NCBI RefSeq assembly: GCF_030142075.1
Contig: NZ_CP126241.1
Coordinates: forward strand, 1,984,001 to 2,048,000
DNA: 64,000 bases
Source: Arthrobacter sp. zg-Y20
GTDB taxonomy: Bacteria > Actinomycetota > Actinomycetes > Actinomycetales > Micrococcaceae
Reading direction: 5' to 3'
In this document: one piece after another, positions 1 through 64,000 of the stretch
Layout of the letters: each line of letters opens with the position of its first letter
Numbering within the stretch: position 1 is the stretch's first letter
Notes under the pieces: generated by a model
The model's input: only the letters and a program-made list of their open reading frames with translations
Told to the model about the DNA's origin: nothing
Databases searched by the model: none
Program-made: the position numbers and the translations under genes

Positions 1-551
1 CCTACACCGTGCTGGGACGGTATCCAGGATTCGAGTTGCGCCACTATCCGGCGCACGTGCTGGCCCAGGTCACTGTGAACGCGGGATTCGAGGGGGCCGG
101 CAACACCGGTTTCCGCTACCTGTACCGGTACATCAGCGGCCGGAACTCCTCCCGGGCGGGACTGGACCCCTATCCGCCGGGCGAAGTGCAGTTCAGCGAA
201 AACCTGGCGATGACAGCCCCGGTGCTCCTGGAGCCGAGCCCCATCGCGGGAGCCTTTACGGTGGCTTTTGTCCTCCCTGGGGACCTGACCGCCCTCACCG
301 CCCCGGTGCCGGAAGATCCCGCTGTGAGCATTGTGGCGGTACCGGGACAAACGGGGGCGGCGGCCGCCTTCTCCGGACGCTGGAATGAAGCCAACTACCA
401 AGCCCATTTGGCCGCCTTGCAGGCCGCCGTCGGGGCAGAGGGGTTCAGCCTGCTGGGAAATCCGCGTTTTGCGCGGTTCGACCCGCCCTACCGGCCCTGG
501 TTCCTGCGCCGCAACGAGGTGGTTCAGGACGTGGAGGGACCGGGGGACTGA
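1..551 (+). CDS. SOUL-type haem-binding protein, 5' end missing
   Basis: The frame is open to the left edge (codons Tyr-Thr precede the GTG at 9), so the true start is probably outside the window. The visible 180 residues carry SOUL/HBP family features: an N-terminal YPGFELRHYP strand, a GNTGFRYLYRYISGRN segment, the typical AMTAPV stretch after the variable loop, and a C-terminal NPRFARFDPP-W motif. Family members bind haem or tetrapyrroles. In bacteria they are soluble and of uncertain role, so the haem link is from family knowledge only. No adjacent gene suggests a pathway. Confidence 0.85.
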   Translation, partial: YTVLGRYPGFELRHYPAHVLAQVTVNAGFEGAGNTGFRYLYRYISGRNSSRAGLDPYPPGEVQFSENLAMTAPVLLEPSPIAGAFTVAFVLPGDLTALTAPVPEDPAVSIVAVPGQTGAAAAFSGRWNEANYQAHLAALQAAVGAEGFSLLGNPRFARFDPPYRPWFLRRNEVVQDVEGPGD

Positions 552-715
552 CGCGGCAGCGGGTGGATCCCGGGCAGGGCGGCGCCTGTTCCGGTCATGC
601 GTCCGGGTCCGCCAGGTCCTGTTCTGCGGATGACAGCGCCCGGGACGACGGCGGGAGGGCGGCATGGAGGGAGGAGGTCACCCGTGGATTGTATGCGCCG
701 GCGGGGGAGAGCCAA
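552..715. other. gap after the SOUL gene
   Basis: GC-rich spacer between convergent genes. I see no convincing short gene here. The only clear element nearby is the terminator of the DUF4193 gene just to the right. Confidence 0.4.
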
Positions 716-754
716 ACAAAAAGCCGGGTCCCGCCTCAACGGCGGAACCCGGCT
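716..754 (-). terminator. terminator of the DUF4193 gene
   Basis: On the minus strand a 14-bp GC-rich stem (722-735 with 741-754, one mismatch, 5-base loop) is followed by TTTTTGTTTG. It lies 17 bases past the DUF4193 stop codon and is a standard rho-independent terminator. Confidence 0.85.
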
Positions 755-771
755 GTGCTGCGGGGCAGGAG

Positions 772-1074
772 TTAGCCTTCGCAGTCCACGCAGTAAGCCT
801 CGCCGTTCTTTTCGCGGGCAATCTGCGAACGGTGGCGTACGAGGAAGCAGGACATGCAGGTGAACTCGTCTGCCTGCGGGGGAACTACCTTGATGAGCAG
901 TTCCTCGCCGGACAGGTCTGCGCCGGGAAGGTCAAAACCATCAATGGCGTCTGACTCTTCGACATCGATGACAGCCGTCATCGCTCCGCCGCGCTGCTGA
1001 GCTTTCAGACCCTCCAGGGAGTCTGTGTGCTGGTCTTCTTCCTTGACGCGCGGGGCATCGTAATCGGTAGCCAT
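772..1074 (-). CDS. DUF4193 family protein
   Basis: This is a 100-residue acidic protein. It begins MATDYDAPR, the family signature, and has a C-terminal CMSC...CVDC pair of cysteine couples (Cys73, Cys76, Cys95, Cys98), likely one zinc site. DUF4193 is a small conserved actinobacterial family of unknown function. The start is the ATG at 1074, which has an AGGAGA ribosome site about 11 bases upstream. The frame stays open further upstream, but that part is only the translated repeat array and is rejected. The gene stands alone with its own terminator. Confidence 0.88.
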   Translation of the reverse strand: MATDYDAPRVKEEDQHTDSLEGLKAQQRGGAMTAVIDVEESDAIDGFDLPGADLSGEELLIKVVPPQADEFTCMSCFLVRHRSQIAREKNGEAYCVDCEG

Positions 1075-1290
1075 TTTGTTGTGCTTATCTCCTGATTTGG
1101 GGGGGTTGAAGCGTAGATCATATAGGGCAACGAAAGTCGCTGCACCAAACCGTACAGGCGTGGCGGCCGTTCGTTGACGAAATAGGCGGCGAAAGTGACC
1201 AACGTCCCGTTCTCCCGTAGTGCCGGCGGTAGTTCCTTCGGCAGGACCGCCGGTACCCGGGTAATCCGGGGACCCCGGGCGCGCAGTGCA

Positions 1291-1413
1291 GCACGGGGGA
1301 CGGGCACGGGGGACGGGCACGGGGGACGGGCACGGGGGACGGGCACGGGGGACGGGCACAGGGGACGGGCACGGGGGACGGGCACAGGGGACGGGCACAG
1401 GGGAATGGCACGG
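1291..1413. repeat. 13-bp tandem repeat array, nine units plus a partial
   Basis: The unit is GCACGGGGGACGG. Units 1-5 and 7 are identical, units 6 and 8 have A at position 5, and unit 9 is diverged, followed by a partial GCACGG. There are no spacers, so this is a minisatellite and not a CRISPR array. It lies in a gap between the DUF4193 promoter region and the lipoprotein gene. Confidence 0.95.
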
Positions 1414-1433
1414 CCCAGCGCTGCACGCAACGG

Positions 1434-1807
1434 TTATGTCAACTTGATGAACCGCGGCGGCGGGCCTGCGGGGGAGTTATGTCAACTCACCATGAACCTG
1501 TACGGGAAACGTCCGGGGACCGGAAATTGTCCAACCAGGTCAGCGGATTTTGGCCCGGCCGCCCGGGTACGCCAACACGCCGGAGGAAACCGGCCCGGCA
1601 TGCTGCAGCCCCGCACAGCGGCGCAAAACGAGTCGTCCGCTGCAAAAAGCATTCCCAAAGGTCTCCGGGAGGCAGAAACGTCCAAAACCGGGGGATTTGT
1701 GCTGATTTGAGTACCGAATCGGCATATAACCCGGAAAAGCGATATTAGTGCTTCTGGCCACTTCCGACGCGTACCGCAAAGTGCCGATAATCCACATTAT
1801 GTCAACT
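1434..1807. repeat. three dispersed copies of TTATGTCAACT
   Basis: Identical 11-mers sit at 1434-1444, 1477-1487 and 1797-1807, all in the same orientation. The reverse complement reads AGTTGACATAA, which contains a TTGACA -35-like hexamer on the minus strand. They could be protein binding sites or remnants of a mobile-element end; nothing nearby decides. Confidence 0.6.
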
Positions 1808-1911
1808 AGCGTTTAGAAGGGGGTCCCCCGGACCCGCCCGAAGCCCTCATCTCCGGGGGCAGCCGCAGCATGTAGGCTTCCGGCAAACACCCGGCGTTCA
1901 AGGGAGGCATC

Positions 1912-2280
1912 ATGGGCGCGCATCGCTGGTTTCCCGTTGCCGCAGCCGTCAGCACTCTCGTAGTGTCCCTGGCCGGCTGCGGCGCGGGCGCTTCCGGATC
2001 CGACGGCGCTGGATCCGACGGCGCCGAATCCGAGAGCACCGGCGGAAGGCCCAGCCGGTGGTCCGTGAGCGTCATCGATCCCGGGCCCGGCGCCTATGAG
2101 CAGTGCCTTGAAGATCCGCGCGTTGAGGAGGCGTTTGTGTCCGCGGACTATCCAGCTTCGCACATGGGTGTGACCCTGACTGCTGACGCAACCGCAGACG
2201 ATGCCGGGCGGATTGCCGACTGCCTGCAGCAGGCCCTGCCGTCCGCAGAAGTTTCGGTCGCCGGCCCGGGGTCCGGCTAG
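1912..2280 (+). CDS. small secreted lipoprotein, unknown function
   Basis: A 122-residue protein with a signal peptide ending in the lipobox LAGC (Cys23), so it is probably a lipid-anchored exported protein. After a Gly/Ser/Asp-rich linker containing a GSDGA duplication, there is a short domain with two further cysteines (in EQCLED and ADCLQQ), possibly a disulphide. The ATG at 1912 has an AGGGAGG ribosome site. I do not recognise the family. The stop codon overlaps the stop of the convergent hydrolase gene. Confidence 0.75.
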   Translation: MGAHRWFPVAAAVSTLVVSLAGCGAGASGSDGAGSDGAESESTGGRPSRWSVSVIDPGPGAYEQCLEDPRVEEAFVSADYPASHMGVTLTADATADDAGRIADCLQQALPSAEVSVAGPGSG

Positions 2281-3161
2281 CCGTCCACGCCGGAGAGGAA
2301 CTCCAGCAGCGCCGCCCCCAGGGCCTCGGGAGCCTCCTGGGCTGCATAGTGCCCAACGCCATCCAGCTGCACAGCCGTGAAAGATCCGGTGGCCAGCGGT
2401 GCGAAGGTCTGTTCGGTGAACGGCCCGCCGCCGGCACCCACGGCCAGCACCGGCATCGCAAGGGGCCGCGACGCCGCCAGGGCCTTGATTTCCGCCCCTT
2501 CCGAAAGCATGGAGCGGTAGAGGCCCGCGGCGCCGTTCCAGCCGCCCGGACGGGAGTACGTGCGGGCAAACTCAGCAATATCCGTGCTGGTCACGGCGCC
2601 TTCCACTGCCGTCATGGACGGATAGGCCCAGGCGGCCAGCAGGTCCATTTCCCTGCCGGTCAGCAGCAAGTCCGGTATTCCGGGGGCGGCAAGCATGCCG
2701 ATATGCCAGGAACCGCCATGGGCGACATCGGCCAGGGCTTCGAGTCCAAACCCGGCCAGCCCGGCCTCCACCGCCGTAAAACTTGCCACTGCCTCGGGGT
2801 GTACGGCGGCAAGACGGAACGCCGCTCCCCCGCTGATGTCCTGCGCCAGTAGATGTACCGGCCCGACGCCCAGGGCACGCAGGAATTCATGGAGTGTTTC
2901 CGCCACGGCTCTGCTGTCGAGGCCCGTGTCCGGAACTGCAGCGGAATCCCCGAAGCCCGGCAGGTCCACGGCAAACACCCGGTGGCTGCGGGCCAGCACG
3001 GGGATCAATGTGCGGAACGCCCACCAGCTTTCCGGGAAACCGTGCAGCAGCAGGACCGGTGATCCTTCCCGTCCGGCGGAGACGTAATGGAGGCGAATTT
3101 CGCCGGCCTGGGCGGTGGCATGGCGGGCGCCGGGGATGGTGGCGGCTGGACTCATGTTCAT
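2277..3161 (-). CDS. alpha/beta hydrolase, epoxide-hydrolase-like
   Basis: A 294-residue alpha/beta fold enzyme. The oxyanion-side HGFPES motif is at residues 40-45, and the nucleophile is an aspartate (Asp108 in AQDISGG). That places it with epoxide hydrolases and dehalogenases, not serine esterases. The catalytic His is near 271 (GVGHYAAQE). The start is the ATG at 3161, with GGAGGA six bases upstream; an in-frame ATG at 3182 lies inside the operator and lacks a site. It is divergent from a MarR gene, and two palindromes between them imply MarR control. The substrate is unknown. Confidence 0.85.
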   Translation of the reverse strand: MNMSPAATIPGARHATAQAGEIRLHYVSAGREGSPVLLLHGFPESWWAFRTLIPVLARSHRVFAVDLPGFGDSAAVPDTGLDSRAVAETLHEFLRALGVGPVHLLAQDISGGAAFRLAAVHPEAVASFTAVEAGLAGFGLEALADVAHGGSWHIGMLAAPGIPDLLLTGREMDLLAAWAYPSMTAVEGAVTSTDIAEFARTYSRPGGWNGAAGLYRSMLSEGAEIKALAASRPLAMPVLAVGAGGGPFTEQTFAPLATGSFTAVQLDGVGHYAAQEAPEALGAALLEFLSGVDG

Positions 3162-3177
3162 GGCGCGTCCTCCAATA

Positions 3178-3192
3178 GACAACCGAGTTGTC
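3178..3192. promoter_or_regulatory. MarR-type operator 1
   Basis: Palindrome GACAACCGAGTTGTC with 6-bp arms GACAAC/GTTGTC. It lies between the divergent hydrolase and MarR genes, close to the hydrolase start. Its near-copy (operator 2) has its centre 26 bp away. Confidence 0.75.
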
Positions 3193-3202
3193 CACCATCG
3201 TA

Positions 3203-3219
3203 AGACAATCGGGTTGTCT
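3203..3219. promoter_or_regulatory. MarR-type operator 2
   Basis: AGACAATCGGGTTGTCT, a second copy of the GACAAY...GTTGTC palindrome. It sits upstream of the TATGCT -10 box (3235-3240) of the marR-like gene, so binding would block the regulator's own promoter. Confidence 0.75.
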
Positions 3220-3234
3220 AATCCATAGTCCGCG

Positions 3235-3240
3235 TATGCT
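3235..3240 (+). promoter_or_regulatory. -10 box, leaderless-type, of the MarR gene
   Basis: TATGCT is followed by six bases and then the GTG start at 3247. There is no Shine-Dalgarno sequence, so the transcript probably begins at the start codon. Confidence 0.6.
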
Positions 3241-3246
3241 GTTTTC

Positions 3247-3717
3247 GTGAATCGGACCGGTGCGGACCTTGCTTTGCTGCTGCTCGCTGCCTACCGGCAG
3301 CTGGTGGAGGACGCGACCGCCGAGCTGGCGGCCCGCGGCTATGCCGACATCCGGCCGGTGCATGATTTTGCCTTGCGCGCCATTGACGCCGGAGCCGACA
3401 CCGCCTCTGAACTCGGGCGCGCGACGGCGGTGACGAAGCAGGCGGCCGCCAAGACCATCGCGGTGCTGCTGGAACGCGGTTACGCGGAACGCCGCACGGA
3501 TGAACAGGATGCCCGGCGCAAGCGGCTAACCGTCACTCCCCTGGGCCACCGGATGCTTAGGGAAGGCGAAGCAGTATTTGACGGCCTCCGCGCTGCATGG
3601 GCAAGTCGGATCGGCGCACCCGAACTAGGGCAGCTCGAACGGGACCTGGGCGTGCTGACAGGCGATTCCCGCATCTCACTCGGGTACCCGGGATGGGCCT
3701 CAGGGGCCGGCGAATGA
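3247..3717 (+). CDS. MarR family transcriptional regulator
   Basis: A 156-residue protein with a MarR winged-helix layout: an N-terminal helical dimerisation region, helix-turn-helix around residues 50-75 (ASELGRATAVTKQAAAKTIAVLLERGY), then a wing with the charged RRTDEQDARRKRLTVT segment typical of the family. It starts with GTG at 3247. It is divergent from the epoxide-hydrolase-like gene and overlaps the next acetyltransferase by four bases (ATGA), so the two are co-transcribed. Two GACAA-type palindromes in the divergent promoter are its likely operators. The ligand is unknown. Confidence 0.87.
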   Translation: MNRTGADLALLLLAAYRQLVEDATAELAARGYADIRPVHDFALRAIDAGADTASELGRATAVTKQAAAKTIAVLLERGYAERRTDEQDARRKRLTVTPLGHRMLREGEAVFDGLRAAWASRIGAPELGQLERDLGVLTGDSRISLGYPGWASGAGE

Positions 3718-4277
3718 CGGTGGCCTTTTCCTGGCTCGACTCCCCCGGCAGCCTTTCCCCTGCCATGCGCCGCCAGCTGCTGCACTGCTGGACGGACGTC
3801 AGCAACGCAGGCGGCGCCGTCGGCTTCCCGCTGCTGCCGGTGGGTACCGGCGACGTCGAGCCGGCGCTGGCAGCGCTCGTTGCCGCCCTCGCACCCGAAG
3901 GCCCCCGGCTGCTGATTGCGCAAGAACACGGCGTGCTGGCCGGGTGGTTGGTCCTCACCGTTAACCCGGGCACCCTGACCAGCCACTGGGCCCGCGTAAC
4001 CCGGGTACAGAGCGCGCTGGCGGCACGTGGCCGGGGCATCGGCTCCGCACTGATGCAGGAAGCCGCCCGATACGCCCGTGAGGAACTGCGGCTGGACGAA
4101 CTGATCCTCGAGGTTCGCGGCGGCATGGGGCTGGAGTCCTTTTATTCGGGCCTGGGCTGGGTCGAGTACGGCCGCCGGCCCCGGGCCCTGCGGCTGGCCG
4201 CAGACGACTTCCGTGACGAGGTCCTGATGCGCCTGCCGCTGCCCGCCGGCGAAGGCTTGGCCGCGGCCCCCGCCTGA
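3714..4277 (+). CDS. GNAT family N-acetyltransferase
   Basis: A 187-residue GNAT-fold protein. The acetyl-CoA pyrophosphate loop is ARGRGIGSAL at residues 104-113, preceded by a beta-bulge strand (RVTRVQSALA) and followed by LILEVRGGMGLESFYSGLGW, the usual strand-5 region. The start ATG overlaps the MarR stop codon, indicating translational coupling. Being encoded with the MarR regulator suggests a detoxification role, but the acceptor substrate cannot be read from the sequence. Confidence 0.82.
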   Translation: MTVAFSWLDSPGSLSPAMRRQLLHCWTDVSNAGGAVGFPLLPVGTGDVEPALAALVAALAPEGPRLLIAQEHGVLAGWLVLTVNPGTLTSHWARVTRVQSALAARGRGIGSALMQEAARYAREELRLDELILEVRGGMGLESFYSGLGWVEYGRRPRALRLAADDFRDEVLMRLPLPAGEGLAAAPA

Positions 4278-4301
4278 GTCCCCTCCTCCGGGCGGCCAGC
4301 G

Positions 4302-5138
4302 TCAGGACCGCCTAGCAGTCACCAGCAGATACTCCCAGTCCATGGCCATACCGCCTGCCTGGGTGCTGTACCTCTGCACCAGGGCCAGCAGCTTCTGATC
4401 CAGTGCGCCCGCCCGGTCCGGATTGCGCGCAAGGAATTCGTACACCGCAATAATTGGTCCGTAATGTGCCTTAAGGAACCCCAGGAAGTCCTCCGGCGTG
4501 GCAAACCGGTCAATGAGCACGGTTCGGCGTTCGGCGCGGAACTCCCTCACCCGCCCTTCCAAGAGGGACTCGACGTGCTCCCGGTTTCCCCACAATTGCG
4601 GTGACTGCGTTCCCGGCGGCGGCGCCGGCGAGTAGGGCTTCAGAGCGGCGAACATGCTGCCGACGAATCCTTCCGGAGTCCAGTTGATCAGCCCGATGCG
4701 TCCCCCCGACCGGCACACACGGACGAGTTCGGCGGCAGCCAGGCGATGATGCGGGGCGAACATCACGCCTGCACAGGAAATCACCGCGTCGTAGGAGGCG
4801 TCGGCATACGGGAGATGCTCGGCGTCCGCCATGGACCAGGTCAGCCGGACGGACCGGGCCAGCGCCAGGCGCTTACCGGAATTCAGCAGCTCAGGCGTCA
4901 GGTCCGAAGCGGTGACATCGGCTCCCGTCTCCGCTGCCGGGATTGCCGCATTCCCGGTCCCCGCCGCGATGTCCAGGACCCGGTCGCTGCCCCGGATGCC
5001 GGCGGCCCGGACGAGGACGGGCCCCAGGGGCGAAATGGTTTCGGCGGCAACGGCCGCGTAATCCCCCAGCGACCAGATGGCCCTGAGCCGTGCCTTGATC
5101 GCCCGGTCCGCGCCGGCATCGTCAGGAAGCTCGTCCAT
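4302..5138 (-). CDS. class I SAM-dependent methyltransferase
   Basis: A 278-residue Rossmann-fold methyltransferase. The SAM-binding motif I VLDIAAGTGNAA is at residues 54-65, followed by the acidic strand-2 residue in ASDLTPELL and a post-motif YDAVISCAGVMFAPHH. It resembles UbiE/COQ5-type enzymes. The ATG at 5138 was chosen because GAGGA precedes it by a suitable distance; the frame extends upstream without a better site. It is divergent from the DGPF/sigma pair. The substrate is unknown. Confidence 0.82.
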   Translation of the reverse strand: MDELPDDAGADRAIKARLRAIWSLGDYAAVAAETISPLGPVLVRAAGIRGSDRVLDIAAGTGNAAIPAAETGADVTASDLTPELLNSGKRLALARSVRLTWSMADAEHLPYADASYDAVISCAGVMFAPHHRLAAAELVRVCRSGGRIGLINWTPEGFVGSMFAALKPYSPAPPPGTQSPQLWGNREHVESLLEGRVREFRAERRTVLIDRFATPEDFLGFLKAHYGPIIAVYEFLARNPDRAGALDQKLLALVQRYSTQAGGMAMDWEYLLVTARRS

Positions 5139-5302
5139 ATCCTCACGTCCTTGGTTTCGGAACCGAACGCCGCGGTACTGCGGAACAGATATTTTTCCGC
5201 GGCTGTCGATATCTCCGCCGCTTGTTCGACGCCATAGTAGAAGACGCAACACCGCGTCCTCACAGTTGCAGGAACAGCAACGCATAGAAGAAGGAGTCCA
5301 CC

Positions 5303-5746
5303 ATGAAGTACATGCTCATTATGCGGTCCACCGACGCGGGCGTGCAGGCCTACAAGGATGTCCCCTTCGAGGAAGTCATTAACCGGATGGGCGCCTATAA
5401 CGAGTCAATGATCAACGCAGGGGTATTGCTGGCCGGCGAAGGCCTGGCCGAGATTTCCACCGACAGCGGCTTTGTTGTGGACTTTTCCGAGGATCCGCCG
5501 CTGATCACAGACGGCCCCTACGGGGAAACCCATGAGCTGTTCAACGGGTTCTGGATCATCTCCGCCGCCTCCCGCGAAGAAGCGGCGGAGTGGGCCAGCC
5601 GCTGCCCGCTTGGACCGGGATCGAAGCTGGAAGTGCGGCGGGTAACGGAGGCTGCGGACTTCGCAGATTTCGCCGACAACGAGTACATCCGGAAGGAAGA
5701 AGGATGGCGCAGGGACGAGGAGAAGCTGCGCACGGAGCACCGGTAG
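5303..5746 (+). CDS. YCII-related (DGPF domain) protein
   Basis: A 147-residue YCII/DGPF protein. The family signature DGPYGETHELFNGFWII lies at about residues 70-86, and the ferredoxin-like fold starts MKYMLIMRS. Proteins of this family are commonly encoded beside ECF sigma factors of the ECF42 type, as here: the sigma factor starts inside the 3' end of this gene. The biochemical role is unsettled; it may be an enzyme-like or sensory partner. The start has a strong AAGGAG site. Confidence 0.88.
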   Translation: MKYMLIMRSTDAGVQAYKDVPFEEVINRMGAYNESMINAGVLLAGEGLAEISTDSGFVVDFSEDPPLITDGPYGETHELFNGFWIISAASREEAAEWASRCPLGPGSKLEVRRVTEAADFADFADNEYIRKEEGWRRDEEKLRTEHR

Positions 5747-6998
5747 CAGCCGGTCCCGGGCAGGCAGCGGCAATCCGGCGCCGCCTCGACGCGCTGTGGC
5801 GCATCGAAGGTGCCCGGATTGTTGCTGCCCTGGCGCGTGCCACCGGGGACGTGGGCCTGGCCGAGGACGCGGCCCAGGAAGCGGTTGCCCAGGCACTGGA
5901 ACAGTGGGGCACACGCGGCATTCCGCGGAACCCCGGCGCCTGGATTACGACGGCGGCCCGGCGGCGCGCCATCGACCGCTGGCGGCGGGAGGACCAGCTC
6001 GGCAACCGTTACGCGCAGTTGGCCCGCGCCCGGGAAGATGAAGCCGCCGTTGACTGGGATCCGCTCCCCGACGATGTGCTCCGGCTGCTGTTTACCGCCT
6101 GCCATCCCGTGCTTGCGCCTGAGGCCCAGGTAGCGCTGACCCTGCGGCTGGTGGGATCACTGCGCACGGAGGAAATCGCCCGGCTGTTCCTGGTACCCGT
6201 GGCCACCATGCAGCAGCGGATCCTCCGTGCCCGGAAGAGCCTGGCCGCCGCCCGGGTCCCGTTCGAAGTCCCGGAACCCAATGAGTGGGGTCCGCGGCTG
6301 CGGGGTGTGATGCATGTTGTCTACCTGATGTTCACGGAGGGGTATGCGGCAACGGCCGGTGAGACCTGGATCCGGCCGGACCTGGCTAACGAGGCACTGC
6401 GGATCGGACGGATCCTGGCCGGCCTGGTGCCCCGGGTCCCGGAGGTCCACGCGCTGGTGGCGCTGTTGGAGTTCCAAGCCTCCCGTTTCGCCGCCCGCAC
6501 CGGGGCCGGCGGTGAGCCGGTGCTGCTGCCGGACCAGGACCGCACCAGGTGGGACCGGGCGCAGATTGAGCGGGGCCGCGCGTCGCTGGCCCGCGCGGAC
6601 GCCCTGGCAGCAGCGGCCGGACGGTCCCGCGGGAGCTACGCACTGCAGGCAGCCATCGCGCAATGCCATGCCACCGCCGGGCGTGCCGACGAGACGGACT
6701 GGCCGGCCATCGTGGACCTCTATGAGGCGCTGGGCCGCATCAGCCCCGGCGACGTCGTCGAACTCAACCGTGCCGTAGCAGTGTCCATGGCGTCGGGGCC
6801 CGAGCCGGCCCTGGCCATTGTGGAGCGTCTGGACGCCCGGGGGCCCTGCGGGGATCCCATCTGCTGCCTAGCGTGCGCGGCGAGCTGCTCTCCCGGCTGG
6901 GCAGGGTCGAGGAGGCCAGGGCCGAATTCCGCGCCGCCGCGGAACTGGCGGAGAACCGGCATGAACGCCGGCTCCTGCTGCTCCGGGGGCAGGAGTAG
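5704..6998 (+). pseudogene. ECF sigma factor (ECF42-like), frameshifted near its C-terminus
   Basis: From the ATG at 5704 the product has ECF region 2 (GLAEDAAQEAVAQALEQW, then TTAARRRAIDRWRRE) and region 4 (LRTEEIARLFLVPVATMQQRI), followed by the long helical, TPR-like extension typical of ECF42 factors. Near the run CCCGGGGGCCC (6836-6846) the reading frame breaks. Up to there frame 1 encodes NRAVAVSMASGPEPALAIVERL. After it, the family-like ending LRGSHLLPSVRGELLSRLG and EEARAEFRAAAELAENRHER is in another frame, stopping at 6998. A one-base deletion explains it; repaired, the protein is 431 residues. Uncorrected, the frame runs to 7077 with a nonsense tail. It may be a sequencing error or a real lesion. 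Confidence 0.8.
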
Positions 6999-7073
6999 AG
7001 TCCAACCACACGCGTTTCCCGCATTGCCCTTCCACAGTCTCTGCAAATCCACAGTCTCTGCCAAAGGATCACC

Positions 7074-8747
7074 TTGACCTCAAACCCGCAGCCCTTCCCA
7101 TCCAACGCCGATCCCCTGACGGATCCGGACTGGTGGCGGCAGGCTGCGGTTTACCAGGTGTATCCGCGCAGCTTCTCGGACTCCAACGGTGACGGGCTGG
7201 GCGACCTGCAGGGCGTAACCGCCAAGGTGCCCTACCTTTCGGCCCTCGGCGTGGACGCCGTATGGCTCAGTCCCTTTTACCCCTCGGCGCTCGCCGACGG
7301 AGGTTACGACGTCGACGACTACCGTGATGTCGACCCGCGCCTGGGCACCTTGGCGCACTTCGACGACATGGCCGCTGCCCTGCACGGTGCCGGAATCAAG
7401 CTGATTGTGGACATTGTCCCCAATCATTCCTCCAACCGGCATGCCTGGTTCCGCGAAGCGCTGGACTCGCCCCGGGGTTCCGCGGCCCGGGAACGGTATA
7501 TCTTCCGCGACGGCACCGGGCCCGACGGCGCCCAGCCGCCCTCGGACTGGCAGTCCGTGTTCGGCGGCAGCGCCTGGGAGCAGGTGCCGGACGGGCAGTG
7601 GTACCTGCACCTCTTCGCTCCGGAGCAGCCGGACTTCAACTGGGAGAACCGTGCGGTGAAGGACGAATTCCTGGCCACCCTGCGCTTCTGGTCCGACCGC
7701 GGGGTGGACGGCTTCCGGATTGACGTGGCGCATGCCCTGGCGAAGGACCTGAGCGAACCGCTGCCCTCCAGCGCGCTGCTCGCTGCCGAGGGCGACGGAA
7801 CCGACGGCGCGCATCCGTTCTGGGACCGGAACGAGGTCCATGACATCTACACCGAGTGGCGCGCACTGTTCAATGAATACACTCCGCCGCGCACGGCGGT
7901 GGCCGAAGCCTGGGTCCATGCATCCCGCCGCGGCCGCTACGCCAGCCCCGCCGGCCTGGGCCAGGCATTCAACTTCGACCTGCTGCAGGCGGATTTCGAC
8001 GCCGCCCGCTTCCGCACGGTCATCACCGACAATCTGGTCCAGGCGGCGGAAACCGGCGCGTCGTCCACCTGGGTCCTGTCCAACCACGACGTCGTGCGGC
8101 ATGCCACGCGCTACGGATTGCCGGCAACGCCGGCGGACAGCGCCAAGGGCCAGGACGGCAAGGCATGGGTCCTGGCCGGCGGACCGGAAGAGCAGTTGGA
8201 CCGGGCCGCGGGACTGCGCCGGGCCCGTGCGGCCACCCTCCTGATGCTGGCCCTGCCCGGCTCCGCCTATTTGTACCAGGGCGAAGAACTGGGCCTGCAC
8301 GAGGTTGCTGCCATCCCCGACGCCGACCGCCAGGATCCCGCTTTCTTCCGCAACGCAGGGGTGGAAAAGGGCCGGGACGGCTGCCGGGTGCCGCTGCCCT
8401 GGACCCCGGAGGAGCCGTGCTTCGGCTTCGGCACCGGTGCACCCCACCTGCCCCAGCCGGAATGGTTTGGTCCCGCGGCCGTGTCGCTGCAGGACGCCGA
8501 TACGGATTCCACGCTGAACTTCTACCGGCGGGCCCTGGAACTGCGCGGCAAGCGGCAGGGTGCCGAGGAACTTGCGTGGGTGCCCAGCGCTGCCTCCGTC
8601 CTGCACTTCACCCGGCCCGGCGGCTGGCAGAGCATCACCAACTTCGGTACCGCGGCCGTGGCCCTGCCCGCCGGCACGGTGCTGCACACCAGCGCGCCGC
8701 TCGAGGGCGGCCTGCTGCCGCCGGACACCACGGCCTGGCTCGGCTGA
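7074..8747 (+). CDS. GH13 alpha-glucosidase / oligo-1,6-glucosidase-like enzyme
   Basis: A 557-residue alpha-amylase superfamily enzyme with all four conserved regions: DIVPNH (113-118), GFRIDVAH (213-220, nucleophile Asp217), AEAW with acid/base Glu278, and SNHD (336-339, Asp339). The N-terminal AVYQVYPRSFSDSNGDGLGDLQG is typical of cytoplasmic exo-acting glucosidases of the GH13 oligo-glucosidase group. It has no signal peptide. It starts at a TTG at 7074 with AAAGGA upstream. It would release glucose from short alpha-glucans or sucrose/maltose-type sugars; exact linkage preference cannot be assigned. Confidence 0.88.
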   Translation: MTSNPQPFPSNADPLTDPDWWRQAAVYQVYPRSFSDSNGDGLGDLQGVTAKVPYLSALGVDAVWLSPFYPSALADGGYDVDDYRDVDPRLGTLAHFDDMAAALHGAGIKLIVDIVPNHSSNRHAWFREALDSPRGSAARERYIFRDGTGPDGAQPPSDWQSVFGGSAWEQVPDGQWYLHLFAPEQPDFNWENRAVKDEFLATLRFWSDRGVDGFRIDVAHALAKDLSEPLPSSALLAAEGDGTDGAHPFWDRNEVHDIYTEWRALFNEYTPPRTAVAEAWVHASRRGRYASPAGLGQAFNFDLLQADFDAARFRTVITDNLVQAAETGASSTWVLSNHDVVRHATRYGLPATPADSAKGQDGKAWVLAGGPEEQLDRAAGLRRARAATLLMLALPGSAYLYQGEELGLHEVAAIPDADRQDPAFFRNAGVEKGRDGCRVPLPWTPEEPCFGFGTGAPHLPQPEWFGPAAVSLQDADTDSTLNFYRRALELRGKRQGAEELAWVPSAASVLHFTRPGGWQSITNFGTAAVALPAGTVLHTSAPLEGGLLPPDTTAWLG

Positions 8748-8840
8748 CCGGCGGCTGCTTCCGGGGCCTGTCGGCGGGAAGGCGGGATGGCTACCGTGGA
8801 GGGTAGGCAAGAACAGCTACCCGTTGTAAGGAGATCCGCC

Positions 8841-9188
8841 ATGGAGCCAATCCCCGGGATCAACGTTTCGGTTCCGCCCAGCGGCCCGGGCTGCGTGGAA
8901 TGCACGCAGCAGCAGGGCTGGTGGTACCACCTGCGCCGCTGCACCGAATGCGGGCACATCGGCTGCTGCGACAATTCGCCGGGCCAGCACGCCACCGCGC
9001 ACGAGCAGCAGACCGGGCACCAGATCATCCGCAGCTATGAGCCGGGCGAGGACTGGTTCTGGAACTACGCCGATTCCTCTGTTTTCGCCGGCCCCGAGCT
9101 GGCCCCGCCGGAGCACCACCCGTTCAACCAGTCGGTTCCCGGGCCGGCCAGCCGGGTGCCTCCGGACTGGCAGGAGCTGCTGCGCTGA
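8841..9188 (+). CDS. UBP-type zinc finger protein
   Basis: A 115-residue protein containing a ZnF-UBP domain. Metal ligands are visible as CVEC, CTECGHIGCC and His residues in QHATAH and TGHQI, followed by the GEDWFWNYAD segment seen in bacterial stand-alone UBP fingers. In eukaryotes the domain binds ubiquitin C-termini; in actinobacteria, which lack ubiquitin, its partner is unknown. The start ATG at 8841 has an AAGGAG site 8 bases upstream. Confidence 0.85.
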   Translation: MEPIPGINVSVPPSGPGCVECTQQQGWWYHLRRCTECGHIGCCDNSPGQHATAHEQQTGHQIIRSYEPGEDWFWNYADSSVFAGPELAPPEHHPFNQSVPGPASRVPPDWQELLR

Positions 9189-9216
9189 ACGCGTGGGCAG
9201 CACCGGGTGAGTCCGG

Positions 9217-9231
9217 GTTTACACTGTAAAC
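9217..9231 (+). promoter_or_regulatory. palindrome overlapping the SDR -10 box
   Basis: GTTTACACTGTAAAC, a 15-mer with 7-bp arms, ends one base before the SDR start codon at 9232. Its centre is the -10 hexamer TACACT (9220-9225), spaced six bases from the ATG. A repressor bound here would cover a leaderless promoter completely. Confidence 0.6.
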
Positions 9232-10017
9232 ATGACTAGAACCTACATCGTTACAGGATCCGCTTCCGGCATCGGAGCAGCCACCGCCAACCTGCTGAAG
9301 GAGGCCGGCAACAAAGTCATTGGCGTTGACCTCCGCAACGCCGACGTTGAAGGCGATCTCAGCACCCCCGAGGGCCGTTCCGCTGCCGTAGCCAAGGTCC
9401 TTGACCTTTCCGGCGGCACTGTCGACGCCGTGATCGCCTGCGCAGGCATCTCTGCCCCCGCCCCCATCACCGTGGCCGTGAACTTCTTCGGTGTTACCGA
9501 CTTCCTCACCGCACTGGCACCCGTCCTGGCCAAGAGCAGCGCCCCGCGTGCCGCCGTCGTCAGCTCCATGGCGAGCCTGCAGCCCAACTCCCCCGAGCTG
9601 GTTGAGGCGCTGCTGGCCGGCAGCGAGGAGGAAGCGCTGCGGATCGGCAAGGAGCTCGCAGACAAGGGCCCCCAGACCGGCTACCTTAACTACCCGTCCA
9701 GCAAGCGCGCACTCAGCCGCTGGGTCCGCCGCGAAAGCATCACCCCGGCATTTGCCGGTGCCGGCATCCCGCTGAACGCCGTGGCCCCCGGCACCGTCCT
9801 GTCCGCCATGACCCGCGAGCTCCTGGCCACGCCCGAAAGCCGTGCCATGGTGGACGAAAACGTCCCCATGCCGCTGAACGGCCACTCCGAGCCCGAGGTC
9901 ATTGCCCGGCTGCTCATCTGGCTGACGTCCGAGGAGAACACCCACACCACCGGCCAGACCATCTACACCGACGGCGGCGCCGACGCGACGCTGCGCGGCG
10001 ACGACATCTGGTCCTAG
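9232..10017 (+). CDS. short-chain dehydrogenase/reductase, 3-alpha-hydroxysteroid-dehydrogenase-like
   Basis: A 261-residue classical SDR. The NAD(P)-binding TGSASGIG is at residues 8-15, VVSSMAS gives the catalytic Ser, and YPSSK supplies Tyr154/Lys158. The insert between the Ser and Tyr motifs (LVEALLAGSEEEALRIGKEL) resembles that of 3-alpha-HSD/carbonyl reductases. Asp33 after strand 2 favours NAD+. The transcript is probably leaderless, with a palindrome over the -10 box. A strong terminator follows, so the gene is monocistronic. The substrate is unknown. Confidence 0.86.
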   Translation: MTRTYIVTGSASGIGAATANLLKEAGNKVIGVDLRNADVEGDLSTPEGRSAAVAKVLDLSGGTVDAVIACAGISAPAPITVAVNFFGVTDFLTALAPVLAKSSAPRAAVVSSMASLQPNSPELVEALLAGSEEEALRIGKELADKGPQTGYLNYPSSKRALSRWVRRESITPAFAGAGIPLNAVAPGTVLSAMTRELLATPESRAMVDENVPMPLNGHSEPEVIARLLIWLTSEENTHTTGQTIYTDGGADATLRGDDIWS

Positions 10018-10043
10018 TCCGCCCCCTGCCGCACCGCTGCGGC

Positions 10044-10086
10044 AAACACCTCCGGCGCCGGGTATCCCCCGGCGCCGGAGGTGTTT
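10044..10086 (+). terminator. terminator after the SDR gene
   Basis: Perfect 19-bp stem (10044-10062 with 10068-10086), five-base loop, ending in GTGTTT. It separates the SDR gene from the ABC transporter operon. Confidence 0.85.
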
Positions 10087-10127
10087 AACGGCAGCATTCG
10101 CGTCCCCCGGTGCTTTTCTGACATGAT

Positions 10128-10144
10128 GTTGGCATGATGCCAAC
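10128..10144. promoter_or_regulatory. probable TetR operator of the ABC exporter operon
   Basis: GTTGGCATGATGCCAAC, a 17-bp palindrome with 8-bp arms, lies 47 bases before the permease start. A weaker copy with GGCATCATGCC follows at about 10152-10162. The operon ends with a TetR gene, so autoregulation is the simplest reading. Confidence 0.65.
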
Positions 10145-10190
10145 AGCCCGTCGGCATCATGCCCAGAAAAATACCACTCAAGGGGTACCG

Positions 10191-11336
10191 ATGTTTTTAG
10201 CGTTGCGTGAACTGCGTTTCGCCCGGGCCAGATTCGGACTGATGGGCGGCGTCGTCGCCCTCATCGCCGTGCTAATGGTCCTGCTGTCCGGCTTGTCCTC
10301 CGGTCTCGTCAACGACGGCGTCTCCGGCCTGAAATCCATGCCGGCAACTGCGTTTGCCTTCAACGAGGGCACCAAGACCGACAATGCCTTCTCCCGCAGC
10401 GTGGTGGACGAACACCAGGCTGCAGTGTGGGCCGAACAGCCCGGCGTGGATGAAGCGGCCCTGATGGGCACTGCCATGATGAACGGCACCACCGGAAACG
10501 GCACCCAGGTGGATCTGGCCCTGTTCGGCATTGAACCCGACTCGTTCCTGGCCCCGCAGGTCGGCGAAGGCCGCGGCCTGTCCGCACCGGATGAAATCGT
10601 GGTCTCCTCCACCGCGGCAGATGCCGGCCTGAACATTGGTGACGTGGTGACCCTCGAACGCATCGGCGTCGAACTGACCGTGGTCGGCTACACGGACAGC
10701 CAGGCGACGTTCGGCCACGTTGACCTCGCTTACCTTCCGCTGGATACCTGGCAGTACCTGGCCAGCGGCCAGAGTGTTCCCGGAGCCCCCGCCAAGGCAC
10801 AAATGGACGGCGTGAAATTCGACACTGCCAGCACGGTTGCCCTGAAGGCAGCCGACGGTGCGGACATCGACTTTGCGGCAGGAGACGACGCCGCCGGAAC
10901 AGTCACGTCCACCCTGTCCGAATCCTTCAATGCTTCCCCCGGCTACTCCGCCGAAACCATGACCCTGCAGATGATCCAGGTGTTCCTCTACGCCATCTGC
11001 GCCCTGGTCGTTGGTGCTTTCTTCACGGTCTGGACCATCCAGCGCAAACACGAACTCGCAGTCCTGCGCGCCGTAGGCGCCTCCACCGGGTACCTGCTCC
11101 GTGACGGCCTGCTGCAGGCAACCATCATCTTGGTGGTCTCCACGGTTGTCGGCATCCTTGCCGGCCTCGCCATGGGCGCCGGGCTGAGCGGGACCGCCAT
11201 GCCGTTCGCACTGGAACCCGCACCCATCGTGCTGGCCACGGTCCTGACCATCGTGCTGGGCCTGGCCGGCGCCGCCCTGGCTATTGTCCGCATTTCCCGC
11301 GTAGATCCCCTGGCTGCCCTTGGAGGACAACGATGA
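10191..11336 (+). CDS. ABC transporter permease, FtsX/MacB-like
   Basis: A 381-residue membrane protein with one N-terminal transmembrane helix (about 17-38), a roughly 200-residue extracytoplasmic region, and three C-terminal helices carrying the FtsX core with the conserved TIQRKHELAVLRAVGAS cytoplasmic motif. This is the four-helix topology of FtsX-type permeases, which work as homodimers with a MacB/LolD-like ATPase. The ATG at 10191 is preceded by AAGGGG; an earlier ATG at 10134 falls inside the operator. It overlaps the ATPase gene by four bases. Confidence 0.87.
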   Translation: MFLALRELRFARARFGLMGGVVALIAVLMVLLSGLSSGLVNDGVSGLKSMPATAFAFNEGTKTDNAFSRSVVDEHQAAVWAEQPGVDEAALMGTAMMNGTTGNGTQVDLALFGIEPDSFLAPQVGEGRGLSAPDEIVVSSTAADAGLNIGDVVTLERIGVELTVVGYTDSQATFGHVDLAYLPLDTWQYLASGQSVPGAPAKAQMDGVKFDTASTVALKAADGADIDFAAGDDAAGTVTSTLSESFNASPGYSAETMTLQMIQVFLYAICALVVGAFFTVWTIQRKHELAVLRAVGASTGYLLRDGLLQATIILVVSTVVGILAGLAMGAGLSGTAMPFALEPAPIVLATVLTIVLGLAGAALAIVRISRVDPLAALGGQR

Positions 11337-12037
11337 GCACCGCAACCACACAGCAGCAAAACTCCGGCACCCGAACCGGCGGCCTGCTGATCACCTCCGC
11401 GAACCTGGCGCTGGGCGACGGCGGCAGCACAGTCCAGGCCCTGGACAATGTTTCGCTGGCCGTCCGGCCCGGGGAAATGGTCGCCGTCGTCGGACCGTCC
11501 GGGGCTGGCAAATCCAGCCTCCTAGCGGTAGCCGGCGCCCTCACCGCGCCTGACACGGGCACCGTGCAGGTGAACGGCGTGGACCTCGCAACCCTCGGCA
11601 AGGCCGCCCGCGCCAGGTTCCGCCTGCGCGAAATCGGCTTTGTGTTCCAGTCGGGAAACCTGATTCCCGCACTGAACTCCGTCGAACAGCTGAAGCTGAT
11701 GCAGAAACTGGCCGGCAGCAGCGACGGCCTGGACCCGATGGAACTGCTGGCCGGGGTGGGCATGGAACACAAGGCCAAGAGCCGGCCGGACCAGCTCTCC
11801 GGCGGGGAACGCCAGCGCGTGGGCATTGCCCGCTCACTGGTCAACCGGCCGTCCCTGCTGCTGGTGGACGAACCCACCGCAGCCCTGGACCGGGCCCGGA
11901 GCCAGGACGTGGTGGCCCTGCTGGCCCGGGAAACCCATGAGCGCGGCGTTGCTACAGTTATGGTGACGCACGATCACGACGTCCTGCACCATTGCGACCG
12001 CGTAGTCGAAATGGTGGACGGGCGTCTCTCAAGCTAA
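11333..12037 (+). CDS. ABC transporter ATP-binding protein, LolD/MacB type
   Basis: A 234-residue ATPase. Walker A is GPSGAGKS (54-61), the Q-loop lies in GFVFQSGNLIPAL, the signature is LSGGERQR, Walker B is LLLVDEPTAALD, and the switch His is in VTHDHDV. It pairs with the permease whose stop codon it overlaps. Such two-gene systems usually drive export or mechanotransmission at the membrane, not import; no substrate-binding protein is present. The tail of the operon encodes a TetR regulator, pointing to an inducible efflux or stress role. Confidence 0.9.
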   Translation: MSTATTQQQNSGTRTGGLLITSANLALGDGGSTVQALDNVSLAVRPGEMVAVVGPSGAGKSSLLAVAGALTAPDTGTVQVNGVDLATLGKAARARFRLREIGFVFQSGNLIPALNSVEQLKLMQKLAGSSDGLDPMELLAGVGMEHKAKSRPDQLSGGERQRVGIARSLVNRPSLLLVDEPTAALDRARSQDVVALLARETHERGVATVMVTHDHDVLHHCDRVVEMVDGRLSS

Positions 12038-12060
12038 ACCAGCACGAACAGGAGGGCCAG

Positions 12061-12666
12061 GTGCCCCGAATCTCTGCCCCCACGGTGGCCGAACACCGGG
12101 CGGCACAGCAGCGGGCGCTGCTGGATGCGGCGCGCACCCTCCTGGCCCGCACCGGCGAGGCCCCCAGCATGGCCGAAGTGGCCGCGCTGGCGGGCCTCGC
12201 CCGGCCCAGCGCCTACCAGTACTACAAGTCCCGCCAGGACCTCCTGCACGCACTGGTCCAGGACGTTTTTCCGCGCTGGACCCGGCGGGTGAGGGAAGCC
12301 ATGGACGCTGAGCCGGACCCGGCGGACCGGATCATGGCCTATGTCCTGACCAACATCGCCCTCGTGGCCGAAGGTGAACACGCCGTGGGCAACGCCCTTG
12401 CCGCCGTCGCACCGGGCGAGGAACTGAACAACCAAAGCGCCATGATGCACCGCCAGCTGCTGACCCCGCTGGTGGAAACCCTGACCATGCTCGGCGTCCG
12501 GGATCCTCATGTGACCGCCGAACTGATAAACGCCATAGTCCATTCCTCCACCCGGCTGCTGGAATCGGGCACCGGCCGGGAAATCGTCGAGGGCCGGGTC
12601 CGCGAACTCCTTGGCCCGTACGTCCGCGAAAACCGCGCCACCGCCGCCCAGGAGGGCACCGCATGA
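12061..12666 (+). CDS. TetR family transcriptional regulator
   Basis: A 201-residue TetR protein. The N-terminal helix-turn-helix is clear (ALLDAARTLLARTGEA, then MAEVAALAGLARPSAYQYYKSRQDLL), followed by a variable ligand-binding domain. The GTG at 12061 has an AGGAGG site. It lies 23 bases after the ABC ATPase and overlaps the DUF3054 gene, so it is the operon's own regulator. The palindrome at 10128-10144 is the best operator candidate. Confidence 0.88.
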   Translation: MPRISAPTVAEHRAAQQRALLDAARTLLARTGEAPSMAEVAALAGLARPSAYQYYKSRQDLLHALVQDVFPRWTRRVREAMDAEPDPADRIMAYVLTNIALVAEGEHAVGNALAAVAPGEELNNQSAMMHRQLLTPLVETLTMLGVRDPHVTAELINAIVHSSTRLLESGTGREIVEGRVRELLGPYVRENRATAAQEGTA

Positions 12667-13112
12667 GCAATACTGCACCGCATACGTCCGGCGGAAACGC
12701 TGCCGCCGCAAATTCCGCTGGTACTTCCACTGAAAAGACCATCCGGTCCTGGCCCTTGGTCCTCGCGGCGGACCTGGTCCTGATTGTTGTGTTCGCCGCC
12801 CTGGGCCGGCGCAGCCATGAGCACGGGCTGGCGCTTGCCGGCATCCTCGGCACGGCCCTGCCCTTTGCTGCCGCGTGCCTGCTCGGATGGGCTGCTGCGC
12901 GCGCCTGGCGCCGACCGGTCGCACTGTGGCCCTCCGGCGTCGTCATCTGGCTGGTTACGGTAGTTGCAGGCCTGGGCATCCGGGCACTAACCGGCGGCGG
13001 TACGGCCACCAGCTTCATGCTGGTTACCCTCGCTGTGCTGGCAGTGTTCCTGCTGGGCCAGCGGCTCCTCTGGCGCGCCGGTGCCCGCGTGCGTTCCCGG
13101 CGGATCCACTAG
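12663..13112 (+). CDS. DUF3054 family membrane protein
   Basis: A 149-residue protein with four predicted transmembrane helices after a hydrophilic N-terminus. It shows the DUF3054 pattern: AADLVLIVVFAALGRRSHEHG, a WPSGVVIWLVTVVAGLGIR helix and GGGTATSFMLV. The function of this actinobacterial family is not known. It overlaps the TetR gene by four bases and is likely the last gene of the exporter operon. Confidence 0.82.
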   Translation: MSNTAPHTSGGNAAAANSAGTSTEKTIRSWPLVLAADLVLIVVFAALGRRSHEHGLALAGILGTALPFAAACLLGWAAARAWRRPVALWPSGVVIWLVTVVAGLGIRALTGGGTATSFMLVTLAVLAVFLLGQRLLWRAGARVRSRRIH

Positions 13113-13176
13113 GCTCAAGGTTACGACCCGCGGGCGCACCGCGCGCCCGCACACCGCCGCAGGAAAGGCCCCCGCC

Positions 13177-13458
13177 ATGATCACAGCTTTTGTACTCATC
13201 CAGACCGACTCGGCCCGGATCCCGGAATGCGCCGAGGAAATCTCGGAGATCGAAGGCATCAGCGAGGTCTACTCCGTCACCGGCGAATGCGACCTTATTG
13301 CCATTGCCCGTGTGCAGCGGCACGAGGACCTCGCCGACGCCATTGCCAACCGGCTGTCCAAGGTGGACGGGGTGATCGGAACCACCACGCAGATCGCGTT
13401 CCGGGCCTACTCCAAACACGACCTCGACGCCGCGTTCTCACTGGGCTTCGACAGCTAA
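13177..13458 (+). CDS. Lrp/AsnC ligand-binding domain protein without a DNA-binding domain
   Basis: A 93-residue stand-alone RAM (regulation of amino acid metabolism) domain. It has the alternating beta-alpha-beta pattern MITAFVLIQTD...ISEVYSVTGECDLIAIARV...VDGVIGTTTQIAF, with the GECD turn that forms the effector site in Lrp proteins. There is no helix-turn-helix, so it cannot bind DNA alone; it may sense amino acids or assemble with full-length Lrp proteins. It sits next to trpD on the opposite strand. Confidence 0.86.
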   Translation: MITAFVLIQTDSARIPECAEEISEIEGISEVYSVTGECDLIAIARVQRHEDLADAIANRLSKVDGVIGTTTQIAFRAYSKHDLDAAFSLGFDS

Positions 13459-13521
13459 CATCCGGGCCTGTTCCCCGCCGGTCCCCCGCTTGTCCCCCGC
13501 CCGCCGAACCACGGCGCGGCC

Positions 13522-14568
13522 CTACTGCGTTGCCGCCACCCAGCGGTCCAGCGCGGTTTGGGCCGCGCCGCTGTCAATTGAGGCACAGGCGCGTTCCAGC
13601 CCGCGGGCCAGCCGGTGCAGCAGCGGGCCGTCTGCGTCTTCATCCAGTGCCACCAGGGCAGCTGCAGCGTTCAGCACCACCGCGTCGCGCACCGGCCCCT
13701 TGTCTCCGGCGAGCACACTGCGGACCACCGCTGCATTGGACGCAGCGTCACCGCCCCGCAGGTCCTCCAGCGTAGCCCGGCTGATCCCGAGATCCAGGGG
13801 ATCCACCACTGACTCCTCCACGGCCCCGTTACGGACCTCCCAGACGGTCGAGATACCCGTGGTGGTCATCTCGTCCAGACCGTCCTGGCCGCGGAACACC
13901 AGGGCGCGCACGCCGCGCCGGGCCAATACTCCGGCCATCAGGGGTGCCAGCCGTGCATCGGCCACGCCGATCGCGGAGGCGCTGGGGCGGGACGGATTGG
14001 TCAGCGGACCCATGAAATTGAAGGCGGTGGCCACGCCCATCTCACGCCGCGGTACGGCGGCAAAGCGCATGGACGGATGGAAGACCTGCGCAAAGCAGAA
14101 CGTGATGCCTGCTTCCACGGCGGCCCGCGCCACCCGGTCAACGGGAAGGTCAAGACGGACTCCCAGCGCCTCAATGACGTCGGCGGAACCGGACGCCGAC
14201 GAGGCCGCCCGGTTGCCGTGCTTGACCACCTTGGCGCCCGCCCCTGCGCACACCAGCGCCGCCATGGAGGAAATGTTCACAGTGTTATGGCGGTCACCGC
14301 CGGTACCGACAATGTCCAGGGTCTCCCCCGGGATATCGATCGGCCGGGCGCTTGCCAGCATGGCCTCGACCAGCCCGGTGAGTTCGTCAACCGTCTCTCC
14401 CTTGGCGCGCAGTGCCACCAGGAACCCCGCAATCTGGGAGTCGGTGGCGTTGCCGGCCATGATCGCGGACATCGCCCAGCGGGTCTGCGCGGTAGTGAGG
14501 TGCCTGCCCTCGATCAGCGCCGTAATCAGGCCCGGCCAGGTGTATGTCGAACTCGGATTCGTAGTCAC
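13522..14568 (-). CDS. trpD: anthranilate phosphoribosyltransferase
   Basis: This 348-residue enzyme catalyses anthranilate + PRPP to phosphoribosyl-anthranilate, the second step of tryptophan synthesis. The PRPP-binding GTGGDRHNT motif, the [15 protein letters not shown] loop and the metal-binding GQDGLDE region are present, and the length is standard. It begins at a GTG (14568) with TAACCT seven bases upstream and no ribosome site, suggesting a leaderless mRNA. It is divergent from ctaE, and no other trp gene lies nearby. A palindrome (14582-14596) adjoins its -10 box. Confidence 0.95.
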
Positions 14569-14575
14569 ACCCCCT

Positions 14576-14581
14576 AGGTTA
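14576..14581 (-). promoter_or_regulatory. -10 box, leaderless-type, of trpD
   Basis: Reads TAACCT on the minus strand, seven bases before the GTG start. It is directly preceded by the palindrome TCTACGATTCGTAGA (14582-14596), which would be an operator position. Its half GATTCGTAG recurs at 14556-14564 within the first codons. Confidence 0.5.
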
Positions 14582-14715
14582 TCTACGATTCGTAGAAATT
14601 GCTGATTTCTTTCTGAAGCTCCGATTCCGCGCCAATACAGGGATCCGGGGCTTCAGTGCGCGCCGGGGACGCGCCGTTGGCCCTGATCTGTTGGAGAAGT
14701 AGGCGGTTTTACCGC

Positions 14716-14721
14716 CATAAT
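14716..14721 (+). promoter_or_regulatory. -10 box, leaderless-type, of ctaE
   Basis: CATAAT, one mismatch from consensus, is followed by six bases and the GTG start of ctaE at 14728. No ribosome site is visible. Confidence 0.5.
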
Positions 14722-14727
14722 GTCTAT

Positions 14728-15366
14728 GTGACAACAGCGACCCATGCCCCCAGTACCCCGGCTCACCCCACGCTGAACCGCCCCAATATGGTTTCCGTAG
14801 GAACCGTGGTGTGGCTCTCCAGTGAACTGATGTTCTTTGCTGCCCTGTTCGCCATGTACTTCACGCTTCGCTCCACCTCGAGCGAACTGTGGGCCATGGA
14901 GACGGAGAAGCTGAACGTCCCGTTCGCTTTCGTTAACACGGTGATCCTTGTTTCCAGTTCCTTCACCTGCCAGTTCGGCGTTTTCGCTGCAGAACGACTC
15001 CAGGCACGCCGCACCGGAGGGCTTCTGAAGCTTTCCCGCTGGGGCATGACCGAGTGGTTCCTGCTGACCTTCGTACTTGGAGCGATCTTCGTCTCCGTAC
15101 AGGCTTTCGAATACGCGACGCTGGTTTCTGAAGGCGTATCCCTCTCGTCGAACTCTTACGGTTCCGCGTTCTACCTGACCACCGGTTTCCACGGCCTGCA
15201 CGTGACCGGCGGCCTGATCGCGTTCCTCTTCATCATCGGCCGTGCCTACGCCGCCAAGCGCTTCGGACACTTCGAAGCAACCTCGGCGATCGTCACCTCG
15301 TACTACTGGCACTTCGTTGATGTGGTCTGGATTGCCCTGTTCGTCATCATCTACTTCCTCAAGTAA
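14728..15366 (+). CDS. ctaE: cytochrome c oxidase subunit III
   Basis: A 212-residue, five-helix subunit III of the aa3 oxidase. [25 protein letters not shown] opens the first helix. The family features STGFHG-like [14 protein letters not shown] and a C-terminal [20 protein letters not shown] are clear. It starts the ctaE-qcrCAB cluster, the actinobacterial arrangement in which complexes III and IV form an obligate supercomplex. The GTG start agrees with the conserved N-terminus and a leaderless promoter. Confidence 0.95.
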
Positions 15367-15446
15367 CACTGCTTGAGGACCGCACCCAAGAAATACCTCA
15401 AAGTGGCACCTGTTTCCCAAAGACCACATAAGTTAGGAACTACGAA

Positions 15447-16247
15447 GTGAAGGCACTATCGCAAAGGCGGCGTCATCCCCTCGCAGCAGTAGCGCTGCTG
15501 CTGCTGGGACTCCTCGTTACGGGTGGTCTCTACGCCGTAGCCAACGGCGCCAACCAGGCCCAGGCCGCGACCACCACCTACACTGCCGATGACGTCAGCG
15601 AAGGCGAGAAGCTGTTCGTCGCCAACTGCGCAACGTGCCACGGCATCGAAGCCACCGGATCCGAGAACGGACCCTCCCTGGTGGGCGTCGGCGCTGCGTC
15701 GGTTGACTTCCAGGTCGGTACCGGCCGCATGCCGCTGGCCATGCAGGGCCCGCAGGCCCAGCAGAAGCCCGTCCAGTTCAATGAAGAGCAGACGGCAGAC
15801 CTCGCCGCCTACGTCTCCAGCATCGGCGCCGGTCCCTCCGTTCCGGACTCCGAGTACCTGGAACCGGACACCAGCGACGAAGAGGCTGCCGCCAACGGCG
15901 GCGAGCTGTTCCGCGTCAACTGCGCCATGTGCCACAACGCTGCCGCCGCCGGCGGTGCGCTGACCCGCGGCAAGTTCGCTCCGTCCCTGGAGGGCGTCAG
16001 CGAGAAGCACATCTACGAGGCCATGGTCACCGGCCCGCAGAACATGCCTGTCTTCAACGACACGAACATCACGCCCGAAGACAAGCAGGACATCATCACG
16101 TTCCTGAAGAACATCGAGGCCAACGGCTCTCCCGGCGGAGCGCAGCTCGGCTCGCTGGGACCGGTTTCCGAAGGCCTGTTCATCTGGACCGCAGGTCTGG
16201 GAATCATCATCGCTTTCACTATTTGGTTGACCTCCCGGTCTTCCTAA
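15447..16247 (+). CDS. qcrC: cytochrome bc1 complex dihaem cytochrome c subunit
   Basis: A 266-residue membrane-anchored dihaem cytochrome c. The N-terminal signal-anchor covers roughly residues 12-33. The two haem motifs are CATCH (61-65) and CAMCH (159-163), and there is a C-terminal transmembrane helix (FIWTAGLGIIIAFTIWL). In actinobacteria this subunit carries electrons directly from the Rieske protein to the CuA site of CtaC, replacing a soluble cytochrome c. The GTG start is at 15447. Confidence 0.96.
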   Translation: MKALSQRRRHPLAAVALLLLGLLVTGGLYAVANGANQAQAATTTYTADDVSEGEKLFVANCATCHGIEATGSENGPSLVGVGAASVDFQVGTGRMPLAMQGPQAQQKPVQFNEEQTADLAAYVSSIGAGPSVPDSEYLEPDTSDEEAAANGGELFRVNCAMCHNAAAAGGALTRGKFAPSLEGVSEKHIYEAMVTGPQNMPVFNDTNITPEDKQDIITFLKNIEANGSPGGAQLGSLGPVSEGLFIWTAGLGIIIAFTIWLTSRSS

Positions 16248-16333
16248 CCACCCGCCGCGCTCACCCCCACGGGTGACATCACAGTTACACATAGGTCTAT
16301 AAATGCAGTTTCAAGAGAAGGATGAGGGGGATC

Positions 16334-17365
16334 ATGGGCGACCATAGTCACGGCAGTCCGAACACCTCGGGCACCGTCGCTACGGCTGGCCAGGGAGAAG
16401 AGGAGAAGTTCCAGAATCCGGGACTTCCCCCGCACCGCCCTCGTCTAGCCGACACAAATCCCCGCGCCGAAAAGCGGGCCGAACGGCAGGTCGCAAGCCT
16501 GTTCGTCATCTCGGCCATTGGCACGATCGTATTTTTCGTGGGGTACTTCAGCATCCACCTGGATGATGCCAGCATCGCCACGCTGCGGCTGCAGAACATC
16601 CTGCTGGGTCTGGGCACGGCATTCGCCATGCTGGGCATCGGCGTAGGTATTGTCCACTGGGCCAAGACCCTGATGCCGGACCACGAAATCGTGGAAGAAC
16701 GCCACGAGATCCGTCCCGAAGAGGACCGCGTTATTGCCGAGAAGATGGTGGGCGACATCATCGAGGAGACGGGCATCAAGCGCCGTCCCCTGATCCGCAA
16801 CACGCTCCTCGGCGCCATGGTCCTGGCACCGCTGCCGGCGATCGCGGTCTTCCGCGACCTCGGCCCGCTGCCCGGCAATACCCTGCGCCACACCATGTGG
16901 GACGAGAACACCTACCTGACCCGGGACCCCAGCGGTACCCGGATCAAGGCTTCCGACGTCACCCTGGGCTCGGCGTTCCACGTCATCCCCGAAGGCCTGA
17001 CGGAACTGGAAGAGCACAAGCTCGAAGAGAAGGCCAAGGCAGTAGTCCTGCTCATGCGCCTTAACCCGGAAGACCTCAACCCCTCCCCCGGGCGCGAGGA
17101 CTGGGCCGTAGACGGCATCGTCGCCTACTCCAAGATCTGCACCCATGTGGGCTGCCCCGTGGCCCTCTACGAGCAGCAGACGCACCATTTGCTGTGCCCG
17201 TGCCACCAGTCGACCTTCGATGTCACGCAGGAATGCAAGGTCATCTTCGGCCCGGCCGGCCACGCACTGCCGCAGCTGCCCATCAAGGTCGACAAAGACG
17301 GCTACCTGCAGGCTCAGAGTGACTTCAAAGAGCCTGTCGGACCGAGCTACTGGGAGCGTGGTTAA
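16334..17365 (+). CDS. qcrA: cytochrome bc1 complex Rieske iron-sulfur subunit
   Basis: A 343-residue protein with three N-terminal transmembrane helices, as in actinobacterial QcrA, and a C-terminal Rieske domain. Cluster ligands lie in CTHVGC (269-274) and CPCH (288-291). The ATG at 16334 is preferred, with AGGGGGA upstream; an in-frame ATG at 16322 adds four residues. It accepts electrons from menaquinol and passes them to QcrC. It is two bases from qcrB. Confidence 0.95.
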   Translation: MGDHSHGSPNTSGTVATAGQGEEEKFQNPGLPPHRPRLADTNPRAEKRAERQVASLFVISAIGTIVFFVGYFSIHLDDASIATLRLQNILLGLGTAFAMLGIGVGIVHWAKTLMPDHEIVEERHEIRPEEDRVIAEKMVGDIIEETGIKRRPLIRNTLLGAMVLAPLPAIAVFRDLGPLPGNTLRHTMWDENTYLTRDPSGTRIKASDVTLGSAFHVIPEGLTELEEHKLEEKAKAVVLLMRLNPEDLNPSPGREDWAVDGIVAYSKICTHVGCPVALYEQQTHHLLCPCHQSTFDVTQECKVIFGPAGHALPQLPIKVDKDGYLQAQSDFKEPVGPSYWERG

Positions 17366-17367
17366 CC

Positions 17368-19053
17368 GTGAGTGTCCCCTCCGCTACGCCTTACGAAGCC
17401 AAGACCCGTCTTGGCCGCGTCACCAACTTCGTTGACTCCCGGGTCAGCGGCTCGGCCATGGTCAAGGAGTTCGGCCGCAAGGTCTTCCCCGACCACTGGT
17501 CCTTCATGTTCGGTGAAGTTGCGCTGTACTGCTTCGTCATCCTGCTGCTGACCGGCACGTTCCTGACCTTCTTCTTCGATCCGTCCATGGCGGAAACGCA
17601 TTACGAAGGCAGCTACGTTCCGCTCAACGGCGTGGAGATGTCTGTCGCCTACGAGTCCTCACTGAATATCTCCTTCGATATCCGCGGCGGCCTCTTTATG
17701 CGCCAGGTGCACCACTGGTCGGCCCTGCTCTTCGTAGCGGCCGTCTCCGTGCACATGCTCCGCGTGTTCTTCACCGGAGCGTTCCGCAAGCCCCGTGAAC
17801 TGAACTGGGTGGTGGGCGGCGTCCTGCTGATCCTCTCCCTCGCGGCCGGCTTCACCGGCTACTCCCTCCCCGATGACCTGCTCTCCGGCAACGGCCTGCG
17901 AATCATCGACGGCGTCATCAAGTCGATTCCCGTAGTGGGCACCTACATCAGCTTCTTCCTGTTCGGCGGCGAATTTCCGGGAACGGATATCATCGGGCGT
18001 CTTTACGTCCTGCATATCCTCCTGGTGCCGGCCCTGATCCTGCTGATGATCGCGATCCACCTCTTCATGGTGGTCATCCACAAGCACACCCAGTTCCGCG
18101 GACCCGGCCGGACCAACAACAATGTTGTCGGTTACCCGGTGGGCCCGGTCTACGCTGCCAAGGCCGGTGGATTCTTCTTCATCGTCTTCGGCATCATCGC
18201 CATCATTGCGGGCTTCTTCACGATCAACCCGATCTGGAACTACGGCCCGTACGATCCCTCCCCCGTGTCCGCCGGTACCCAGCCTGACTGGTACATCGGT
18301 TGGGTTGACGGCGCCCTGCGCCTGATGCCCGGCTTCATCGGCGGGTTCCCCTTCGAATGGGTCATCCCGTTCCCGTGGGGCGACAACACGCTCTCCCTGA
18401 ACGTCCTGCTGCCGGCCCTGGTGCCTGCAGGCCTGGTCTTCACACTGCTGTTCACCTGGCCCTGGATCGAAGCGTGGCTGACCAAGGACAAGCGGGTGCA
18501 CAACCTGCTCGACCGTCCGCGCAACGCTCCGTACCGCACGGCAGTCGGCGTCGCCGGCATCACGTTCTACTCGGTTATGTGGGCAGCTGCCAGCTCCGAC
18601 CTCATCGCCACGCACTTCCACGTGTCGCTGAACGACGTGACCTACTGGCTGCGGGTCCTGCTCTTCGTTGGCCCGGTCCTGGCGTTCATCATCACGCGCC
18701 GCATCGCCCTGGCGCTGCAGCGCAAGGACCGCGAGATTGTCCTCCACGGCGTGGAGAGCGGACGCATTGTCCGTCTCCCGCACGGCGAGTACATCGAGGT
18801 CCACGAGCCGCTGGACGAGTACAAGCGCTACCGCCTGGTGGACTTCGAGTCCTACAAGGCACTGCCGGCCCAGCCGGGCGCCAACGGCAAGGTCTCCGGC
18901 AAGGAGAAGCGGCGGGCCAAGCTCTCGCGCTTCTTCTTCGAAGACCGCGTTGCCCCGGTAACGCCGTCGGAGCTTGAAAACGCGCACCACCACGAGTCGC
19001 CTGCCGAGGTCGAAGCCAAGGCTGACGACCAGCAGTCGATCGAACAGCACTAA
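17368..19053 (+). CDS. qcrB: cytochrome bc1 complex cytochrome b subunit
   Basis: A 561-residue cytochrome b with eight transmembrane segments and an extra cytoplasmic C-terminal tail typical of actinobacteria. Haem-ligand histidines are in RQVHHWSALLFVAAVSVHM and in LHILLVPALILLMIAIHLF. The Qo-site loop is represented by a PDWYIGW segment. It is the menaquinol-oxidising core. The GTG at 17368 directly follows the qcrA stop. A strong terminator closes the operon. Confidence 0.96.
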   Translation: MSVPSATPYEAKTRLGRVTNFVDSRVSGSAMVKEFGRKVFPDHWSFMFGEVALYCFVILLLTGTFLTFFFDPSMAETHYEGSYVPLNGVEMSVAYESSLNISFDIRGGLFMRQVHHWSALLFVAAVSVHMLRVFFTGAFRKPRELNWVVGGVLLILSLAAGFTGYSLPDDLLSGNGLRIIDGVIKSIPVVGTYISFFLFGGEFPGTDIIGRLYVLHILLVPALILLMIAIHLFMVVIHKHTQFRGPGRTNNNVVGYPVGPVYAAKAGGFFFIVFGIIAIIAGFFTINPIWNYGPYDPSPVSAGTQPDWYIGWVDGALRLMPGFIGGFPFEWVIPFPWGDNTLSLNVLLPALVPAGLVFTLLFTWPWIEAWLTKDKRVHNLLDRPRNAPYRTAVGVAGITFYSVMWAAASSDLIATHFHVSLNDVTYWLRVLLFVGPVLAFIITRRIALALQRKDREIVLHGVESGRIVRLPHGEYIEVHEPLDEYKRYRLVDFESYKALPAQPGANGKVSGKEKRRAKLSRFFFEDRVAPVTPSELENAHHHESPAEVEAKADDQQSIEQH

Positions 19054-19075
19054 CTGCCGCAAGGCGCTTAGCGTA

Positions 19076-19118
19076 AAGGAAGGCCCCGCCGGATGTCCGG
19101 CGGGGCCTTCCTTGTATC
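19076..19118 (+). terminator. terminator of the ctaE-qcrCAB operon
   Basis: Perfect 18-bp stem (19076-19093 with 19096-19113), two-base centre, then a weak T-containing tail. It lies between the convergent qcrB and hypothetical genes and could serve both strands. Confidence 0.8.
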
Positions 19119-19140
19119 TCTGCGATGTTCAGGCTGGTAA

Positions 19141-19698
19141 TCAGGACAGAGTGAACGGCTCTTTGGAGGGCAGCGGGTACCGGCGGCGCAGCTGATCGGG
19201 ATCGGCCACCGGCGCGGAACCGATGGTGAGCTTGGTGAAGTCCAGCAGCGGGTCCCGCAGCACAACCTTCAGTCCGGCCACGGCTTTGTTCACATCCGGA
19301 ACCAGGCAGTAGATGTTCAGCTTCCGCGGCGCGAACTCGCTGTGGTCCACTTCCCCCAGCCCGCGCCAGAGGAAGTAGGAGGAGATAGCCTGGGTGGCCT
19401 TGTGCTCAAGGTACCGGTCCCGCTCAGTACCGGTGGCGGACTTCAGCGCGTACTGGGCGATGACCCAGTGCTGCTGCTCCGGATCCAGTTCCGCATAGCC
19501 GTCCTCTTCCGAGGCCACTGCGAAGGCGTGCAGGAGCCCCTCGGCTGCCTCTGGCGCCACGTCCTGAACCTTGGCTTTGCCTTCGTGGCCCACGGGCCCG
19601 GAGGTCAGCATTAGCTGCCCTTCGTCCTCCTCGTAGAGCGCTTCACGAAAGTGCAGTACTCCTGCTTCGTCGCGCTTGTACATCCTGATGGTTATCAT
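19141..19698 (-). CDS. hypothetical protein, 185 residues
   Basis: I do not recognise this family. The product is soluble, acidic in its first half, with no signal peptide or transmembrane segment. It opens MITIRMYKRDEAGVLHFREALYEE, predicted beta strands, and later has HWVIAQYALKSATGTERDRYLEHKA and LNIYCLVPDVNKAVAGLK, suggesting two alpha/beta lobes. The ATG at 19698 has an AGAGGA-like site. Normal codon use and length make it a real gene. It sits downstream of the GntR gene on the same strand, separated by 41 bases, so co-transcription is possible. Confidence 0.72.
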   Translation of the reverse strand: MITIRMYKRDEAGVLHFREALYEEDEGQLMLTSGPVGHEGKAKVQDVAPEAAEGLLHAFAVASEEDGYAELDPEQQHWVIAQYALKSATGTERDRYLEHKATQAISSYFLWRGLGEVDHSEFAPRKLNIYCLVPDVNKAVAGLKVVLRDPLLDFTKLTIGSAPVADPDQLRRRYPLPSKEPFTLS

Positions 19699-19739
19699 TG
19701 CGGTGTTCCTCTTCCTGCTGTGGATTGTGGTGCCGCGGC

Positions 19740-20537
19740 CTAGGCGCGCGGAAGGCGGCGGGGATGGTACGAGCGCGGGGTGCGTACGCCGGGGCGCTGC
19801 AGCGGCACCCAGAGCTTGTAGCGGTCTGCGCGGTAGTAGGACACGGAGTAGTCCACCATCGCCCGGGAGACATAGGCATGCCGCTGGATCTTCAGGACCG
19901 GTGCACCCAGTTCTACATTCAGCAGCCGCGCAATGGACGCCGATGCGGCAGTGGCCTCGATGGTGTCCTCACCCCACTCCATCACCAGTCCGTACCGTTC
20001 TCCCAGCATGTTGTACAGCGAGGTGGGAGCCTCCTCCTCGAGGATCCCCGGGACGTAGTGGGCGGGAATGAAGTTCTCGTCCACGCTCATGGGTTCGCCG
20101 TCGGCCAGCAGCTGGCGCCTGAAGCGCACCACCGGCTGTCCGGGTTCAATCTGCAGCTCACGGGCCACCAGCTGGGACGCTCCGGTCTGCTCGAAGCTGA
20201 GCACATGGGCATCCGGAACCATGCCGCGGCGGTGCATTTCCTCGGAGTAGGAGGTTAGCTGGATCTGCAGGTCCATCTTCTTGCGTGCCACGAAAGTTCC
20301 CAGCCCCACGACGCGTTCCAGGACACCGTCGGCAACGAGGGCGTCTACGGCCTGGCGGATGGTCATACGGGCGACGGCGAAGTGCTCCGCCAGTTCCCGC
20401 TCGGACGGGATGATCTCCCCCGCACCGGCGTGGTCCTCCACGAACCGGCGGAGAATGGCCTGCAGCTGGATGTGCTTGGCGACGCCGGCTTCCGGATCGA
20501 TGGATTCGGTCAGCAGCAGAAGCCGGCGGTTGCTCAC
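19740..20537 (-). CDS. GntR family regulator with UTRA domain (HutC subfamily)
   Basis: A 265-residue regulator. The N-terminal winged helix (IIPSERELAEHFAVARMTIRQAVDALVADGVLERVVGLGTFVA, about residues 42-84) is followed by a C-terminal UTRA effector domain ending SVSYYRADRYKLWVPL, diagnostic of the HutC/YvoA group. Such proteins often sense sugar phosphates or histidine-pathway compounds. No target operon is adjacent. The GTG at 20537 has AGGGAG upstream. The C-terminal basic tail is unusually rich in arginine. Confidence 0.88.
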   Translation of the reverse strand: MSNRRLLLLTESIDPEAGVAKHIQLQAILRRFVEDHAGAGEIIPSERELAEHFAVARMTIRQAVDALVADGVLERVVGLGTFVARKKMDLQIQLTSYSEEMHRRGMVPDAHVLSFEQTGASQLVARELQIEPGQPVVRFRRQLLADGEPMSVDENFIPAHYVPGILEEEAPTSLYNMLGERYGLVMEWGEDTIEATAASASIARLLNVELGAPVLKIQRHAYVSRAMVDYSVSYYRADRYKLWVPLQRPGVRTPRSYHPRRLPRA

Positions 20538-20612
20538 TGGGAAGCTCCCTGGCCGGCCAGAATTTTCCGCATTCTTCTACTCCGCCCCTTCGACTGGGAA
20601 AACACGTGCCGT

Positions 20613-21581
20613 CTAAGGATACCGGGAGGTGTCCCCGCCCTGCTCCGCAGGATAGGCCGCCAGCGCGTGCAGGAACCGGTTGAGGGATCCACCCAGGTTC
20701 CAGCCGGAGCCGAGCCGTTCCAGGTCGGCGCGGGCCTGCGGACCAGGGGCATGCAGGCGCGCCCCAGCGGCCTCCAGCGCCGGAACGGGAAGGTCGCGCA
20801 CCACATGCACCACGGCCGGTGCCGCCTGCAGGTACTCCCCCGCTGCGGCCAGCTTGGCGCGGACCGGTGCCGCCAGCCCGCTGCCCGGATCCGCCGCGGC
20901 CGCCAGCAGCCCGTCCAGGCTTCCGTACTCCCCCAGCAGCTGTGCCGCGGTCTTTTCACCGATCCCAGCCACCCCGGGCAGCCCGTCGGAAGCGTCCCCG
21001 CGCAGCGTCGCATAGTCGGCGTATTGGCCAGGCAGCACCCGGTACCGGCCCACCACAGATGCCTCCGTCAGAACTTCGAGGTTCTTCATCCCGCGTGCCG
21101 TATAGAGCACCCGTACCTCCCGGTCATCGCTGACCAGCTGGAACAAGTCACGGTCGCCCGTCACCACGTCCACCGGCGTTCCTGCCGACTGGGCGTAGGT
21201 GCCGATGACATCGTCGGCTTCGTGGTCATCGGCGCCCACCAGGGCAATGCCTGCCACTGTAAGGATCTCCCGGATCATCGGAATCTGGGCGGTCAGGCCC
21301 TCGGGCACGGTTTCAGTGTCCCCGTCCGGGGAAGCGGCTGCCACGCGTTGGGCCTTGTACCCGGGCAGCAGGGCAACCCGCCACGCCGGGCGCCAGCTGT
21401 TGTCCCAGCAGGCCACAAGGTGGGTCGGCCCATACTCGGTGCTCAGGCGGGCGATCATGTCCAGCAGTCCCCGCACGGCATTCACCGGGGTTCCGTCGGC
21501 CCGGCGGATGGTGTCCGGAATGCCGTGGAAGGCACGGAAGTACAGGGAGGCGGTATCAAGCAGCATAAGTCGGGAAGCCAT
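20613..21581 (-). CDS. 5'-3' exonuclease (FEN/PIN domain, stand-alone)
   Basis: A 322-residue protein matching the 5'-3' exonuclease domain of DNA polymerase I but without polymerase. Metal-binding acidic residues appear in LLDTASLYFRAFHG, VACWDNSWRPAWR, GADDHEADDVIGTYA and VVTGDRDLFQLV. The H3TH DNA-binding segment is RGDASDGLPGVAGIGEKTAAQLL. It would cleave flaps or RNA primers. A leaderless-type TAGGGT lies six bases before the ATG. Stand-alone paralogues are common in actinobacteria. Confidence 0.88.
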   Translation of the reverse strand: MASRLMLLDTASLYFRAFHGIPDTIRRADGTPVNAVRGLLDMIARLSTEYGPTHLVACWDNSWRPAWRVALLPGYKAQRVAAASPDGDTETVPEGLTAQIPMIREILTVAGIALVGADDHEADDVIGTYAQSAGTPVDVVTGDRDLFQLVSDDREVRVLYTARGMKNLEVLTEASVVGRYRVLPGQYADYATLRGDASDGLPGVAGIGEKTAAQLLGEYGSLDGLLAAAADPGSGLAAPVRAKLAAAGEYLQAAPAVVHVVRDLPVPALEAAGARLHAPGPQARADLERLGSGWNLGGSLNRFLHALAAYPAEQGGDTSRYP

Positions 21582-21587
21582 ATCCGC

Positions 21588-21593
21588 ACCCTA
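21588..21593 (-). promoter_or_regulatory. -10 box, leaderless-type, of the exonuclease gene
   Basis: TAGGGT on the minus strand, six bases from the ATG at 21581; no ribosome site in between. Confidence 0.5.
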
Positions 21594-21609
21594 CACACCG
21601 GGGGCACGC

Positions 21610-21647
21610 AAAAAGGGAGGACCCGCAGTTTCCTGCGGATCCTCCCT
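21610..21647 (-). terminator. terminator of the ctaCDF operon
   Basis: On the minus strand a 14-15-bp imperfect stem (AGGGAGGATCCGCAG against CTGCGGGTCCTCCCT) is followed by TTTTT. It lies 40 bases past the ctaF stop codon. Confidence 0.82.
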
Positions 21648-21686
21648 GAGATGCTGCTTGTCTAAGCTGCCGTGTTCAAACCTGCC

Positions 21687-22088
21687 CTAGTGGGCGTGGT
21701 TTCCGCGGCTGTATTCGAAGACCCAGCCAACCAGTGCAATGACGGCAAGGCCGGCACCGATGAACAGGATCCACCAGCCAACTGCCATACCGAGGAATCC
21801 GATGGCAGCGGAGATACCCAGCAGCAGCGGCCACCAGCTCCACGGGCTGAAGAAGCCCTGTTCGCCGGATCCCTCATGGATTTCGGCGTCGAGCCGATCC
21901 TCCGGGCGGGGACCCACGCGGCGGCCGGTGAAGCCGATGTAGAAGGCGATCATGCCCGACATAGCTGCCGTCAGGAAGAGGGCGAGGTAACCAACGGGTT
22001 CCGTCCACTCCACCATGTAGCCGTAGACCACGCCGACAACCAGGAAGAACGGTGTCAGGTAGCTGAAGAGTTTAGTCTCTACCTTCAT
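21687..22088 (-). CDS. ctaF: cytochrome c oxidase subunit IV, actinobacterial type
   Basis: A 133-residue membrane protein with four hydrophobic segments, opening [25 protein letters not shown]. It has the family's central [13 protein letters not shown] motif and ends [13 protein letters not shown]. CtaF is the small actinobacterial subunit of the aa3 oxidase and stabilises the bc1-aa3 supercomplex. It overlaps ctaD by four bases. Confidence 0.92.
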
Positions 22089-23812
22089 TTGACCTTTTCC
22101 TTCCGGTCACCGGGGCCGAAGACCTTGGCCGCAGCTGATTCGTCGGTAACGTGCTGCTGCAGTTCGGGGTGGTGCAGGTCCAGGGCGGGACGCTCCGAAC
22201 GGATGCGGGGCAGCGAGGTGAAGTTGTGGCGCGGCGGCGGGCAGGACGTAGCCCACTCGAGGGATCCGCCGAAGCCCCAGGGATCATCCACTTCAACCTT
22301 CTTGCCGTGGCGCCAGGTGATGTACACGTTCCAGAAGAACGGGATCATCGAGGCGCCGAGGACGAAGGAGGCAATGGTGGAGAACTGGTTCATGGCCGTG
22401 AAGTTATCCTCCACCAGGTAGTCGGCGTAGCGGCGCGGCATACCAATGACGCCCAGCCAGTGCTGGATGAGGAAGGTGCCGTGGAAGCCGACGAACAGGA
22501 GCCAGAAGTGGATCTTGCCCAGACGCTCGTTGAGCATCTTTCCGGTGAACTTAGGCCACCAGAAGTAGAAGCCGGCGAACATCGCGAATACCACGGTGCC
22601 GAAGATCACGTAGTGGAAGTGGGCAACTACGAAGTAGGTGTCCGAGACGTGGAAGTCCAGCGGCGGGGAGGACAGGATGATGCCGGTCAGGCCGCCGAAG
22701 AGGAAGGTGATCAGGAAGCCGATGCTCCAAAGCATGGGGGTTTCGAACGTGATCGATCCCCGCCACATGGTGCCGATCCAGTTGAAGAACTTCACGCCGG
22801 TAGGCACCGCAATCAGCATTGTCATGAATGCGAAGAACGGCAGCATAACTGCGCCGGTCACATACATGTGGTGCGCCCAGACGGTCACCGACAGTGCAGC
22901 AATGGCGATGGTTGCGTACACCAGGCCCTTGTAGCCGAAGATCGGCTTGCGGCTGAAGACCGGGAAGATTTCCGACACGATGCCGAAGAACGGCAGGGCG
23001 ATGATGTACACCTCGGGGTGTCCGAAGAACCAGAACAGGTGCTGCCACAGGATGGCACCGCCGCGCTCCGGATCGAAGATGTGCGCCCCGAACCGGCGGT
23101 CTGCACCGAGGGCGAACAGGGCTGCTGCCAGCGGCGGGAAGGCCATGAGGACCAGGATGGCCGTAACCAGCGTGTTCCAGGTGAAGATCGGCATGCGCCA
23201 CATGGTCATGCCCGGGGCACGCATGCAGATGATGGTGGTGATGAAGTTGACCGCACCGAGGATGGTGCCGAAACCGGACAGTGCCAGGCCGAAGACCCAG
23301 AGGTCACCGCCGACGCCGGGAGAGAATGTCGTGCTCGACAGCGGGGTGTAGGCGAACCAGCCGAAGGATGCGGCACCCTGCGGGGTGATGAACCCGGCCA
23401 CTGCGATGCTGCTGCCCAGCAGGAAGAACCAGAAGGCCAGTGCGTTCAGCCGCGGGAAGGCGACGTCGGGGGCACCGATCTGAAGGGGCATGATGACGTT
23501 CGCAAAGCCCGAGAACAGCGGCGTGGCGAACATCAGGAGCATCACGGTGCCGTGCATCGTGAACAGCTGGTTGTACTGGTCCTTGGTCTGCAGGATCTGC
23601 ATACCCGGCTCAAAGAGCTCCGCACGGATGACCAGGGCCATCACGCCTGCGAGGCAGAAGAAAATAAATGAGGCAATCAGGTACATGTACCCAATCGTCT
23701 TGTGGTCAGTGGAGGTGATCCAGTTGACGACGATTCGTCCCTTGGAGACGGGTACTACGCGGGGTGCAACCCTGGTGCCGGAATCTTCCGAAGTGTATTC
23801 GAGAGTAGTCAT
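22085..23812 (-). CDS. ctaD: cytochrome c oxidase subunit I
   Basis: A 575-residue, twelve-helix catalytic subunit. The CuB/Tyr cross-link motif [14 protein letters not shown], the CuB His pair in [10 protein letters not shown], and the haem a/a3 region [11 protein letters not shown] are present, as is the K/D-channel-like segment [19 protein letters not shown]. It reduces oxygen to water and pumps protons. It is translationally coupled to ctaF and lies nine bases after ctaC. Confidence 0.97.
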
Positions 23813-23821
23813 AGCGTCCTC

Positions 23822-24676
23822 CTACCTCCTAACTTCGCTTGATTCTGAGTTGTACTGGCGGTCGTACTCGCCGGTCACCTGGCCGTCGGGCAAGGTGGCA
23901 ACGTAGTCGTTGTAGTCGTCTTCGCTGAGGACCTCTACGTTGAAGAGCATTTCGGAGTGGTACTCGCCGCAGAGCTCGGCGCACTTGCCGTCAAAGGTTC
24001 CGGTCTTGCCGGTTTCCAAGGTGATGACGTTGGTGCGGCCCGGGTAGATGTCCATCTTCTGCAGGAACGCAGGCACCCAGAAGGAGTGCTGGACGTCGCG
24101 GGTGTTCAGCTGCAGTTCGATCGTCTTGTCGACAGGCAGTACCAGTGTCGGGAACTCGTCGGCAGAGACTTCCTGGCCGTCCAGGTTAACCTGGGTGCCC
24201 TGGTAGTACTTGTCTTCGTTGACGTAGTTGAAGTCCCAGGACCACTGCTTGGCGCGGACGTCTACGACGACGTCGGGATCATCACTGCGCTCGTTGATCG
24301 CCTGGATGTCCTGGTTGGTGAAGTAGAACAGCACCAAAACCATGAACAGCGGAACCGCCGTGTAGAAGATTTCCAGCGGCAGGTTGTAGCTGAGCTGGCG
24401 GGGGTATCCGGTCTCATTCTTGCGCCGGCGGTAAGCGACCATGCACCACAGGATCAATGCCCAGGTGAGGATACCTACAGCCAGGGCAGCAATCCATGAG
24501 TTGACCCAAAGGTCCATGATGCGGCCGGTGTGGTTAGTGGTGTCGCGGTCCGTAGGCAGCCAGCCCTTTTGGACTTCCGATGAACACCCCGATAAAAACA
24601 ACGCGCCGGCCGACGTTACGGCTGAGATCTTTAAGATCCTGGCGCGTCGGCTGCTGGTTCGGTCCTGCGAACTCAC
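23822..24676 (-). CDS. ctaC: cytochrome c oxidase subunit II
   Basis: A 284-residue subunit II with a lipoprotein signal (lipobox LSGC), two transmembrane helices, and a periplasm-side cupredoxin domain. The CuA motif CAELCGEYHSEM and the upstream His in VQHSFWVPAF are intact. It takes electrons from QcrC. The GTG at 24676 has GGAAGGG upstream. It heads the ctaCDF operon. Confidence 0.96.
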   Translation of the reverse strand: MSSQDRTSSRRARILKISAVTSAGALFLSGCSSEVQKGWLPTDRDTTNHTGRIMDLWVNSWIAALAVGILTWALILWCMVAYRRRKNETGYPRQLSYNLPLEIFYTAVPLFMVLVLFYFTNQDIQAINERSDDPDVVVDVRAKQWSWDFNYVNEDKYYQGTQVNLDGQEVSADEFPTLVLPVDKTIELQLNTRDVQHSFWVPAFLQKMDIYPGRTNVITLETGKTGTFDGKCAELCGEYHSEMLFNVEVLSEDDYNDYVATLPDGQVTGEYDRQYNSESSEVRR

Positions 24677-24857
24677 AGACGGCCCTTCCTCTTGTTGCGT
24701 GCAAGTGCTGCCCGGCCGGGGACAAAAAAGTTCCCGGTTGCAGGCATTAGTTTTACTACTACGTGTAGAGCTTACCCGTACGGGCGGCCATCCAGTGACA
24801 GATCGCCGCCGCGCCGGGGAAATAAAGCTCTGCTTTTAGGGCCGTCGGGCCGGTGTG

Positions 24858-25238
24858 TCAGTGGAAGGAGTCTCCACAGGCGCACGAGCCGCCCGCATTC
24901 GGGTTGTCGATGGTGAAGCCCTGCTTCGAGATGGTGTCCTCGAAGTCGATGGATGCCCCGGAAAGGTAGGGAACGCTCATCTTGTCCACAATGACCTCGA
25001 CGCCGTCGAAGTCCCGGACGGCGTCGCCGTCCAGGACCCGCTCGTCAAAGTACAGCTGGTAGATAAGTCCCGAGCAGCCGCCGGGCTGGACAGCAACGCG
25101 GAGACGGAGGTCCGTACGGCCCTCCTGCTCCAGCAGGCTGCGGACCTTCTGTGCGGCTACGTCCGAGAGCATCACTTCGTGCGTGGGCAGCTCAGTATCT
25201 GCCGCAGCGGTGATGTTTTCGCTGGTGGAAACGCTCAT
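24858..25238 (-). CDS. erpA: iron-sulfur cluster insertion protein, A-type carrier
   Basis: A 126-residue HesB/IscA/ErpA-type carrier. The three conserved cysteines are in QPGGCSGL and the C-terminal GSCACGDSF, and the DFEDT loop precedes them. It delivers Fe-S clusters to apo-proteins. It is encoded upstream of ctaC in the same direction with a 181-base gap, the usual actinobacterial neighbourhood. The ATG at 25238 has GAGGAAAG upstream. Confidence 0.9.
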   Translation of the reverse strand: MSVSTSENITAAADTELPTHEVMLSDVAAQKVRSLLEQEGRTDLRLRVAVQPGGCSGLIYQLYFDERVLDGDAVRDFDGVEVIVDKMSVPYLSGASIDFEDTISKQGFTIDNPNAGGSCACGDSFH

Positions 25239-25401
25239 AGTTTCTCTCTTTCCTCAGCTGGTTTCCCGCTGGCAAGCCGTCGCGCCTGCCGCAGGCCGAA
25301 ACCAGTGTCTCAATGGTACGTCCCGTATCCCCCAACGATCTAACAGATACCGGGGACTGATCCATTCCCCCGGTCATCCGTGCGCCCCGGCTGCCGGCCG
25401 A

Positions 25402-26811
25402 TCAGCCTTCGCGTGCACCCAGGCGGGCCAGCAGCAGTGCTTCGGCCAGGATCGCGTTCCGGAAGTCGTTCAGGTCCAGCGATTCGTTGGCGCTGTGTGC
25501 CCGGGAATCCGGGTCCTCCACCCCGGTGATGAGGATCTGAGCGGACGGGAACAGCTCCACCAGGTCTGCAATGAACGGAATGGAGCCGCCCATGCCCGAC
25601 TCCACGGGCTCCACTCCCCACGCGCGGCCCAGTGCCCACAGTGCGGTCCGGGCCGCACTGGCACTGGTGTCGGTGGCGAAGGCGTTGCCCTTCTCCCCCG
25701 GTGTGAAGGTGACCTTCGCGCCGAACGGTGCATTGGCCTGCATGTGGGCTTCAATGGCTTCCATGGCTGCTTCCGGGCTCTGGCCGGGAGCAAGGCGCAG
25801 GCTGAACTTGGCACGCGCCTTGGGCTGAATGGTGTTCGAGGACATCGCGACGGTGGGGACGTCGATGCCGATGATGGACAGGGCCGGCTTGGTCCACAGG
25901 CGGGAGGCGATTGACCCGGTACCGGCCAGCTGCACGCCGTCGAGCAGCGAGGAATCGGCGCGGAAATCGGCTTCGGGGTAGTCCACGGCCGCGTCGTCGG
26001 TGGCGACGAGCCCGGAGATGGCGACGTCGCCGTCGGCGTTGTGGAAAGTGGCGATCAGCCGGGCGAGCAGCGTGGGCGCATCCAGCACGGGACCGCCGAA
26101 CATACCCGAGTGCACGGCGTGGTCCAGCACCTGGACTTCCACTGTGCCGTCCACCAGTCCGCGCAGGCTGGTGGTCAGGGCCGGAACGCCCACCTTCCAG
26201 TTGCCCGAGTCCGCCACCACAATGACGTCTGCGCGCAGCAGGTCCTGGTAGGTCTCCAGGAAGGTGCGGAAGGTCGGCGAACCGGCTTCTTCCTCTCCTT
26301 CAATGAACAGGGTGACGCCTACGCCGGACTCTTCGCCCAGGACGTCCTCCAGCGCACGCAGGGCACCGATGTGCGCCATGATGCCGGCCTTGTCGTCTGC
26401 AGCGCCGCGGCCGTAGAGCCGCCCGTTGCGTTCCTCGGCGCTGAAGGGATCGGATTCCCAGAGGTCCGGATCTCCCGGCGGCTGCACGTCGTGGTGCGCG
26501 TAGAGGAGGACGGTGGGAGCGCCGGGGCGGGCCGGGCGGCGGGCGACGACGGCGGGGCCGCCGGGCGTGCCGTTGTTGTCCACGCGGAGTACCTGCACGT
26601 CTTCGATGCCGGCTTCGCGGATCAGCTCCGCCACGGCGGCGGCGCTGCGGTTCAGGTGCTCGGGGTCAAAAGAGTCCCACGCGATGCCCGGGATGCTGAC
26701 CAGGGACTTGAGCTGCTCGACGGTCCGCGGGAAGTCTGCGGCCACGCTGGCGCGCAGGGCGTCCTCATGGATCTGCGCGGGAATGGGGTCTTGTGCGGGG
26801 TTGGAAGTCAT
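25402..26811 (-). CDS. M20 family dipeptidase / metallopeptidase
   Basis: A 469-residue M20 peptidase. Metal-binding features are LLYAHHDVQPPG, RGAADDKAG (bridging Asp), EGEEEAGSP (catalytic and metal Glu) and VADSGNW, with a dimerisation domain insert. It probably cleaves dipeptides or acylated amino acids in the cytoplasm. The ATG at 26811 was chosen because MTSNPAQDP starts the homologous region; the open frame upstream overlaps the divergent DUF3043 gene. A TAGGGT box seven bases before the start suggests a leaderless mRNA. Confidence 0.9.
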   Translation of the reverse strand: MTSNPAQDPIPAQIHEDALRASVAADFPRTVEQLKSLVSIPGIAWDSFDPEHLNRSAAAVAELIREAGIEDVQVLRVDNNGTPGGPAVVARRPARPGAPTVLLYAHHDVQPPGDPDLWESDPFSAEERNGRLYGRGAADDKAGIMAHIGALRALEDVLGEESGVGVTLFIEGEEEAGSPTFRTFLETYQDLLRADVIVVADSGNWKVGVPALTTSLRGLVDGTVEVQVLDHAVHSGMFGGPVLDAPTLLARLIATFHNADGDVAISGLVATDDAAVDYPEADFRADSSLLDGVQLAGTGSIASRLWTKPALSIIGIDVPTVAMSSNTIQPKARAKFSLRLAPGQSPEAAMEAIEAHMQANAPFGAKVTFTPGEKGNAFATDTSASAARTALWALGRAWGVEPVESGMGGSIPFIADLVELFPSAQILITGVEDPDSRAHSANESLDLNDFRNAILAEALLLARLGAREG

Positions 26812-26818
26812 AGCCAAA

Positions 26819-26843
26819 ACCCTACAATCTTTCACGGTATCCT
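26819..26843. promoter_or_regulatory. back-to-back leaderless -10 boxes
   Basis: TAGGGT on the minus strand (26819-26824) is seven bases before the peptidase ATG (26811). TATCCT on the plus strand (26838-26843) is six bases before the DUF3043 GTG (26850). The two start codons are only 38 bases apart, so both promoters must overlap. Confidence 0.6.
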
Positions 26844-26849
26844 TGGGGT

Positions 26850-27443
26850 GTGTTCGGACGAAAGAAAGAAGCGCCCACCGCGCAGGAAACTGTGGACCAG
26901 GCTGTCGCCGCTGAAGCCGGCGCCAGGGAACGTGCCGGCAAAGGCGCTCCCACACCCCGCCGCAAGGACCAGGAAGCCGCACGCCGGCGCCCCCTGGTCC
27001 CCGATGACCGCAAGGCGGCAAAGGCTGCTGCCCGCGACTCCATGCGGGCGGAACGGCTGAAGACCCGCCAGGCCCTGGACACCGGCGACGAGCGTTATCT
27101 TCCGCTGCGCGACAAGGGCCCCAACCGCAGGTTCATCCGCGACATTGTCGACGCCCGCCGCAACGTGGGCGAATACGTCATGATCGCGGCCCTGGTGTTC
27201 GTCATCTTCAGCTTCATCCAGAACGTAGATGTCCAGCTGTTCGTGATGGCCGCCTTCTGGGTGCTGATCCTGGCTGTTATCGCCGACAGCTTTATGCTGC
27301 GGCGCCAGATCCGCAAGCGTCTCACCTCAAAGTTCGGCGGTCCCAACTCCGGCGATGTCTGGTACGGGGTGTCCCGCTCCCTGCAGCTGCGCCGCTTCCG
27401 GCTCCCGAAGCCGCAGGTGGCGCGCGGACAGTACCCCGCCTGA
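26850..27443 (+). CDS. DUF3043 family membrane protein
   Basis: A 197-residue protein. A charged N-terminal half (FGRKKEA start, rich in Lys/Arg/Ala) is followed by RDKGPNRRFIRDIVDARRNVGEY, the DUF3043 signature, and two transmembrane helices. The function is unknown but the family is conserved across actinobacteria. The GTG start at 26850 follows a leaderless -10 box. A strong terminator follows. Confidence 0.88.
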   Translation: MFGRKKEAPTAQETVDQAVAAEAGARERAGKGAPTPRRKDQEAARRRPLVPDDRKAAKAAARDSMRAERLKTRQALDTGDERYLPLRDKGPNRRFIRDIVDARRNVGEYVMIAALVFVIFSFIQNVDVQLFVMAAFWVLILAVIADSFMLRRQIRKRLTSKFGGPNSGDVWYGVSRSLQLRRFRLPKPQVARGQYPA

Positions 27444-27460
27444 CCCGTTCCGCTTACCGG

Positions 27461-27499
27461 AAGGGGGAAGGGCCGACGGCGGCCCTTCCCCCTTTTTTT
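27461..27499 (+). terminator. terminator after the DUF3043 gene
   Basis: Perfect 15-bp stem (27461-27475 with 27480-27494), tetraloop ACGG, then a run of seven T. Classic rho-independent terminator. Confidence 0.92.
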
Positions 27500-27534
27500 G
27501 TGCCTGCTTTCCAGGCCTGCTCTCCGGGCGCCGC

Positions 27535-28599
27535 CTAGCCGCGCGCCAGTGCCCGGTTGATGCGTGCCGCCCAGAACGGACCTTCATAGAGGAAGGCCGT
27601 GTAGCCCTGCACCAGGGTTGCCCCGGCAGCCAGGCGTTCCCGGACATCCGCTGCGGTTTCCACTCCCCCGACGGAGATGATCGCGCAGCCGCTGCCTTCC
27701 AGCCGGGCGTGCAGCCGGCGCAGGACCTCAAGGGAACGCCGTTTCAGCGGTGCACCGCTTAGTCCGCCGACACCGCAGGAGATCACCTGCTCCGGGTCCG
27801 TGGCCAGGTTTTCCCGCGTGACGGTGGTGTTGGTGGCAATCACCCCGTCCAGTCCCAGTGACAGCGCCAGTTCTGCGACGTCGTCAATATCCTCATCCGT
27901 CAGGTCCGGCGCGATTTTTACCAGCAGCGGCACATGCCGGCCCGCGGCGTCGTCCGCAGCATTGCCCACCTGCGTGAGCAGCGGCCGCAGGGAACTGATG
28001 TCCTGCAGCAGGCGCAGGCCGGGGGTGTTCGGCGAGCTGACATTGACGGCGAGGTAGTCCGCGTGCGGCGCCAGGGTGCGTGCACTGGTGAGGTAGTCCT
28101 GCACAGCGTCGGCCAGGTCCACCTTTTTCGTCTTGCCGATGTTGATCCCGATCACGGGACGGGGCTCACTGAAGGTGCGGGCCAGCGCCCTCCGCGCTTT
28201 GTCCAGGCGCGGGGCGACGGCGGCGGCGCCGTCGTTGTTGAAACCCATCCGGTTGATGACCGCACGGTCTTCGACCAGGCGGAAGAGCCGGGGTTTGGCG
28301 TTGCCCGGCTGCGCCTGCGCGGTGACCGTGCCTACTTCCACGTGGCCGAAGCCAAGGTTCGCCAGGGCGCCGATGCCGGAGCCTTCCTTGTCGAACCCGG
28401 CGGCCAGGCCGAAGGGCGAGGGGAAGGACAAGCCGAGGGCCTCGGTGCGCAGACCTGCCGCCGGCCGCATCAGGCGGCGCATCACGGGTGCTGCGGGAGT
28501 CCGGGCTGCGGCACGGATCAGCGCAAAACCGATCCGGTGGGCCCGCTCGGGATCCATGCCGGAGAAAACGAGGCGGAAGAAGGTGGGATAGATGCGCAT
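27535..28599 (-). CDS. pyrD: quinone-dependent dihydroorotate dehydrogenase (class 2)
   Basis: This 354-residue flavoenzyme oxidises dihydroorotate to orotate, passing electrons to menaquinone. The N-terminal helical extension (YPTFFRLVFSGMDPERAHRIGF) marks class 2, membrane-associated enzymes. FMN-site motifs PFGLAAGFDKEG, NRMGFNNDG, NVSSPNTPGLR and IISVGGVETAADV are present. The ATG at 28599 follows TTTGGAG. The open frame continues upstream, but only through the antisense of the divergent hydrolase. It lies apart from other pyr genes. Confidence 0.95.
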   Translation of the reverse strand: MRIYPTFFRLVFSGMDPERAHRIGFALIRAAARTPAAPVMRRLMRPAAGLRTEALGLSFPSPFGLAAGFDKEGSGIGALANLGFGHVEVGTVTAQAQPGNAKPRLFRLVEDRAVINRMGFNNDGAAAVAPRLDKARRALARTFSEPRPVIGINIGKTKKVDLADAVQDYLTSARTLAPHADYLAVNVSSPNTPGLRLLQDISSLRPLLTQVGNAADDAAGRHVPLLVKIAPDLTDEDIDDVAELALSLGLDGVIATNTTVTRENLATDPEQVISCGVGGLSGAPLKRRSLEVLRRLHARLEGSGCAIISVGGVETAADVRERLAAGATLVQGYTAFLYEGPFWAARINRALARG

Positions 28600-28664
28600 A
28601 CTCCAAAGAATTCCAGAACCTGCACGTCCGGCCAAACCCTGCCCGCCGCTGCTGCACGCTCCGC

Positions 28665-28670
28665 TATTGT
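28665..28670 (+). promoter_or_regulatory. -10 box, leaderless-type, of the 28678 hydrolase
   Basis: TATTGT, seven bases before the ATG, without a ribosome site. Confidence 0.45.
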
Positions 28671-28677
28671 CGAAGGC

Positions 28678-29679
28678 ATGCACCACGATCAGCCGAACTG
28701 GAAACCCGACGTCCTGGGCGTTGGATTCCGGAGTATGACGCTGGACCTCGGGGCAGACGAGGAAGGCCCGCTGGTTGCCACCCTGGTCTCCTATGTACCG
28801 GTGCAGGCGGCACCGGTAAAGGGGACCGTGGATACCGTTCTCTACCTGCACGGCTGGAGTGACTACTTCTTCCAGGCGGAGCTTGCGCGCTTCTGGGCGG
28901 AACAGGGTGCGGTGTTCTATGCACTTGACCTGCGCAAGTACGGCAGGAGCCTGAGGCCGGGACAATCCGAAGGTTACGTGAGCGACCTCGCCGAGTATAA
29001 CGCCGACATCGAAGCGGCGCTGGCCGCCGTCGCCGAGGATGTACAGGCCCGGTACGGTGCCGATGCAACAGTCCGGACCACGCTGATGGCGCATTCCACC
29101 GGGGGGCTGGTCGCCGCGCTGTGGGCGCACCGCAACCCGGGCCGGCTCCGGGCCCTGATCCTGAACAGCCCGTGGCTGGAAATCAGCGGCAGTTCCATGC
29201 TCCGCTTCGCCACCAGCGGGCTGGTGGAACCGGTGGCACGCCGCCGGCCCAAAACACGGTTGAAGATCCCCGAATTCGGTTTCTACTTCCGCAGCATCAG
29301 CGCCGAAATGGACGGGGAGTGGCCCGTAGACCCGGCCTGGCGTCCGCCCTTCAGCTTCCCGGTGCGGGCAGGCTGGATTCGGGCCGTGCTGGCCGGGCAC
29401 GCACGCGTGGCCCGGGGACTGGACATCAACGTGCCCGTCCTGATGCTCGCCTCTGCGGCCTCCACCATCGCCCCCGCCTGGAATCCGCAGATGCTGCGCA
29501 CCGACAGCGTCCTGGACGTCTCCCTGATGGTCCAGCGCGCGGTGCTGTTGGGTCCGGAAGTCACTGTGTACCGCTTCGACGGCGCCCTCCATGACACCTT
29601 GCTTTCCGCGCTGCCGGTCCGGACCCGCGTATACGCCGGCATCAAACGCTGGGCCTCCGCGTTTGTGTTCGGCGGCTAG
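28678..29679 (+). CDS. alpha/beta hydrolase, lysophospholipase/monoacylglycerol-lipase-like
   Basis: A 333-residue serine hydrolase. [10 protein letters not shown] forms the oxyanion region, DLRKYGRS follows strand 4, the nucleophile is Ser140 in AHSTGG, and the catalytic His305 is in ALHDTLLS. The layout (a cap between [11 protein letters not shown] and the C-terminal acid loop) matches lysophospholipase-type enzymes. It is cytoplasmic, with no signal peptide. The gene is divergent from pyrD. The ATG at 28678 fits a leaderless promoter; upstream in-frame codons overlap pyrD antisense. Confidence 0.85.
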
Positions 29680-30500
29680 GCCCCGGCGGCCTCATCTACT
29701 GCGGCCGGGTCGGCTGCGGCCTGGCCGACGGCGGCCTGATCGACGGCGCCGCCGTACCTGCGGTCGCGCCGGGCATAGATCTCCACCGCTTCCCACAGGG
29801 TCCGCCGGTCCACATCCGGCCAAAGCGTGTCCATAAAGACCATTTCAGCGTAGGCCGACTGCCAGAGCATGAAGTTGGAGAACCGCTGCTCCCCCGAGGT
29901 GCGCAGGAACAAGTCAACGTCCGGAAGGTCCGGTTCGTCCAGGTACTTCTGGATGGTCTTTTCGCTGATGGACCCCGGCCGCAGCCGCCCCTTCTGCACA
30001 TCTGCGGCAATCGCGGCCACGGCGTCGGCAATTTCCGCCCGCCCGCCGTAATTCACGCACATGTTCAGCGTGCATACCGTGTTGCCGCGGGTGGCCTCCT
30101 CAGCGGTCTCCAGTTCCTTCACCACGCTCTGCCACAGCCGCGGGCGGCGTCCGGACCAGCGGATCCGGACGCCCCATTCGTTCAGCTGGTCCCGCTGGCG
30201 CCGCAGTACGTCGCGGCTGAAGCCCATCAGGAAGCGGACTTCTTCCGGGGAGCGTTTCCAGTTTTCGGTGGAGAAGGCGTAGACGGAGACGTGCCGGATA
30301 CCCATTTCGATGGCGCCTGCCATCACGTCCAGCAGTGCCGCCTCGCCGGCGCGGTGCCCCTCGGTCCGGGGCAGTCCGCGCTGGTTGGCCCAGCGTCCGT
30401 TGCCGTCCATCACAATAGCCACGTGCGCGGGCACCAGCTCCGCTGGCACCGGCGGCGGCACCGCCCCTGAGGGATGCGGTGTAGGCCGGATAACCGGCAT
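29676..30500 (-). CDS. uppS: isoprenyl (polyprenyl) diphosphate synthase
   Basis: A 274-residue cis-prenyltransferase that makes the long-chain polyprenyl diphosphate carrier for cell-wall synthesis. The catalytic MDGNGRWA (Asp32) is followed by [15 protein letters not shown] and the C-terminal [20 protein letters not shown]. The ATG at 30500 is used; a TTG at 30533, overlapping the recO end, is an alternative start. The last 25 residues are a low-complexity Ala/Asp tail beyond the family's usual end. It is co-directional with recO, the typical actinobacterial order. Confidence 0.93.
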
Positions 30501-30535
30501 TGCCGGAACGGCGGAGGGGGTTTTTGAACGCAAGG

Positions 30536-31285
30536 TCAGACACGCTCCACGTGTTGAAGGGACCGCAGCACCCGTTCCAGGTGCCACTGCAGGTAACCGG
30601 CCACCAGCCCGGCGGATTCGTGCCGCGGCTGTGGTCCGGAAGCATCGGCCGCCGGCCAGTCGCCGCTGAGCAGCGCCGCCAGCAGCGTCATGGTTTCGGG
30701 GGACGGCGACGCCGAGCCGGGCGGGCGGCACACCGGGCAGACCGCTCCGCCCAGCGGCGCTGAAAAAGCGGTGTGCGGACCCGGCGCACCGCACCGGGCG
30801 CAGTCGGTGAAGCTCGGCGCCCACCCAGCCGTGGCCAGCGCGCGCAGCAGATATGAGTCCAGGATCAGTTCCGGGGCGTGCGCACCGCGGCTCAACGCGG
30901 CAAAGGCGCCGATCACCAGCTGGTAGTGCGCCTTGGCCGACTCGCCGTCAATGTCGGTGAGCCGTTCGGCCGTTTCGGCGACGGCGGCGGCGGCCGTGTA
31001 GCGGGCATAGTCGGATACTATGCCGTGCCCGTAGGCGCCCTTGGTCTGGGCTTGGGTAACGATGTCCAGGTTCCGGCCGTGCGAGAGCTGGAGTTCGGCC
31101 ACCATAAAGGGTTCCAGCCGCGCCCCGAACTTGCTCGAAGTCCGCCGCACGCCCTTGGCCACGGCGCGCACCTGGCCGTGCTCGCGCGTCAGCAGCACGA
31201 GGATGCGGTCCGCCTCGCCCAGCTTGTGGGTTCGCAGGACCACGGCATCATCACGGTAGGTGCGGGATGCGAAGGATTTGGCCAC
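30536..31285 (-). CDS. recO: DNA repair protein RecO
   Basis: A 249-residue RecO with an N-terminal OB fold ([24 protein letters not shown]) and a C-terminal helical domain containing a zinc site CARCG...CPVC. It loads RecA with RecR on RecFOR-dependent gaps. It starts at a GTG at 31285 and lies directly upstream of uppS, with 35 bases or less between them depending on the uppS start. Confidence 0.93.
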
Positions 31286-31301
31286 CCGGCTATTTTCCCA
31301 C

Positions 31302-31344
31302 GTCCGGACGCCCCGGCGGACACTGCCGCCGGGCGCGTCCGGAC
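31302..31344. repeat. GC-rich inverted repeat between leuA and recO
   Basis: GTCCGGACGC...CCGGCGG pairs with CCGCCGGG...GCGTCCGGAC, with a small bulge. It lies 20 bases past the leuA stop. It has no U-tract, so it may be a weak terminator or an mRNA-stabilising hairpin. Confidence 0.5.
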
Positions 31345-31363
31345 ACCGTTGCGAAGGGCAGGA

Positions 31364-33133
<1,770 letters not shown>

Positions 33134-33183
33134 TCATCAGAAACGGTGGCCGGGCAACACGAACTCCGCAGCGGGGGGTCGGC

Positions 33184-33243
33184 CTAAGCAGGTGCTTGTG
33201 GAGCCTCGCCGCGGCAGCTAAGGAGAAGGATCTCTGCGTGCAC
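33184..33243 (-). CDS. leuA leader peptide (putative leucine attenuator)
   Basis: Nineteen codons from GTG to TAG encode MHAEILLLSCRGEAPQAPA, with three consecutive Leu codons (CTT CTC CTT) after Ile. It lies 77 bases upstream of leuA on the same strand. TAGTGT (33250-33255) is exactly six bases before the GTG, so the transcript probably starts on the leader's first codon. A run of Leu codons in a short ORF before a leucine-synthesis gene is the classic attenuator design. Downstream there is GC-rich inverted-repeat potential but no clear terminator, so the mechanism could also be translational. Confidence 0.75.
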   Translation of the reverse strand: MHAEILLLSCRGEAPQAPA

Positions 33244-33249
33244 GTGATC

Positions 33250-33255
33250 ACACTA
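33250..33255 (-). promoter_or_regulatory. -10 box of the leuA leader transcript
   Basis: TAGTGT on the minus strand, six bases before the leader GTG. A weak TTGAAG lies further upstream at a rather long spacing of 19. Confidence 0.5.
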
Positions 33256-33283
33256 ACACGCAGGCGATCCCCCGCTTCAAATG

Positions 33284-34819
33284 TTAGTTTCCAAATGCGG
33301 ACTGGCACGTAACCTGCGCAGCGGTCTGGCCGCTCAGGTCACCGACGTCGCCCAGGTCCTTCATGGCGGAGCCGGAGGCGAAGTCCGCTCCGATCTCCAC
33401 GGAAACACCCGTGTAGGCCGCACTAAGGACCACCTGCACGTCCGGGATATTCAGGGTCCGGGCCACTTCCAGCGCCATCTCCTCATAGCCGTAACCATAG
33501 AAGATCTGCGTTGCCGGACTCTGCGTGGACGCCGTGCCGCCGGCCAGTGCCTGGACAAACCCCTTCGAGAGCAGGACTTCGGCTACAGCCTTGTCCCGTC
33601 CCGAAGCGCCGGAGGCGTTCACCAGCGTGACGGGCACAGTTGCCGGATCCACCACCGGAACCGTGGGCTCCTCTGTGACCGGCATGCCGGTGGCTGCGTC
33701 AGTAGAGGCATCCGTCGGGGTCCCGGTGGTTCCAGGTGCGGTGGGCTCTGCGGTCACACCCTGGTCGGAGACCAGTGCGTCAAAGAGCGGCTGCGCCTTT
33801 TCCTCGTCAAGCACGAGGCGGTTCGGGTCCAGTTCCCAGGGCACCACCGGAGCGGTCACGAACGCCACCTTGCCCAGGTCCACGTCCTTGAGCCGGGTGG
33901 CGAGGGAAACCAGGTCCGGAATCTGCGCCAGGCCCTCGTCCACGGTGAGGTTCTTGGTGACCGTCTCGGCCATGGAGTACAGCTTCGGCAGGTTGTTCAG
34001 CGTACCTTCGTCCTTGACCTTGCGGACCATGGAGGCCAGGAAGCTCTGCTGGGCGCGGATACGGCCTTCGTCGCCGCCGTTGCCGAATCCGTGCCGGGTG
34101 CGCAGGAACGCCAGTGCCTGTTCGCCCTGGACGGTGCTGACACCGGCGGGAAGATCCAAACCTGAAAGCGGGTCATTAACCGGCTGGTTGACGCACACCT
34201 CCACGCCGCCGAGCGTGTTCGACAACTCCTTCACGGCATCGAAGTCGGCCATCATGAAGTGGTCGATGGTCAGGCCGGTCAGTTCGTTGATGGCTGCAAC
34301 CGTGCAGCCCGGGCCGCCGTTGCCCAGGGCGCCGTTGAGCTGGCCCAAGTCCATGGCGTCATAAACAACGCCGGAGGCCGGATCTTCACACTGGGGCAGC
34401 GGGACCAGCAGGTCGCGGGGGAAGCTCACCACGGTGACGTTAGAGCGGTCCGCGGAGAGGTTCACCAGCATCATCACGTCGGAGTTGTTCGAGTTCTGCC
34501 CGTCGCGGTTGTCGGTGCCCAAGACCAGGATCTGCATGGGATCGGTGTTGGCATCCACCTGCTCAACCGGAGCGTCACCCGAACCCAGGTTCAGCGGCTC
34601 GGTGTCAAAGTTGCCCTGCAGCCGCATGACCTGCACCACGCCGAAAACGACGCCGGCCACGAGGACCAGCGAAAGGAGGGCGGCAATACCCTTGAGGACC
34701 GGATGCCCGGCGGAGGCCCGCCGGGAAAGATGCCTGCCACCCGGTTCCGCGGAACCGCCTGTCCTGGCACTGGTATTTCCCAAGGGGCCGCCGCCCGTTG
34801 CGGCACGGCGAGATGACAT
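33284..34819 (-). CDS. LytR-CpsA-Psr (LCP) family protein with LytR_C domain
   Basis: A 511-residue type II membrane protein. It has a cytoplasmic N-terminus, a transmembrane helix at about residues 43-65, then an extracellular LCP domain (LVLGTDNR...NNSDVMMLVNLSADRSNVTVVSFPRDLLV, and LRTRHGFGNGGDEGRIRAQQSFL with conserved arginines). A Thr/Pro-rich linker leads to a C-terminal LytR_C domain (VPVTLVNASGASGRDKAVAEVL). LCP enzymes attach polymers such as teichoic acid or arabinogalactan-like glycans to peptidoglycan. The ATG at 34819 has AAGGGG upstream. Confidence 0.92.
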   Translation of the reverse strand: MSSRRAATGGGPLGNTSARTGGSAEPGGRHLSRRASAGHPVLKGIAALLSLVLVAGVVFGVVQVMRLQGNFDTEPLNLGSGDAPVEQVDANTDPMQILVLGTDNRDGQNSNNSDVMMLVNLSADRSNVTVVSFPRDLLVPLPQCEDPASGVVYDAMDLGQLNGALGNGGPGCTVAAINELTGLTIDHFMMADFDAVKELSNTLGGVEVCVNQPVNDPLSGLDLPAGVSTVQGEQALAFLRTRHGFGNGGDEGRIRAQQSFLASMVRKVKDEGTLNNLPKLYSMAETVTKNLTVDEGLAQIPDLVSLATRLKDVDLGKVAFVTAPVVPWELDPNRLVLDEEKAQPLFDALVSDQGVTAEPTAPGTTGTPTDASTDAATGMPVTEEPTVPVVDPATVPVTLVNASGASGRDKAVAEVLLSKGFVQALAGGTASTQSPATQIFYGYGYEEMALEVARTLNIPDVQVVLSAAYTGVSVEIGADFASGSAMKDLGDVGDLSGQTAAQVTCQSAFGN

Positions 34820-34936
34820 AGCCGGTCCCCTTCATGAATCGATATGCTCAAACGAATGTACAAAGTGTACGGGCTGACCCTGTGAGTTACGCGGGGGCAG
34901 GCACCGTGGCGGCCGGAAGAGCCGGCCGGAGCGGAG

Positions 34937-35866
34937 CTAGAACCCCAGCTTCACCAGCTGCTTGGGGTCCCGCTGCCAGTCCTTGGCGATCTTGACGTGA
35001 AGGTCAAGGTACACCTTCGTGCCCAGCAGCGCCTCGATGCCGCGGCGCGCAGTTGTTCCAACGTCCCGCAGGCGGGACCCGCCGCGGCCGATGATAATGG
35101 CCTTCTGGGAAGAACGCTCTACGTACAGGTTCACGCGTACGTCCAGCAGCGGGTTCTCCTCGCTGCGGCCTTCGCGGGGAACAATTTCCTCCACAACCAC
35201 GGCAAGGGAGTGTGGCAGCTCATCCCGCACGCCCTCCAGGGCGGCTTCCCGGACCAGTTCTGCCACCATAACGGCCTCGGGCTCGTCCGTCAGCTCTCCG
35301 TCCGGGTACAGCGGCGGCGAGGCAGGCATGTGGCCGGCCAGCACGTCCGCTACGGTACCGACCTGGAAACCGTCCGCAGCAGAGACGGGTACGACGTCGG
35401 CCCAGCCGGCCTCGCCCAGCACCTCATTGCCCAGCGCGGTGACAGACATCAGCTGCTTGGCCAGTGCCGCGCGGTCCACCAGGTCGGTCTTGGTGACCAG
35501 GGCAATCACGGGAGTGCGTTTCAGTGCCGCCAGCTGGGCGGCAATGTAGCGGTCGCCGGGGCCTACGGCTTCGTTGGCCGGCAGGCAGAACCCGACGGCG
35601 TCGACCTCAGCCAGGGTGTCAGCCACCAGCTCGTTGAGCCGCTTGCCCAGCAGGGTGCGGGGGCGGTGCAGTCCCGGGGTGTCCACGAGGATCACCTGTG
35701 AGTCTTCGCGGTGCACGATGCCGCGGATGGTGTGCCGGGTGGTCTGCGGCTTGGCGGAGGTAATCGCCACCTTGGAACCGACCAGCGCATTGGTCAGGGT
35801 GGACTTGCCGGCATTGGGCCGGCCCACCAGGGAAACGAATCCTGCGCGGAACTGCGGTTCAGTCAT
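34937..35866 (-). CDS. era: GTPase Era
   Basis: This 309-residue ribosome-assembly GTPase acts on the 30S/16S rRNA 3' end. Its parts are G1 GRPNAGKST (15-23), G3 DTPG, G4 as TKTD, and a C-terminal KH domain with the IGRGGSRLRDVG loop. It overlaps the upstream CorC-like gene by eight bases; the start ATG at 35866 is set by that context. It is the last gene of the phoH-ybeY-corC-era series. Confidence 0.95.
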   Translation of the reverse strand: MTEPQFRAGFVSLVGRPNAGKSTLTNALVGSKVAITSAKPQTTRHTIRGIVHREDSQVILVDTPGLHRPRTLLGKRLNELVADTLAEVDAVGFCLPANEAVGPGDRYIAAQLAALKRTPVIALVTKTDLVDRAALAKQLMSVTALGNEVLGEAGWADVVPVSAADGFQVGTVADVLAGHMPASPPLYPDGELTDEPEAVMVAELVREAALEGVRDELPHSLAVVVEEIVPREGRSEENPLLDVRVNLYVERSSQKAIIIGRGGSRLRDVGTTARRGIEALLGTKVYLDLHVKIAKDWQRDPKQLVKLGF

Positions 35867-37199
35867 TACGGGGTACCAATTCTGTAGAGCGGGAGCGCGG
35901 GGCCGGGTTCTGGCCCTCATCGCTGGATTCTTCGGAGTCTTCCGGGGAAGCGGCCTTCCAGGCCAGGACATGTGAAACCCGGTTGCGCCGGCCTTCCAGG
36001 CGTTCGGCGTGGAGGACGATGCCTTCCACTACCACCTCGGAACCGACAATCGGGACGCGGCCGAGGGCTTTGGCCAGCAATCCGCCAACCGTGTCCACTT
36101 CATCATCCTCCAGTTCGACGTCGAACAGTTCGCCGAGGTCGTCGATGCCGGTTTTGGAGCTGACGCGGTAGCGGTTTTCGCCGAGGTTTTCGATTTCGGG
36201 GCGCTCCGAGTCGTACTCGTCGACGATTTCGCCGACGATCTCCTCAATGAGGTCCTCAAGCGTCACCAGCCCGGCAGTTCCGCCGTATTCGTCGATCACC
36301 ACGGCCACGTGAGTGGATTCCCGCTGGAGTTCCTGGAGCAGTTCACTGACGGCCTTGGATTCGGGCACGTAGCGGACGCTGCGGGCAAAGTCTTCGACCT
36401 TTTCCACGGAGCCGCGCTCGGGATCGCTGTGGATCCGGGCGGCTACGTCCTTGAGGTAGAGGATGCCCACCAGGTGGTCGGCGCTGTCTTCGATGACCGG
36501 CACCCGGGAGTATCCCGAACGCAGGAACAGGGACATGGCCTGGCGCAGGGTGCTGCCGGCTTCGATGCAGACCATGTCGGTGCGGGGAACCATCACCGAG
36601 CGGACCTTGGTGTCACCGAGTTCGAAGACGGAATGGATCAGTTCCGCTTCGGTGTCTTCGATCATGTCCGCATCGGAGGCGCGGTCCAACAGCTCCCGGA
36701 ATTCCTCTTCGGTAAAGAAGGCGGCATCCGGGCCCTGGGTGCCGGGAGCCACGGCCGTGCCCAGCCGCACCAGCCAGCCGGGGATCGGACCCAGGACGGC
36801 GCGCAGCACGCGGACCAGTCCGGCGGTGAGGACCACGACGGCGGTAACGTGCTTGCGTCCAATCTGCCGCGGGGACACCCCCACCAGGACAAAGCCGACG
36901 GCGGCCATGGTGACGGTCGCCAGCAGCCCGGCCAGCCAGATGTTGTCCAGCAGCAGCTGGAACAGCGTGGCCACGGAAACCGCCATCGCCATTTCGAACC
37001 AGACGCGCCAGAACCGCAGCGCGTGCATGTGCGCCACGGGGTGTGCCAGGATGCGGCGCAGCGGTGCGCCTGCCTTGCCGTGAAGCAGCGCCTCGGCGTC
37101 CTGGCGGGGCAGGTAGCCGTACGCCGATTCGGCTGCGGTCAGCAGCCCGGCCAGGACCATAAAGGCCATGGCCATAACAACAAGGACACCAATGCTCAA
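35859..37199 (-). CDS. CNNM/CorC (HlyC) family transporter-associated protein
   Basis: A 446-residue protein with an N-terminal CNNM membrane domain (three to four helices, opening [27 protein letters not shown]), a CBS pair beginning [17 protein letters not shown], and a C-terminal CorC_HlyC domain (the [25 protein letters not shown] region). The family is linked to magnesium/cobalt efflux or homeostasis; older annotation as haemolysin is not supported by structure. It overlaps ybeY by four bases and era by eight. Confidence 0.9.
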
Positions 37200-37672
37200 C
37201 TTCGGGTCTCCTTGGGGGCCTGTTTACCCAGGTAGGCGGAGAGCAGGCGGCGCTGGAGGCCGAACATTTCTTTCTCTTCCTCCGGTTCGGCGTGGTCGTA
37301 TCCGAGCAGGTGCAGAACGCCGTGTGTGGTCAGGAGAAGCAGTTCCTCGTCGGTGCCGTGCCCGGCGTCGGCGGCCTGGCGTGCGGCTACCTGCGGGCAC
37401 AGCACAATGTCGCCCAGGACGCCGGCCGGGGTGATTCGTCCGGCTGTTCCGGGACGCAGCTCATCCATGGGGAAGGAGAGCACATCGGTGGGGCCCGGCA
37501 GGTCCATCCACTCGATATGCAGCTTTTCAATGGCATCCTCGTCCACGAGGATGATGGACAGGTCCGCTTCGGGGTGCACGTAGAGGCTGTCGAGCAGGTA
37601 CCGGCCCAGCCGGGCCAGTCCCTCTTCGTCCACTCCGGGCGCGCTGGATTCGTTGTTTACTTCAATGCTCAT
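37196..37672 (-). CDS. ybeY: endoribonuclease YbeY
   Basis: This 158-residue zinc RNase is involved in 16S rRNA 3' maturation and ribosome quality control. The metal motif [11 protein letters not shown] (H-x3-H-x5-H) is intact, as are DVLSFPMDE and [10 protein letters not shown]. The ATG at 37672 overlaps the phoH stop by four bases. It forms a coupled unit with phoH. Confidence 0.95.
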
Positions 37673-38742
37673 GAACGGGCCTCCCGCCCGTGGCCGCCGT
37701 TGCCGCGGCTGTTGGACTGTCCTTCGTCGCTGCGCGCGGCGCTGCGGCTGCGCTTTGCCTCGTCCCACTCGCTGTAGGCAGTGACAATGTCGCTGACCAA
37801 CCGGTGGCGTACGACGTCGACCGCCTGGAGTTCGGAGAACGCGACGTCGTCGATGTCGCCCAGGATGTCGTGCACAATACGCAGCCCCGAGGCTGTGCCG
37901 CCGGGAAGGTCCACCTGGGTGACGTCCCCGGTGACGACCATCTTGGAGCCGAAGCCGAGGCGGGTCAGGAACATCTTCATCTGTTCGGGCGTGGTGTTCT
38001 GCGCTTCGTCCAAAATGATGAACGCGTCATTGAGGGTCCGGCCGCGCATGTAGGCCAGCGGCGCCACCTCAATGGTGCCTGCCGCCATCAGCCGCGGAAT
38101 GGATTCGGGGTCCATCATGTCGTGCAGCGCGTCGTACAGCGGTCGCAGGTACGGATCGATCTTGTCGCTCAGTGTGCCCGGCAGGAAGCCGAGCCGCTCC
38201 CCCGCTTCAACGGCCGGCCGGGTCAGGATGATCCGGTTGACCTCCTTCTGCTGCAGCGCCTGAACGGCCTTGGCCATTGCCAGGTATGTCTTGCCGGTGC
38301 CGGCCGGCCCGATGCCGAAGACCACTGTGTTGCGGTCAATCGCGTCCACGTAGTTCTTTTGGTTCAGGGTCTTCGGCCGGATGGTTTTGCCCCGGGTGGA
38401 GAGGATGTTCTGGGTCAGCACGTCCGCCGGGCGGTGCGTGCTCTGGTCACGGAGCATGCTGATCAGCTGCTCGAGGACCTGCGGGGTAACCCGGGTCTGG
38501 TTCCGGGCCAGGACACGGACCTCGTTGACCAGGCGGACGGTCTGCTCCACATCGGCCGCGGGTCCGGCAACCGAAAGCTCATTTCCCCGGACCAGCAGGC
38601 TCACCTCGGGATTGGCCGCCTCAATGATCCGCAGGGCCTCGTCGTTGGCCCCCAGCGACTGGACCATGTGTTCCGTGGAGTCAAAGACAATTGTCTGGTT
38701 GTCCAGTCGGATGGTGCCGATTTCCATTGAAGATTCGGTCAT
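37669..38742 (-). CDS. phoH: PhoH family ATPase
   Basis: A 357-residue protein with an N-terminal KH-like segment and a C-terminal PhoH ATPase domain: Walker A GPAGTGKT, Walker [10 protein letters not shown], and the arginine-rich [10 protein letters not shown] region. It partners YbeY in RNA metabolism in many bacteria. The ATG at 38742 has AAAGG upstream. It is first of the phoH-ybeY-corC-era series. Confidence 0.94.
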
Positions 38743-39107
38743 ATAGACGGCCTTTCCAGGCCTTTCATCGCCCCTTATTGAGTGCTGTTGGGTGTGCTGC
38801 TGTTGGGTGGTTCGGTGCGCCGTACTCCGCGTCCCGTTTACTAAAAACGCCGCAGTACGGGGCTTTATTTCCCTGCACGTGATTCCTGCGCCCCTGCTGG
38901 TGCCTGCGCCGCGCAACTCCGGCTACGTAAATCTTACTTGATCTGCCCGCACCCGGGCGGAACACCATGGGCTTTATCTCGGGGCCGCAACGGTGATGTC
39001 TCAATCGTGTTTCAGTCCGGCCGCGGTCCCGCGAACAGCACCGGTGGGCCCGAAACCGTGTGCGAAGGTGGATGACGTACCTGTTAGCGACACCTTAAGG
39101 AGGGTTG
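38743..39107. other. divergent gap, phoH / GerMN lipoprotein
   Basis: 365 bases holding the promoters of phoH (minus) and the lipoprotein gene (plus). An inverted repeat CCGTACT...AGTACGG (38820-38826 with 38854-38860) would form a hairpin in the phoH leader. The lipoprotein has a perfect AAGGAGGG ribosome site at its right edge. I could not place the promoters with confidence. Confidence 0.4.
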
Positions 39108-40079
39108 ATGTCCACCGGAAAAACCCGCCGTGCCCCATCCCCCTCCATGTGCCGGCGCCGGCTCCTGCTCGCCGGGTCCGCGCTGGCAGCCGGCGCCGTG
39201 ATGCTTGGCGGCTGCGGCGTGGTGGCAGAGAATGCCACCACCACCATGCCGACGTCGGCCAACGCCGGCGAAACCGGCGGAGGTGCCGCCATGACCATCT
39301 CCCCGCCCGCCGAGGCGGCCTCGGCTTCTACCTTGATGCCGGTCTACTGGCTCGGCCTCAACGAAACAACCGTGAGCCTCTACCGGGAGTTCCTGCACTC
39401 GGACCATACCGGCGATCCGGTCGGCGAGGCAGTCCGGGCAATGACGGCGGGGAAACCGCTGGACCAGGACTATTTCACGCCATGGCATCCGGCTGACAGC
39501 GTCACCGCTTCCATTTCCAGCAAGAACGTCATCACGGTGGACATCTCCTCGGATGCGTTCAAGGGCTCCCTCGACTCCGGAATGGCCCACCGTGCCGTGC
39601 AGCAGCTGGTGTACACCGCCACCGCCGCTGCCGCCAACGCGAAACTCACCGCGGTGGGCCAGGAAAGCACGGTGGTGATCCTGGTGGACGGCAAGGCGGG
39701 CTATCGTGCGTTCGGGCATGTCCCGCTGGATGAGCCGCTTCGCCGGGACACCAAGCTGGCTGCTCCCATCTGGATCATCGATCCGCAGGAATCCCAGGTG
39801 CGCGGCAGTGACGTGGAGATCAGCGGCACCGCGGTGGCGCAGCCTTCCCAGCTGTACTGGCGTGCCGAGCCCGTGGTGGACGGCAGGCCGTCCTCGGCAG
39901 CCGTGGCTGCGGGCACCGTGGACCTGCATGCCGCAGTAGGGGAAACCGGGAGGTTCAGTTTCTCCGCGACCCTCGCACCGGGCGACTACAGTATCCGTGT
40001 CTTCTACGGCGGACATGAATCGGCCGGAGATTCCAAGCGGATCACGGTTATCTCCGATCCCGGCTCCCCCGAGGGGTAA
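39108..40079 (+). CDS. GerMN-domain lipoprotein with C-terminal Gmad2-like immunoglobulin domain
   Basis: A 323-residue exported lipoprotein with a twin-arginine-like RRRLLLAGSALAAGAVMLGGC signal ending in a lipobox. The GerMN domain (MPVYWLGLNETTVSLYREF...AVRAMTAGKPLDQDYFTPW...VITVDISSDAF) comes next, then a beta-sandwich domain (GSDVEISGTAVAQPSQLYWRAE...GDYSIRVFYGGHE), resembling Gmad2. These domains occur in spore germination proteins and in envelope proteins of non-sporulating actinobacteria such as LpqB. Start ATG 39108. It lies antisense within the conserved hrcA-to-era block. Confidence 0.83.
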   Translation: MSTGKTRRAPSPSMCRRRLLLAGSALAAGAVMLGGCGVVAENATTTMPTSANAGETGGGAAMTISPPAEAASASTLMPVYWLGLNETTVSLYREFLHSDHTGDPVGEAVRAMTAGKPLDQDYFTPWHPADSVTASISSKNVITVDISSDAFKGSLDSGMAHRAVQQLVYTATAAAANAKLTAVGQESTVVILVDGKAGYRAFGHVPLDEPLRRDTKLAAPIWIIDPQESQVRGSDVEISGTAVAQPSQLYWRAEPVVDGRPSSAAVAAGTVDLHAAVGETGRFSFSATLAPGDYSIRVFYGGHESAGDSKRITVISDPGSPEG

Positions 40080-40099
40080 GTCGCCCTACGGCGGCCGGA

Positions 40100-40882
40100 C
40101 TACCAGCGGCCCAGCAGCTGATTCAGGACGGCCAGCGCAGAAGGACCGGCGGTGGAGGACCGCAGCACATGCGGGCCCAGCCGGACCGCCACCGCGCCGG
40201 CGGCACGCAGCTGTTCCAGCTCCGCCGGGCTGATACCGCCCTCCGGTCCCACAACCACCGCAATGGAAGCCTGCGCCGCATCCGGCCCGGCCGGACCAGC
40301 GCGGCGGTCGCCGAGTGCCGCCAATGCCCCGGCGAGGGGTGCGTCGGCTTCCTCATGCAGCACCAGTACCAGGTCCAGGTCCGAGAGACGGCGGACCAGG
40401 GCCTTGCTGTCAAGCAGCGGCTCAACCTCGGGAATGCGGGAGCGGCGGGACTGCTTGGCGGCCGCGGCGGTCAGTGCCTGCCACTTGGCCTGGCCCTTGG
40501 CCGCTTTCTCCGTGCGCCACCGGACAATGCTGCGGTCCGACTGCCACGGGATCACGGCATCCACGCCCAGTTCCGTGGCCGCTTCGACCGCCTGCTCATC
40601 ACGGTCTCCCTTGGCGAGGGCCTGCACCAGGACAAGGCGCTCAGCCTCCGCCGGCTCCTGCGTTACCGCTTCCACGGCCAGTTCCAGCAGGGACGGGCCG
40701 GTCACGGTGACGGTGCCGGTGATCCGCCGTCCGGCACCGTCCACAACGTCCACCGGCTCGCCGGGGGCAATCCGCTTCACGGACACGGCATGGCGGGCTT
40801 CCGGTCCTTCCAAGCGGAACGAGCCGCCTGGGCGGACTGCTGCCACCAGCTCCGGATCCCCGAAGAAAATGGGGTTGGTCAT
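40100..40882 (-). CDS. rsmE: 16S rRNA (uracil(1498)-N(3))-methyltransferase
   Basis: A 260-residue SPOUT (knotted) methyltransferase modifying U1498 of 16S rRNA. The SAM-knot motifs are VVVGPEGGISPAE and LGPHVLRSSTAGPSALAVL, and the N-terminal PUA-like part precedes LVQALAKGDRDEQAVEAATELGV. It starts one base after the dnaJ stop on the same strand. Confidence 0.94.
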   Translation of the reverse strand: MTNPIFFGDPELVAAVRPGGSFRLEGPEARHAVSVKRIAPGEPVDVVDGAGRRITGTVTVTGPSLLELAVEAVTQEPAEAERLVLVQALAKGDRDEQAVEAATELGVDAVIPWQSDRSIVRWRTEKAAKGQAKWQALTAAAAKQSRRSRIPEVEPLLDSKALVRRLSDLDLVLVLHEEADAPLAGALAALGDRRAGPAGPDAAQASIAVVVGPEGGISPAELEQLRAAGAVAVRLGPHVLRSSTAGPSALAVLNQLLGRW

Positions 40883-40883
40883 C

Positions 40884-42023
40884 CTAGAGGTTGCCCAACC
40901 GGTCCCGCAGTTTCGCGAAGACGCCGGAGTTCGAACTGTTCAGGCGGCCCTCGCTGTATTCCTCCCCGCGCAGCTGGGCGAGTTTGCGCAGCAGCTCTTC
41001 CTGCTCGGAGTCCAGCTTCTGCGGGGTTTCCACGTGCACATGCACCCGCAGATCGCCGCGGCCGTGGCCGCGCAGGTGCGTAACACCGAGTCCGTTGAGG
41101 ACGGAGACCTCACCGGACTGGGTGCCGGGCTTGACCGTGATTTCACGTTCGCCGTCGAAGGTGTCGAGGGTGACCGTGGTGCCCAGGGACGCCGCAGTCA
41201 TCGGGACGGTGAGGGTGGCGTGCAGATCATCTCCCTCGCGGAGGAACGTCGGGTCATTGTTGACCCTGATTTCCACGTAGAGGTCGCCGGCGGGGCCGCC
41301 GGCCATGCCGGCCTCGCCCTGCTGGCTGAGCTGGATCCGGGTGCCGGTGGCGACGCCGGCGGGGATCTTGATGGTCAGTGTGCGGCGGTTGCGGACCCGG
41401 CCTTCACCGGAGCATTCGTGGCACGGATCCGGAATGACGGTGCCGAAGCCGTTGCAGGTTCCGCAGGGGGCCGAGGTCATGACCTGGCCGAGGATGGAAC
41501 GTACAGCCCGCTGCACCTGGCCGGTGCCGTGGCAGATGTCGCAGGTCCGCGGGGATGTGCCCGGCTGGCAGCACGATCCGTCACACGTGGGGCAGACGAC
41601 GGCGGTGTCGACGTCGATCTTCTTGTTGACGCCGAAGACGGCGTCCTTGAGGTCGATCCGCACGTTGATGAGCGCATCCTGGCCGCGCCGGGCCCGCGAG
41701 GCGGGTCCCCGTCCGCCGCCGGGGGCTGCACCGCCGAAGAAGGTGTCGAAGATGTCCTGGAAACCGAAGCCCTGGCCGCCGAAGCCGCCGCCGCCGAAGC
41801 CGTTGTCGGTGCCGTTCTCGTTGCCCGTGGTGTCGTAAATGCGGCGCTTCTCCGGATCCGAGAGAACCTCGTAGGCGTGCGTTACGGCTTTGAACTCATC
41901 GGATGCACCCGGAGCATTGTTGACGTCCGGATGCAGCTTGCGGGCAAGCTTCCGGTACGCCTTCTTGATTTCTTCACCCGTGGCGTCTCGTCCGACGCCC
42001 AGAACCTGATAGTGATCGCTCAC
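40884..42023 (-). CDS. dnaJ: chaperone protein DnaJ
   Basis: A 379-residue type I DnaJ. The J domain (HPD at 31-33) is followed by a Gly/Phe-rich linker, a zinc domain with four CxxC repeats, and two C-terminal substrate domains. Repeats 2-4 are [16 protein letters not shown] and CHECSGEG. Repeat 1 is CPTCDGSC (Cys144, Cys147), with Cys151 instead of the usual Gly, followed by another Cys152. It starts at GTG 42023, downstream of hrcA, and is the DnaJ2-type copy rather than that of the dnaK operon. Confidence 0.95.
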
Positions 42024-42127
42024 TCGTGCACATCGCTTCCTGTATTGCCTGCCTCCGGTGGTGGAGGCGTAGTTTGTGGTCCGCCGGGTGGCCCGGCGGG
42101 ACGGCCGCGCAGCTGGTGCGGGCCGGC

Positions 42128-43141
42128 CTAGTTATTGAGTATTCGGGAGAGGTACCGCGCCACGGCCCGGACGGCTGCCATGGTGGTGGGATAGTCCATC
42201 CGGGTGGGCCCCAGGATGCCGACCTTTGCCGAAGCGTCGGGTCCGTACCCCGTGGCCACCACCGATGCTTCGGATAGTCCGCCGTGCGGGTTTTCCCGTC
42301 CAATCCTGACGGCAACACCCCGGGCGTCCTGCTCCATCTCGGACAACAGCCGCAGCATCACGACTTGTTCCTCGAGAGCCTCCAGGACCGGTCCGATTGT
42401 CAGCGGGAAGTCTACCGTGGAGCGGGCCAGGTTGGCCGTTCCGGCCATAACCATGCGGTCCTCCCGGTTAATTCCGGCGAGCATTTCCAGGCAGTGGCCC
42501 AACGCGGCGGCCACCCTCCGGGAAGCGGCAGGCACGGTGGCCAGCGCTTCGGCAAGGTGGCCGGTGATGCTGCTGAGCGGCGTGCCGGCAAGGGCGGCAA
42601 GGAAATGGTGGCGCAGGTCCAGCAGATCGGGTTCGGTCACCGGCTGCGGAACCGTGATGACCCGCTGCTCCACCCGTCCCGTGGTGGAAATCAGGACAAC
42701 CAGCACCTGGGCCGGCGCCAGGAGGACAAATTCGATGTGGCGCACTTTGGCGTTGCCCAGGTGCGGGTACTGGACCACGGCCACCTGGTTGGTCAGCTGG
42801 GACAGCAGCCGTACAGTGCGGTCCATAACGTCATCCAGATCATCTGCGCCTTCGAGCAGGGACTGGATGGCACGGCGTTCCGGGGCCGAGAGCGGTTTCA
42901 CGTCCGAAATCTGGTCCACGAACAGGCGGTAGCCCTTATCCGTGGGGATGCGTCCCGCCGAAGTGTGCGGGGCGGTGATGAGCCCTTCCTCTTCAAGGGC
43001 CGCCATGTCATTGCGGATGGTGGCCGAGGAAACACCCAACTGGTGGCGCTCCACCAGTGCCTTGGAGCCGACGGGCTCGCGTGAATGGACGTAGTCCTCG
43101 ACAATGGCGCGGAGGACCTCGAGCCGGCGTGGCTCACTCAT
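42128..43141 (-). CDS. hrcA: heat-inducible transcription repressor HrcA
   Basis: A 337-residue repressor with an N-terminal winged helix ([25 protein letters not shown]...[20 protein letters not shown]) and a GAF-like core with the HrcA insert. It binds CIRCE operators of chaperone genes and is kept active by GroE. The ATG at 43141 has GGGAGGG upstream. A CIRCE element lies 41 bases before its own start, implying autoregulation of hrcA-dnaJ-rsmE. Confidence 0.95.
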
Positions 43142-43181
43142 GGCTTTTCCCTCCCAGCGAATCGGCGGATGGTGCGGCGGG

Positions 43182-43208
43182 TTAGCACTCCCACTGCTCA
43201 AGTGCTAA
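43182..43208. promoter_or_regulatory. CIRCE operator
   Basis: TTAGCACTC, nine bases, then AAGTGCTAA: the CIRCE consensus with one mismatch in the second arm. It lies between divergent hrcA and the DUF3097 gene and is the binding site of HrcA. Confidence 0.92.
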
Positions 43209-43304
43209 GTCTAATACGGATCAACTGCGTTGCTAGCATTGAGGAACCCGTTCACCCCCTGCGGGCATTCCAGCCCAACCGAGCATCTGAGTGAGGCAAT
43301 TTTC

Positions 43305-44153
43305 GTGTCCAGTTTTTCCTGGGGTCCGCAGGACATCACTGCCCCGGCCCGGACGGCCCTGCGAAAAGTCGGCGCCGAACCCGGCCTGGTCCTGGAGGAT
43401 GTTGCCTCCGGCTGGGTGGGTGCCGTGGTGCGGGTGGAGAAATCCGGCGGGCTGCACCTGATGGTCCTGGAGGACCGCCGCGGAAAAACCAAGTCCTTCG
43501 AGCTGGGCTTTGGCTTCCTGCTGGAGGGCGAGCCCGTGGAGGTGGTGCCGGCGTCCGCGGCCGCGCCGGGCAGGGCCGCACCGGCCCGTACCGCGTCCGG
43601 ATCCGTACGGGTGGCCAACCAACGCGCCCGCACCGCGCGGGCCAGCCGCATCTGGGTGGAAGGCAAGCACGACGCGGAACTGGTGGAAAAGGTCTGGGGC
43701 GATGACCTGCGCGTGGAGGGAATCGTCGTCGAGCCCCTCCACGGCGTTGATGACCTCTATTCGGCGGTCCGCGGCTTCGGGCCGGGACCCGGGCGCCGCC
43801 TCGGCATCCTGGTGGACCATCTGGTCCCGGGGTCCAAGGAATCCCGGATTGCCGCCGAGGCAATGACCTGCCCCGGAGCGCCGGGCAACGTCCTCATTGT
43901 GGGCCACCCTTATGTGGATGTATGGCAGGCGATCAAACCCTCGGTGATCGGCCGGAGTGCCTGGCCGGTGGTGCCGCGGAACCTTGATTGGAAGACCGGC
44001 ATCCTGCAGGGCCTGGGCTGGCCGCACCGGGACCACACCGACGTCGCCCTGGGGTGGAAGAAGCTTTTGGGGCAGGTGCACACCTATGCGGACCTTGAGC
44101 CCTCGCTGCTGGGACGGGTGGAAGAAGTCATTGACTTCCTGACTGTCCCTTAG
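43305..44153 (+). CDS. DUF3097 family protein
   Basis: A 282-residue protein of an actinobacterial family found next to hrcA/hemW in many genomes. It has a TOPRIM-like feel in SRIWVEGKHDAELVEKVWGDDLRVEGIVVEPLHGVDDL and GRRLGILVDHLVPGSKESRI, where acidic residues could bind metal; that is my inference. The GTG at 43305 gives the conserved MSSFSWGPQD start. Its promoter faces the CIRCE operator, so HrcA might affect it as well. Confidence 0.85.
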   Translation: MSSFSWGPQDITAPARTALRKVGAEPGLVLEDVASGWVGAVVRVEKSGGLHLMVLEDRRGKTKSFELGFGFLLEGEPVEVVPASAAAPGRAAPARTASGSVRVANQRARTARASRIWVEGKHDAELVEKVWGDDLRVEGIVVEPLHGVDDLYSAVRGFGPGPGRRLGILVDHLVPGSKESRIAAEAMTCPGAPGNVLIVGHPYVDVWQAIKPSVIGRSAWPVVPRNLDWKTGILQGLGWPHRDHTDVALGWKKLLGQVHTYADLEPSLLGRVEEVIDFLTVP

Positions 44154-44274
44154 GTGAGATGTGCGCCGCACCGGCCGTCTCCGTTCCGTTATAAAGCGGA
44201 CCAGACAGTACGCTTGAGGAATACGTAGTAGCGGACCGACCCTGAGTCACCATGAGCCAAAAGGAAATTACGCC

Positions 44275-44697
44275 GTGTCCAACACACGCCAGAATCACCC
44301 GCCCCGCCCGGAAGAGCCCGCGCAGCGACCCGTGTATCAGGGCGCTCCGGCCAACGCGCTTCCGCTGACCGCTTCGGAGGACCGGCAGTGGGCAACCATG
44401 GCGCACTTCGGCGGCATACTCGCCTTCGTCCCGTCCTTGATCATCTACCTGGTCTTCCGCGACCGCGGCCCGTTCACTGCCCAGGAATCCAAGGAAGCAC
44501 TGAACTTCACGCTACCGCCCAGCATTGCGGCGCTGGTGGTCTGGGCCCTGTCCTTTATCCCCGTGGTGGGCGGCTTCTTCGCCGTACTCAACGCCCTGAT
44601 CTGGGTCTACGTGGCTGTGTCCTCCGTCATTGCCGGCATTGAGTGCAACCGGGGACGGCCGTACCGCTACCCGTTCAACCTGCGCCGTATCAAGTAG
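44275..44697 (+). CDS. DUF4870 (Tic20-like) membrane protein
   Basis: A 140-residue protein. A Pro-rich hydrophilic N-terminus precedes RQWATMAHFGGILAFVPSLIIYLVFRDRGPFTAQESKEALNF, the DUF4870 signature, and about three transmembrane helices ending RPYRYPFNLRRIK. The function is unknown; such proteins resemble Tic20-like small membrane proteins. A bidirectional terminator follows. Confidence 0.87.
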   Translation: MSNTRQNHPPRPEEPAQRPVYQGAPANALPLTASEDRQWATMAHFGGILAFVPSLIIYLVFRDRGPFTAQESKEALNFTLPPSIAALVVWALSFIPVVGGFFAVLNALIWVYVAVSSVIAGIECNRGRPYRYPFNLRRIK

Positions 44698-44707
44698 TTC
44701 AGCCAAA

Positions 44708-44749
44708 TAAAAAAGCCGGACCGGGACTAAGCCCGGTCCGGCTTTTTTC
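44708..44749. terminator. bidirectional terminator, DUF4870 / hemW
   Basis: AAAAAGCCGGACCGGG pairs with CCCGGTCCGGCTTTTT, giving a strong stem with A-run on one side and T-run on the other. It lies between convergent genes and serves both. Confidence 0.92.
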
Positions 44750-44763
44750 GTTTGTGCCGGCGA

Positions 44764-45996
44764 TCAGTCCGGCAGCAGCCGGCGGACCACCGCATCGGCC
44801 AGCAGCCGTCCGTTGCCGGTGAGGATCACTTTCCCGGTCAGCGCCGCCCGGGGATCCACCAGTCCGTCGGCCATCAGGCCCGCCACGGCCAGCCGGCCGG
44901 GCTCCCGCAGCCGGTTCAGTTCCAGTCCCTCTGCCAGCCGCGTGCGCAGCATGATGTCTTCGATGTACCGGGTGTCGGCGTCAAGCGTCTCCCGGCCCAC
45001 TGAGGGCGACTCCCCCGCTGCGATCCGCTGGGCGTAGGCGGTGGGGTGCTTGGCGTTCCACCAGCGCACGCCGCCGGCATGCGAATGTGCGCCGGGGCCG
45101 ATCCCCCACCAGTCGTCGCTGCGCCAGTAGGCCAGGTTGTGCCGGCACTGGTCCGCCGGGGTGCGCGCCCAGTTGCTGACCTCATACCAGGACAAGCCGG
45201 CTGCGGTCATCATTTCGTCGGCCAGCACGTACTTGTCAGCGTGGTCGTCGTCGTCAATCGGGGGCACCTCGCCGCGCCGCATCCGCGCCGCGAGCTTGGT
45301 CCCTTCCTCGATGATCAGGGCATAGGCCGAAATGTGGTCCGGCTCGTAGCTCAGGGCTTCTTCCACGGAAGTTTTCCAGTCCTCCATGGATTCGCCCGGG
45401 GTGCCGTAGATCAGGTCCACGCTCACGTGCAGGCCGGCGTCGCGCGCCCATTTCACTGCCTGCGGCACCCGCGAGGGGGTGTGCGTGCGGTCCAGGACCG
45501 CCAACACGTGCGGTACCGCTGACTGCATCCCGAAGGACACGCGGGTGAAACCGGCGTCGGCGAGCAACTGCAGGGATTCGGGGGTCACCGAATCCGGGTT
45601 CGCCTCGGTGGTGACCTCAGCGCCGGGCGCCAGGCCCCACTGGTCGACGGCGGTTGTGAGGATCATGGCCAGGTCCTCGGCCGGCAGCAGCGTGGGCGTG
45701 CCGCCGCCGAAGAACACCGTTTCCATCCGGCGCTCGGGCATCCCGGACCGGCGGAGCGCGTCCGCTGCGAAAACCACTTCGCGGGCCGCCGTCGCCCCGT
45801 AGGCCGCCTGGGAGGCGCCGCCGCCGAGCTCGGTGGCCGTGTAGGTGTTGAAATCGCAGTAACCGCAGCGGACGGAGCAGAACGGAATGTGGACGTACAG
45901 TCCGAAGTTCCGCTCCGCTGCGCCTTCTGCGGCCTGTGCGGGCAGGAGGCCGTCGGCGGGTGCCGGGTCTCCGAGGGGCAATGCGCTGGGTGTCAC
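44764..45996 (-). CDS. hemW: radical SAM haem chaperone / coproporphyrinogen oxidase-like HemW
   Basis: A 410-residue radical SAM protein. The cluster motif CSVRCGYC is at residues 40-47, preceded by FGLYVHIPF. There is a [11 protein letters not shown]-binding segment and a C-terminal HemN_C domain. Unlike true HemN, only the CxxxCxxC motif of HemW is present and the gene abuts lepA, the usual HemW context. It probably inserts haem into respiratory enzymes. The GTG start at 45996 overlaps the lepA stop (GTGA). Confidence 0.92.
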
Positions 45997-47846
45997 TTCT
46001 TGGATTTGTCCTTGGAATCGTCAGAGGAAAGTGCAGCCACGAAGGCTTCCTGCGGAACCTCCACGCGGCCCACCATCTTCATCCGCTTCTTGCCTTCCTT
46101 CTGCTTTTCAAGCAGCTTGCGCTTACGGCTGATGTCGCCGCCGTAGCACTTGGCAAGCACATCCTTGCGGATGGCGCGGATGGACTCGCGGGCAATGATG
46201 CGCGAGCCAATGGCCGCCTGGATGGGGACCTCGAACTGCTGGCGCGGGATGAGTTCGCGCAGCTTGCCCGTCATCATCACGCCGTAGGAGTACGCCTTGT
46301 CCTTGTGGGTGATGGAGCTGAAAGCATCCACCTGCTCGCCCTGGAGCAGGATGTCCACCTTGACCAGATCGGCAACCTGCTCGCCGTCGGCCTTCCAGTC
46401 CAGGGAGGCGTAGCCGCGGGTCTTGGACTTGAGGATGTCGAAGAAGTCGAACACGATCTCGGCCAGCGGCAGGCGGTACCGGATCTCGACCCGGTCCTCG
46501 GACAGATAGTCCATGCCGCCCAGGACACCGCGGCGGGTCTGGCACAGCTCCATGATGGCGCCGACAAATTCATTCGGCGCCAGGATAGTAGCCGAAACCA
46601 TCGGCTCACGGACCTCTTTGATTTTGCCTTCGGGGTACTCGCTGGGGTTCGTCACCGTGACGACCTTCTTGTCCTCGAGCGTCACCTCGTACTCCACGTT
46701 GGGCGCCGTGGAGATCAGGTCAAGGTTGTATTCACGCTCCAGCCGTTCACGGGTGATTTCCAGGTGCAGCAGGCCCAGGAAGCCCACCCGGAAGCCGAAT
46801 CCCAGCGCGGCCGACGTCTCGGGTTCGTAGACCAGCGCGGCGTCGTTGAGCATCAGCTTTTCCAGCGCCTCGCGCAGCACCGGGTAGTCGGCACCGTCGA
46901 TGGGGTACAGCCCGGAGAAGACCATGGGCTTCGGGTCTGCGTAGCCGGGCAGGGATTCCGTAGCCGGCTTGGCCAGGTTGGTAACCGTGTCGCCGACCTT
47001 GGACAGGCGCACATCCTTCACGCCGGTGATCAGGTAGCCCACCTCGCCGACCCCAAGTCCCTTGGACGGGGTGGGTTCCGGGGAGCTGACGCCGATTTCC
47101 AGGAGCTCGTGGCTGGCGCGGGTGGACATCATCTGGATTCGTTCGCGCGGGGACAGGGACCCGTCAATCACACGGACGTAGGTGACGACGCCGCGGTAGG
47201 TGTCATACACGGAGTCGAAAATCATGGCGCGGGCCGGGGCATCGGGATCGCCCTGCGGCGCCGGAATCTCGCGGACAATCTGGTCCAGCAGGGCTTCGAC
47301 GCCCACGCCGGTCTTGCCGGAAACCCTCAGCACGTCCGCCGGGTCGCCGCCGATGAGCTTCGCCAGTTCTTCGGCGTACTTCTCCGGCTGCGCTGCCGGG
47401 AGGTCGATCTTGTTCAGCACCGGAATGATCGTCAGATCGTTCTCCATGGCCAGGTACAGGTTCGCCAGCGTCTGGGCCTCGATACCCTGGGCGGCGTCCA
47501 CCAGCAGAATCGCGCCTTCGCAGGCTGCCAGGGACCGGGATACTTCGTAGGTGAAGTCCACGTGGCCCGGTGTATCGATCATGTTCAGTGCGTAGGACTC
47601 GCCGTCGAGCTCCCACGGCATGCGCACGGCCTGGGACTTGATGGTGATGCCGCGTTCCCGCTCAATATCCATCCGGTCCAGGTACTGGGCCTTCATATTG
47701 CGGTGCTCGACGACGCCGGTGGACTGGAGCATGCGGTCGGCCAGGGTGGACTTGCCGTGGTCGATGTGGGCGATGATGCAGAAGTTTCTGATGATCGCCG
47801 GATCCGTCGCGGCAGGCACCGGCGAGAAGCGGGCCATAGGTGACAC
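45993..47846 (-). CDS. lepA: elongation factor 4 (LepA)
   Basis: A 617-residue translational GTPase. G1 is AHIDHGKST, with DTPGHVDF and NKIDLP motifs, and the protein has EF-G-like domains II, III and V plus the unique LepA C-terminal domain ending in a basic Lys-rich tail. It acts in ribosome back-translocation or biogenesis. A GTG at 47846 or an ATG three codons later could start it; AAAGGA precedes both. Confidence 0.96.
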
Positions 47847-48012
47847 TGTGGCGGTTCCTTTACTGTTTCCGGGACAGGCCCGACGCCGCGCGGGTGCGCC
47901 TGCGTGCGGTGGCAGTGTCCAGGCTTTGCTGGTGGGTGTTTCTGTCGAATTAACAGTCTCCCACGTTTGCCTGCCCCAGCAGGAACCGAAGCGCCGTTGA
48001 CTGCCGGACGCC

Positions 48013-48018
48013 TAACGT
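48013..48018 (+). promoter_or_regulatory. -10 box, leaderless-type, of the PemK/MazF-like gene
   Basis: TAACGT, six bases before the ATG at 48025, with no ribosome site. Confidence 0.5.
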
Positions 48019-48024
48019 AGTGCC

Positions 48025-48654
48025 ATGCCCTTTAACGCACGCACCTTCGCTTCCCTTGTCCGTTCCGCCGCCCGGCTGCTGGGCCAGGCCGGGTCCGGTG
48101 CCGGCACCGTTTCCGGGCAGGGGTCCCGGGACCGGACCGGCATAAAGTCCCGGCCCGGGCCCGGCCGGCGCTCCCCAAGGCCGTCCCCCGCGCCCTCCCC
48201 CGGACCCAAGGCTGCGCCGTCGCACCCCCGGCAGGCCGCGGCGTCGGGCGCTACTGGATACGCGGGTGACTATGCGGGGCCCGTAAGTCCGGTCTACGCA
48301 CCCCGGCCCGACGGCGATCCCGACCCCGGTGAGGTTGTATGGGCGTGGGTCCCCTACGAGGAAGACCCGGCGCAGGGCAAGGACCGCCCCGTGCTGCTGA
48401 TCGGCCGCAACGGTGCCCTGCTGCTGGGCCTGATGATGACCAGCCGGGACCGGAACAACACTGGATCGTCTGATCCGCGGTACCTGGACGTCGGTACCGG
48501 GCCGTGGGACAGTAAGGGCCGTCCCAGTGAAGTTAAACTGGACCGGGTGCTCCGCCTGGAACCGGAGAGCATCCGCCGTGAGGGCGCAGTGATGGATGAG
48601 CGGGCGTTCGGCCGGGTAGTCCGCGCACTGGCAAAGGTGCGCCCGGCGCGCTGA
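48025..48654 (+). CDS. PemK/MazF-like protein with a long disordered N-terminus
   Basis: A 209-residue protein. Residues 1-95 are a Gly/Pro/Arg/Ser-rich, probably unstructured segment. The remainder resembles the PemK/MazF fold (GEVVWAWVPYEEDPAQGKDRPVLLIGR, then LLGLMMTSRDRN). The pattern after GEVVWAWVPYEE, a substitution relative to the usual GDIVWADL-type start, makes RNase activity doubtful. No antitoxin gene is adjacent. It is divergent from lepA. The leaderless promoter supports the ATG at 48025. Confidence 0.75.
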   Translation: MPFNARTFASLVRSAARLLGQAGSGAGTVSGQGSRDRTGIKSRPGPGRRSPRPSPAPSPGPKAAPSHPRQAAASGATGYAGDYAGPVSPVYAPRPDGDPDPGEVVWAWVPYEEDPAQGKDRPVLLIGRNGALLLGLMMTSRDRNNTGSSDPRYLDVGTGPWDSKGRPSEVKLDRVLRLEPESIRREGAVMDERAFGRVVRALAKVRPAR

Positions 48655-48827
48655 GCGCCGGTTGGCATACCGGCACCGAATCTCTGCTAACATTTATTGC
48701 TGTGTGTCCGCGCAGGTCGACGGGCACTTCAGTTCAGGCGCCATTACGGTATCCCCACGCCGCTCAGTCAATGTCTGGTCTGAAATTCCCTCACCGACCA
48801 AGTCCGCAATACAAAGAGAGTTTATAA

Positions 48828-49088
48828 GTGGCCAATATTAAGTCCCAGAAGAAGCGCATCCTCACCAACGAGAAGGCGCGTCAGCGTAACAACTCGGTGA
48901 AGTCCGAGCTGAAGACCGTCATCAACAAGGTTGATGTTGCAGTCAAGGCCAGCGATAAGGATGCAGCAGCCGAAGCGCTGAAGACCGCCAGCCGCAAGCT
49001 GGACAAGGCCGTCAGCAAGGGCGTAATCCACAAGAACAACGCTGCCAACCGCAAGTCGGCCATCTCCAAGAAGGTCAGCGCGCTCTAA
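48828..49088 (+). CDS. rpsT: 30S ribosomal protein S20
   Basis: An 86-residue, Lys/Ala-rich helical protein that binds 16S rRNA early in 30S assembly. It shows the classic [21 protein letters not shown] start (from GTG at 48828) and [17 protein letters not shown] ending. The 173-base leader (48655-48827) may carry autoregulation, but no structure was obvious. A strong terminator follows. Confidence 0.97.
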
Positions 49089-49111
49089 GCAGCAAGCTAG
49101 CAAGACTTCCG

Positions 49112-49148
49112 GCGCGGCCGGTCCTTCGGGACCGGCCGCGCTTTGGTT
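49112..49148. terminator. terminator, rpsT / holA
   Basis: Perfect 13-bp stem (49112-49124 with 49129-49141) with a TTCG tetraloop, followed by TTTGGTTT. It lies between convergent genes. Confidence 0.9.
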
Positions 49149-49161
49149 TAAGTCCAGGCTT

Positions 49162-50187
49162 TTACCGGCCCGATGCCGCCAGGGCAATTACGGTCACGGC
49201 GCGTTCCACCGCGTACACGGGGTCCCGTCCGGCGCCCTTGACCTGGGCGTCTGCTTCGGCGAGGGCCTGCACTGCTTCGATGAGGGACTCCGAGGAAAAC
49301 CTCTGCGCATCCCGGCGTGCCTGGTCCACCTGCCACGGTGCCATGCCCAGTTCCTTGGCCATGGACGCGGAGGAACCGCGCAGGTTCACCACGCGGGCCA
49401 CCGCGCGGACCTTCATGGCCAGGGCGCCGACCAGCGGCACCGGATCGACTCCTGTATCCAGTGCGTGACGCAGCATGGACAGCGCCTGGGCCGCCCGGCC
49501 GGCCAGGGCGGCGTCTGCCACCTTGAAGGCCGTGGCTTCGACCCTGCCTCCGTAGTAGCGTTCCACCAATTCTTCGGTGACCTCGCCGGTGGCGTCACTG
49601 ATCAGCTGCTGGCAGGCCGCAGCCAACTCGGACAGACTGGAACCCACGGCGTTCACCAGTGCGCGGGCGGCAGCCGGATCTATGCGGCGGCGGGCGGACC
49701 GGAATTCGGAGGTGACGAACTCGAGCTTTTCTGCATCCTTCTTGAACGGCTGGCATTCCACCACCGGAGCACCGGCAGCCTTCACGGCGTCCAGCAGCTT
49801 TTTGCCGCGGTTGCCGCCGCTGTGGTGCAGCACCAGGACTGCGTCCGGGGACGGATCCTTCAAATAGGCAAGGGTTTCGGTGAGGAAGTCTTCGTTCATG
49901 GAGGCCAGGTTCACGGCTTCAATGAGTTTGGCTTCGCCGAAGAGTGAGGGGCTGGACTGCAGGGTGAGTTCCCCCGAGGCGTAGGAAGCGGCGTCGAACT
50001 GCACCAGCTCGGTGTCCGGCTGCTTCTCCCGCAGCGCCGCCCGTAGCCGGTCCCGGGCCCGGGACGCCAGGTAATCTTCGGGGCCGGCCAGCAGGATAAC
50101 CGGGGCCGGTTCGACCTCCCGCCACGACACCGTGCGCGAGGAGGTTTTGCTGCCGGAGCTGCGTTTGGAAGGGACGGCCGGATTCAC
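49162..50187 (-). CDS. holA: DNA polymerase III subunit delta
   Basis: A 341-residue clamp-loader subunit that opens the beta clamp. VILLAGPEDYLASRARDRLRAAL starts the AAA-like domain, followed by LFGEAKLIEAVNLASMNEDFL and the C-terminal collar (LVGALAMKVRAVARVVNLRG). I chose the GTG at 50187, with AGGAG eight bases upstream; an ATG at 50256 would add 23 residues with poorer spacing. Convergent with rpsT and followed by the comEC region upstream. Confidence 0.92.
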   Translation of the reverse strand: MNPAVPSKRSSGSKTSSRTVSWREVEPAPVILLAGPEDYLASRARDRLRAALREKQPDTELVQFDAASYASGELTLQSSPSLFGEAKLIEAVNLASMNEDFLTETLAYLKDPSPDAVLVLHHSGGNRGKKLLDAVKAAGAPVVECQPFKKDAEKLEFVTSEFRSARRRIDPAAARALVNAVGSSLSELAAACQQLISDATGEVTEELVERYYGGRVEATAFKVADAALAGRAAQALSMLRHALDTGVDPVPLVGALAMKVRAVARVVNLRGSSASMAKELGMAPWQVDQARRDAQRFSSESLIEAVQALAEADAQVKGAGRDPVYAVERAVTVIALAASGR

Positions 50188-50377
50188 AGCAGGTGCTCCT
50201 GGGATTGTGCTGGCGGCGGGGTTGCGGAACCCGCCGGGATCAGTGGATCTGAGCATACCCGCACTGCGGATATCCTCCCTCCAAGATTCTCACGCCGGTC
50301 CGCGGGCACCAACTCAGGGCTCCGCGCCGGTTCCGGAGAGCCGGTGACCGTCCCGAGGCCATCAATCCACCGTCCGG

Positions 50378-52984
50378 TCACGGCGGCAGCCCGCTGACCT
50401 GGAGGGCGTCCTGGCGCCGTGCCACCAGGACGGTCCCCAGCTCATCCGTCCGTGCTACAGCTGCGCCGGCGCTTTCCAGTCCCTGGACAATCTGCGGGGC
50501 CGGATGTCCGTAGTCGTTGTCCGCTCCGACCGAAATCAGCGCCAGCGACGGATGGGCTGCACGCAGCCACCCGTCGCCGCCGTTGCGGGCACCGTGATGG
50601 GCCACCTTCAGCACATCCACTCCGGCATGCAGGACGGGGTGGGATGCCAGGACCGCAGCGGCGGCGTCCGTTTGGGCGTCTCCGGTCAAAAGCACCGTCA
50701 GGGGCGGCCGGCCCGGGTCCGCAGCGGCAATAGTAAGCAGCAGGACGGCGCTGGCATTGTTCTCATCGTCCTCCCCCGCACCCGGCGTTGCCCGTCCTGA
50801 GGCTGTTTCCGGCGGCCAGAGAACTTCCCAGCGCACCATGCCGGCGGTACCCGTCATGCCCTCACTCAACCGGGTTCGGGGCGCCGGTGAGCCGGACAGT
50901 GCCTCCTCCAGTTCCGGGGGCAGCGTGGACGACGCCGTGGAATAACCAATCTCCCGCACGCTGCGCCCGGACAGGACACCGGCGGTGCCGCCGTAGTGGT
51001 CCAGATGGGCATGCGTTATCACCAGCAGGTCAATGCTTTGCACGCCCAGCCGGTCCAGGCAGTTATCCATGTCCTCGGGCTCACCGCCCGCATCCACAAC
51101 GACGGCGCTCCCCGGCCCGGTGCGGACCGCCAGTCCGTCGCCCTGCCCCACATCGCACGCAGCCAGCACCCACTCCTTCACCGGCACGGCCGGCCCCTCA
51201 CCCGCACCCCGTAGGACCAGCACCGTCCCGGCCGGCAGGACCAGGACAATGACCGCACCGGCCACGGTCCAGCGGTTAACGTTCCAGCGGTTAACGTTCC
51301 AGCGGTTAACGTTCCGGTGCCGGAACCAGGGCAGTGAGGGCCCCTGCCGGCGCGGAAGGTCCCCGTGGTGCCGGTTCCTCCGGGACAAGTACAGGATCCC
51401 GCCTGCGGCGCCGGCTGCGGCCGTCCCCATCAGCACGGCTCCGGGTCCGCCTGCCGGCCACGGCGCCAGGGCGCCCGGCACGGATTCGAAGGCACGGGCG
51501 GTCCCGGCGACCCACCAGGCCCCTGCGGCCGCGACCGCTAAAGGGATTCCGGCAGCGGCCGGTGCCAACCCGACCACTGCCACGGCCAGCATTCCCGTGA
51601 TGGTTACGCCCGGGACGACCGGTGCAGCCACCAGATTGGCAGGCACCGAATACACCGGCAATTGCGGCTGGAGCAGGACCAGGACCGGGGCGCAGAACAG
51701 CTGCGCCGCGACCGGCACCGTCAGTGCTGCCGCGAACCACAGCGGAAGCCGACGGGACAGCACCCGCAGCAGGTGCGGCCCCAGGAGCACCAGTCCCAGT
51801 GTGGCGCAGACCGACAGAATGAACGCGTAGCTCGTGCAAAGCCAGGGGTCGATGAACAGCAGGACCGTGATGGACAGGAACAGCAGGGCCACCGGCAGGC
51901 GCCCCCGTCCGGATAGCACCGCCAGGGTGCCCAGCCCGCCCATAACCGCTGCCCGAAGCACGCTCGGATCGGGCCGGACCAGCAGGACAAAAGCCGTCAG
52001 TCCGGCCAGCGCCAGCAGCACGGCGGCTGCACGGGGCAGGCGCGCGGCCCTGGCGGCCAGGAAGACGAAGGCCAGCAGGTAGGAGCAGTTGGCGCCGGAG
52101 ACCGCCGTCAGGTGGGTCAGGCCGGTAGCCTTCATGGATTGGCTCAGATCCGGGTCCAGGGTGCTGCGGTCGCCGAGCACCATGCCCGCCAGCAGTCCGT
52201 CCACGGATACTCCCCGGTGGGCGGCGGCCTGCACGAAATCGTCCCGCAGCTGTGCCGTTGCACCGTACCAGCCGCCTCCCGGATGGATGTCAGGATCTGT
52301 GGCTGCACGCATCAGCGCAAGGTTCCGGTCTCCGGGCTGCAGTTTCTGCAGGGTTCCGGCACTGCTGAACCGGTCGCCCCAGCGGATCGCGGCGTATTCT
52401 TCACCGCCCACTACGAGGATGGGCGCTGATGTTCCGAAACGCTTACCGTCCGCAGCGGCGGTTTCGGCGACTGCGTCAACAAGGTACCGGGACTGCCCGG
52501 TGAAGCGGTCTGCTGCGGCCGGCCGGGCATCGGACACAGCACGGAAGTCAGCACTGACTGACCTTTCCCCGGCGATGAGACCGGAAACAGGACCGCTGCT
52601 GCGCTCGGTCAAAGCACCGGCAGCTCCGGCACAGACAAGCGCTGCAGCGGCCATCGGCACGGCGGCGCCCCGCAGGAGAGCAGCACCGCCCGCCCGCCAG
52701 CGCGCTGCCAGGGCAAGCGCCGCAATACTCCCAGCAGCTGCCGCAGCAGCCAGCAGCAAACCGGTTTCCGGGGCCAGCCGCACTGCGCAGAAGGCAGCAG
52801 CCCAGGCTGCGGCGGCAGTTGGCAGAAGCCGCAGTTCCAGCACCCGCGCCGGCGGTTCGGTTGTCTTTTGTCCGCGCTGATTCCTGGCCGGCGAACGTGC
52901 GGCTGCCACAGCGGGAGCAGGCGCAGCTGATACTGATCCCAAGGCGGAAGCCACATACCGGTCCCAGGTGCCCCTTTGACCCAT
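50378..52984 (-). CDS. comEC: ComEC/Rec2 competence membrane channel with metallo-beta-lactamase domain
   Basis: An 868-residue protein. N-terminal membrane helices and a DUF4131-like segment lead to the competence domain (LTHLTAVSGANCSYLLAFVFLAARAARL) with further helices, and then a soluble metallo-beta-lactamase domain (DVGQGDGLAVRTGPGSAVVVDAG, ITHAHLDHYGGT, LTGDAQTDA, VLKVAHHGARNGG). It should carry single-stranded DNA across the membrane. An in-frame triple NVNRW repeat lies at the boundary before the last transmembrane helix. Next to comEA, as in competence operons. Confidence 0.92.
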   Translation of the reverse strand: MGQRGTWDRYVASALGSVSAAPAPAVAAARSPARNQRGQKTTEPPARVLELRLLPTAAAAWAAAFCAVRLAPETGLLLAAAAAAGSIAALALAARWRAGGAALLRGAAVPMAAAALVCAGAAGALTERSSGPVSGLIAGERSVSADFRAVSDARPAAADRFTGQSRYLVDAVAETAAADGKRFGTSAPILVVGGEEYAAIRWGDRFSSAGTLQKLQPGDRNLALMRAATDPDIHPGGGWYGATAQLRDDFVQAAAHRGVSVDGLLAGMVLGDRSTLDPDLSQSMKATGLTHLTAVSGANCSYLLAFVFLAARAARLPRAAAVLLALAGLTAFVLLVRPDPSVLRAAVMGGLGTLAVLSGRGRLPVALLFLSITVLLFIDPWLCTSYAFILSVCATLGLVLLGPHLLRVLSRRLPLWFAAALTVPVAAQLFCAPVLVLLQPQLPVYSVPANLVAAPVVPGVTITGMLAVAVVGLAPAAAGIPLAVAAAGAWWVAGTARAFESVPGALAPWPAGGPGAVLMGTAAAGAAGGILYLSRRNRHHGDLPRRQGPSLPWFRHRNVNRWNVNRWNVNRWTVAGAVIVLVLPAGTVLVLRGAGEGPAVPVKEWVLAACDVGQGDGLAVRTGPGSAVVVDAGGEPEDMDNCLDRLGVQSIDLLVITHAHLDHYGGTAGVLSGRSVREIGYSTASSTLPPELEEALSGSPAPRTRLSEGMTGTAGMVRWEVLWPPETASGRATPGAGEDDENNASAVLLLTIAAADPGRPPLTVLLTGDAQTDAAAAVLASHPVLHAGVDVLKVAHHGARNGGDGWLRAAHPSLALISVGADNDYGHPAPQIVQGLESAGAAVARTDELGTVLVARRQDALQVSGLPP
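51269..51313 (-). repeat. 3 x 15-bp in-frame repeat in comEC
   Basis: Three perfect copies of CCAGCGGTTAACGTT (plus-strand reading) encode NVNRW x3. The repeat carries GTTAAC palindromes and could expand or contract by slippage without breaking the frame. Confidence 0.9.
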
Positions 52985-52994
52985 GCCGAAGCTG

Positions 52995-53846
52995 CTAAAC
53001 CGTGACCAGGGGCAGGAGCGCCGCCATCATGGCTTCCCCAATGCCGGGCACCGCGTCCAAATCCTCCGGCCGGCTGAAGCGTCCGTGCTCGGTCCGCCAC
53101 GCGATGATCCGTTCGGCCAGCACCGGCCCCACCCGCGGCAGCTCCTGCAGCTGCGCGGAGTCGGCGGTATTGAGGTTGACCGGGGAACCGGCTCCGGGAG
53201 CCGCGCCGGCACCCGCCCCAGTACCGCCGCTAATCCCAGGCACTCCCCCGCTACCCCCTCCGCGCTCCGCTGCCGTTCCAGCTGCGGGCGGAGCAGCCTC
53301 GCCGAGACGGGGCACCAGCACCATGGCACCGTCTTCCAGCACTGCAGCCAGGTTCACCGCTGCAAGGTCGGCATCCGCCGCTGAACCGCCGGCTGCGTCA
53401 ACGGCATCCACAATCCTGCTTCCGGCCTCCAGGCGGACCACCCCGGGGCGTTGGACAGCTCCCGCGACGTGAACCACTACTACGCCGGCCCCACCGGACG
53501 CTGTTGCCGGCCCGGACACGCGGGCGGCTTCTGCGGGGGCATCCGGTGCCGGTGCCGTACCCGTTGCGGAACTGCCGGCGCCAACAGGTGGCTGCGTTGA
53601 GGCATCCGGCTCCTCAAGATCAACGGACGCAACCGGTACCGGATTCCGGTCCCTGAGCAGATACACGGCTGCCCCGCATCCCAGCAGCAGGCACACCGCC
53701 AGTACTGCGGCGGGCAGCGTGAAGGCCCACCGGCGTCGCGTGCCGGGAGAATCATCGGGTGCATCCTCTGCGTTCTCGGGAGTAGCCGGCAGGTCCGGTT
53801 CCGGTTCGCTCCCCTGCCAGGTGGTTTCCCATCGGTGCTGTGCCAT
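52995..53846 (-). CDS. comEA: ComEA family DNA receptor
   Basis: A 283-residue protein with one N-terminal transmembrane helix (about 43-65), an extracellular linker, an SLBB domain (VVVHVAGAVQRPGVVRLEAGSRIVDAV), a Gly-rich linker, and a C-terminal helix-hairpin-helix pair (VNLNTADSAQLQELPRVGPVLAERIIAWR...DLDAVPGIGEAMMAAL). ComEA binds double-stranded DNA for uptake. It ends 10 bases before comEC on the same strand. Confidence 0.93.
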   Translation of the reverse strand: MAQHRWETTWQGSEPEPDLPATPENAEDAPDDSPGTRRRWAFTLPAAVLAVCLLLGCGAAVYLLRDRNPVPVASVDLEEPDASTQPPVGAGSSATGTAPAPDAPAEAARVSGPATASGGAGVVVVHVAGAVQRPGVVRLEAGSRIVDAVDAAGGSAADADLAAVNLAAVLEDGAMVLVPRLGEAAPPAAGTAAERGGGSGGVPGISGGTGAGAGAAPGAGSPVNLNTADSAQLQELPRVGPVLAERIIAWRTEHGRFSRPEDLDAVPGIGEAMMAALLPLVTV

Positions 53847-53951
53847 GGGAAAAAGCTAGGTGGAAAACGGCCCATCCAGCTCTCCGCGTGCCTGCAACCG
53901 GGCCTTCCGTCGCTGCGCCCGGGACGCCGGCGCCCCTGTGGAGGAAGCCCC

Positions 53952-54947
53952 TCAGGACGCCGGCGACTCCGGCGGTGCGCTGACCGGTGCGGCAAGTGCC
54001 CCGCGCTCACCCGATATGGGCGCACGGTCCCCGACAACCGCGACCGCCAGTACTCCCAGCCCCACGTGGGCGGCAAGAACCGCAGGAAGCGGGCAGATAA
54101 GGATCTCGACTTCGGGTGAAGCTGCCCCGATGAGGCCGGCCAGCCGTTCGGCTTCGGAGGCATTGCCGAAATGGTGCACGGCCGCACGGACCTTCCCGGT
54201 CCGCGCGGCGATGTCCTGCTGCACCAGTTCGGCGAGCCGGGCGAGTGCCTTCGGGGCGGTCCGGACGCGTTCCAGCGGCAGGACCTTCCCGTCGCGGACC
54301 ACGAGGATCGGCTTCACGGCGAAGAGGGTCCCCAGCCAGCCGGCTGCCGCCCCGATACGCCCGCCGCGCCGCAGCTGGTCCAGGCTTGGCACATAGAAGA
54401 GGATGTTCGAATCCGCGCTCACTGCCCGGGCGCAGGCAGCCACGGCCTCGGGCGGACAGCCGGCACGGGCGCTTTCGGCTGCTGCGGCAACGGCAAAACC
54501 GAGTCCCATGGCCGCCGTCGCACTGTCGATAACCTCCACGGGAACAGCTGCCGAGCGGGCGGCAAGCCGCGCGGAGTCCACTGTGCCGGACAGCTGGCCG
54601 GAGAGGTGGACGGACACTACGGAGCTGCATCCGGCAGCAGCCAGTTCGGCGTAGGCCGCCTCAAACCGGCCCGGCGCCGGCCGTGAAGTGCGCACCTCGT
54701 GTCCCTGGGCCAGGGCCATGGCCAGGGCAGGGATCAGTTCCTCGGATCCCTCACCGTAAATCTGGTCTCCGATCATGACCGGCATGGGAACAACCCGCAC
54801 AAACCGTGCCACCTTGGCTGCGTCCGCCCACCCCCGGGGCAGGGCGGCAGCGGAATCCGTCACCACTCCCACGGACGGCCCGGGGACGGCGGCGGTTTCC
54901 CGCTGCCGTCCCTTGGCCCGCGATGCGAGCCGTTCCAGCCAGTCCAT
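53952..54947 (-). CDS. DegV family fatty-acid-binding protein
   Basis: A 331-residue DegV protein. The fold shows GVVTDSAAALP, RTSRPAPGRFEAAYAEL, VSVHLSGQLSGTVDSARLAA and VIDSATAAMGLGF, the strands and Ser/Thr that hold a fatty acid carboxylate. Such proteins (FakB-like) present fatty acids to FakA kinase. No fakA is adjacent. The ATG at 54947 follows the leuS stop by 13 bases on the same strand, so leuS-degV are probably co-transcribed. Confidence 0.88.
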   Translation of the reverse strand: MDWLERLASRAKGRQRETAAVPGPSVGVVTDSAAALPRGWADAAKVARFVRVVPMPVMIGDQIYGEGSEELIPALAMALAQGHEVRTSRPAPGRFEAAYAELAAAGCSSVVSVHLSGQLSGTVDSARLAARSAAVPVEVIDSATAAMGLGFAVAAAAESARAGCPPEAVAACARAVSADSNILFYVPSLDQLRRGGRIGAAAGWLGTLFAVKPILVVRDGKVLPLERVRTAPKALARLAELVQQDIAARTGKVRAAVHHFGNASEAERLAGLIGAASPEVEILICPLPAVLAAHVGLGVLAVAVVGDRAPISGERGALAAPVSAPPESPAS

Positions 54948-54960
54948 GGTTGTCCGGGGC

Positions 54961-57459
54961 CTAGGCCGGGACGATGTTGACGAGTTTCGGCGCCCGTACA
55001 ATAACGGTTCGGATGCCGCGCCCGTCAAGGGTCCGCTGCACTGCCTCGGACGCCAGCGCGGCTTCGCGCAGGTCCTCCTCGGAGATGTCCGCGGCAACCT
55101 CGAGCCGGTCCCGGACCTTGCCCTGGACCTGGACCACGGCGGTCACTGTGTCCTGCACCAGCAGCGACTCGTCGACCGTGGGCCAGCCGGCGTTCACCAC
55201 GGAGGCTTCGCGGCCCAGCAGGCTCCACAGATCCTCCGCTGTGTACGGGGCGAACAGGCTCAGGATCACGGCCACGGCTTCGGCGGCTTCGCGCACTGCC
55301 GGATCGGCGCCGCCCGCACCGGAATCAATGGCCTTGCGGGTGGCGTTGACCAGTTCCATCAGCTTCGCCACCACCACGTTGAACTTGTTGTTCTCCAGCA
55401 GTTCGGTGGCCTCGGCGACGGTCCGGTGGGTTAGCGACCGCAGCTTCTTGTCACCGCCGGAGTAGTCGATGCCCGGTTCGCTCGTAATGTCCTGCCCCAG
55501 GCGCCAGGCGCGGGCCAGGAACTTAGCGGAGCCCGACGGCGAGACATCGGCCCAGTCGACGTCGTCTTCCGGCGGCGAGGCGAAGATCATGGTCAGCCGC
55601 ACGGCGTCGACGCCGTACTTGTCCAGCTGCTGGCCCAGGTCCACACCGTTGCCCAGCGACTTGGACATGGCCTTGCCGCCGTTGAGGACCTGGCCCTGGT
55701 TCAGCAGCGAACCGAACGGTTCGCTGGTTTCCAGCAGGCCCATGTCGTGGACCACCTTGGTGAAGAACCGTGCGTAGAGCAGGTGCAGGATGGCATGTTC
55801 GACACCGCCCACGTACTGTCCGACCGGCATCCAGTTCTTCGCCGCCTCCGGATCAAAGGGTCCGTCGGTGAAATGCGGGGATACAAAGCGCATGAAGTAC
55901 CAGGACGAGTCCACGAAGGTGTCCATGGTATCGGTGTCGCGCTTGGCCGGGCCGCTGCACTTGGGGCAGGCAACGTTGACCCATTCCTCGGCGGAGGCCA
56001 GCGGCGAGGTGCCCTTGGGTGCCAGGGCTTCGCCCTTCAGCCCGGTGGGCAGGGTGACCGGCAGCTGGTCATCCGGAACCGGAACCTCGCCGCACTCGGC
56101 GCAGTGGATGATGGGGATGGGGGTGCCCCAGAACCGCTGGCGGGAGAGCAGCCAGTCGCGCAGCCGGAAGTTCACGAACTTCTCGCCCGTGCCCTGCTCT
56201 TCGAGCATGGCGATGGCGGCCGGAATCGCTTCGGACTTCGGCAGGCCGTCCAGGGCGCCGGAGTTGATCAGGGTGCCTTCGCCGGTGGTGGCAGTGCCGC
56301 TGACGGCGGGATCTTCTTCGCCGGTGTCCAGGACCGCCCGCACGGGCAGGTCGAAGGTCTTCGCGAAGTCCAGGTCGCGCTGGTCATGCGCGGGCACGGC
56401 CATGATGGCGCCGGTGCCGTAGTCGGCCAGCACGTAGTCCGCGGCCCAGACGGGCAGCTTCTCCCCGTTGAGCGGGTTCACGGCGTAGCGGCCGGTGAAG
56501 ACGCCGGTCTTGGTACGTTCGGTGGACTGGCGTTCGATGTCCGAGAGAGCCTTTACCTGCTCGCGGTAGGCCAGCAGGGAATCCATGTTCCCGTCAGTGG
56601 TCAGCTCAACCGCCAGCGGAGCGTCTGCAGCCACCACGAAGAAGGTGGCACCGGCCAGGGTGTCCGGGCGGGTGGTGAAAACGGTGACCTGTTCCTCGGG
56701 CTTGCCCTCGGCAGCCTCGATCGCGAAGCGGACGTGGGCGCCCTCCGAGCGGCCGATCCAGTTCTTCTGCATGGCCAGCACGCGCTCGGGCCAGTGCCCC
56801 TTGAGCTGCTCCATGTCATCGAGCAGCCGGTCCGCGTACTCGGTGATCTTGAAGTACCACTGGTTCAGGGACTTTTTGGTGACCTGGGTGCCGCAGCGTT
56901 CACAGGCGCCGTTGACTACCTGCTCGTTGGCCAGCACGGTCTGGTCCTTCGGGCACCAGTTGACCGGGGAGTTCTTGCGGTAGGCCAGCCCGCGCTCGTA
57001 GAACCGGGTGAACAGCCACTGGGTCCAGCGGTAGTACTCCGGGTCGGAGGTGTGGATGCGGCGGGACCAGTCAACGCTGATGGCGTAGCGCTTGAAGGAT
57101 TCCGCCTGCGTTTCAATGTTGCGGTAGGTCCAGTCGCTGGGGTGCGCATTGTTTTTGATGGCGGCGTTTTCAGCCGGCAGGCCGAAGGAGTCCCAGCCGA
57201 TCGGGTGCAGCACGTCATAACCGAGCTGGCGCCAGTACCGGGCAACGACGTCGCCCATCGCGAACGCTTCGGCGTGCCCCATGTGCAGGTCGCCGGAGGG
57301 GTAAGGGAACATGTCCAGCACGTAGCGGCGTTCGCGGGAGCCGTCATCGGCAGGGGTGAAAACGCCAAGGTCCTCCCAGACCTTCGGCCATTTCTGTTCG
57401 ATGGCCGCGAAACTGTAGACGGCCTCTTCCTGCTGATCAGTCTGTGACTGCGTGCTCAC
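54961..57459 (-). CDS. leuS: leucyl-tRNA synthetase
   Basis: An 832-residue class Ia enzyme charging tRNA-Leu. The HIGH-equivalent [11 protein letters not shown] is at residues 52-62, the KMSKS region reads KAMSKSLGN, and the editing domain and C-terminal anticodon-binding part are complete. The GTG at 57459 is used; upstream in-frame codons lie in a regulatory leader. The leader carries an eight-codon peptide ending Leu-Leu-Leu-Ser and a terminator-like hairpin, indicating leucine-charging attenuation. Confidence 0.96.
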
Positions 57460-57544
57460 TATGTTTCGCCTCTGTCCTGAATGAAAAAATCTTGATCCGC
57501 GCTCCGGGCCGATGCACCGGAAACCTGGTCCTCCCCAGACACAC

Positions 57545-57569
57545 AAAAGCCCCTCGACAAGCAAGGGGC
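57545..57569 (-). terminator. attenuator terminator in the leuS leader
   Basis: On the minus strand GCCCCT, nine bases, AGGGGC, then TTTTG. It lies 24 bases past the leader peptide stop and 86 bases before the leuS start. It could stop transcription when leucine is plentiful. Confidence 0.65.
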
Positions 57570-57570
57570 G

Positions 57571-57593
57571 GCCGCGCACAGACGGTGCGCGGC
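57571..57593 (-). promoter_or_regulatory. first leader hairpin of leuS
   Basis: GCCGCGCAC / GTGCGCGGC, a perfect 9-bp stem with a five-base loop. It begins at the last base of the leader peptide's stop codon, so a ribosome at the stop would melt it while one stalled at the Leu codons leaves it free. It directly precedes the terminator hairpin. Confidence 0.65.
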
Positions 57594-57619
57594 TAGCTAA
57601 GGAGGAGTACTGCGCTCAT
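57593..57619 (-). CDS. leuS leader peptide MSAVLLLS
   Basis: Eight codons from ATG to TAG: Met-Ser-Ala-Val-Leu-Leu-Leu-Ser (CTC CTC CTT AGC). It shares CTCCTTAGCT, encoding the Leu-Ser end, with the leuA leader. TAAAGT (57626-57631) lies six bases before the ATG, so the peptide would be translated from the first base of the transcript. The leucine run, the hairpin pair and the leuS gene after it fit a ribosome-mediated transcription attenuator. Confidence 0.78.
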
Positions 57620-57625
57620 TTCTCC

Positions 57626-57631
57626 ACTTTA
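57626..57631 (-). promoter_or_regulatory. -10 box of the leuS leader transcript
   Basis: TAAAGT on the minus strand, six bases before the leader ATG. The GGAGAA between them is too near the ATG to be a good ribosome site. Confidence 0.55.
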
Positions 57632-57798
57632 CAACAGAGCGTGCGCTCCGGAAGCAGGATGCCGGGGTGAGCCGCAGGGGGAAATTCTGCCCGGCAGCGT
57701 ATCTTTTCCCCTGCTCCGTGCGTCTACCGGTTAAAGGCTGTGGCGCAATGCCATTGTTGGTTCAGGACCGCCGGGGGCGGCCTGTAAAAAGGAGCGAA

Positions 57799-58851
57799 AT
57801 GCCAGTGGATACAAACCCTGCAGTGTCATTGGCGGGCACGGAAAGCGGCAGTGCGGGACTGGGTGGCATTCCGCGCCAACTGCGGCAGGTCCGGCGCGAT
57901 TTCCTGCTCGCCCTGGAGCCGGTCCGCCCTTCCGTTTACCGTTACTGCCGAAGCCTGGCGGGGAACGTGTGGGACGCCGAAGACCTGCTCCAGGAAACCC
58001 TGACCAAGGCATTGGCCGAGGCGTCCCAGCGGCACGAACCGATCCGGAACCTGCAGGCGTGGCTGATCCGCATAGCCACCAACACCTGGCTGGACACCGT
58101 CCGGCGCAGCACCAGGAACACTGTGGCGGACTTCAGCGCCCCGGAGATGGACCGCGCGGACGACGGCGTCGCCGATCCGCTCACCGCCGTGGCGGTGGAG
58201 GCCGCCCTCCGCCGGCTGGTGGATGTCCTGCCACCGAAGGAACGTGCCTGCGTGGTCCTCAAGGACGTATTCGGCTATTCACTGGCCGAAACCGCGGACG
58301 TCCTGGATACCAGCGCCGGTGCAGTGAAATCGGCCCTGCACCGCGGCCGGAACACGCTGGCGGCTGCCCAGGAGGCGCCGTCGCATTCCGACGGCTCGTC
58401 CGGCGGTCCCGCGGCTGTGGCGGTGCCTTCGGCCGGGCACGCCGAACTGCTGCGCCGGCTGGCGGATGCGTTCAACTCCTACGACATTGAGGCCATGGTC
58501 AGCCTGTTCCTGGCGAACGGCCGCACGGAGGTGGTGGGCAATGTCAGCGAAACCGGACACGAGGAAATCCGCACCGGTTCCCTGGACCACACCTTCGGCC
58601 CGGAGGCGCCCGAGATCTACCGGGCCACCGTGCACGAGTTCGACGGCGAGGAGGTCATCCTCCTCTGGGAACGGCCCAAGGACAGCCCTGACGCAGCGGA
58701 AGTGGTGGCCGACGTCGTCCGGATGCGTGCCGCGGAAGGCGTGCCGCTGATTGCGGAGACGAAGGTCTATTTCTTCTGCCCGGAGCTGCTGGAAGAAGTG
58801 GCCGGGGGCCTGGGACTGCCTTTCAAGACCAACGGCCTGTCGTACTTCTGA
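57799..58851 (+). CDS. ECF sigma factor with C-terminal SnoaL/NTF2-like domain
   Basis: A 350-residue sigma-70 family protein. Region 2 is clear in VYRYCRSLAGNVWDAEDLLQETLTKAL and WLIRIATNTWLDTVRR. Region 4 is VLPPKERACVVLKDVFGYSLAETADVLDTSAGAVKSALHRGR. A C-terminal NTF2/SnoaL-like domain (ELLRRLADAFNSYDIEAMVSLFLANGRTEVVG) follows, possibly a ligand sensor or autoinhibitor. No anti-sigma gene is adjacent. The ATG at 57799 has AAAAGGAG upstream; the frame is open earlier without a better site. It is divergent from the leuS leader. Confidence 0.86.
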   Translation: MPVDTNPAVSLAGTESGSAGLGGIPRQLRQVRRDFLLALEPVRPSVYRYCRSLAGNVWDAEDLLQETLTKALAEASQRHEPIRNLQAWLIRIATNTWLDTVRRSTRNTVADFSAPEMDRADDGVADPLTAVAVEAALRRLVDVLPPKERACVVLKDVFGYSLAETADVLDTSAGAVKSALHRGRNTLAAAQEAPSHSDGSSGGPAAVAVPSAGHAELLRRLADAFNSYDIEAMVSLFLANGRTEVVGNVSETGHEEIRTGSLDHTFGPEAPEIYRATVHEFDGEEVILLWERPKDSPDAAEVVADVVRMRAAEGVPLIAETKVYFFCPELLEEVAGGLGLPFKTNGLSYF

Positions 58852-59008
58852 CCGGCAGCTTCAGTGGCTTCCTGCGCTTCCCGGGCCCGAGTGGCGTCCA
58901 CCGCGATGTCGCAGCCGCTGTTGCCCGCTCCTGGCGATGGCGGTGTCCCGGGTAGTCGGGGTTTCCGGCCACATGGAGAACTCGCCACACTGCCGCCTGC
59001 GCGGCACA

Positions 59009-59049
59009 ACGCAGAAGGCCCCGGCGGTAACCGCCGGGGCCTTCTGCGT
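59009..59049. terminator. hairpin between sigma factor and glpK
   Basis: Near-perfect 20-bp palindrome (ACGCAGAAGGCCCCGGCGGT with its complement) between convergent genes. It lacks a strong T-run on either side, but the stem is long enough to terminate in both directions. Confidence 0.7.
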
Positions 59050-59065
59050 CATGCTTTGCGTGGTA

Positions 59066-60589
59066 TCAGTTCACGTCAGCGTCAACCCAGTCGAAGGTCT
59101 TGGTGACGGCCTTCTTCCAGTTGCGCATCTGCCGTTCGCGCTCGGCATCTTCCATGGCGGGGCTCCAGCGCTTGCCTTCATCCCAGTTGCGTCCAAGCTC
59201 GTCAGTGTCGTTCCAGAATCCAACGGCCAGGCCGGCGGCGTAGGCCGCACCCAGGGCCGTGGTCTCGATGACCTTGGGACGCACCACGTCCACGCCGAGG
59301 ATGTCGGCCTGGAACTGCATCAGGGCGTCATTGGCAACCATGCCGCCGTCCACGCGAAGTTCGGTCAGCGGAACACCGGAGTCGGCATTCACGGCGTCCA
59401 GCACTTCGCGCGTCTGGAAAGCGGTGGCTTCCAGCGCGGCGCGGGCAATGTGGTTCTTGTTCACGTAGCGGGTCAGGCCAACCATGGCACCGCGGGCATC
59501 GGAACGCCAGTACGGGGCAAACAGGCCGGAGAACGCCGGAACGATGTACACGCCGCCGTTGTCGTCCACCTGGCGGGCCAGTTCCTCGATTTCCGGGGCG
59601 CTGTTGATCATGCCCAGGTTGTCGCGCAGCCACTGGATCAGCGAACCGGTGACAGCGATGGAACCTTCCAGTGCGTACACCGGCTTGGCGTCGCCCAGCT
59701 GGTAGGCCACGGTGGTGATCAGGCCGTTTTCGGAACGGACAATCTCCTCGCCGGTGTTGAAGATCAGGAAGCAGCCGGTGCCGTAGGTGTTCTTGGCGTC
59801 ACCCTGGGCGAAGGCGGCCTGACCGAAGGTGGCGGCCTGCTGGTCGCCCAGGATGCCAGCGACCGGGGTTTCGCGGAGCAGCTGCGACCCGGCAACCATG
59901 CCGTAGACCTCGGACGAGGAACGGATCTGGGGCATCATGGACTTAGGCACGCCGAATTCCTTGAGGATGTCCTCATCCCAGGTGAGTGTCTCAAGGTTCA
60001 TGAACAGCGTCCGCGAAGCGTTGGTCACATCGGTGATGTGCGCGCCGCCGTCGGGGCCGCCGGTCAGGTTCCAGACGATCCAGGAATCCGTGTTGCCGAA
60101 GATGAGGTCCCCCGCCTCGGCCCGCTCGCGGGCCCCTTCAACATTGTCCAGGATCCACTTGATCTTCGTGCCGGAGAAGTACGTTGCCAGCGGCAGGCCC
60201 ACGGTGTTCTTGAAGCGGTCCAGGCCGCCGTTCTGTGCCAGCTCGTCAACGATGGGCTGCGTGCGGGTGTCCTGCCAGACAATGGCGTTGTATACGGGCT
60301 CGCCGGTGTTCTTGTCCCAGACCACCGCGGTTTCGCGCTGGTTGGTGATGCCGACGGCGGCGATGTCGTGCCGGGTCAGGTTCGCCTTGGAGAGGGCGGT
60401 GCCGACTACTTCGCGGACGTTGGTCCAGATTTCCTGCGGATCGTGCTCGACCCAGCCGGCGTGCGGGAAGATCTGCTCGTGTTCCTTCTGGCCCGTGGAA
60501 ACGATGTTTCCGTCGTGGTCGAAGACGATGGCCCGGCTGCTGGTGGTGCCCTGGTCGATGGCGATGATGTACCTGGGATTATCAGGCAT
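59066..60589 (-). CDS. glpK: glycerol kinase
   Basis: A 507-residue FGGY kinase converting glycerol to glycerol-3-phosphate. ATP and glycerol motifs include [36 protein letters not shown]-like [10 protein letters not shown], and the C-terminal [23 protein letters not shown]. It starts with an ATG at 60589 with AAGGAG nine bases upstream. It follows glpF, giving a glycerol uptake-and-capture pair. Confidence 0.96.
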
Positions 60590-60645
60590 TGTTTCTGCTC
60601 CTTGCGGTGGGGGTATATGGGTGACCGCGGGCGGCGGCCGGTGCG

Positions 60646-61395
60646 CTACAGCGAAATTTCCGGGAGGGGAATCTGGGCGCCGAGGAGGCCGCCCAGGGCG
60701 CCGCCGATCAGCGGACCCACCACGGGGACCCAGGCGTAGGCCCAGTCGCTGTTGCCCTTGTGCCGGATGGGCAGCAAGGCGTGGACGATGCGCGGACCGA
60801 GGTCACGTGCCGGGTTGATGGCGTAGCCGGTGGGGCCGCCGAGGGAGGCACCGATGCCGAGCACTACCAGCGCCACGGCCAGCGGACCCAGTTCGGTCGG
60901 TGTACCTGCGAAGGCAATAATCGTAAAAACAAGCACGAAGGTGCCGATAATTTCGGTAACGAGGTTCCAGCCGTAGGAACGGATGGCCGGGCCGGTGGAG
61001 AAAACGCCCAGGATGTTGGCGGCGTCGGGTTCGTCGTCGAACTGCTTCTTGTACGCCAGCCATGCGACGAAGGCACCAATAATGGCGCCGGCCATCTGGC
61101 CCGCGAAGTAGGTCAGGGCCGCACCGAAGGACACCTCGACACCGGGGGCAAATTCATCGGCACCGCTGGCCCACAGGCCCACGGTGACGGCCGGGTTGAT
61201 GTGTGCGCCGGAAATGGCGGCAGCGTAGACACCGGCAAACACACCGATGGCCCAACCCCAGTTGACCATCAGGAAACCGCCGCCGGCACCCTTCGTCTTG
61301 GCCAGGGCAACGTTGGCTACGACACCGCAGCCAAGAATGATGAGGATGGCGGTTCCCGCCAGCTCACTGATAAAAACTTCTCCCAGAGTCACCAT
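60646..61395 (-). CDS. glpF: glycerol uptake facilitator (aquaglyceroporin)
   Basis: A 249-residue six-helix MIP channel with both half-helix motifs, [11 protein letters not shown] and [10 protein letters not shown]. The second Asp-containing NPARD motif marks aquaglyceroporins. It is upstream of glpK with a 56-base gap. The ATG has a GGAGGAG site. A palindrome 56 bases before the start is a likely operator. Confidence 0.95.
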
Positions 61396-61450
61396 CGACT
61401 CCTCCGATCATTTGTGGCATTCCGCGCCCCAGACGGGTGGGCGGATTTCT

Positions 61451-61468
61451 TTGGTTCTATGCAACCAA
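61451..61468. promoter_or_regulatory. candidate glp operator
   Basis: TTGGTT, six bases, AACCAA: an 18-bp palindrome in the glpF upstream region. It is a natural site for a glycerol regulator (IclR/GylR- or GlpR-like), which is not encoded in the window. Confidence 0.5.
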
Positions 61469-61578
61469 TCTTTTGCAAGAAGCGCCATTACCTTAGCGGA
61501 CCTCTTTGGCGGCACGCCAATTACAGCACGGCAAAACAGGTAGTCAGGTCCGATTCGGCTGGCGGGCGCCCACCTCGG

Positions 61579-61584
61579 TAAAGT
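61579..61584 (+). promoter_or_regulatory. -10 box, leaderless-type, of the aldo/keto reductase gene
   Basis: TAAAGT, six bases before the ATG at 61591; identical hexamer and spacing to the leuS leader promoter. Confidence 0.5.
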
Positions 61585-61590
61585 CATCTT

Positions 61591-62427
61591 ATGCAGCCGG
61601 CACCTCGAATCGAGCTCAATAACGGCGTCCTGATGGACCAAATCGGCTTCGGCACCTACAAGGTTCCGGAAGACAGCGCGGCCGGCCTGTGCCTGACCGC
61701 GTTCGACACCGGTTACCGCCATGTGGACACTGCCGCCCTGTACGGCAATGAAACCGGGGTGGGCGAGGCCGTCAATACCTTCACGGACAGCGGCAGCGCC
61801 GCCCGCGGGGACATTTTTGTCACCTCCAAGGTCTGGAATACGGACCAAGGCTACGACTCCACCCTGCAGGCCTTCGACGACTCCCTCGCGCGGCTCGGCT
61901 TGGACTACTTGGACCTCTACCTGATCCACTGGCCCTGCCCCCGGCGAGGCCTGTTCATTGAAACGTACCGGGCCCTTGAAAGCCTGTACGCCTCCGGCCG
62001 GGTGCGGGCGATCGGCGTCTCGAACTTCCAGCCGGCACACCTGGAGCAGCTGATGGATGCCACCGGAATTGTTCCGGCCGTGAACCAGATTGAGCTGCAC
62101 CCGTGGCTGGCACAGCAGGAACTGCGCGAACTCCATGAGCAGCTGGGCATCCGCACGGTGGCGTGGAGTCCGCTGGGACGCGGTGCCGTCCTGGCCGACC
62201 CGGTCATCGGGCAAATAGCGGGCGAACTGGGCCGGACCCCGGCGCAGGTCATCCTCCGCTGGCACCTGGACCAGGGCAACGTGGTGATCCCCAAGGCCAG
62301 CAGCCCGGAGCGGATTGCGGGGAACCTGGACCTGTTCTCCTTCGAGCTGACGGACGCGCACCGGCAGGCGATTAACGGCCTGGACCGCGGCCAGCGGTCC
62401 GGCTCCCATCCGGATGAGGTCAATTGA
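61591..62427 (+). CDS. aldo/keto reductase
   Basis: A 278-residue (alpha/beta)8 oxidoreductase with the full tetrad Asp46, Tyr51, Lys80, His113 and an NADPH site near IPKASSPERIAGN. It likely reduces 2-keto acids, methylglyoxal or sugar carbonyls; the substrate is not readable. It is divergent from glpF and followed by a hydrolase gene with overlapping stop/start TGATG, and then a glycosyltransferase, forming a three-gene unit. Confidence 0.92.
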   Translation: MQPAPRIELNNGVLMDQIGFGTYKVPEDSAAGLCLTAFDTGYRHVDTAALYGNETGVGEAVNTFTDSGSAARGDIFVTSKVWNTDQGYDSTLQAFDDSLARLGLDYLDLYLIHWPCPRRGLFIETYRALESLYASGRVRAIGVSNFQPAHLEQLMDATGIVPAVNQIELHPWLAQQELRELHEQLGIRTVAWSPLGRGAVLADPVIGQIAGELGRTPAQVILRWHLDQGNVVIPKASSPERIAGNLDLFSFELTDAHRQAINGLDRGQRSGSHPDEVN

Positions 62428-63317
62428 TGTCCGCTTCGGCCGTGACCTTGGCGCGCAACGCCGTCGTCCGCTCCTTTACCGTGGCGGGCACCGAGCAGTT
62501 CTGCTGGGACTTCAGCCCGCTCGACGACGCCGGCGCACCTCCCGTTTTGATGGTCCACGGCTTCCGCGGCGACCACCACGGGCTGCTCCGCATAGTGGAA
62601 TCCCTCCCCCGCCACCGGGTCCTGGTGCCCGACCTTCCCGGGTTCGGCATTGGCTCCGCCCTGCCCGGCCGGCACGATGTTCCGGCCTACGCCTCCTTTG
62701 TCCGGGAGGCCCTCGCCGCATTGGACCTGGGCCCGGACACGGTGCTGCTGGGCCACTCTTTCGGTTCGATCATCTCCTCGCACCTCGCGGCACAGTCCCC
62801 GGAGCTGATCAGCGAACTGGTGCTGGTCAACCCCATCTGTGAGCCTGCCCTGGAGGGACCCAAGGGCATCACCAGCAAGGCGGCGGAGCTGTACTACCGG
62901 GCCAGTGCCGCCCTGCCGGAGAGGCCCGGCATGGCACTGCTGCGCAGCCCGCTGATTGTCCGCGGCATGAGCATCATGATGGCCAAGACCCGTGATCCGG
63001 GGTTGCGCCGCTGGATCCACGGCCAGCATGATGCGTATTTCAGTGCCTTCGCCAACCGCGCGGTGGTCCTGGACGCGTTCCGGGCCTCCATCTCCGCCAC
63101 GGTGCGCGACGTCGCCGCGCAGCTGGCGATGCCGGTGCTGCTGATCGCTGCGGAACAGGACGACCTCGGATCCGTGAAGGGCCAGCGGAAGCTGGCGGCT
63201 ATGATTCCAGACGCTGAGCTGCACATCCTTCCCGGGGTGGGGCATCTGGTGCACTATGAAAAACCGGCCGAAGCGGCAGCAATAATCGAAGATTTCCTGT
63301 CCCGGAGGCACACATGA
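62427..63317 (+). CDS. alpha/beta hydrolase
   Basis: A 296-residue serine hydrolase. The oxyanion motif MVHGFRGDHHG is followed by the nucleophile Ser111 in GHSFGS and catalytic His273 in GVGHLVHYEKP, with the acid in EQDDLG. It resembles general esterases/haloperoxidases. It overlaps the aldo/keto reductase stop by one base and the glycosyltransferase start by four, so the three genes are translationally coupled. A role linked to glycan or lipid modification is only suggested by the neighbour. Confidence 0.85.
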   Translation: MSASAVTLARNAVVRSFTVAGTEQFCWDFSPLDDAGAPPVLMVHGFRGDHHGLLRIVESLPRHRVLVPDLPGFGIGSALPGRHDVPAYASFVREALAALDLGPDTVLLGHSFGSIISSHLAAQSPELISELVLVNPICEPALEGPKGITSKAAELYYRASAALPERPGMALLRSPLIVRGMSIMMAKTRDPGLRRWIHGQHDAYFSAFANRAVVLDAFRASISATVRDVAAQLAMPVLLIAAEQDDLGSVKGQRKLAAMIPDAELHILPGVGHLVHYEKPAEAAAIIEDFLSRRHT

Positions 63318-64000
63318 GGATGCGGCTGGCCATCGACGCCCGGTTTACCCGCACGGACCACCACGACGGGATCAGCCGCTACGGCGCCAGCATGATCGAA
63401 GCGGTCAGTGAACACGCCGATGTCCTGATGCTGATTTCGGACGAGCGGCAGCTGGCCCTGCTGCCGGACCTGCCGTGGGTCAGGATCAACAGTCCCCTGT
63501 CCCCCGCCGAACTGTTTGTGGCCCGGCGGATCAACCGGCTGGGGGCGGATGCGGTGTTCTGCCCCATGCAGACCATGGGCAGCTGGGGACGGAAGTACCC
63601 GCTGATCCTTACCCTGCACGACTTGATCTACTACCAGAACCCCGCCCCGCCGTCGTTCCTGCCGCTGCCGGTGCGTGCCCTGTGGCGGCTGTACCACCTG
63701 GCGTACTGGCCGCAGCGGCTCCTGCTGAACCGGGCCGACGTCGTTGCCACCATCAGCGAGACCACGCGGGCGCTGATGGAGCAGCACCGGCTGACCAGGC
63801 GGCCGGTCCGGATCCTTGCCAATGCACCGCAGCCAGGTGCCGTGCCGCGGACGGCGGATGCCCCTGCGGAACCGTCGCTGCTGTATATGGGTTCGTTTAT
63901 GCCGTACAAGAATGTGGAAACGGTTATCCGCGGCATGGAGCACCTGCCCGGGTTCACGCTGCACCTGCTCAGCCGGATCAGCGATGCACGGCGGACGGAA
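63314..64000 (+). CDS. glycosyltransferase family 1/4 protein, 3' end missing
   Basis: The first 229 residues of a GT4/GT1-fold glycosyltransferase; the window ends inside it. It shows MRLAIDARFTRTDHHDGISRYG at the N-terminus, LILTLHDLIYYQNP in the acceptor domain, DVVATISETTRALM, and the start of the donor domain at LLYMGSFMPYKNVETVI. It is probably a retaining NDP-sugar-dependent enzyme, cytoplasmic or membrane-associated. The ATG at 63314 overlaps the hydrolase stop (ATGA). Confidence 0.88.
   Translation, partial: MRMRLAIDARFTRTDHHDGISRYGASMIEAVSEHADVLMLISDERQLALLPDLPWVRINSPLSPAELFVARRINRLGADAVFCPMQTMGSWGRKYPLILTLHDLIYYQNPAPPSFLPLPVRALWRLYHLAYWPQRLLLNRADVVATISETTRALMEQHRLTRRPVRILANAPQPGAVPRTADAPAEPSLLYMGSFMPYKNVETVIRGMEHLPGFTLHLLSRISDARRTE

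Follow-up and report, generated by a model that had tools for sequence, protein, structure and literature searches.

Leader-peptide attenuation of actinobacterial leuS, together with a leaderless version at ilvB, is already in print (PMC1262725, PMC8079986, PMC11857589). In Streptomyces lividans TK24 the leaderless leader LeuL2, equipped with a terminator, is described before leuS (PMC8079986), and leuS attenuators of the classical type were listed as predictions for S. coelicolor and S. avermitilis in 2005 (PMC1262725). The ilvBNC operon of Corynebacterium glutamicum is described as carrying abutting antiterminator and terminator hairpins that were tested by mutation (PMC11857589). Work on S. 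coelicolor, as cited in PMC1262725, found ilvB leader codon changes without effect and leuA leader changes inconsistent with classical attenuation; by analogy, these results would count against the model that we favor for the leuS leader.

The window analyzed here, a stretch of 64,000 nucleotides of the Arthrobacter sp. zg-Y20 genome, contains the following elements upstream of leuS:

57626..57631, minus strand: -10 element TAAAGT, six bases 5' of the leader ATG
57593..57619, minus strand: leader peptide MSAVLLLS, 8 codons, ATG at 57619, stop codon TAG
57599..57607, minus strand: candidate control codons CTC CTC CTT (Leu-Leu-Leu), codons 5-7 of the leader
57571..57593, minus strand: hairpin H1, perfect 9 bp, its first base being the G of TAG
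57549..57569, minus strand: putative intrinsic terminator hairpin, 8 pairs, loop of 5, one base 3' of H1
57539..57548, minus strand: U-tract TTTTGTGTGT, the short tail of the terminator hairpin
54961..57459, minus strand: leuS, leucyl-tRNA synthetase, 832 aa, GTG start, the presumed controlled gene

The first-pass annotation had described a -10 box six bases before the ATG, the peptide MSAVLLLS with its three Leu codons, a perfect hairpin at the stop codon (the 9 bp of H1), and then a second hairpin (the 8 pairs of the terminator) with a short U-tract; all of these were confirmed, position for position. The identity of leuS is supported by NCBIfam (TIGR00396 leuS_bact, E 8.7e-294). From the ATG onward, the first 90 nt give a fold of -44.1 kcal/mol (z -3.07, with 1 of 200 shuffles equally good); for the whole 161 nt from the ATG to leuS the z score is only -1.55, with 15 of 200 shuffles equally good. 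In 57400-57800 a terminator scan gave three sites where 0.4 would be expected, and two of these are overlapping versions of the terminator hairpin in the leuS leader. Since no two-hexamer sigma-70 consensus promoter was found in 57400-57800, the promoter call depends solely on the conserved -10 element; judged from it, the mRNA would be leaderless, with transcription presumably starting at or beside the ATG. Rfam (4227 families) gave no match at the leader up to E = 1 in a search of 54000-62000; five weak matches elsewhere were regarded as chance. The neighboring genes are a DegV family gene downstream of leuS (53952-55097, minus strand) and, upstream on the opposite strand, a sigma-70 family gene with regions 2 and 4 (57667-58851, plus strand).

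As described in the literature, LeuL2 shares with the present leader a short peptide translated from a leaderless mRNA (here a predicted one), three Leu codons, a hairpin with U-tract, and leuS as the next gene, but it has 12 residues and its stop lies inside H1, whereas the window peptide has 8 residues and its stop lies directly before H1. The ilvBNC leader of C. glutamicum and the ilvB-II motif, as outlined in PMC11857589 and PMC10272879, likewise combine branched-chain control codons with a hairpin that abuts a terminator with U-tract. The ilvBNC leader is reported to be leaderless, and H1 occupies the place of its antiterminator hairpin (PMC11857589). The gene and the codons are different, and in the published outlines the two ilvB hairpins have a GCC trinucleotide in common, with a further hairpin over the leader; neither feature was seen at leuS by inspection. 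The LEU element of leuA is another actinobacterial leader with a Leu codon run, but its description (PMC1262725) gives a pseudoknot and a pairing with the leuA ribosome-binding site, and no terminator, whereas the leuS leader has a terminator; on inspection of leuS, the Leu run showed no conserved pairing to the ribosome-binding site of the gene. With enteric peptide attenuators such as E. coli thrL the leuS leader shares control codons, a short leader ORF and a terminator, although it differs in that the 5' arm of the terminator is not captured in the stalled state. The T-box (RF00230) also has tRNA synthetase genes as targets, but it had no match at leuS, its sole match in this genome lying before ileS.

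Conservation of the leader was examined in 161 leuS upstream regions, namely those of the window, 28 other genomes of the same genus, 52 of 114 other genomes of the family, and 80 named loci (the best 80 of 585); nine of the 161 are shortened by contig ends. Regions were selected by the presence of a short ORF with LLL or LLxL and of TANNNT 6-8 nt before its start. This rule picked out 77 of the 161 regions, 50 among the 81 from window, genus and family and 27 among the 80 named ones; the TANNNT element is therefore present in the 77 by definition. In 20 rounds of dinucleotide shuffles the rule found on average 0.1 of the 81 near regions and 0.0 of the 80 named regions, and it found none on the reverse strand or with triple runs of each of the 19 other residues. 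Loss of the Leu codons in relatives had been set beforehand by the first-pass annotation as what would speak against an attenuator. In fact all 28 same-genus relatives keep the leader, with LLL in 27 and LLNL in one, and with TAAAGT six bases before the leader start in 27 and TACAGT in the remaining one. The Leu codons vary synonymously, the first being CTC, CTT or CTG and the second CTC, CTT, CTG or TTG, and once AAC. Constraint is strongest at the third, where 58 of 61 distinct leaders use CTT and 3 use CTA, and CTT is otherwise rare, accounting for 8 of the 178 Leu codons in four window genes.

Forty-eight of the 77 regions, hand-picked for diversity, went into a covariance model, R1, and match it by construction. 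Among the 84 regions missed by the rule it found 12 further matches (E <= 2.2e-6), a weaker hit, L114, with E 0.061 not being counted, so that rule and model together recognize the leader in 89 of the 161 regions. It is absent or unrecognized in the other 72 (nine of all 161 being the shortened ones), and none was recognized in any of the 16 named loci from genera that we take to be Microbacteriaceae.

In its own genome the element is the one strong R1 match (1.2e-17, the next being 0.7), and the four weak hits L164-L167 (E 0.7-2.9) were rejected on inspection as not being leuS-type devices. Across the class, 184 of 394 genomes, the own one included, match R1. The first-pass annotation had called such a device less usual for a synthetase gene in actinobacteria; these counts and the Streptomyces precedents, as outlined in PMC8079986 and PMC1262725, speak against that view. 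All of the best 30 R1 loci, four of which (the own locus and three others) were part of the model, have an LLL leader with TANNNT. The gene directly downstream is leuS at the own locus and at 28 of the 29 others, the contig ending shortly past the element in the remaining one (L193). The LeuRS proteins encoded at the best loci fall into a closer group, about 58-87% identical to that of the window, and a distant group, about 37-53% identical; thus, the device accompanies both LeuRS groups. At L188, which matches R1, the leader is exactly MRAVRLLLSEPR, letter for letter that of S. lividans LeuL2. One assembly (G350) has two differing leuS-like genes, each with its own LLL device (L204 and L205), a pair that may reflect assembly contamination. 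The R1 model could seed an Rfam-type family.

The two hairpins were examined for covariation in alignment A1, where changes on both sides are observed in 7 of the 9 H1 pairs and 3 of the 8 terminator pairs. In total 70 cells are changed on both sides, compared with 20.7 +- 3.3 in shuffled alignments, none of 500 shuffles reaching 70; six slid controls were all lower (1-34). The spacing is nearly fixed. Among 61 distinct elements, identical rows being counted once here as in the codon counts, the last Leu codon is separated from H1 by 5 unpaired bases in 49, 4 in 8, 3 in 2 and 1 in 2. This count leaves out L120, L125, L069, L075, L022, L133 and L046, in which the call of the terminator or of the register was wrong or missing. 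The gap between H1 and the terminator is 0-3 bases in all 61, while the length of H1 ranges over 19-58 nt. The TAG stop lies immediately 5' of H1 in 52 elements; in the other nine the stop lies 12-30 nt past the Leu codons, in or behind the 5' arm of H1, yet H1 follows the last Leu codon after 4 or 5 bases here too. The 4-5 free bases before H1 would, according to the folding model, let it fold with a ribosome on the Leu codons and open once the ribosome has passed.

Folding with a ribosome footprint, as suggested in the first-pass annotation, gave a divided answer: H1 does depend on ribosome position, but capture of the terminator 5' arm was not observed with the ribosome at the first or second Leu codon. 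In equilibrium folding, 74 of 76 leaders kept a terminator probability of at least 0.90 wherever the ribosome was placed, the two exceptions being miscalled terminators. The E. coli thr attenuator, a proven attenuator used as control, behaves alike, and the equilibrium probability was dropped as a test of attenuation. Its place was taken by a nascent-RNA test, in which the RNA ends before the 3' arm of the terminator. In the thr control the 5' arm of the terminator was then captured at 1.0 on Thr and Ile codons, 0.61 at the last Thr and 0.0 at the stop codon. This test and that of flank stability used 60 leuS elements, with L133 and L046 kept; both were left out of the 58 used for the ribosome edge. 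All 60 elements had a free terminator 5' arm when the ribosome stood at Leu1 (paired upstream 0.01 on average, at most 0.16). Capture of this arm at more than 0.5, as a classical 2:3 antiterminator would require, was seen in 0 of 60 at Leu1, 0 of 60 at Leu2 and 9 of 60 at Leu3.

The part of the nascent leaders that depends on ribosome position, as computed, is H1, its base being closed on the Leu codons and open beyond. With the ribosome edge at +9 from the A-site codon, pairing of the H1 base at Leu1, Leu2, Leu3, the next codon and the stop codon was 0.90, 0.89, 0.73, 0.23 and 0.18; with the edge at +13 it was 0.89, 0.55, 0.18, 0.15 and 0.11, so that a stall at Leu3, the most constrained codon, would already open H1. 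Measured from the P-site codon, the leading edge of a ribosome against a duplex lies at about +11 or +12, and for this reason we prefer the +9 case, with H1 intact on every Leu codon and opening just after. In the ribosome-free leader of the window the terminator stays at 0.98. It falls to 0.02-0.86 in six leaders of the same genus (L102, L103, L104, L108, L109 and L110), because the Leu codon run can pair there with the 3' arm of the terminator; an untranslated leader might read through in these six.

R1 also gave weaker matches, mostly the second or third in a genome. Of those listed, 29 places (9 + 20) were taken, of which 14 precede cimA, 12 precede ilvB and 3 precede leuS; all 26 cimA and ilvB genes were confirmed by NCBIfam, as was one of the three leuS genes, the other two being recognized by sequence motif. 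The leaders of cimA, encoding citramalate synthase (L197-L203, L213, L216-L218, L220, L225 and L229), finish in Ile runs such as IIIP, IIIR or IIIS, with at least two Ile in 13 of the 14. The 12 ilvB leaders have mixed Ile, Leu and Val codons, with endings such as ILVLH, ILVVS and VVVLT. A spacing of 5 or 6 to H1 is seen in 12 of the 14 cimA leaders, the other two folds being cut at the wrong terminator by the automatic call; at ilvB it is looser, 3 in seven leaders (in six of which the stem includes the whole TAG) and 4-6 in five. With starts chosen automatically, no more than 2 of 14 cimA and 3 of 12 ilvB leaders had TANNNT at a distance of 5-8 nt from the start, and leaderless starts are therefore unsupported at these genes. 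At leuS, cimA and ilvB alike, the control codons correspond to the amino acid of the gene, which argues that charged tRNA is the sensed quantity; this match is, on comparative grounds, the best evidence for such sensing, and the natural codon swap makes a clean argument that the leaders read amino acid supply. Our search of the open-access literature found no paper on cimA leader peptides or attenuation, or on leuS leaders of the Micrococcaceae, nor did the spacing of 4-5 free bases before H1 come up in the papers that it yielded.

We consider it very probable that the leuS element is a leucine-responsive, ribosome-mediated transcription attenuator. The parts of the device, their conservation, the pairing of H1, the identity of the codons with the amino acid of the gene and the near-fixed spacing are apparent from sequence and comparison. 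Three hallmarks of an attenuator were found at this level: a short ORF with a matching codon run, a terminator between it and the gene, and a computed structure (H1) that depends on ribosome position, the outcome at Leu3 depending on the assumed edge. The peptide attenuator proposed in the first-pass annotation thus gains from conservation, synonymous Leu codons, H1 covariation and the cimA/ilvB swap, while its classical antiterminator was not found. In the mechanism that we propose, a ribosome would translate MSAVLLLS on a leaderless mRNA starting at or next to the ATG. With ample charged tRNA-Leu it would reach the stop codon and open H1, and the terminator would keep most transcripts from reaching leuS. 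Under a shortage of charged tRNA-Leu the ribosome would wait on the Leu codons, and H1 would form tightly between the front of the ribosome and the foot of the terminator, allowing more read-through into leuS. For the leuS leader we infer the transcription start, termination, stalling and response to leucine. The least certain part is the manner in which H1 would weaken the terminator, and the chances that it is a pro-expression hairpin at all seem about evenly balanced. The near-fixed spacing and the abutting hairpins offer a testable alternative to the textbook antiterminator. A more general scheme, to which we give limited credence, would be a single actinobacterial attenuator design re-keyed by codons (Leu at leuS, Ile at cimA, Ile/Leu/Val at ilvB), with H1 as a gauge of ribosome position about five bases past the last control codon, acting on the abutting terminator by position, without shared base pairs or a classical antiterminator. 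If the attenuator is real, leucine supply would be tied to the dose of leucyl-tRNA synthetase over a broad range of Actinomycetes, with no T-box involved.

The polarity of H1 may be the opposite in an otherwise identical attenuator, with H1 as a protecting (1:2) hairpin, a reading that we find rather doubtful but worth weighing. A ribosome stalled at Leu3 would cover H1 at its CCGC base and so release the 3' arm GCGGC, which would hinder the terminator, and leuS would be read, while H1 and the terminator would both form once ribosomes finish and leave. The constraint on the third codon fits such a role for Leu3, as does the opening of H1 by a Leu3 stall with the edge at +13. When H1 is open in the nascent RNA, some upstream pairing of the terminator 5' arm is indeed seen (0.28 with the ribosome at Leu3, exceeding 0.5 in the nine elements counted above), but this pairing is equally strong with the ribosome at the stop codon (0.36, exceeding 0.5 in 14 of 59), which gives no discrimination from Leu3, and it is weak beside the 1.0 of the thr control. 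Moreover, stalls at Leu1, and mostly those at Leu2, would leave H1 closed and give no induction. It was also considered that H1 lends its 3' arm to the U-tract or withholds it, an extended terminator existing only with H1 open. In many leaders, folds with the base of H1 blocked do have GCGG-UUGU pairs beneath the terminator, and 85.8% of cells are able to pair; yet these pairs lack covariation (398 of 500 shuffles reach the score), and the real flanks, at -3.5 kcal/mol against -3.7 for shuffled ones in 60 sequences, are no better. The extended terminator was rejected on these two grounds, and we regard it as extremely unlikely.

No more credible, in spite of the missing two-hexamer consensus in 57400-57800, is an untranslated short ORF next to a terminator that either acts constitutively or is part of the upstream region. 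The near-zero shuffle and reverse-strand controls, the synonymous Leu codons and the codon swap at cimA and ilvB all argue against it, as does the homologue in S. lividans, which is described as being transcribed leaderless. Translational control as at leuA, with the Leu run pairing near the leuS ribosome-binding site, is very improbable. In the window fold the Leu run does pair with CUGGGGAGG just 3' of the terminator, but CUGGGGAGG is not located at the leuS ribosome-binding site, and by inspection the complement is kept in part of the genus only and not in other genera; the pairing to GGGGAGG that the window fold shows 3' of the terminator was rejected by inspection as not kept across genera.

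Several further amino-acid leaders are seen in this genome. Its ilvB gene (L230) has the leader MQIVPVVLIKRVA followed by a hairpin and a terminator in a similar layout, with no TANNNT at the usual distance as read from the sequence; for cimA, only a partial match was found, below the cut-off and within leuA. A T-box match (L001, G000:C1:2208286-2208485, minus strand; E 4.2e-5, below the gathering score) lies just before ileS, whose identity is given by TIGR00392 (E 3.6e-135 on the partial sequence). This weak match adjoining ileS suggests that in this genome ileS is under T-box control and leuS under that of a leader peptide. Within the window, leuA is preceded at 33184-33243 on the minus strand by a leader with a GTG start, MHAEILLLSCRGEAPQAPA, with TAGTGT six bases upstream and the leuA ATG at 33106. 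It is of the LEU-element type, much like S. lividans LeuL1. Thus the window contains two leucine leaders, those of leuA and leuS, and CTCCTTAGCTGCCGCG at leuA resembles CTCCTTAGCTAGCCGCG at leuS.
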